This document shows positions 1 to 22,715 of a stretch of 22,715 nucleotides of DNA, piece after piece; position 1 is the stretch's first letter; every line of letters starts with the position of its first letter. Under the pieces are notes generated by a model. The model was given only the letters and a program-made list of their open reading frames with translations. It did not search any database and was not told where the DNA came from. Origin of the DNA: Flavobacterium psychrophilum (lineage in GTDB: Bacteria; Bacteroidota; Bacteroidia; Flavobacteriales; Flavobacteriaceae); NCBI GenBank assembly GCA_945861915.1, contig CAMAWK010000015.1, positions 1 through 22,715 of the forward strand, written 5' to 3'. A program made the position numbers and the translations under genes.

Positions 1-21
1 TAAACCTTAAACTTCAAACTA
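1..21. repeat. Degenerate heptanucleotide array upstream of metF
   Basis: Three 7-base units can be read in register: TAAACCT, TAAACTT and CAAACTA, followed by AATAAG and the metF ATG. On its own this AT-rich stretch would be weak evidence, but similar 7-base arrays lie just before several other start codons in this window. The array may continue to the left of the window. Confidence 0.4.
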
Positions 22-27
22 AATAAG

Positions 28-981
28 ATGAAAGTAACTCAACATATAGAAAACGCACAAGGAAAACCATTGTTTTCTTTCGAAATTGTACCACCACAAA
101 AAGGGAGTAATATCAAGGATTTATATGAAAATATTGATCCTTTGATGGAGTTTAAACCGCCTTTTATTGACGTGACCACGTCGAGAGAGGAATATGTTTA
201 TATCGAGAAAGATGGACTTTTTGATCGAAAAATCACTCGTATGCGTCCCGGAACGGTTGGGATTTGTGCTTCTATTCAACATAAATATGGAGTAGATGCC
301 ATTCCGCACGTGTTGTGTGGCGGATTTACAAAAGAAGAAACCGAGTATGTTTTAGTCGATTGCCACTATTTAGGAATTGATAATTTAGTGGCACTTCGCG
401 GTGATCCAATGAAGGGCGAAAAATATTTTGAACCTACCAAAGGAGGACATTCCAACGCTGTGGATTTAGTAAAACAAATCAAAGCGATGAACGGAGGGCA
501 GTTTTTACACGACAGTTTACCAATAGAAAATGCACCCGATTTTTGTATTGGTGTTTCGGGTTATCCCGAAAAACACATCGAAGCACCGAGCTTGGAAGCT
601 GATTTAAAAAGACTAAAAGAAAAAGTAGATGCAGGTGCCGATTATATCGTAACACAGATGTTTTTTGATAATCAACGCTATTTCAATTTTGTCGAAGCTG
701 CTCGTGCAATAGGAATTACAGTACCCATTATTCCGGGAATAAAACCCGTTGCGGTGAAACGACATTTGCAATTATTACCACAAGTTTTTTGGTTGGATAT
801 GCCCGAAAGTTTAATAAAATCAATAGAAAACGCCAAAGACAATGTGGCTGTCCGACAAATAGGAGTCGAATTTGCCGTGCAACAATCCAAAGAATTAATC
901 GAATTTGGTGTTCCCTGTGTACATTATTATTCTATGGGAAAATCCGATAATATTCATCAAATAGCCAGTCAGGTTTTTTAG
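28..981 (+). CDS. metF: Methylenetetrahydrofolate reductase
   Basis: This enzyme reduces 5,10-methylenetetrahydrofolate to 5-methyltetrahydrofolate with FAD, supplying the methyl group for methionine synthesis in the cytoplasm. The 317-residue product is a normal length for the bacterial single-domain enzyme. The N-terminus carries the family FSFEIVPP motif; Glu19 corresponds to the catalytic Glu of E. coli MetF (Glu28). Asp126 in LRGDP corresponds to the flavin-tuning Asp120. The C-terminal part has the family P-G-I-K-P segment and ends in a typical VHYYSMG motif. The ATG is preceded by an A-rich AATAAG rather than a clear Shine-Dalgarno, as is usual in Bacteroidota. The upstream neighbour lies outside the window, and a methionine synthase gene there would fit. 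A palindromic repeat follows at 987-1053. The family assignment is secure. Confidence 0.96.
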   Translation: MKVTQHIENAQGKPLFSFEIVPPQKGSNIKDLYENIDPLMEFKPPFIDVTTSREEYVYIEKDGLFDRKITRMRPGTVGICASIQHKYGVDAIPHVLCGGFTKEETEYVLVDCHYLGIDNLVALRGDPMKGEKYFEPTKGGHSNAVDLVKQIKAMNGGQFLHDSLPIENAPDFCIGVSGYPEKHIEAPSLEADLKRLKEKVDAGADYIVTQMFFDNQRYFNFVEAARAIGITVPIIPGIKPVAVKRHLQLLPQVFWLDMPESLIKSIENAKDNVAVRQIGVEFAVQQSKELIEFGVPCVHYYSMGKSDNIHQIASQVF

Positions 982-986
982 ATTTT

Positions 987-1053
987 GTAGAGACGTTGCA
1001 TTGCAACGTCTCTATTGATAATTCGTTCAGACTTTGCATTGCAAAGTCTCTAC
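987..1053. repeat. Double palindromic REP-like element
   Basis: Two near-perfect palindromes stand side by side. The first (988-1014) has 13-base arms, TAGAGACGTTGCA and its complement, around one central base. The second (1029-1049) has 10-base arms, AGACTTTGCA and its complement, also around one base. The outer ends, GTAGAGAC (987-994) and GTCTCTAC (1046-1053), are an 8-base inverted repeat, so the pair behaves as one composite unit. It sits between the convergent genes metF and gldA, a typical place for REP/BIME elements, and may serve as a bidirectional transcript end. The layout matches known REP elements; any mobilising transposase would lie elsewhere. Confidence 0.75.
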
Positions 1054-1058
1054 AGAAA

Positions 1059-1955
1059 TTATTTTGTCATTTCCCTAAAAACCGTCTCCAAATTTTTATT
1101 TTTTTGATTCAATTGTAATGTTTTCAATCCATTTGCATTCGCAAAATCAAAAATAGCTGGGCGCATATCTTTGTCGGCTTCAAAAGTCAATTCCCAAATT
1201 AAATCCTGAGTATTTGTGAAAGAATTCAGGTTTTCGATTCCTGAGATTAATTCTTCGCTTACATTTTTGTCAAATTCAACCTCAATAATTTGTGAATTCG
1301 TGGCTGAAATTAGTTTGTCTAATTTTTTATCGGCTACAATTTTACCTTTATCAATAATAATTACTCGATCACAAATGGCTTCTACTTCTTGCATAATATG
1401 TGTCGAAAGAAAAACCGTTTTGTCTTTGCCCACGTTTTTAATCACGTTTCTAATTTCGACTAGTTGATTGGGGTCTAAACCGGTTGTTGGTTCGTCCAAA
1501 ATCAACACATCTGGATTGTGCAACAAAGCATTTGCCAATCCTACTCGTTGACGATAGCCTTTTGATAATTGTTCTATTTTTTTGTGGCTTTCATTGGATA
1601 AGCCTGTGAGTTGAATTACCTCTTCAATTCGAGAGGTAGTCACCTTATAAACATCAGCATTAAAGGCTAAATATTCCCCAACATACAAATCTAAATACAA
1701 AGGATTATGCTCTGGCAAATACCCAATCGATTGTTGCACTTTCTTAGTCTGCAAATTGACATCAAAGCCATTGACCAAAGCAGCACCTTCATTTGCAGCA
1801 ATATAAGTGGTCAATATTTTCATCAAAGTAGATTTTCCAGCTCCATTTGGTCCCAAAAAACCGACAATTTCCCCTTTTTTGATGCTAAATGAAATACTGT
1901 CTAACGCTTTTTGAGTTCCGTAACTTTTCGAAATATTTTTTACTTCTATTGACAT
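1059..1955 (-). CDS. gldA: Gliding motility-associated ABC transporter ATP-binding protein GldA
   Basis: This is the ATPase subunit of an ABC transporter which, with GldF and GldG, is required for gliding motility in Flavobacterium johnsoniae. The 298-residue product has the nucleotide-binding domain at about residues 1-215: Walker A GPNGAGKS (35-42), signature LSKGYRQR (130-137), Walker B VLILDE (150-155), D-loop around 159-161 and the switch His186. The Q-loop position carries Glu82 in GYLPEHNPLY, as in many ABC-2-type ATPases. The last 80 residues form the regulatory extension common in this subfamily. No GldF or GldG gene is adjacent, so the partners are encoded elsewhere. The gene is convergent with metF. 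A TACTTTTG box on the minus strand (1973-1980) is a likely -7 element. Other ABC-2 drug or polysaccharide exporters share this fold, so the Gld name rests on overall sequence recognition. Confidence 0.82.
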   Translation of the reverse strand: MSIEVKNISKSYGTQKALDSISFSIKKGEIVGFLGPNGAGKSTLMKILTTYIAANEGAALVNGFDVNLQTKKVQQSIGYLPEHNPLYLDLYVGEYLAFNADVYKVTTSRIEEVIQLTGLSNESHKKIEQLSKGYRQRVGLANALLHNPDVLILDEPTTGLDPNQLVEIRNVIKNVGKDKTVFLSTHIMQEVEAICDRVIIIDKGKIVADKKLDKLISATNSQIIEVEFDKNVSEELISGIENLNSFTNTQDLIWELTFEADKDMRPAIFDFANANGLKTLQLNQKNKNLETVFREMTK

Positions 1956-1972
1956 AAATTTTTTATTTGTTA

Positions 1973-1980
1973 CAAAAGTA
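1973..1980 (-). promoter_or_regulatory. Probable -7 promoter box of gldA
   Basis: On the minus strand this reads TACTTTTG, a full match to the Bacteroidota TAnnTTTG box, 17 bases upstream of the gldA start codon. No clear TTTG -33 element is seen at the usual distance, so the call rests on the -7 box alone. Confidence 0.5.
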
Positions 1981-2113
1981 TACAGAAAATATATTTACTT
2001 GATAAATATTAAAAATTTTATTGCCCTTTTTAAAATTCTATATTAGTTACCGAAAAAACGGTATCATTATTGGAATTAAACTTTAAATTATTTAACAATT
2101 TAAATTTATAAAA

Positions 2114-2704
2114 ATGAAAAAATCATTGCTTATTCTCGTATTGGCTATATTTAGCTTTGCAAACGCTCAAAAAGAAACTATTTTAGTTTTAGGAAATGTG
2201 GGATTTTATTCCCAAAAAACAGGTGATTCAGGAAACGCTCGTGAGCAAAAATCTTTTAATTTTTCTCCAAAAGTAGGGTATCAATACAATGACAATTGGA
2301 CCGTGGGTGTTGAATCTTCCATTGGAAATTCAAAAAACACTTACACATCTGGAGAATATAAATCTAATAATTTTTCGGTAGGTGGTTTTGTTCGTTATTC
2401 TAAAAAAATAGGAGAGCTTTTTTCTCTCTATGCTGATTTAGGAACGGGCTATCAAAATGTTGAGCAAACTCAACAAAATGTTGGGGATTTTCCCTTCACT
2501 TCAACAACTAAAGCAAATGGAATTTATGTAGGTGTAACTCCAGCTTTACTTTTAAACATAACTAAAAATTTTGGGTTAAACTTTAACATTGGAGGTTTGG
2601 GATATGATACCTTAAATAATTCTACAAATAATGAACTAGATACAAAAAGATTTAATTTTAGTTTTGGTCAAGCATTTAGCGTTGGGATTTCTAAAAATTT
2701 TTAA
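2114..2704 (+). CDS. Small outer-membrane beta-barrel protein
   Basis: The 196-residue product starts with a clear Sec signal peptide (about 1-19, ending FANAQ). The rest is built of alternating polar and hydrophobic strands with many Gly, Asn, Ser and aromatic residues, and it ends in Phe, the usual terminal residue of Bacteroidota outer-membrane barrels. Its length fits an eight-stranded OmpA/OmpX-like barrel. No catalytic or ligand motif is visible, and the function is unknown. The gene seems to stand alone: gldA diverges from it upstream, and a separate promoter for the aromatic operon lies just downstream. The region before the gene contains a short inverted repeat, TACCG-6 bases-CGGTA (2048-2063), which could be an operator but is too short to be convincing. 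Start choice follows the signal peptide. Confidence 0.75.
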   Translation: MKKSLLILVLAIFSFANAQKETILVLGNVGFYSQKTGDSGNAREQKSFNFSPKVGYQYNDNWTVGVESSIGNSKNTYTSGEYKSNNFSVGGFVRYSKKIGELFSLYADLGTGYQNVEQTQQNVGDFPFTSTTKANGIYVGVTPALLLNITKNFGLNFNIGGLGYDTLNNSTNNELDTKRFNFSFGQAFSVGISKNF

Positions 2705-2743
2705 ATTTCTAAAGGCTTCATTTTGTAAAAATTCATTCTTTTT

Positions 2744-2774
2744 TTTGGTTAACTGAAAATAAAACTTATATTCG
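2744..2774 (+). promoter_or_regulatory. Promoter of the pheA leader and aromatic operon
   Basis: TTTG (2744-2747) and TATATTCG (2767-2774) are separated by exactly 19 bases, matching the Bacteroidota promoter pattern TTTG-N19-TAnnTTTG with one mismatch in the -7 box. Transcription would begin at about 2780, placing the leader peptide start codon some 15-18 bases into the transcript. This supports a dedicated start for the leader rather than read-through from the barrel gene. Confidence 0.7.
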
Positions 2775-2796
2775 CATAGAATTTAAGAAAAACAAA

Positions 2797-2853
2797 ATGT
2801 CAAACAACCGTTTTTATTTTAGCAACACTTATTATTTCTTTTTTAGGAAGTAA
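2797..2853 (+). CDS. Phe/Tyr-rich attenuation leader peptide of pheA
   Basis: This 18-codon reading frame encodes MSNNRFYFSNTYYFFFRK: five Phe and three Tyr, with five consecutive aromatic codons (Tyr-Tyr-Phe-Phe-Phe, 2830-2844) just before Arg-Lys-stop. It begins shortly after a good promoter and lies directly upstream of an intrinsic terminator and pheA. The known counterpart by role is E. coli PheL, a short Phe-rich peptide controlling pheA; the two share composition and layout, not obvious homology. The start is preceded by an A-rich stretch suited to Bacteroidota initiation. The inferred role is that ribosome stalling on the aromatic codons, when charged tRNA-Phe or tRNA-Tyr is scarce, frees segment 2853-2860 and allows read-through. 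The peptide itself probably has no function. The frame is certain from the sequence; its translation is inferred. Confidence 0.8.
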   Translation: MSNNRFYFSNTYYFFFRK

Positions 2854-2932
2854 GGATTGTTTATGGTTATTTGAAACACAAGAAGCAAATAAAACTAATA
2901 TACAATCCTGATGAAAATCAGGATTTTTTTTT
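2802..2932 (+). promoter_or_regulatory. Four-segment transcription attenuator upstream of pheA
   Basis: Segment 1 (AAACAACC, 2802-2809) can pair with segment 2 (GGATTGTTT, 2854-2862) with a single bulged A. Segment 2 (AGGATTGT, 2853-2860) is a perfect 8-base complement of segment 3 (ACAATCCT, 2902-2909). Segment 3 overlaps the left arm of the terminator (2904-2912), so 2:3 and 3:4 pairing exclude each other. Segment 2 starts on the last base of the leader stop codon. A ribosome at the stop would mask it and let the terminator form, while one stalled in the Tyr-Phe run (2830-2844) would leave it free to act as antiterminator. The pairings are seen in the sequence. The mechanism is the established trp/phe attenuation model, applied by inference. 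Confidence 0.78.
2904..2932 (+). terminator. Intrinsic terminator (attenuator stem 3:4) before pheA
   Basis: AATCCTGAT (2904-2912) pairs perfectly with ATCAGGATT (2917-2925) around a GAAA tetraloop, followed by a run of T that ends at 2932. The pheA start codon is only 8 bases further on. A strong terminator directly before a biosynthetic gene and after a leader peptide is best explained as a conditional attenuator. Confidence 0.85.
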
Positions 2933-2940
2933 GAATACTA

Positions 2941-3768
2941 ATGAGTACAAGGATTGCAATACAAGGGATAAAAGGTTCGTTTCATCATCAAGTTGCCCAA
3001 GAATATTTTGGCAACGAGGTAGAAGTCGATGAATGTTTGTCTTTTGAGGAGTTGGTAGATAGCTTGTTATCAGGAAAATCAGACCAAGCGGTGATGGCAA
3101 TTGAAAATTCGATTGCAGGACCTATTATTCCAAATTATGCGTTGATTGACAAACACAATTTACACATTATTGGCGAACATTATTTAGACATTCATCAGAA
3201 TTTGATGGCGTTAAAAGGTCAAAAAACAGAAGATATTCTCGAAGTACATTCGCATCCGATGGCTTTGTTGCAGTGTATGGATTTTTTGAAAAAATATCCA
3301 ACCATCAAAATTGTTGAAGACAAGGATACTGCTGAAACAGCCCGAAGAATTCATGAAAATCAACTGCTTGGAATTGCAGCTATTGCTAGTAAAACGGCTG
3401 CAGAAATGTATGATTTAGAAATAGTAGCGCCTGAAATACAGACAATAAATAACAATATGACTCGGTTTGTAATCATTAACACCGTTGACCATTTTGTTGC
3501 CGAAGACGAAATTAATAGAGCTTCTATAAAATTTGAATTGGATCATAAACGAGGAAGTTTGGCAGCAATTCTTAACGTCATGAGTGATTGTAAATTGAAT
3601 TTAACCAAAATTCAATCCTTGCCAAAAATAGAAACACCTTGGAAATATTCCTTTTTTGTAGATATAACTTTTGAGAAGTACGAAGACTATTTTAAAGCAA
3701 AATCAATTATCGAAATTATGGCAGAATATTTCAAAGTATTAGGCGAATATAAAAACACAAAACCATAA
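2941..3768 (+). CDS. pheA: Prephenate dehydratase with ACT domain
   Basis: This enzyme converts prephenate to phenylpyruvate, the last committed step before phenylalanine. The 275-residue monofunctional product has the dehydratase domain at about 1-180, including G-S-F-H-H near the N-terminus and the catalytic Thr174-Arg175-Phe176 motif. An ACT domain (about 190-270) follows. The ACT motifs that bind phenylalanine in E. coli (GALL and ESRP) appear here as GSLA and QSLP, so classical feedback inhibition may be altered. No chorismate mutase domain is attached; that activity lies in the DAHP synthase fusion of the same operon. The ATG is 8 bases after the attenuator T-run, so expression depends on read-through. 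An aminotransferase gene follows after 48 bases. Confidence 0.95.
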   Translation: MSTRIAIQGIKGSFHHQVAQEYFGNEVEVDECLSFEELVDSLLSGKSDQAVMAIENSIAGPIIPNYALIDKHNLHIIGEHYLDIHQNLMALKGQKTEDILEVHSHPMALLQCMDFLKKYPTIKIVEDKDTAETARRIHENQLLGIAAIASKTAAEMYDLEIVAPEIQTINNNMTRFVIINTVDHFVAEDEINRASIKFELDHKRGSLAAILNVMSDCKLNLTKIQSLPKIETPWKYSFFVDITFEKYEDYFKAKSIIEIMAEYFKVLGEYKNTKP

Positions 3769-3773
3769 AGAAT

Positions 3774-3808
3774 AAATTCCAAAAATCAAAACACAAATTC
3801 CAAAAGGG
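3774..3808. repeat. Heptanucleotide array between pheA and the aminotransferase gene
   Basis: Five 7-base units stand in register: AAATTCC, AAAAATC, AAAACAC, AAATTCC and AAAAGGG. The array ends 8 bases before the aminotransferase ATG. It is A-rich and unlikely to fold, which could help translation initiation, but that role is inference. Confidence 0.55.
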
Positions 3809-3816
3809 ATAAAAAT

Positions 3817-4962
3817 ATGATTACCAAAGCAAAGCGTTTAGACATAGTTGAAGAATACTATTTCTCATCAAAATTGAGAGAAGTGCGACAATTAGCTTCC
3901 GAAGGGAAACCGATTATTAATATGGGTATTGGTAGTCCAGATTTGAAGCCTTCGCAAGCGGTTATTGATGCAGTTGTTTTGGCTATGCAGGATGTAAACG
4001 CACATCAATATCAGAGTTATCAAGGATTGCCAGAATTACGTCAGAGCATGGCGGATTTTTATCAAAACAATTATGGTGTTTTCTTGAATACTAATACCGA
4101 AATATTGCCTTTGATGGGGTCAAAAGAGGGAATTATGCATATTTCGTTGGCTTTTTTGAACGAAGGAGACCAAGTTTTGATTCCGAATCCAGGTTATCCA
4201 ACTTATACTTCGGTAACGAATCTGGTTGGAGCAATTCCGGTGTATTATGATTTAAAGGAAAGTAATAATTGGGAACCTGATTTTGAAGAGTTGGAAAAAT
4301 TAGATTTATCCAAAGTAAAAATAATGTGGGTTGGTTATCCACACATGCCAACAGGAGCAAGAGGAAGTCTTGGTTTGTTTGAAAAATTAGTTGCTTTTGC
4401 CAAAAAGCATCAAATATTACTAGTCAATGACAATCCATATAGTTTTGTTTTGAATGATAATCCGATGAGTTTGCTGCAAGTGGAAGGTGCAAAAGAAGTA
4501 GTATTAGAATTGAATTCCTTATCCAAAACCTTCAATATGGCAGGTTGGCGAGTAGGAATGGTTTTGGGAAATACTAATGCTATTGATGCTGTGCTGAAAG
4601 TAAAAAGCAATATGGACAGCGGTATGTTTTTTGGAATCCAAAAAGGAGCCATTGCGGCTTTAAAAAGTGACCAATCTTGGTTCGATTCTATGAACGAAAT
4701 TTACAAGCGAAGACGAGTTTTAACAGAAAAACTAGCCGAGAAGTTAGGTTGTGAAGTTTACAAAGAAGGTGTTGGATTGTTTGTTTGGGCAAAATTACCC
4801 AACGGAATTACATCATCAGAAAAATTTATTGATAAGATATTATACGAAAAATCGATTTTTATCACTCCAGGAACTATTTTTGGTAGCAACGGGGAAGGAT
4901 ACATTCGATTTGCGCTGTGTGTGGGAGAGGAAAAAGTACAGGAAGCAATAGATAGGTTTTAG
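3817..4962 (+). CDS. Class I/II PLP-dependent aminotransferase (aromatic operon)
   Basis: This fold-type I aminotransferase probably transfers an amino group to phenylpyruvate and 4-hydroxyphenylpyruvate to make phenylalanine and tyrosine; aspartate, or LL-diaminopimelate as in relatives, are other possible substrates. The 381-residue product carries the family landmarks: the substrate-binding MGIGSPD near residue 37, the N-P-G-Y-P-T-Y segment, an N-D-N-P-Y motif, and the Schiff-base Lys237 in LNSLSKTF followed by GWRVG. The C-terminus has the conserved Arg in YIRFALC. In place of the usual N-P-N-N-P loop it has P-H-M-P-T-G, common in the Bacteroidota members. It sits between pheA and tyrA, which argues for an aromatic 2-oxo acid substrate, but sequence alone cannot settle specificity. 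A hairpin repeat lies between it and tyrA. Confidence 0.85.
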   Translation: MITKAKRLDIVEEYYFSSKLREVRQLASEGKPIINMGIGSPDLKPSQAVIDAVVLAMQDVNAHQYQSYQGLPELRQSMADFYQNNYGVFLNTNTEILPLMGSKEGIMHISLAFLNEGDQVLIPNPGYPTYTSVTNLVGAIPVYYDLKESNNWEPDFEELEKLDLSKVKIMWVGYPHMPTGARGSLGLFEKLVAFAKKHQILLVNDNPYSFVLNDNPMSLLQVEGAKEVVLELNSLSKTFNMAGWRVGMVLGNTNAIDAVLKVKSNMDSGMFFGIQKGAIAALKSDQSWFDSMNEIYKRRRVLTEKLAEKLGCEVYKEGVGLFVWAKLPNGITSSEKFIDKILYEKSIFITPGTIFGSNGEGYIRFALCVGEEKVQEAIDRF

Positions 4963-4974
4963 ATTGCAGATTTT

Positions 4975-5001
4975 CCTGCAAGGTTTTTAAAACCTTGTAG
5001 G
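4975..5001. repeat. Palindrome between the aminotransferase gene and tyrA
   Basis: Arms of 13 bases, CCTGCAAGGTTTT (4975-4987) and AAAACCTTGTAGG (4989-5001), pair around one base with a single G:U wobble. There is no T-run after it, so it is unlikely to stop transcription within the operon. It looks like a dispersed REP-type palindrome, or an RNA stem that could modulate mRNA processing. Confidence 0.65.
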
Positions 5002-5016
5002 TATAAAAATAAAAGG

Positions 5017-5868
5017 ATGAATATACACGTAATAGGCATAGGATTAATTGGCGGTTCGATGGTTTTAGACATAAAATCCTTGCATCCTAATGCGACTATT
5101 TTTGGTATTGATACAAATGAAAATCATTTGGCGGAAGCTATTGAATTGGGAGTGATTGATGCGCCTGCAACTTTTGATGATTTATATAATGCTGATTTTG
5201 TTATCGTTTCTGTTCCTGTGGATGTTTCGCTGACACTTTTGCCAAAAGTGCTAGATGCAATCGGAGAAAACACCATTGTTTTTGAAGTTGGTTCAACCAA
5301 AATGCCTATTTGTGAAGCGGTTGCCAATCATCCGAAAAGGAAAAATTTTATCGCTACACATCCTATTGCAGGAACCGAATTTTCAGGACCATCGGCAGCC
5401 ATAAAAGGATTGTTTCAAGGGAAAACGAATATCATTTGCGAGGTCGAGAAAACGTCTTTCAAATTACAAGAAAAAGCATTAGAATTGTTCAAAAGCATGG
5501 GAATGCGCATTCGATATATGGATCCAAAATCTCATGACAAACATATTGCTTATGTTTCCCATTTGTCTCATATTAGTGCCTTTATGCTTGGTAAAACGGT
5601 GATTGACAAAGAAAAAGACGAACAAGATATTTTTGATATGGCAGGTTCTGGATTTGAAAGCACGGTTCGGTTGGCAAAAAGCTCCCCAGCTATGTGGACA
5701 CCTATTTTTAAACAAAACAAAAAGCAAGTGGTAGAAACTTTAGATGAATATATTTCTAACTTGCTGCATTTTAAAAAATTATTAGAAAATGATGACTTTG
5801 AGGCTATTTTTAATGAAATGCAAGGAGTCAATAAAATAAAAGAAATTTTAAACGGAATGAAGAAGTAG
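5017..5868 (+). CDS. tyrA: Prephenate dehydrogenase
   Basis: This enzyme oxidatively decarboxylates prephenate to 4-hydroxyphenylpyruvate for tyrosine synthesis, using NAD(P)+. The 283-residue product starts with the Rossmann motif GIGLIGGS (7-14). It contains the catalytic segment T-H-P-I-A-G-T-E-F-S-G-P in the middle, and the helical dimerisation half with H-D-K-H-I-A-Y-V-S-H-L-S-H, both typical of the family. It has neither a chorismate mutase domain nor an obvious ACT domain. It is the third gene of the aromatic operon, so it is under the same leader as pheA, which fits the mixture of Tyr and Phe codons in that leader. The DAHP synthase/chorismate mutase gene follows after 75 bases that carry a heptanucleotide array. 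Confidence 0.94.
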   Translation: MNIHVIGIGLIGGSMVLDIKSLHPNATIFGIDTNENHLAEAIELGVIDAPATFDDLYNADFVIVSVPVDVSLTLLPKVLDAIGENTIVFEVGSTKMPICEAVANHPKRKNFIATHPIAGTEFSGPSAAIKGLFQGKTNIICEVEKTSFKLQEKALELFKSMGMRIRYMDPKSHDKHIAYVSHLSHISAFMLGKTVIDKEKDEQDIFDMAGSGFESTVRLAKSSPAMWTPIFKQNKKQVVETLDEYISNLLHFKKLLENDDFEAIFNEMQGVNKIKEILNGMKK

Positions 5869-5902
5869 GCAATTTGAAGGCAATAAAAACAATGACAATT
5901 TT

Positions 5903-5937
5903 AATAGTAAATAATAAACAACAAACGATAAAAAATA
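5903..5937. repeat. Heptanucleotide array upstream of the DAHP synthase gene
   Basis: Five 7-base units, AATAGTA, AATAATA, AACAACA, AACGATA and AAAAATA, are followed by AATAAG and the start codon at 5944. The same AATAAG-ATG junction occurs before metF. The units are degenerate and AT-rich, so part of the periodicity could be chance. Confidence 0.4.
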
Positions 5938-5943
5938 AATAAG

Positions 5944-7023
5944 ATGGAAAATAACAAAGAAATGAGAAACTGGTTGGATGCTTTCAATTTAACGCATCCA
6001 TTTGTAATTGCAGGCCCATGTAGTGCCGAAACTGAAGAGCAAGTATTGAAAATTGCACACGAATTGAAAGATTCTGATGTAAGTGTATTTAGAGCAGGAA
6101 TTTGGAAACCTAGAACACGTCCAGGAGGATTTGAAGGAGTGGGAGAAATTGGATTGAAATGGTTACAAAAAGCCAAAGCCGAGACAGGTTTGCTTATGGG
6201 AACTGAGGTAGCAACTGCTGCTCATTGTAAATTAGCTTTAGAGGCTGATATTGATGTGTTATGGGTTGGAGCCCGTACGACTGCGAACCCGTTTGCGGTA
6301 CAGGAAATTGCTGATACTTTAAAAGGAACTGATAAAATAGTCTTGATAAAAAACCCCGTTAACCCTGATATGGCTTTGTGGTTGGGCGGTGTAGAACGTT
6401 TGCACATGGCAGGAATCAAAAAATTGGGTGTGATTCACAGAGGATTTTCGACCTACGAAAAAACAAAATACAGAAACATTCCAGAATGGCAAATTGCTAT
6501 CGAATTACAAAATAAATTCCCTGATTTGCCCTTAATTATCGACCCATCGCATATTACAGGAAACAGAAATATGATTCTTGAAGTAACGCAAGAAGCATTG
6601 GATTTAAACTATGATGGAATGATTATCGAAACGCACATCGATCCAGACAACGCTTGGTCTGATGCGGCTCAACAAGTAACTCCGGATACTTTAAAACAAA
6701 TTTTCAAAGATTTGAAAGTGAGAAAAGTAAGTGGCGACAGCGATTTCGAAAATAAAATGACAAAATTAAGAGCCAATATTGATGTTTTGGATGCTAATTT
6801 ATTGGAGCTTTTAGGAAAACGTATGAAAGTTGCAGACGAAATTGGTCAAGTAAAAAAAGATAATAATGTAGCTGTTTTACAAAACAATCGTTGGAACGAA
6901 ATTCAAGAAAAAATGATTGCCGAAGGTGGAAAGAAAGGATTGACAGAAGAATTTATCATTAAATTATTCAAAGAAATTCACCAAGAAAGTATCGGACACC
7001 AGGAGAAAGTGTTGAATTCTTAG
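5944..7023 (+). CDS. Bifunctional DAHP synthase / chorismate mutase
   Basis: The N-terminal domain (about 1-260) condenses phosphoenolpyruvate and erythrose 4-phosphate to DAHP, the entry to the shikimate pathway. The C-terminal domain (about 265-350) rearranges chorismate to prephenate. The first domain shows A-G-P-C-S, W-K-P-R-T-R-P, a V-G-A-R-T segment and D-P-S-H of the KDPG-aldolase-like (type I beta) DAHP synthases. The second is an all-helical AroQ-type chorismate mutase starting around LRANIDVLDANLLELL, with V-A-D-E-I-G and Q-N-N-R-W. The fusion joins the first pathway step to the branch-point step, so prephenate is made by this protein for both PheA and TyrA. The 359-residue length fits this fusion. 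Fused mutase domains can also act as the allosteric sensor of the synthase. It is the last gene of the operon, with a probable terminator after it. Confidence 0.94.
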   Translation: MENNKEMRNWLDAFNLTHPFVIAGPCSAETEEQVLKIAHELKDSDVSVFRAGIWKPRTRPGGFEGVGEIGLKWLQKAKAETGLLMGTEVATAAHCKLALEADIDVLWVGARTTANPFAVQEIADTLKGTDKIVLIKNPVNPDMALWLGGVERLHMAGIKKLGVIHRGFSTYEKTKYRNIPEWQIAIELQNKFPDLPLIIDPSHITGNRNMILEVTQEALDLNYDGMIIETHIDPDNAWSDAAQQVTPDTLKQIFKDLKVRKVSGDSDFENKMTKLRANIDVLDANLLELLGKRMKVADEIGQVKKDNNVAVLQNNRWNEIQEKMIAEGGKKGLTEEFIIKLFKEIHQESIGHQEKVLNS

Positions 7024-7046
7024 ATAGGTTTTAAGTTTATAAGTTT

Positions 7047-7100
7047 AGAAAGTTTAGATGTTTAGTTTTAAAGCTAAATTCTAAACTTTTTCCTTTTTTT
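7047..7100 (+). terminator. Probable terminator of the aromatic operon
   Basis: AAAGTTTAGA (7049-7058) pairs perfectly with TCTAAACTTT (7080-7089), extended by a G:U and an A:T pair. An inner TTTAG/CTAAA stem lies in the loop, and TTTTTCCTTTTTTT follows. The stem is AT-rich, and similar AGTTTAG units just upstream suggest it grew from a short repeat. Confidence 0.55.
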
Positions 7101-7222
7101 AAGCTTCTATAAATTTTAAATGTATTCTATTGAATACTTTTGAAGCTAAACTTTTTTTGTTGTTAGTTGTTTTTTGTATTTCAACTATTTGCAAGTAAAT
7201 TTTTATTTAACTCTTTAAATTG

Positions 7223-7230
7223 TAGTTTTG
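7223..7230 (+). promoter_or_regulatory. Probable -7 promoter box of the 7247 gene
   Basis: TAGTTTTG matches TAnnTTTG exactly and lies 16 bases upstream of the start codon at 7247. No TTTG is found 19-21 bases further upstream, so the -33 element is weak or absent. Confidence 0.5.
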
Positions 7231-7246
7231 CATAAAAAATTGAAAC

Positions 7247-8308
7247 ATGAAAAAATTATTTTTTATTTTAACGTCTGTTTTTTTATATTCTTGTGCACCT
7301 ACAATTTCAACAACTTCATTGCAAAACTACAATCAATTAAATCCTCAAGATGATGTAACTGTTTATCAAATGGGAGATAATTTGCCTCAAGATCTTAAAA
7401 TTATTGGAAGAACCGAAATCGGAGATTCAGGATTTACTGTTAATTGCGGATTGGATATTATAATTGAAAAAGCAAAAACTGAGGCGAGAAAAATTGGTGC
7501 AAATGCTCTCGTAATTACTAAACATATTCTCCCAAGCATTTGGGGAAGTTCTTGTCATCGAATAAATGCCGATTTAGCAAAAACTGGAGTTCAAACAAAT
7601 GAAATACAAAATGATATAAAAACCGACACGATACCGAAAAATGTCGTAGCAGTTTCCAACGAAAGCAAAAATTTAAAATCACCAAGTAATAACAATAAAT
7701 TATTTCTAACATTAAATTACGGTTTTAGTTTTCGAACTGCTGGTGTTGAAGATGGTACACCTGCTTTGGAGAAAAGTTTTCAAAAGGAATTGGGTTCAGG
7801 TAATTCTTTTCAGATTAAAACAGGATTTAAATCAAGTAGAAATTCCTATTATGGTTTAGTTTATAGTAGACATTCGAGTATAAATTCGTTAAACAACATT
7901 ATTTTTACCGAGCCAAACGGCTTTGAAGGTATTGGAAGCACTACTCAAACCAACACCATTAATTATTTTGGATTGGCTTCAGGTTGGATTGTAGATTTTT
8001 TTCCTCGAAAAGATACTTTTGTATTTGATTTATCTTTAGGGTACATTAATTATTCTGAAGAAAGAAAGTTTTTCAATACCTATGAAGCTAAAGGCGGTGC
8101 TTTGGGCATTAGCACAGATATTTCTTATTATTTTGGTCTTTCAAAAAATTTTAAAATAGGACCCACTTTTTCCTTTTCTGGTGGCGCATTAAAAAAATAC
8201 ACCCTTGAATCAGATAATGGATTTAGACAAAAAATCGAATTTGAAGAAAATACTTTTTTAAGTCTTTATAGAATCGACCTAATGATAGGCACTTATTTAC
8301 AGTTCTAA
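7247..8308 (+). CDS. Lipoprotein with GANA-type domain and C-terminal barrel-like region
   Basis: The 353-residue product has a lipoprotein signal with the lipobox LYSC (Cys16). Residues about 30-110 form a small domain ending in a KIGANALVI helix-strand motif and holding three Cys after the lipid Cys. This is reminiscent of RcsF- or YbjQ-like small domains, a resemblance rather than an assignment. A polar Asn/Lys/Ser-rich linker follows (about 115-148). From about 150 to the end the sequence is rich in aromatic and Gly residues with alternating strands and finishes in YLQF, as expected of an outer-membrane beta-barrel. A lipid anchor and a barrel in one chain are unusual. It seems to be a single-gene unit with its own -7 box; rsgA follows after only 35 bases and may be cotranscribed. 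Function unknown. Confidence 0.65.
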   Translation: MKKLFFILTSVFLYSCAPTISTTSLQNYNQLNPQDDVTVYQMGDNLPQDLKIIGRTEIGDSGFTVNCGLDIIIEKAKTEARKIGANALVITKHILPSIWGSSCHRINADLAKTGVQTNEIQNDIKTDTIPKNVVAVSNESKNLKSPSNNNKLFLTLNYGFSFRTAGVEDGTPALEKSFQKELGSGNSFQIKTGFKSSRNSYYGLVYSRHSSINSLNNIIFTEPNGFEGIGSTTQTNTINYFGLASGWIVDFFPRKDTFVFDLSLGYINYSEERKFFNTYEAKGGALGISTDISYYFGLSKNFKIGPTFSFSGGALKKYTLESDNGFRQKIEFEENTFLSLYRIDLMIGTYLQF

Positions 8309-8341
8309 ATCCGAAATCTAAAATCTCCAATCTAAAATCTT
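8307..8341. repeat. Heptanucleotide array upstream of rsgA
   Basis: Five units in register, AAATCCG, AAATCTA, AAATCTC, CAATCTA and AAATCTT, fill the gap between the preceding stop codon and the rsgA ATG at 8344. The array overlaps the last two bases of the upstream stop codon, and no Shine-Dalgarno is present. The same unit appears inside aroA at 10367-10401. Confidence 0.7.
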
Positions 8342-8343
8342 CT

Positions 8344-9321
8344 ATGACAGGACTCGTTTATAAATCTACAGGAAGTTGGTATACCGTAAAATCCCAGCAG
8401 GGCGATAGTATCGAATGCCGTATGAAAGGGAAATTCCGTATTAAAGGTATCAAAAGTACCAACCCAATTGCTGTGGGCGATGTAGTAGATTATGAACTCG
8501 AAGAAACCTCAGACACTGTAACAGGAACCATACATAACATTCACGAAAGGAAGAATTATATCGTCAGAAAATCGGTTAATTTATCCCACCAAATGCATAT
8601 TATTGCTTCGAATATTGATTGCGTTTTTCTATTGGTAACTATCAATAATCCGCCTACGACTTTTAATTTTATCGATCGATTTTTGGTTACAGCTGAAGCC
8701 TATGGCATAGAAACGATTTTGGTTTTTAATAAGATTGATACCTTAAACGATGCTGTTCTTGACGAACAATTGTATATGCAACATGTTTATCAAGAAATTG
8801 GGTATCGATGTTTGCGTGTTTCAGCCGTCGAAAAAACAGGAATTGATATGCTAAAAGAGATTATGACAGGCAAAGTGAGTATGTTTTCAGGACATTCCGG
8901 AGTTGGGAAGTCAACATTGGTCAATGCTTTAGAACCATCATTAGATTTAAGAACCAAAACCATTTCTGAAGCCAGTAAACAAGGACAACATACTACGACT
9001 TTTGCCGAAATGTATGATTTGTCTTTTAACGCCAAAATTATTGATACACCCGGCATCAAAGGGTTTGGTGTCGTCGATATGGAACCAGCAGAAATTAGTG
9101 GTTATTTTCCAGAGTTTTTCAAATTGAAAGAACAATGCAAATTCAATAATTGTCTGCATAAAGAAGAGCCGCATTGTGCGATTAAAAAAGCACTAGAAAA
9201 CGATGAAATTGCTTGGTCTCGCTATAATTCTTACTTAAAAATCCTTGAAGGAGATGACGAACATTATCGTATTGATAATTATGATGAAGACCGGAAAGCG
9301 AGTGATGAAACGAGGAAGTAA
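8344..9321 (+). CDS. rsgA: Ribosome small-subunit maturation GTPase RsgA
   Basis: RsgA (YjeQ/YloQ) is a circularly permuted GTPase that checks and releases maturing 30S subunits. The 325-residue product has an N-terminal OB-fold (about 1-75). Its GTPase motifs come in permuted order: G4 NKID (129-132), then G5 around VSAVEKTG, then G1 GHSGVGKS (183-190), then G3 DTPG (234-237). The C-terminal zinc site is complete: Cys265, Cys270, His272, Cys278 in the family spacing. The start is set by the OB-fold and by the repeat array immediately upstream. The gene is followed after a C/G-rich inverted repeat by dtd and a mazG-like gene in the same direction, a group with roles in translation and nucleotide quality control. 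Confidence 0.96.
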   Translation: MTGLVYKSTGSWYTVKSQQGDSIECRMKGKFRIKGIKSTNPIAVGDVVDYELEETSDTVTGTIHNIHERKNYIVRKSVNLSHQMHIIASNIDCVFLLVTINNPPTTFNFIDRFLVTAEAYGIETILVFNKIDTLNDAVLDEQLYMQHVYQEIGYRCLRVSAVEKTGIDMLKEIMTGKVSMFSGHSGVGKSTLVNALEPSLDLRTKTISEASKQGQHTTTFAEMYDLSFNAKIIDTPGIKGFGVVDMEPAEISGYFPEFFKLKEQCKFNNCLHKEEPHCAIKKALENDEIAWSRYNSYLKILEGDDEHYRIDNYDEDRKASDETRK

Positions 9322-9426
9322 GCCCACTCAACCCCCGAAGGGGGAAAACTAATGATGTATTTGAAAAAAATATGAGAAATATTGTTTTTAATAATTTACA
9401 AATTCCCCCTTCGGGGGTTAGGGGGC
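9321..9426. repeat. Inverted pair of C/G-rich repeats flanking the rsgA-dtd gap
   Basis: ACCCCCGAAGGGGGAA (9331-9346) returns as its exact reverse complement at 9403-9418. The similarity continues outward to AGCCC (9321-9325) and AGGGGGCT (9419-9426 region) imperfectly. Each copy can also fold on itself, the second into a CCCCC-TTCG-GGGG hairpin. The second copy ends 1-2 bases before the dtd start codon, so it must affect access to that start. A related copy lies at 10198-10224. Confidence 0.75.
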
Positions 9427-9427
9427 T

Positions 9428-9880
9428 ATGAAAATAGTTATCCAACGAGTTTCTTCAGCATCTGTAACCATCGATTTTAAAATGGTTTCCAATATCCAAA
9501 AAGGCTTGTTGGTTTTAGTAGGAATTGAAGAGACAGACACAAAAGCAGATGTTGATTGGCTTTGTCCAAAAGTAGCCAATCTTCGTATTTTTGGAGATGA
9601 TATTGGGCTGATGAACCTTTCGGTAAAAGACATCGGTGGCGAAGTAATTGTAGTATCACAATTCACTCTTCATGCTTTGACCAAAAAAGGCAATCGCCCG
9701 TCTTATATCAAAGCAGCAAAACCCGAAATCGCTATTCCGTTGTATGAAAGTTTTGTAACACAATTAGAAATCGAAATGGGCAAGAAAATTCAAACGGGCG
9801 TTTTTGGCGCTGATATGAAAGTAGCACTTATAAATGATGGTCCAGTGACAATAATAATTGATTCAAAAAATAAAGAGTAA
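9428..9880 (+). CDS. dtd: D-aminoacyl-tRNA deacylase
   Basis: DTD hydrolyses D-amino acids, and glycine mis-attached to tRNA-Ala, from tRNAs, protecting translation. The 150-residue product is the usual length and has the two family motifs: SQFTL followed by KKGNRPS in the middle, and the NDGPVT segment with the chirality-sensing Gly-cisPro near the C-terminus. The N-terminal MKIVIQRVSSASV is also characteristic. The start codon directly follows a C/G-rich repeat (GGGGGCT-ATG) with no Shine-Dalgarno of the normal kind. The gene overlaps the mazG-like gene by one base (TAATG), showing translational coupling. Confidence 0.95.
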   Translation: MKIVIQRVSSASVTIDFKMVSNIQKGLLVLVGIEETDTKADVDWLCPKVANLRIFGDDIGLMNLSVKDIGGEVIVVSQFTLHALTKKGNRPSYIKAAKPEIAIPLYESFVTQLEIEMGKKIQTGVFGADMKVALINDGPVTIIIDSKNKE

Positions 9881-10227
9881 TGAACCTAAAAAACGCCCAA
9901 CAAGAAGTAGATAACTGGATAAAAACCCACGGTGTTCGCTATTTTAACGAACTGACCAATATGGCACAGCTTACTGAAGAAGTAGGTGAGGTGGCTCGAA
10001 TTATTGCCCGTCGGTATGGCGAACAATCCGAAAAAGAATCCGATAAAAATAAAGATTTGGGTGAGGAATTAGCCGATGTGGTATTTGTGGTTTTGTGTCT
10101 CGCCAACCAAACCGGAATTGATTTACAAGCCGCTTTCGATAAAAAAATGGATCTAAAATCGGTTCGAGACAAAGACCGCCACAAAAACAATGAGAAACTA
10201 GCCCCCCAACCCCCAAAGGGGGAGTAA
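9880..10227 (+). CDS. MazG-like nucleotide pyrophosphohydrolase
   Basis: This small all-alpha NTP pyrophosphohydrolase probably hydrolyses non-canonical or excess nucleoside triphosphates to monophosphates. The 115-residue product has the EEVGEVARIIARR helix and the DLGEELADVVFVVLCLA helix, which together give the E-E-x-x-E and E-x-x-D metal-binding pattern of the MazG/dUTPase-like fold. It is the short single-domain type. The last nine residues, LAPQPPKGE (107-115), do not look like part of the fold and are encoded by a C/G-rich dispersed repeat that also supplies the region just before the stop codon. Coupled to dtd by a one-base overlap. Exact substrate unknown. Confidence 0.85.
   Translation: MNLKNAQQEVDNWIKTHGVRYFNELTNMAQLTEEVGEVARIIARRYGEQSEKESDKNKDLGEELADVVFVVLCLANQTGIDLQAAFDKKMDLKSVRDKDRHKNNEKLAPQPPKGE
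10198..10224. repeat. C/G-rich repeat inside the end of the mazG-like gene
   Basis: CTAGCCCCCCAACCCCCAAA followed by GGGGGAG is the same type of element as the two copies around 9321-9426. Here it is read as protein and forms the C-terminal tail; the stop codon lies just after it at 10225-10227. Confidence 0.7.
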
Positions 10228-10295
10228 AAAGAGAACATTAGCTATATATCTAAAAAACTAATTGTAAATCTTAATGAAACTTAATTTCTTAATGG

Positions 10296-10327
10296 TTTAG
10301 TTTTATGTTTTTCTCTACCTATATTTG
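10296..10327 (+). promoter_or_regulatory. Promoter of aroA
   Basis: TATATTTG (10320-10327) is an exact -7 box. TTTA (10296-10299), 20 bases upstream, is a one-mismatch -33 element. Transcription should start at about 10334, downstream of the possible TTG start at 10325, so translation must begin at the ATG at 10352. Confidence 0.65.
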
Positions 10328-10351
10328 CGATTCTTTGTCAAAAAATCAATT

Positions 10352-11623
10352 ATGAACTTACTACTACAATCTAAAATCTTAAATCTAAATTCTGAAATTT
10401 CAATTACGGGTTCGAAATCAGAAACGAATCGATTGTTATTGTTGCAAGCATTGTTTCCGAATATTAGTTTAGAAAACACTTCCAATTCGGATGATAGCGA
10501 AGTGATGATGAAAGCACTTGTTCCTCAAACCTCAAACCCCAACTTCCAACTTCCAACTTCTAACTTCCAGCTTGTAGATATTCATCATGCAGGAACAGCG
10601 ATGCGTTTTCTAACTGCTTTTTTTGCAGTAAGCGAAGGACGAGAAGTGGTTTTGACGGGTTCTCAACGAATGACCGAAAGACCGATTCAAGTTTTAGTAG
10701 AAGCATTGCAACAATTGGGTGCTCAAATTACATACGAAAATCAAGAAGGCTATCCTCCCATTCGCATTAAAGGACAAAAAATAACAAAAAATAAAGTAAG
10801 TATTCCTGCCAATGTGAGCAGTCAATACATTTCGGCTTTGTTGCTGGTAGCTTCAAAATTAGAGAACGGAATCGAATTGACTTTGGTAGGCGAAATCACT
10901 TCTGTTCCATACATCAAAATGACTTTGGCATTACTCAACGAAATTGGAGTAGAAACTTCCTTTATTGACAACATTATAACGGTAAAACCCTTCACCCCAA
11001 ACCCGAAACCCCAGACCCTTGTAGTGGAATCCGATTGGAGTTCAGCTTCTTACTTTTTTAGTATTATGGCTTTGTCCCAAACAGGAACCGAAATTAAATT
11101 ATCCAGTTTCAAACAAAATAGTCTGCAAGGCGATAGTTCTTTGGTTGAAATTTATAAAAATTTAGGTGTTGAAACCGTTTTTGAAAACAACAGTGTCATT
11201 CTCCGTAAATCTGAAATCAGTAATCTGAATTCTTTAATATGTAATCTAAATTCTTCTCCTGACATTGCACAAACCATTGTGGTTAGTTGTTTAGGTTTAG
11301 GAATTGGTTGTCATTTGACAGGACTTCACACCCTTAAAATTAAAGAAACCGATAGGCTGGAAGCGTTACGAATCGAACTCACAAAATTGGGTGCGAATAT
11401 ATCAGTAACCAATGATAGTTTGACTTTAGAACCATCTTCAATTGATTCAATAGTTCATAACGTAGCAATCGCAACTTACAATGATCACCGTATGGCAATG
11501 GCTTTTGCGCCATTAGCTTTGAAAGTCCCAATTATAATTGAAAATGCCGAAGTAGTTTCAAAATCGTATCCTGATTTTTGGGAAGACATGAAAAAGCTTG
11601 GTTTTGAAGTTGAAATGATGTAG
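10352..11623 (+). CDS. aroA: 3-phosphoshikimate 1-carboxyvinyltransferase (EPSP synthase)
   Basis: AroA joins phosphoenolpyruvate to shikimate 3-phosphate, the sixth shikimate step, supplying chorismate for the aromatic operon. The 423-residue product has the family landmarks: GSKSETNRLLLLQAL near the N-terminus, SDDSEVM, H-H-A-G-T-A-M-R-F, D-W-S-S-A-S-Y-F, P-D-I-A-Q-T, K-I-K-E-T-D-R-L and N-D-H-R-M-A-M. A TTG nine codons upstream is open but lies within the promoter, so the ATG was chosen. Four segments between these motifs are built from 7-base repeat arrays and read as low-complexity peptide (for example NFQLPTSNFQL and KPFTPNPKPQT). They occupy expected surface loops, and the frame stays open. 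The gene is separate from the aromatic operon and has its own promoter. Confidence 0.94.
   Translation: MNLLLQSKILNLNSEISITGSKSETNRLLLLQALFPNISLENTSNSDDSEVMMKALVPQTSNPNFQLPTSNFQLVDIHHAGTAMRFLTAFFAVSEGREVVLTGSQRMTERPIQVLVEALQQLGAQITYENQEGYPPIRIKGQKITKNKVSIPANVSSQYISALLLVASKLENGIELTLVGEITSVPYIKMTLALLNEIGVETSFIDNIITVKPFTPNPKPQTLVVESDWSSASYFFSIMALSQTGTEIKLSSFKQNSLQGDSSLVEIYKNLGVETVFENNSVILRKSEISNLNSLICNLNSSPDIAQTIVVSCLGLGIGCHLTGLHTLKIKETDRLEALRIELTKLGANISVTNDSLTLEPSSIDSIVHNVAIATYNDHRMAMAFAPLALKVPIIIENAEVVSKSYPDFWEDMKKLGFEVEMM
10367..10401. repeat. Heptanucleotide array inside the 5' end of aroA
   Basis: The units CAATCTA, AAATCTT, AAATCTA, AATTCTG and AAATTTC encode the stretch QSKILNLNSEIS between the start and the first conserved motif. 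AAATCTA and AAATCTT are the same units found upstream of rsgA. Confidence 0.6.
10524..10571. repeat. Heptanucleotide array inside aroA (TTCCAAC type)
   Basis: CTCAAAC twice is followed by three bases and four units, TTCCAAC, TTCCAAC, TTCTAAC, TTCCAGC (10544-10571). Three 7-base units make seven codons, giving the 7-residue period in NFQLPTS-NFQL. TTCTAAC is the unit found upstream of queA. The peptide lies between SDDSEVMMKAL and the conserved HHAGTAM motif. Confidence 0.75.
10987..11021. repeat. Heptanucleotide array inside aroA (ACCCNAA type)
   Basis: The five units ACCCTTC, ACCCCAA, ACCCGAA, ACCCCAG and ACCCTTG encode the Pro-rich stretch KPFTPNPKPQTL just before the conserved DWSSASYF motif. 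Confidence 0.7.
11207..11255. repeat. Heptanucleotide array inside aroA (TAATCTG type)
   Basis: The seven units AAATCTG, AAATCAG, TAATCTG, AATTCTT, TAATATG, TAATCTA and AATTCTT encode KSEISNLNSLICNLNSS, with a visible 7-residue period (ISNLN/ICNLN), just before the conserved PDIAQT motif. It is the longest of the four arrays in aroA. Confidence 0.75.
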
Positions 11624-11637
11624 AAATAATAAAAAAG

Positions 11638-11711
11638 TCGGGATGACTGGATTCGAACCAGCGACCCCTAGCACCCCATGCTAGTACGCTACCTGGCTGC
11701 GCTACATCCCG
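11638..11711 (-). tRNA. tRNA-Pro (anticodon GGG)
   Basis: Read on the minus strand, this 74-base gene folds into a complete cloverleaf. The acceptor stem CGGGATG/CATCCCG includes the C1:G72 pair typical of proline tRNAs. The D stem is GCGC/GCGT, and the anticodon stem CTAGC/GCTAG carries the loop ATGGGGT (anticodon GGG). A five-base variable loop follows, then the T stem GCTGG/CCAGT with TTCGAAT. The discriminator base is A. The 3' CCA is not encoded; an ACTTTTTTATT sequence follows, and its T-run probably ends the transcript. It lies between aroA and queA, opposite to both. Confidence 0.96.
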
Positions 11712-11723
11712 AAGTTGATTTTG

Positions 11724-11751
11724 CAAATATAATAAATGTAAAATAATCCAA
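11724..11751 (-). promoter_or_regulatory. Promoter of tRNA-Pro
   Basis: On the minus strand TATATTTG (11724-11731) is an exact -7 box 12 bases before the tRNA 5' end. TTG (11749-11751) lies 17 bases further upstream. Its -33 element is almost adjacent to that of the divergent queA promoter. Confidence 0.65.
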
Positions 11752-11758
11752 GAAACAC

Positions 11759-11790
11759 TTGACAACGCCTATTTCACAATCGTATATTTG
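11759..11790 (+). promoter_or_regulatory. Promoter of queA
   Basis: TTG (11759-11761) and TATATTTG (11783-11790) are 21 bases apart, and the -7 box is an exact match. Transcription would start near 11797, giving a leader of about 65 bases that contains a heptanucleotide array. Confidence 0.65.
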
Positions 11791-11819
11791 CACACGTTTT
11801 AAGTTAAGGTTTATAAAAC

Positions 11820-11854
11820 TCCTAACTTCTAACTTCTAACTCCTAACTTCTAAC
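11820..11854. repeat. Heptanucleotide array in the queA leader
   Basis: Five tandem units, TCCTAAC, TTCTAAC, TTCTAAC, TCCTAAC and TTCTAAC, end 8 bases before the queA ATG. This is the most regular array in the window; its unit also occurs inside aroA at 10558-10564. Confidence 0.85.
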
Positions 11855-11862
11855 TTTTTCAA

Positions 11863-12912
11863 ATGAAATTATCCCATTTTCAATTCAATTTACCCAAAGA
11901 ACTTCTTGCAGAATACCCAGCAGAAAATAGAGATGAATCTCGATTAATGGTCATAGATAGAAAAAAACAAACCATAGAGCACAAAACTTTTAAGGATGTA
12001 ATCGATTATTTTGACGACGGCGATGTTTTTATTTTAAACAATACCAAAGTTTTTCCAGCTCGTTTATATGGAAACAAAGAAAAAACAGGGGCTAGAATTG
12101 AAGTTTTCTTGTTAAGAGAGCTTAATGCGGAACAACGTTTGTGGGATGTTTTGGTTGATCCTGCTCGAAAAATCAGAATTGGAAACAAATTGTATTTTGG
12201 CGATGACGATTCGTTAGTCGCTGAGGTGATTGATAATACGACTTCACGCGGGCGAACACTTCGCTTTTTATACGATGGTTCATATGATGAATTTAGAAAT
12301 AAATTGACGGAATTAGGCGAAACACCCATTCCAAAATATATTAACAGAGAAGTAACTCCTGAAGATGCTGATAGATATCAGACGATTTATGCCAAAGAAG
12401 AAGGCGCTGTTGCAGCACCAACTGCAGGATTGCATTTTTCTAAACATTTATTAAAAAGACTAGAAATTAAAGGAGTGAAATTTGCAGAAGTGACACTTCA
12501 TGTTGGTTTAGGAACTTTCAACCCTGTAGAAGTAGAGGATTTGTCAAAGCATAAAATGGATTCAGAAGAATTGAAAATTACACAAGATGCTTGCGACATT
12601 GTAAATAATGCCAAAGTAAATAGAAAAAGAATTTGTGCGGTCGGAACAACATCTATGCGAGCAATCGAAAGTTCAGTTTCCTCACAACAAACCTTGAATC
12701 CGTATGACGGATGGACTAATAAGTTCATTTTTCCTCCTCATGATTTTAGTTTAGCAACTGCTATGATTACTAATTTTCATACCCCAAAATCTACTTTATT
12801 GATGATGATTTCTGCATTTTGCGGACACGATTTAATGAAAAAAGCATACGAAGAAGCAATCAAAGAAGGATATAAATTCTATTCTTATGGTGATGCGATG
12901 TTAATAATTTAA
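11863..12912 (+). CDS. queA: S-adenosylmethionine:tRNA ribosyltransferase-isomerase
   Basis: QueA transfers and isomerises the ribose of S-adenosylmethionine onto preQ1 in the wobble position of tRNAs, making epoxyqueuosine. The 349-residue product has the family N-terminus with P-A-E-N-R-D-E-S-R and the [11 protein letters not shown] motif. It also has A-A-P-T-A-G-L-H-F and the G-T-F-N-P-V segment with its His-Lys-Met-Asp continuation. It has its own promoter and a leader made largely of a heptanucleotide array. It faces a HerA-like gene across a strong bidirectional terminator. queE, another queuosine gene, lies about 8 kb away in the same direction but is not linked by an operon. Confidence 0.96.
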
Positions 12913-12930
12913 CTTACTTATATATTCCAT

Positions 12931-12964
12931 AAAAAAATCTCGTCCAACAAGACGAGATTTTTTT
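12931..12964. terminator. Bidirectional intrinsic terminator between queA and the HerA-like gene
   Basis: AAAAAAATCTCGTC (12931-12944) and its exact reverse complement (12951-12964) enclose a six-base loop. The A-run on one side and T-run on the other let the 14-pair hairpin stop transcription in both directions, which suits the convergent genes on either side. Confidence 0.92.
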
Positions 12965-12985
12965 ATAGAATAAAACTTTAAAATG

Positions 12986-14506
12986 CTATTTCCGCATCAA
13001 TTTACTCAAAACACTAAAAGCGCCTCTGATGAATGTTGCACTTGTTAGTACTTTTATGACCGATTTAGTTACTGTGCCAGTTGTTTCAGTAGTTTGTTTT
13101 TCCTGTTTTTCTGCTACTTTTTCTTCTTCTTTTTTAACGGTTTCCTGCTCAATGACAGCAATTTTTTTGTTAAGCATTTCGTAAGCACTTTCGCGATCAA
13201 CAACTTCAGCATATTTTTTAACCAATTTTGATTTCGAATTGATTTCTTGAATTTCACTTTCGGTCAAAATATCCATTCTACTTTCGGGAGCGCGCATCAT
13301 GGTAGCAGCAAGCGGAGTAGGGATTCCTTTTTCGTTCAAGGCAGTTACGAGTGCTTCTCCAATTCCTAAACTTGTGAGTAATTCTTCTGTTTTATAAAAA
13401 TCAGAAGAAGGATAATTATCGGCTGTTTGTTTGATTGCTTGACGATCATTGGCAGTAAAAGCCCGTAAGGCATGTTGAATTTTTAATCCCAATTGAGCCA
13501 AAACACCGCTTGGCACGTCCATCGGATTTTGGGTAATAAAATAAATCCCCACTCCTTTAGATCGAATTAATTTTACGATTGTTTCGATTTGTTCTAACAA
13601 AACCTTGCTTGCTTCTTTGAAAATCAAATGCGCTTCATCTATAAAAATGACTAATTCAGGTTGGTCGGCATCTCCCTTTTCAGGCATTTGATTGTAAATT
13701 TCAGCCAATAAACTCAACATAAATGTCGAAAACAGTTTCGGTTTATCTTGAATATCAGTCAATCGGATGATGTTTACATAGCCTTTTCCGTTTTCATCAA
13801 AACGCATCAAATCATCGATTTCAAAAGACATTTCTCCGAAAAATAAATCGGCACCTTGTTGTTCGAGTTCAATTATTTTTCTAAGAATGGTTCCTGTAGT
13901 GGATGTTGAAATCTTTCCATAGCTTTCTTCAATCTCTGCTTTTCCTTCTTCGGTGATATAATTAATAATTTTTTTGATGTCTTTTAAATCCAAAAGAGGC
14001 ATTTTGTTATCATCACAATATTTAAAAATGACAGCCACCACACCAGCTTGTGTGTCATTTAAATCCAAAATTCTTGAAAACAAAACGGGTCCAAATTCTG
14101 AAACAGTAGAACGCAAACGAACCCCATTTTGTTGGGACAAAGTCATTAATTCAACTGGGAATTGGGATACTTTATAAGGAATATTTATTTTGGCATGACG
14201 CTCTGTTATAAAAGATTTTTCCTCTCCCTCTTTGGCTATACCACTAAAATCCCCTTTGATATCCATCATCAAAACTGGAATTCCACAGGTGGATAATTGT
14301 TCAGATAATACCTGAATTGTTTTGGTTTTTCCCGTTCCTGTTGCACCAGCAATTAGTCCGTGTCGGTTTAAGGTTTTTAAGGGTACTTTAACGGTTACAT
14401 TTGCTATAGCAGCTCCGTCAAGCATTGCTCCGCCCAGAATGATAGACTCTCCTTTAAAAGTATATCCTTCGTTAATCTGCTGAGTGAATTGTTCTATATT
14501 GCTCAT
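12986..14506 (-). CDS. HerA-like ATPase (DUF853 / YjgR family)
   Basis: The 506-residue product is a P-loop ATPase of the FtsK/HerA superfamily, in the group called DUF853 (E. coli YjgR). Walker A is GATGTGKT (54-61) and Walker B is the hydrophobic run ending F-I-D-E-A-H near residue 290. A Y-F-I-T-Q-N-P sensor segment follows, then the arginine-containing R-A-F-T-A-N-D-R region. The last about 75 residues are a Lys/Glu-rich, coiled-coil-like stretch and a basic tail. HerA proteins pump DNA in end resection with NurA, but no nuclease partner is adjacent and the YjgR group has no established role. The gene is monocistronic, convergent with queA and divergent from exbB. A one-mismatch -7 box (TATCATTG on the minus strand, 14532-14539) may be its promoter. 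Confidence 0.88.
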   Translation of the reverse strand: MSNIEQFTQQINEGYTFKGESIILGGAMLDGAAIANVTVKVPLKTLNRHGLIAGATGTGKTKTIQVLSEQLSTCGIPVLMMDIKGDFSGIAKEGEEKSFITERHAKINIPYKVSQFPVELMTLSQQNGVRLRSTVSEFGPVLFSRILDLNDTQAGVVAVIFKYCDDNKMPLLDLKDIKKIINYITEEGKAEIEESYGKISTSTTGTILRKIIELEQQGADLFFGEMSFEIDDLMRFDENGKGYVNIIRLTDIQDKPKLFSTFMLSLLAEIYNQMPEKGDADQPELVIFIDEAHLIFKEASKVLLEQIETIVKLIRSKGVGIYFITQNPMDVPSGVLAQLGLKIQHALRAFTANDRQAIKQTADNYPSSDFYKTEELLTSLGIGEALVTALNEKGIPTPLAATMMRAPESRMDILTESEIQEINSKSKLVKKYAEVVDRESAYEMLNKKIAVIEQETVKKEEEKVAEKQEKQTTETTGTVTKSVIKVLTSATFIRGAFSVLSKLMRK

Positions 14507-14859
14507 AGTATTGTTTTGTTTAAATCGTCTACAATGATATTATTTTTTTATGAAATTAGTGGTGTATCGACTTAAAAAATGAAACGTAAAAATTTATATT
14601 TTTTGAAAATCAGTTTAGATTTTCGATTCAGTTATTTTTTTTAATGCTAAATTCTAGGTTTAATATACCATTTTAATAGATTTGACGAAAGGTAGTTTCA
14701 AAGTAATTATACTAAATAGGTAATCGAAAACGTTAAACATAGAATTAACAATTTAAAAACATAAAAAAAATTTTTTTATTTCAACTAAAAATATAAATTT
14801 GCTCATTAACAAAGTTTATAACTAAGAAAAATAAAACTAAATTTTAAAATTAAAAAAAA
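14507..14859. other. 353-base intergenic region between the HerA-like gene and exbB
   Basis: This is a divergent, very AT-rich spacer. It holds the putative -7 boxes of the two flanking genes. It also holds a perfect 7-base inverted repeat, GAAAATC-6 bases-GATTTTC (14605-14624), with a T-run starting ten bases later, and a weaker hairpin at about 14681-14701. No reading frame with a convincing protein, tRNA or known riboswitch core was found. A small RNA ending near 14641 is possible but not supported by a clear promoter. Confidence 0.5.
14794..14801 (+). promoter_or_regulatory. Probable -7 promoter box of the exbB-tonB operon
   Basis: TAAATTTG is an exact TAnnTTTG match, 58 bases upstream of exbB. 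The -33 position is a T-run without a clear G. The leader would be about 50 bases, A-rich and unstructured. Confidence 0.55.
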
Positions 14860-15678
14860 ATGGCAAACGTTAAAAAAGAAAACAGTTCAAACGGAGGAGG
14901 AATGATTTCGGGAATTATTATTGCAGCTTGTGTATTTGTAGGTTATTTAATCTGGAAATTCGTTATGGGAGCAGCAGCTAACTTTGAAGGTGGTGATCCT
15001 GAAATGGGACATCCAATCAATACTCTTGGTCAAGTTTATAAAGGTGGTTTTATTGTACCAGTTTTGTTAGGAATGCTGTTAATGGTACTAGTTTTCTCAA
15101 TTGAAAGATTTTTCGTTATTGCAAAAGCAGGAGGAAAAGGAAATTTAGATGCTTTCATGAAAAACGTTCAAACAAATATTAAAGACGGAAAAATTGAAGA
15201 TGCTATTGGTCAATGTGACAAACAACAAGGTTCAGTTGCTAACGCAATTAAATCAGCATTAGTGAAATATCAAGACGTTAAAAAAGAAGGATTCAACAGC
15301 GAAGAAGCATCTGAAACTATTCACAAAGAAATAGAAGAAGTAACTTCACTTGAAATGCCAATGTTAGAAAAAAACATGACTATTATTTCATCTTTAGTTT
15401 CTTTAGGAACTCTTGGAGGATTATTAGGAACAGTATCAGGGATGATTAAAGCGTTTGGTGCGTTAGCTTCTGCAGGAACTCCTGACCAAGCAGCTTTGGC
15501 AACTGGTATCTCTGAAGCTTTGATTAATACTGCAACTGGTATATCAACTTCTATTTTAGCAATTGTAGCTTACAACTTCTTTACATCAAAAATTGACGAT
15601 TTAACTTATTCTATCGATGAAGCAGGTACTACAATCGTAAACACGTACAGAAAATTTAGAGGAAGCTTAAAACAATAA
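14860..15678 (+). CDS. exbB: MotA/TolQ/ExbB proton channel family protein
   Basis: ExbB forms the inner-membrane pentamer which, with ExbD, uses the proton gradient to drive TonB. The 272-residue product has a short polar N-terminus, an N-terminal membrane segment (about 15-37), a second (about 62-88), and a cytoplasmic domain (about 90-170). The two pore helices of the MotA/ExbB domain follow; the first holds L-G-T-L-G-G-L-L-G-T-V-S-G-M and the second A-T-G-I-S-T-S-I. The extra N-terminal segment gives four predicted membrane helices, as in many Bacteroidota ExbB proteins. It opens an operon with two exbD genes and tonB. Confidence 0.92.
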   Translation: MANVKKENSSNGGGMISGIIIAACVFVGYLIWKFVMGAAANFEGGDPEMGHPINTLGQVYKGGFIVPVLLGMLLMVLVFSIERFFVIAKAGGKGNLDAFMKNVQTNIKDGKIEDAIGQCDKQQGSVANAIKSALVKYQDVKKEGFNSEEASETIHKEIEEVTSLEMPMLEKNMTIISSLVSLGTLGGLLGTVSGMIKAFGALASAGTPDQAALATGISEALINTATGISTSILAIVAYNFFTSKIDDLTYSIDEAGTTIVNTYRKFRGSLKQ

Positions 15679-15714
15679 TTTTTGATATTTTATATCATAT
15701 TAATATCATAAATA

Positions 15715-16326
15715 ATGGCTAAAATAAAAATGAATAAAAAATCAGCATCGACCGACATGACGGCGATGTGTGATGTAGCGTTTCTTTTGCTTACTTTCTT
15801 TATTTTGACTGCCACTGCTAAAGTGCCAGAAGTATTGCCAGTGGATACACCAGCCTCAACAGTTCAAACTAAATTGCCCGATACAGATTTGGCAACTTTA
15901 ACAGTTGGAAAAGGAAAAGTGTTTTTTGACTTAAAAGGGAGAGAGATTCGTAAAAAAACACTCGAATTTATGAGTCAAAAGTATAAAATTGAATTTTCTG
16001 AAGACGACAAAACAAAATTTGCCTTAATGGAAAGTTTTGGAGTACCATTAGAAAGTTTGAAACAAGTACTTGACATGAAAAGTGCCGACAGAAGCAAAGC
16101 AAATCAACCAGGTATTCCTAAAGATTCATTGAACAATCAATTAGCAGACTGGGTACAATATGCTCGTACTGCTAACATTGAAGTGAATGACAAAGAATTG
16201 CAAATTGCTATTAAAGGTGATGCAAAAGAAGAATACCCATTGATTAAAAAAGTGATGGATATTTTACAAAATCAGAAAATCAACAGCTTTAGTTTGGTTA
16301 CTGGTTTAGAAGGAAAAGAAAATTAA
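15715..16326 (+). CDS. exbD: ExbD/TolR family protein (first copy)
   Basis: ExbD is the proton-conducting partner inside the ExbB pentamer. The 203-residue product has one N-terminal membrane helix (about 17-36) with the conserved proton-carrying Asp20 in M-T-A-M-C-D-V-A-F-L-L-L. A periplasmic domain follows. It is longer than the roughly 140-residue E. coli ExbD, with an insertion of charged, helical sequence in the middle (about 75-140) before the usual C-terminal V-M-D-I-L motif. Its spacing (36 bases after exbB, 19 before the next gene) implies cotranscription. Confidence 0.9.
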   Translation: MAKIKMNKKSASTDMTAMCDVAFLLLTFFILTATAKVPEVLPVDTPASTVQTKLPDTDLATLTVGKGKVFFDLKGREIRKKTLEFMSQKYKIEFSEDDKTKFALMESFGVPLESLKQVLDMKSADRSKANQPGIPKDSLNNQLADWVQYARTANIEVNDKELQIAIKGDAKEEYPLIKKVMDILQNQKINSFSLVTGLEGKEN

Positions 16327-16345
16327 TTAAAAAACATACGCTAAA

Positions 16346-16909
16346 ATGGCTGAATTAAATACCGGCGACGGTGGTGGAGGCAAAGGTGGCAAAGTAAGAA
16401 GTAAAAAGCAAAATTCAAAAGTAGATTTAACTGCTATGGTGGATTTGGCATTCTTATTAATCACTTTCTTTATGTTGACCACTACCTTGTCTAAACCTCA
16501 ATCGATGAGTTTGGGTTTGCCAGATAAAGAAGATGATCCCAACAAGAAAAAAGATGTTAAAGTAGATGAAAATCGTACAATGACTATTATGTTGGCAGAC
16601 AATGATAAAATTGTTCGCTACGTTGGATTATTAGCAACTCCTGTTGCTGGTGGAGCACCAAAAGAATTTACCTACGGAAAAGAAGGAATTCGTAAAGAAA
16701 TTTTATCCAGAAAAAAATCGGTTTTAGAATATTCTACGGCGAAAGGGAAACCTAAAAATGGAATTATTGTAATTATCAAACCAACGAAAAAATCAAATTA
16801 TCGTAATCTGGTTGATATATTAGATGAAATGGCAATTGCAGGAGTTGAAACTTATGCAATTGTTCCTGAATTTTCGCCAGAAGAAACCAAATTATTAGTA
16901 GGTAAATAA
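16346..16909 (+). CDS. exbD: ExbD/TolR family protein (second copy)
   Basis: This second ExbD paralogue of 187 residues has a Gly/Lys-rich N-terminal tail (about 6-25). Its membrane helix carries the conserved Asp33 in L-T-A-M-V-D-L-A-F-L-L. The periplasmic domain is different from that of the first copy, with a basic stretch before the V-D-I-L-D-E-M-A-I helix. Two distinct ExbD subunits fit an asymmetric channel, since structural work on E. coli shows an ExbD dimer in each ExbB pentamer; that this pair forms a heterodimer is inference. Confidence 0.9.
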   Translation: MAELNTGDGGGGKGGKVRSKKQNSKVDLTAMVDLAFLLITFFMLTTTLSKPQSMSLGLPDKEDDPNKKKDVKVDENRTMTIMLADNDKIVRYVGLLATPVAGGAPKEFTYGKEGIRKEILSRKKSVLEYSTAKGKPKNGIIVIIKPTKKSNYRNLVDILDEMAIAGVETYAIVPEFSPEETKLLVGK

Positions 16910-16957
16910 GAGTCATCTTATCCTTAACGACATAAATTAAGAAATAATTATCTACAT

Positions 16958-17758
16958 ATGAAATTAGATTTATTCAAAAGACAATGGGTTGATATTGTAT
17001 TCGAAGGTCGTAATCAAAGTTACGGAGCCTACGAATTAAGAACGACTAACAATAAGACTACGTATAGAGCACTTATTATTGGAAGTTTGTTTTTCATCCT
17101 TTCTGTAAGTGCGCCATTAATCATTAGTTTGATTCCTGAATCTACTGATGAAACAAATAATGATATAAAATTAACAACCGTAAAATTGCCTCCAAAGCAG
17201 GAAAAGCCAAAGGAAAATTTACCACCACCACCGCCACCACCCCCAAAAGTGGATCAAGTGAAGTTTGTAAAACCTGTAGTAGCAAAAGCAGAAGAGGTTA
17301 CAGAGGAACCACCAAAAGTAACAGAGATAATCGATAAAAAAATTGGTGCTGAAACGATTAAGGGAGATCCAAACGCTGAATTAACGGTTGAGCCTGTGGG
17401 TACTGGTCCGGTTTCTGCTGTAGTGGAAGAAGACAATAGCGTCTATAATTCCGCTGCAATTGAAGTACCGGCTGATTATCCAGGAGGAATTGATAAATTC
17501 AGAAGTTTTATAGGAAGTAATTTTAATATGCCAGAGGATGAAGGCTTTGAAGGAGGAAAGGTTTTTGTTTCTTTTGTTGTAGAAAAAGATGGCTCTTTAA
17601 CTGATATTAAAGTAGTAAGGGATGTTGGTTTTGGAACAGGAAAAGAAGCTCTTAGGGTTTTAAAATCTTCTAAAGTAAGATGGAATCCAGGAATGAATAA
17701 TGGTAAACCTGCAAGAATGCAATTTCAGATGCCAATTAGTTTAGTTGTACAACAATAA
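16958..17758 (+). CDS. tonB: TonB energy transducer
   Basis: TonB carries energy from ExbB/ExbD to outer-membrane receptors. The 266-residue product has a cytoplasmic N-terminus with the Bacteroidota-type Y-G-A-Y-E-L-R motif (22-28) and one membrane helix (about 38-59). An eight-proline run (89-96) with a Pro/Lys/Glu-rich periplasmic linker follows, then a C-terminal TonB_C domain (about 170-265) including YPGG and GGKVFVSFVVEKDGS. It is the fourth gene of the operon and overlaps the next gene by one base. Its C-terminal domain is strikingly similar to the first domain of the protein at 21442. Confidence 0.94.
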   Translation: MKLDLFKRQWVDIVFEGRNQSYGAYELRTTNNKTTYRALIIGSLFFILSVSAPLIISLIPESTDETNNDIKLTTVKLPPKQEKPKENLPPPPPPPPKVDQVKFVKPVVAKAEEVTEEPPKVTEIIDKKIGAETIKGDPNAELTVEPVGTGPVSAVVEEDNSVYNSAAIEVPADYPGGIDKFRSFIGSNFNMPEDEGFEGGKVFVSFVVEKDGSLTDIKVVRDVGFGTGKEALRVLKSSKVRWNPGMNNGKPARMQFQMPISLVVQQ

Positions 17759-17988
17759 TGTTAGTAAAAGCATTTATAAATTTTAAGGAGAAATCGCTCA
17801 AAGAGCGGTTTCTTCTCGTTATAGGTCTATTGTTTTTTTTGCTTTATTTTATTTTGGGCTTGACAGTTATTTTTTGGGAGGCTTTTCCTTTGCAAATGAA
17901 ACCCAATTATCGAATTGCTTTTGGAGTCATTTTAATAGTGTATTCTTTTTTACGATTTCTGCGTTTTTTTAATTCAAATAGAGAGTAG
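17758..17988 (+). CDS. Small two-helix membrane protein
   Basis: This 76-residue protein has a basic N-terminus with K-E-K-S-L-K-E-R-F. It carries two hydrophobic segments (about 19-42 and 53-66), the second ending in R-F-L-R-F-F-N-S-N-R-E. No catalytic motif is visible and I do not recognise a family. Its ATG overlaps the tonB stop codon and the next gene begins 2 bases after its stop, so translation is coupled to the TonB system. A small accessory or assembly factor of that complex is possible. Positive charge at the ends suggests both termini are cytoplasmic. Confidence 0.7.
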   Translation: MLVKAFINFKEKSLKERFLLVIGLLFFLLYFILGLTVIFWEAFPLQMKPNYRIAFGVILIVYSFLRFLRFFNSNRE

Positions 17989-17990
17989 GT

Positions 17991-18899
17991 ATGTCTAAAT
18001 TAATCAAATTTTCAATCTTGTTTTTTTTAGTTTTGGCAGTGTTAAATTGTGCTAAAAAAGAGGTAAAAAAGGAACAAACTATCATAAAAGGAACTGCTAA
18101 TGTTTTAGTTGACGAAACTCTTGTTCCTATTGTCGAAGACCAAATTGAGGTTTTCGAAAGTTATTATGACGCAAAATTAAGTATTGTTGCAAAATCCGAA
18201 TCAGAAGCTGTTAATTCTTTGTTGAAGCAAGAAAATGGTATTGTTGTTTTAGCTCGAGAATTGACTATTAATGAAAAAAAAGTATTTGAGCAGAAAAAAA
18301 TTATTCCTAGAACGACCAAAATAGCAGTTGATGCAATTGCTTTAATTTCTAATAAAAGTAATACCGATAGTTTAGTAGCGTTAAAAGAGGTAATTTCATT
18401 TATTAAAGGTGAAACAAATTCAAGAATAAAAGGATTGGTTTTTGACAATCCCAATTCAAGTACGGTTCGTTTTATGAATGGGTTAGCAGGAGTTAAAACA
18501 ACAAAAAATGAAAGAATTTATTCGTTTAAAACTAACGAAGAAGTTATTAAATTTGTCGCTCAAAACGACGGAATGATTGGAATAGTTGGCGTCAATTGGC
18601 TTATGCAACCTACTCCAGAAATGCAGAATGTAGTCAATAAAGTGAAAACATTGGCTGTAAAAAGTGTCGCAGATAAAAACTATTATTTGCCTAATCAAAA
18701 TGATTTAGGTGAAGGCAAATATCCTTTGGCACGTGATTTGTATGTCATCAACTGTCAAGGAAATTCTGGACTCGGAATGGGATTTGCCTCTTTTGTCGCC
18801 GGTGACATTGGGCAGAGAATCATTTTAAAATCGGGATTGTTACCTGTAACGATGCCAGGACGAAGACTCAATATTAGAAAAGAAATAATTAACAATTAA
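17991..18899 (+). CDS. PstS-like substrate-binding lipoprotein
   Basis: The 302-residue product has a lipoprotein signal with the lipobox VLNC (Cys20). The mature part resembles phosphate-type periplasmic binding proteins (PBP-like/PstS family), with the D-N-P-N-S-S-T-V-R-F segment in the position of the ligand loop and G-F-A-S-F-V-A-G-D-I-G-Q-R near the end. No pstC, pstA or pstB genes are nearby; instead it lies in the exbB-tonB operon. It could bind phosphate or another oxyanion, or it may be a divergent member with a role in the TonB system or cell envelope. The substrate is not known from the sequence. Confidence 0.75.
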   Translation: MSKLIKFSILFFLVLAVLNCAKKEVKKEQTIIKGTANVLVDETLVPIVEDQIEVFESYYDAKLSIVAKSESEAVNSLLKQENGIVVLARELTINEKKVFEQKKIIPRTTKIAVDAIALISNKSNTDSLVALKEVISFIKGETNSRIKGLVFDNPNSSTVRFMNGLAGVKTTKNERIYSFKTNEEVIKFVAQNDGMIGIVGVNWLMQPTPEMQNVVNKVKTLAVKSVADKNYYLPNQNDLGEGKYPLARDLYVINCQGNSGLGMGFASFVAGDIGQRIILKSGLLPVTMPGRRLNIRKEIINN

Positions 18900-18910
18900 T
18901 TTTATACCAA

Positions 18911-20578
18911 ATGAATACATTTAAAATCCTAACCCTTGCTTTAGTATCTTCAATAACTATAGGATCTGCTCAAGAAATAGATCAAGCTAAAAAGGCAATT
19001 GATGCGGAACAATTTGAAAAAGCAAAATCGATTTTGAAATCGATTATTCAAACAAAACCAAATAATGGTAAAGCTTCTTTCTTGTTGGGGAATATCTATT
19101 TTAATCAAACTGTGATTGATTCTGCTAAAATCTCATTTCAAAAAGGATTGAATGCTACCGAAGGTGGTAAATTTAATAATATTGGTTTAGGACAATTAGA
19201 ATTAGAAAACGGAAATACTGTAGCTGCCCAAACTTTGTTTGCTTTGGTAACCAAAGACATGAGAAAAAAAGATTTTGAAGAAAATATTTATATTGGTAGA
19301 GCCTTTATGAATATTTCAAAACCCGATTATAAAACGGCACTTACGTATCTTAACAAAGCGGCTTTAACAAGTCCGATGGATGCTCAAGTTCAGTTGGCAT
19401 TAGGTGATGCTCATTACGGAGATAAAAATCAAAACGATGCCTATGTTGCTTATAGAAATGCTTTTCAAGCTGATATTACTTTAATCAGAGCCAAAATGCA
19501 ATTAGGTGTTTTGTTAAAAGGGGCGAAGTCTTATGATGAAGCTTTGAAAGCCTACAATGAAGTAATTGCAATAAGTCCAGATTATGGCCCTGTATATCGT
19601 GAATTAGCTGAAACTTATTACAAATGGGGAAGAAATAAACCTTCGAAATCCGAAGAGTTAATGAAAAAAGCCATTGAGAATTATGAAAAATACATGAGTC
19701 TAACTGATTATTCATTGAATTCTAGAATGCGTCATGCTGACTTTCTTATTTTGGTAAAAGATTATAAAGCCTTAGAAATCGAGGCCAATAAAATGATAGA
19801 ATTAGATAAAGTGAATCCCAGAATTTATAGATATTTAGGGTATTCCGCTTATGAAAACGGAAACATTGATTCGGCGATTAAATCACTAGAAAGTTTTATA
19901 GCTACTCCAACGAATAAAATAATTGGTAAAGATTATTTTTATCTAGGATTGGCCAAAATCAAAAAAGCAACTGCTGCTGATGGACTATCAATAGAGCCAA
20001 TAATTTATAACTCTGCATTGACGGATATTAAAAAAGCTATTGAAATGGAGCCATTTGCTGTTGAAGAGATTAATGAAATTGGCAAAAAAATATTCACTCA
20101 AAAATTGTACAAAGAAGCTTCTTCATTATTTGAAATTGGAGCTTCTAACAAAGAGTCCAAAAATTATTCTGATGATAATATTTATTATGGTTTAGCCTTG
20201 TATTATGACAATAATAAAGCTAACAAAACTGCAGATCCAGTTGCTTTGAATAAAGCGGATGCTGCATTTGCTAATGTAATAGCAGCTTCGCCAACTTATC
20301 AAGAATCCTATATTTACAGAGCAAGAGTTAATGCCTTACTTGAAAATAATGAAGTGATGAAAAAAAGCTACGAAGATTATATTGCTAAAACAACTGAAAA
20401 AGGGGCAGATGAAATTGCAAAACCTGCAGTTAAGAAAAAATTTATTGAATCATACAACAATATCGCCTCTACTTTTTTGACTTCTGATAAAGCCAAAGCC
20501 AAAGAGTATGTTTCTAAATCCTTAGAAATTGATCCAGCCGACAAACGTGCTTTAGAATTGCAAGCATTTTTGCAATAA
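18911..20578 (+). CDS. Secreted TPR-repeat protein
   Basis: The 555-residue product has a signal peptide (about 1-20, ending G-S-A-Q), so it is likely periplasmic or surface-exposed. The rest is made of helical TPR repeats, clear in the early part (residues about 22-125) and in the centre (for example K-S-Y-D-E-A-L-K-A-Y-N-E-V-I-A-I-S-P-D-Y), with another near the C-terminus (K-A-K-E-Y-V-S-K-S-L-E-I-D-P). TPR domains bind proteins; no enzymatic domain is present. It is the last gene of the TonB operon and is followed by a strong terminator. A scaffold role near the TonB machinery is inference. Confidence 0.85.
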   Translation: MNTFKILTLALVSSITIGSAQEIDQAKKAIDAEQFEKAKSILKSIIQTKPNNGKASFLLGNIYFNQTVIDSAKISFQKGLNATEGGKFNNIGLGQLELENGNTVAAQTLFALVTKDMRKKDFEENIYIGRAFMNISKPDYKTALTYLNKAALTSPMDAQVQLALGDAHYGDKNQNDAYVAYRNAFQADITLIRAKMQLGVLLKGAKSYDEALKAYNEVIAISPDYGPVYRELAETYYKWGRNKPSKSEELMKKAIENYEKYMSLTDYSLNSRMRHADFLILVKDYKALEIEANKMIELDKVNPRIYRYLGYSAYENGNIDSAIKSLESFIATPTNKIIGKDYFYLGLAKIKKATAADGLSIEPIIYNSALTDIKKAIEMEPFAVEEINEIGKKIFTQKLYKEASSLFEIGASNKESKNYSDDNIYYGLALYYDNNKANKTADPVALNKADAAFANVIAASPTYQESYIYRARVNALLENNEVMKKSYEDYIAKTTEKGADEIAKPAVKKKFIESYNNIASTFLTSDKAKAKEYVSKSLEIDPADKRALELQAFLQ

Positions 20579-20597
20579 ATAAATTTAGTTTTAAATC

Positions 20598-20632
20598 AAA
20601 AACCGATAGTTTTAAAATGCTATCGGTTTTTT
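20598..20632 (+). terminator. Terminator of the exbB-tonB operon
   Basis: AAAAACCGATAG (20598-20609) pairs with CTATCGGTTTTT, starting at 20620, around a TTTTAAAATG loop, followed by a T-run. It is placed 20 bases after the TPR gene stop. Confidence 0.88.
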
Positions 20633-20748
20633 GTTTAGAGAAGCTTTTGCTATTTACATGAAATTGTATTGGCTATATTTAATTTTTCAATTCGTTTTTA
20701 TGAAAAAGACATTTATGAAATCAAATTGACTTGTCAAGGAAGTATAAA

Positions 20749-20775
20749 AATCTGCAATCTGCAATCTGAAATCTC
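20749..20775. repeat. Heptanucleotide array upstream of the queE promoter
   Basis: The units AATCTGC, AATCTGC, AATCTGA and AATCTC are in tandem, ending 7 bases before the -7 box of queE. It therefore occupies the place of the -33 region, unlike the other arrays, which sit next to start codons. Confidence 0.75.
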
Positions 20776-20782
20776 ATTTCCT

Positions 20783-20790
20783 TATCTTTG
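20783..20790 (+). promoter_or_regulatory. -7 promoter box of queE
   Basis: TATCTTTG is an exact TAnnTTTG match, 17 bases before the queE ATG. The leader would be only about 10 bases, too short for a preQ1 riboswitch. The -33 position falls in a heptanucleotide array and shows no TTTG. Confidence 0.6.
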
Positions 20791-20807
20791 CACCCTAAAC
20801 TAAAATA

Positions 20808-21440
20808 ATGCTTTCAAAAGAAATACAAATAGAAGTAAATAAAGGCGCTATGCTCCCTTTGATGGAAGAGTTTTATACCATTCAAGGCGAGGGTTTTCAT
20901 ACTGGAACGGCGGCTTATTTTATTAGGATTGGTGGTTGTGATGTAGGTTGTCACTGGTGTGATGTCAAAGAAAGTTGGAATGCCGAGTTACATCCGCCTA
21001 CAAAAATTGATGCAATTGTTGAAAATGCCCGAAAATATGCCGATACCATTGTTATTACTGGAGGAGAACCTCTTATGTGGGATATGAATTTATTGACTCA
21101 AAAATTAAAAGATCAAAACCTACAAGTGCATATTGAAACTTCGGGGGCATATGAACTCACAGGAACTTGGGATTGGATTTGTCTTTCGCCAAAGAAAAAT
21201 AAATTGCCAACTCAACTAGTCTATGATTATGCTCAGGAACTAAAAGTAATTATTTACAACAAACATGACTTTGTTTTTGCCGAAGAACAAGCTGAGAAAG
21301 TAAATAAAAATGCCATTTTATTCCTTCAACCCGAGTGGAGCAAAAAAGAAGAAATGACACCACTTATTGTTGATTATGTAATGAACAACCCAAAATGGAG
21401 AGTTTCGTTACAAACACATAAATATTTAAATATTCCTTGA
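20808..21440 (+). CDS. queE: 7-carboxy-7-deazaguanine synthase
   Basis: QueE is a radical SAM enzyme converting 6-carboxytetrahydropterin to 7-carboxy-7-deazaguanine in the queuosine pathway. The 210-residue product has Cys44, Cys48 and Cys51 in C-D-V-G-C-H-W-C, the CxxxCxxC [4Fe-4S] site, preceded by F-Y-T-I-Q-G-E-G. The V-I-T-G-G-E-P-L S-adenosylmethionine motif follows. The start is the first ATG after the promoter; Met15 is the other candidate. The next gene starts 1 base after the stop, so the two are likely cotranscribed. Together with queA in this window it shows a queuosine route, but the other que genes are not here. Confidence 0.95.
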   Translation: MLSKEIQIEVNKGAMLPLMEEFYTIQGEGFHTGTAAYFIRIGGCDVGCHWCDVKESWNAELHPPTKIDAIVENARKYADTIVITGGEPLMWDMNLLTQKLKDQNLQVHIETSGAYELTGTWDWICLSPKKNKLPTQLVYDYAQELKVIIYNKHDFVFAEEQAEKVNKNAILFLQPEWSKKEEMTPLIVDYVMNNPKWRVSLQTHKYLNIP

Positions 21441-21441
21441 T

Positions 21442-22149
21442 ATGAATAAATTATTTTTTTCTTTGTTGGCAATATTCGTTTTTCAATTGGGTAATGCTCA
21501 AGAGCCAGCCAATAATGAGAATAGAATAGTTTATAATACTGCAACAGTTGAATTTGCTCCTGAATTTCCTGGAGGAATGTCATCGTTTTATCAATTTATT
21601 GGAGATAATTTTAAATCGCCTTCGGCAGTTGATTTTTTAGGAGGAAAGGTTTTTGTTAGCTTTGTAATTGAAAAAGATGGAAGTGTAGTTGATATAAAAG
21701 TGATGAAGCACGTTGGTTTTGATACTGATAAAGAAACAATAAGAGTATTAGAGTTATGTCCAAAATGGAAACCTGCTCAACAATTTGGAAAAAATGTTCG
21801 TTGTATGTATTCCTTACCAATAGTATTAATGCCGTATGTTTTTGAACCAAATGAAGTAGATGTGAAACCTAATTATGAAGGTGGATTTCAAGGAATTTCC
21901 AAAATAATTATGGATCGTTTCAAAAAACCAACTTACAAAGAATTTAAAGGTGGCGATGTTCAAATGACTTTTACTGTTGAAATAGATGGTAGTTTGTCAA
22001 ATATTCAAATTTATAAAAATATTGGATTTGGCGCTGGAGAAGAAGCAGTTAGAGTTTTGAAAGAAATTAGAAATTGGATTCCAGCAATTAAAGATGGAAA
22101 AAAAGTGAGGTGTTATTTTGGCTTACCGATAAAATTAAATAGAAATTAG
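21442..22149 (+). CDS. Secreted protein with two TonB-C-terminal-like domains
   Basis: The 235-residue product has a signal peptide (about 1-20, ending G-N-A-Q) and no membrane anchor. The mature part is two similar domains. The first (about 32-133) has F-P-G-G, G-G-K-V-F-V-S-F-V-I-E-K-D-G-S and the C-terminal L-P-I-V-L. The second (about 138-235) has Y-E-G-G, G-G-D-V-Q-M-T-F-T-V-E-I-D-G-S and L-P-I-K-L. Both match TonB_C (energy transducer) domains, and the first is very like the C-terminal domain of the tonB gene at 16958. Without ExbB/ExbD contacts it cannot work as a normal TonB. A periplasmic modulator or envelope-binding protein is possible. It is coupled to queE. Confidence 0.8.
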   Translation: MNKLFFSLLAIFVFQLGNAQEPANNENRIVYNTATVEFAPEFPGGMSSFYQFIGDNFKSPSAVDFLGGKVFVSFVIEKDGSVVDIKVMKHVGFDTDKETIRVLELCPKWKPAQQFGKNVRCMYSLPIVLMPYVFEPNEVDVKPNYEGGFQGISKIIMDRFKKPTYKEFKGGDVQMTFTVEIDGSLSNIQIYKNIGFGAGEEAVRVLKEIRNWIPAIKDGKKVRCYFGLPIKLNRN

Positions 22150-22184
22150 TTTTTATCTTTCCTCTATTATCTCTCATCTTTTTT

Positions 22185-22715
22185 CTAAACCCAAAGTCTC
22201 GCCAAATAATCAAAATGTTCGCCTTCCAAAATGAATTCACATTGCAATCCGTTGGCAAAAGCAATATTTTTTAGAGTTACATAATCAAGGTACAACCATG
22301 GAAACGGCTCTTCTATTTCATTTTTATAGGAAATAGTAAAGGTCAATTCGCCGTAATAATTATTTTCTGAAACAAATTTTAAATCTTCTTCGTCATACAT
22401 ATAAATAATGTCGGAAGAGTCTATTAAAATCTGACCATTTGTGTGAAGAAGATTTTTTAATTGTTGCAAAAATTGAGGTGTTTTGTTTAGGGTTTCAAAA
22501 ATTCCAGTTCCATTCATAAGCAATAAAATGGTATCAAATTTTTCATTCTGCAATGAAAGTACATTTTCCACTCTTGTTTTTTTTAAACCTCTAAGTTGAC
22601 ATGCTTTGATAGCATTTGGAGAAATATCTATCGAAGTAACATCAAGGTTTCTGTCATTTTGCAAGCATAAACTATGACTGCCTGCACCGCAACCGACATC
22701 CAAAATTTTTCCTTT
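22185..22715 (-). CDS. Class I SAM-dependent methyltransferase (partial)
   Basis: The gene runs off the right edge, so its N-terminus is missing. The visible 177 codons begin K-G-K-I-L-D-V-G-C-G-A-G-S-H, the glycine-rich motif I that binds S-adenosylmethionine. They continue with the acidic V-T-S-I-D-I-S segment (motif II) and a D-T-I-L-L-L-M-N-G-T-G-I-F motif IV-like stretch, where the usual acidic D-x-x-x tail is Asn-rich. The C-terminal part is a Phe/Tyr-rich beta region. The TTG at 22703-22701 is not the real start because the frame stays open upstream and motif I would be cut. The substrate is not evident. It is convergent with the TonB_C-like gene. Confidence 0.85.
   Translation of the reverse strand, partial: KGKILDVGCGAGSHSLCLQNDRNLDVTSIDISPNAIKACQLRGLKKTRVENVLSLQNEKFDTILLLMNGTGIFETLNKTPQFLQQLKNLLHTNGQILIDSSDIIYMYDEEDLKFVSENNYYGELTFTISYKNEIEEPFPWLYLDYVTLKNIAFANGLQCEFILEGEHFDYLARLWV

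Follow-up and report, generated by a model that had tools for sequence, protein, structure and literature searches.

A probable ribosome-mediated Phe/Tyr attenuator precedes the pheA operon in Flavobacterium and its relatives

The E. coli pheL leader features Phe codons only and controls pheA alone. The aroR-aroF attenuator of Corynebacterium glutamicum features a Phe-Tyr-Phe leader and controls an operon that includes a DAHP synthase (Neshat et al. 2014, as related in PMC11802643). According to the available passages of PMC11802643, transcription from aroR rises on Phe limitation, and the availability of Tyr has no effect. The Bacteroid-trp element appears among the Bacteroidetes motifs in the accessible part of Weinberg et al. 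2010 (PMC2864571), and leader-like frames are mentioned for Bacteroides in excerpts of PMC7366714. A 2021 paper on F. psychrophilum (PMC9723704) mentions, in the sections available, leader-peptide attenuation and a conserved structured 5' element before pheA. The initial annotation of the locus described here knew of no described example in this group; Rfam RF01692 (Bacteroid-trp) and PMC9723704 correct that point, and the attenuator is partly foreshadowed in print. A term search of the available text of PMC2965389 returned nothing for this group, and the open PMC titles and abstracts among the matches listed give no fuller description of a pheA leader.

The DNA analysed here, referred to as the window, is a whole stretch of 22,715 nucleotides. 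Its plus strand features pheA, encoding prephenate dehydratase (2941-3768; PF00800), followed by a class I/II aminotransferase (3817-4962; PF00155), tyrA, encoding prephenate dehydrogenase (5017-5868; PF02153 and PF20463), and a DAHP synthase fused to chorismate mutase (5944-7023; PF00793 and PF01817). The window PheA is 91% identical to that of Flavobacterium sp. ES-bin-45 and 90% identical to that of F. fluvii. Read directly, positions 2744-2940 comprise a Bacteroidota-type promoter, an aromatic frame, an 8-bp antiterminator pairing and a terminator, after which pheA begins. This region is very likely a ribosome-mediated transcription attenuator that controls the four-gene operon, as the initial annotation had suggested, and a conserved frame, covarying 2:3 and 3:4 stems and a conserved promoter-like box argue for this reading.

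The promoter, on the plus strand, consists of TTTG (2744-2747), a 19-base spacer and TATATTCG (2767-2774); its assignment follows the Bacteroidota promoter consensus, and from its position a transcription start is expected near 2780. A TAnnTTTG-like box lies at most 70 nt before the leader start in 115 of 126 family and class leaders, compared with 24% of shuffles. The leader peptide frame on the same strand, MSNNRFYFSNTYYFFFRK and a stop, extends from the ATG at 2797-2799 to the TAA at 2851-2853 and features 18 codons, 8 of which are Phe or Tyr. Five of the 8 are consecutive and form the control stretch Tyr-Tyr-Phe-Phe-Phe (2830-2844), and an earlier Phe-Tyr-Phe group (2812-2820) has residues that are invariant in the genus. 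In the terminated form, segment 1 (2800-2839) is predicted from the window fold to pair with segment 2. Fold and covariation define segment 2 (2853-2873), which includes AGGATTGT (2853-2860) and an inner antiterminator arm (2862-2873), and segment 3 (2886-2909), which includes the other inner arm (2886-2900) and ACAATCCT (2902-2909). They likewise define the intrinsic 3:4 terminator (2904-2932), a 9-bp stem (2904-2912/2917-2925) with a T run at 2924-2932 that leaves 8 bases before the pheA start at 2941. AGGATTGT and ACAATCCT are perfectly complementary over 8 bases. The promoter, the 18-codon frame with its 8 aromatic codons, the complement that overlaps the terminator stem and the terminator 8 bases 5' of pheA had all been reported in the initial annotation, and each is found in the sequence as described.

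The locus features hallmarks of an attenuator: a short frame rich in codons for the end products of the operon, an antiterminator that is placed just past the control codons and is exclusive with the terminator, and, as sequence and structure, a terminator before the first structural gene. From this arrangement we infer that the frame is translated, that ribosomes stall in it, in what order the RNA folds in time and which aromatic amino acids count. Transcription would begin near 2780 and a ribosome would start the leader peptide. When charged tRNA-Phe and/or tRNA-Tyr is scarce, the ribosome would stall in the control stretch, segment 2 would pair with segment 3 before segment 4 is made, and the polymerase would read through. 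When charging is ample, a ribosome at the stop codon (2851) would cover segment 2 and the 3:4 terminator would form. The edge of a ribosome lies ~12 nt past the first base of the A site, so that a stall within 2830-2844 would leave 2855-2860 free and a ribosome at the stop codon would cover those bases. In 123 family and class leaders, a median of 12 nt separates the final aromatic codon in the densest stretch from the start of the best segment-3 complement. A stall at the genus-invariant Phe-Tyr-Phe-Ser residues that begin at 2812, however, is expected to occur too soon for segment 2 to be released. Additionally, the leader frame of L007, L080 and other members of their clade extends through segment 2 and ends inside a conserved ATGGTTATTTGA/TAA, which shifts the stop codon relative to segment 2.

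Folding of 2798-2932 gives the 1:2 plus 3:4 form at -27.5 kcal/mol, which is better than 200 of 200 dinucleotide shuffles (z = -3.61). The antiterminator stretch alone (2848-2909) folds at -13.5 kcal/mol and likewise surpasses 200 of 200 dinucleotide shuffles (z = -4.26). When segment 1 is omitted and segment 4 is present (2848-2932), the minimum-energy form is the terminator, at -16.5 kcal/mol. The terminator is therefore the energy minimum once segment 4 exists, and antitermination would have to rely on timing, with the antiterminator forming first. The antiterminator of the trp attenuator must likewise form before its terminator. Among 126 leaders, the stretch between the control codons and the end of segment 3 scores a median z of -3.27 relative to plain shuffles; in 123 of these leaders, half or more of segment 3 is paired. 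A leader that works by translational coupling or by occlusion of pheA initiation, and not by ending transcription, might be suspected from the 15 bases that separate the stem end from the pheA start in the window. The stem, however, continues into a run of nine T (2924-2932), and across the family anything from 4 to 338 bases separates the hairpin from the inferred pheA start, which fits termination and does not fit occlusion; the coupling mechanism is thus very improbable.

Covariation was assessed on a genus alignment of 80 rows (79 loci and the window), of which 74 are distinct, against 500 shuffles. The antiterminator (2:3) is paired in 94.2% of cells and features two-sided changes in 41 cells, compared with 14.4 in shuffles; the terminator (3:4) is paired in 99.5% of cells, with two-sided changes in 23 cells compared with 7.7. 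For both stems, the share paired, the cells with two-sided changes and the covariation score each lie above 500 of 500 shuffles. The remaining two of the five covariation measures, pairs with a two-sided change and further pair types, are not above the shuffles for either stem because few pairs vary. The two stems compete for segment 3, and a column of that segment shared by antiterminator and terminator changes three ways, with both partners covarying: in most rows (49 distinct) the column carries U and each partner A, and in one clade (23-24 distinct rows) it carries C and each partner G. RNAalifold run on alignment A1 returns the terminator only. Covarying 2:3 and 3:4 stems are what the initial annotation had expected of relatives, and the genus alignment and its shuffles bear this out.

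A swap test determined that segment 3 fits its own leader better than those of other species (17.5 compared with 13.6; 0 of 10,000 permutations) among 123 leaders, from which L224, L229, L232 and every row lacking an aromatic frame were left out. In 22 more distant leaders the values are 18.1 and 14.2, with 11.2 for shuffled regions (0 of 10,000 permutations); here L224, L229, L232, L256, L257, L260, L261 and L265 were omitted as Flavobacterium or family-like by PheA identity. The permutations of the swap test ignore kinship. A tree-aware pairing test was underpowered and not significant, with only 5 independent pairs (89 of 94 leaders, the two commonest segment-3 cores); segment 2 differed on average the same way in 2.5 pairs and the other way in 0.5, with no difference in 2.0.

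The 1:2 pairing is the weak point of the model. The initial annotation had proposed a protector between 2802-2809 and 2854-2862; its bases do pair in the window, but the genus gives it no covariation support. When the RNA stops at 2863, this pairing is the lowest-energy fold, and it could therefore form early in transcription, whereas longer RNA prefers 2800-2811/2863-2874 together with 2821-2839/2845-2861 in the window fold. The protector is paired in 80.6% of genus cells, a share reached by 461 of 500 shuffles, and its covariation score is reached by 28 of 500, although the values lie above slid controls. It was set aside as a supported segment since its share paired does not exceed the shuffles. 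The alternative 1:2 hairpin likewise lacks covariation support, though it too lies above slid controls: it is 85.2% paired, and 312 of 500 shuffles reach this share and 97 of 500 its score. A four-segment, trp-type 1:2 hairpin forms in the window fold, and the genus alignment lends it no covariation support.

The genus set consists of the best 80 of 162 PheA relatives from a scan of genome contigs and was searched for a frame with at least 5 of 8 codons for Phe, Tyr or Trp, a terminator and a perfect complement of at least 6 nt. All three elements precede pheA in 79 of the 80 loci; the remaining locus (L070) has 37 bases upstream before the contig ends. Among 633 other gene starts in the same loci, 117 have a terminator-like hairpin, 4 also have an aromatic frame and 2 have all three. 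These counts, together with folds that beat 200 of 200 shuffles, agree with the earlier view that chance would rarely bring all the parts together. An earlier control limited to at most 40 hairpins per region counted 58 among 74 pheA starts and 6 among 637 other starts, and 5 of those 6 are the pheA leader seen from an earlier start. Of the genus loci that span at least 12 kb, 73 of 73 keep the order pheA, aminotransferase, tyrA and DAHP synthase/chorismate mutase. In the window, a gene for an outer membrane protein on the same strand ends at 2704, and the terminator might accordingly be thought to belong to it, with the remaining parts coincidental. A relative of that gene was detected directly upstream in 2 of 80 genus loci, however, while the leader stays with pheA, and the promoter-like box lies between the gene and the leader. 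The leader goes with the operon and not with the upstream gene, and a coincidence of this kind is extremely improbable.

A sample of 120 genomes from the F. fluvii family gave PheA in 102, and all 102 upstream regions were scanned. A leader is present in 99 (97 detected automatically, L146 and L178 by eye), and 90 of the 97 also have a Watson-Crick complement of at least 5 nt; the other seven feature a frame and a terminator with no perfect complement of 5 nt. In L129, L153 and L181 pheA has no leader, and in L129 repeated units, as judged by eye, occupy the leader's place. The class sample features the PDT domain in 34 of 129 genomes, of which L224, L229 and L232 are Flavobacterium-like. Here a leader was found in 24 of the 34 (21 automatically; L223, L237 and L240 by eye) and was not found in 10. 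The phylum sample gave a match in 102 of 118 genomes; one of the best-scoring 30 of these 102 loci has a leader (L214). A further 16 phylum loci, picked non-randomly, gave 9 leaders automatically and one by eye (L253), and about a dozen more loci of the phylum sample entered through the class or family samples. These counts indicate a trait that is common in the family, has a more scattered distribution in the class and is rare in the 30 best-scoring phylum loci. As had been anticipated for relatives, the aromatic frame is kept upstream of pheA (79 of 80 genus loci; 97 of 102 family loci by automatic detection).

The conservation of the codons bears on a different explanation, in which the terminator is governed by an RNA-binding protein, a small-molecule riboswitch or a tRNA-binding (T-box-like) element and the aromatic frame arises incidentally from U-rich RNA. 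The leader is AT-rich, Phe and Tyr codons are U-rich and the genus strongly conserves the 5' portion of the RNA, all of which would suit such an element. Seven core positions are nevertheless aromatic in 80 of 80 rows, and their 54 third-base departures, counted over related rows that are not independent, are all synonymous, with none to Leu or stop. Few control gene starts pass (the 2 of 633 above), and at curated cut-offs Rfam matches nothing in the window except a tRNA (11638-11711). Additionally, leaders of other operons in the same family have codons of their own. A His-rich frame lies upstream of hisG in 29 of 30 loci (L268-L297, the best-scoring 30 of 33 family genomes with HisG), for example MTFIQLHHHHFHTCTQAS, and a Trp-Trp-Trp frame lies upstream of trpE in 30 of 30 (L298-L327, from 39 family genomes with a match). 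Strong terminators accompany 29 of 30 hisG and 30 of 30 trpE loci, and frames that reach the Phe/Tyr threshold occur in 2 of 30 of each, compared with 97 of 102 pheA loci. The hisG and trpE counts cover codon-rich frames and terminators; the pairing condition was dropped because automatic detection selects incorrect frames or pairings in a number of these rows. Leader codon content follows the pathway in the family, and this match is the strongest reason to regard the codons as the sensor rather than as an incidental effect of AT-rich DNA. A protein, riboswitch or T-box-like control of the terminator is thus highly unlikely, and the ribosome-mediated attenuator is the preferred reading.

By eye, several trpE loci have a -7-like box a few bases before the ATG, and a box so near the start may signal near-leaderless initiation. 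Several loci upstream of ilvD (L328-L357) feature short Ile/Val-rich frames, such as MKKQILNIVSIMVIVIISQG in L352, that precede a GCCTTCC/GGAAGGC-type terminator. The homoserine dehydrogenase loci collected stop short of the start of the gene.

The aromatic codons are not of one kind. Among the 80 genus rows, core position 6 has Tyr in 54 and Phe in 26, and position 10 has Phe in 44, Trp in 28 and Ser in 8. Phe and Tyr are both present in 97 of 97 family leaders; Trp codons occur in 68 of these 97 and in 11 of 26 leaders from the class and phylum sets, and the window leader has none. These substitutions and the frequency of Trp suggest, tentatively and with slightly less than even confidence, that a single leader responds jointly to shortage of any aromatic amino acid, with Phe, Tyr and Trp codons interchangeable in the control stretch, and that this is ancestral in the class (Bacteroidia). 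Interchangeability would make sense because the operon holds both the common first enzyme (DAHP synthase) and the two end branches. The mixed control stretch makes an integrated Phe/Tyr(/Trp) sensor testable. The attenuator as a whole supplies a sequence-level model, open to test, for the way in which many Bacteroidota may control the synthesis of aromatic amino acids. The collected leaders could also serve as reporters of Phe/Tyr charging in flavobacteria.

Rfam release 15 recognises none of 10 pheA leaders (the window and nine loci) and neither of 2 hisG loci, and it recognises one trpE leader. The collected leaders could therefore seed new Rfam families. RF01692 matches the trpE locus L305 with 65.7 bits, one of 2 trpE loci scanned, and recognises neither the window nor any of the nine further pheA loci scanned. 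Like the window leader, Bacteroid-trp is a peptide leader from the same phylum; unlike it, Bacteroid-trp features Trp codons and precedes the trp operon. E. coli pheL-pheA (RF01859, Phe_leader) shares with the window an aromatic leader peptide and an antiterminator/terminator switch before pheA. The window scores 21.3 bits with RF01859 against a cut-off of 55 (E = 0.2) and is not a member by Rfam score. Its operon, in contrast to that of pheL, has four genes and is preceded by Phe, Tyr and, in many relatives, Trp codons. The C. glutamicum aroR-aroF attenuator, in the portions of PMC11802643 available, belongs to another phylum and another operon, and both leaders precede an operon with a DAHP synthase; the indifference of aroR to Tyr is a warning for the Tyr inference in the window leader. 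The accessible sections of PMC9723704 give neither anatomy nor codons for the pheA element, both of which are given here. What is new relative to these systems is the spread beyond genus and family, the anatomy with its two covarying stems, codons matched to the pathway and a control stretch of mixed Phe/Tyr(/Trp) codons.
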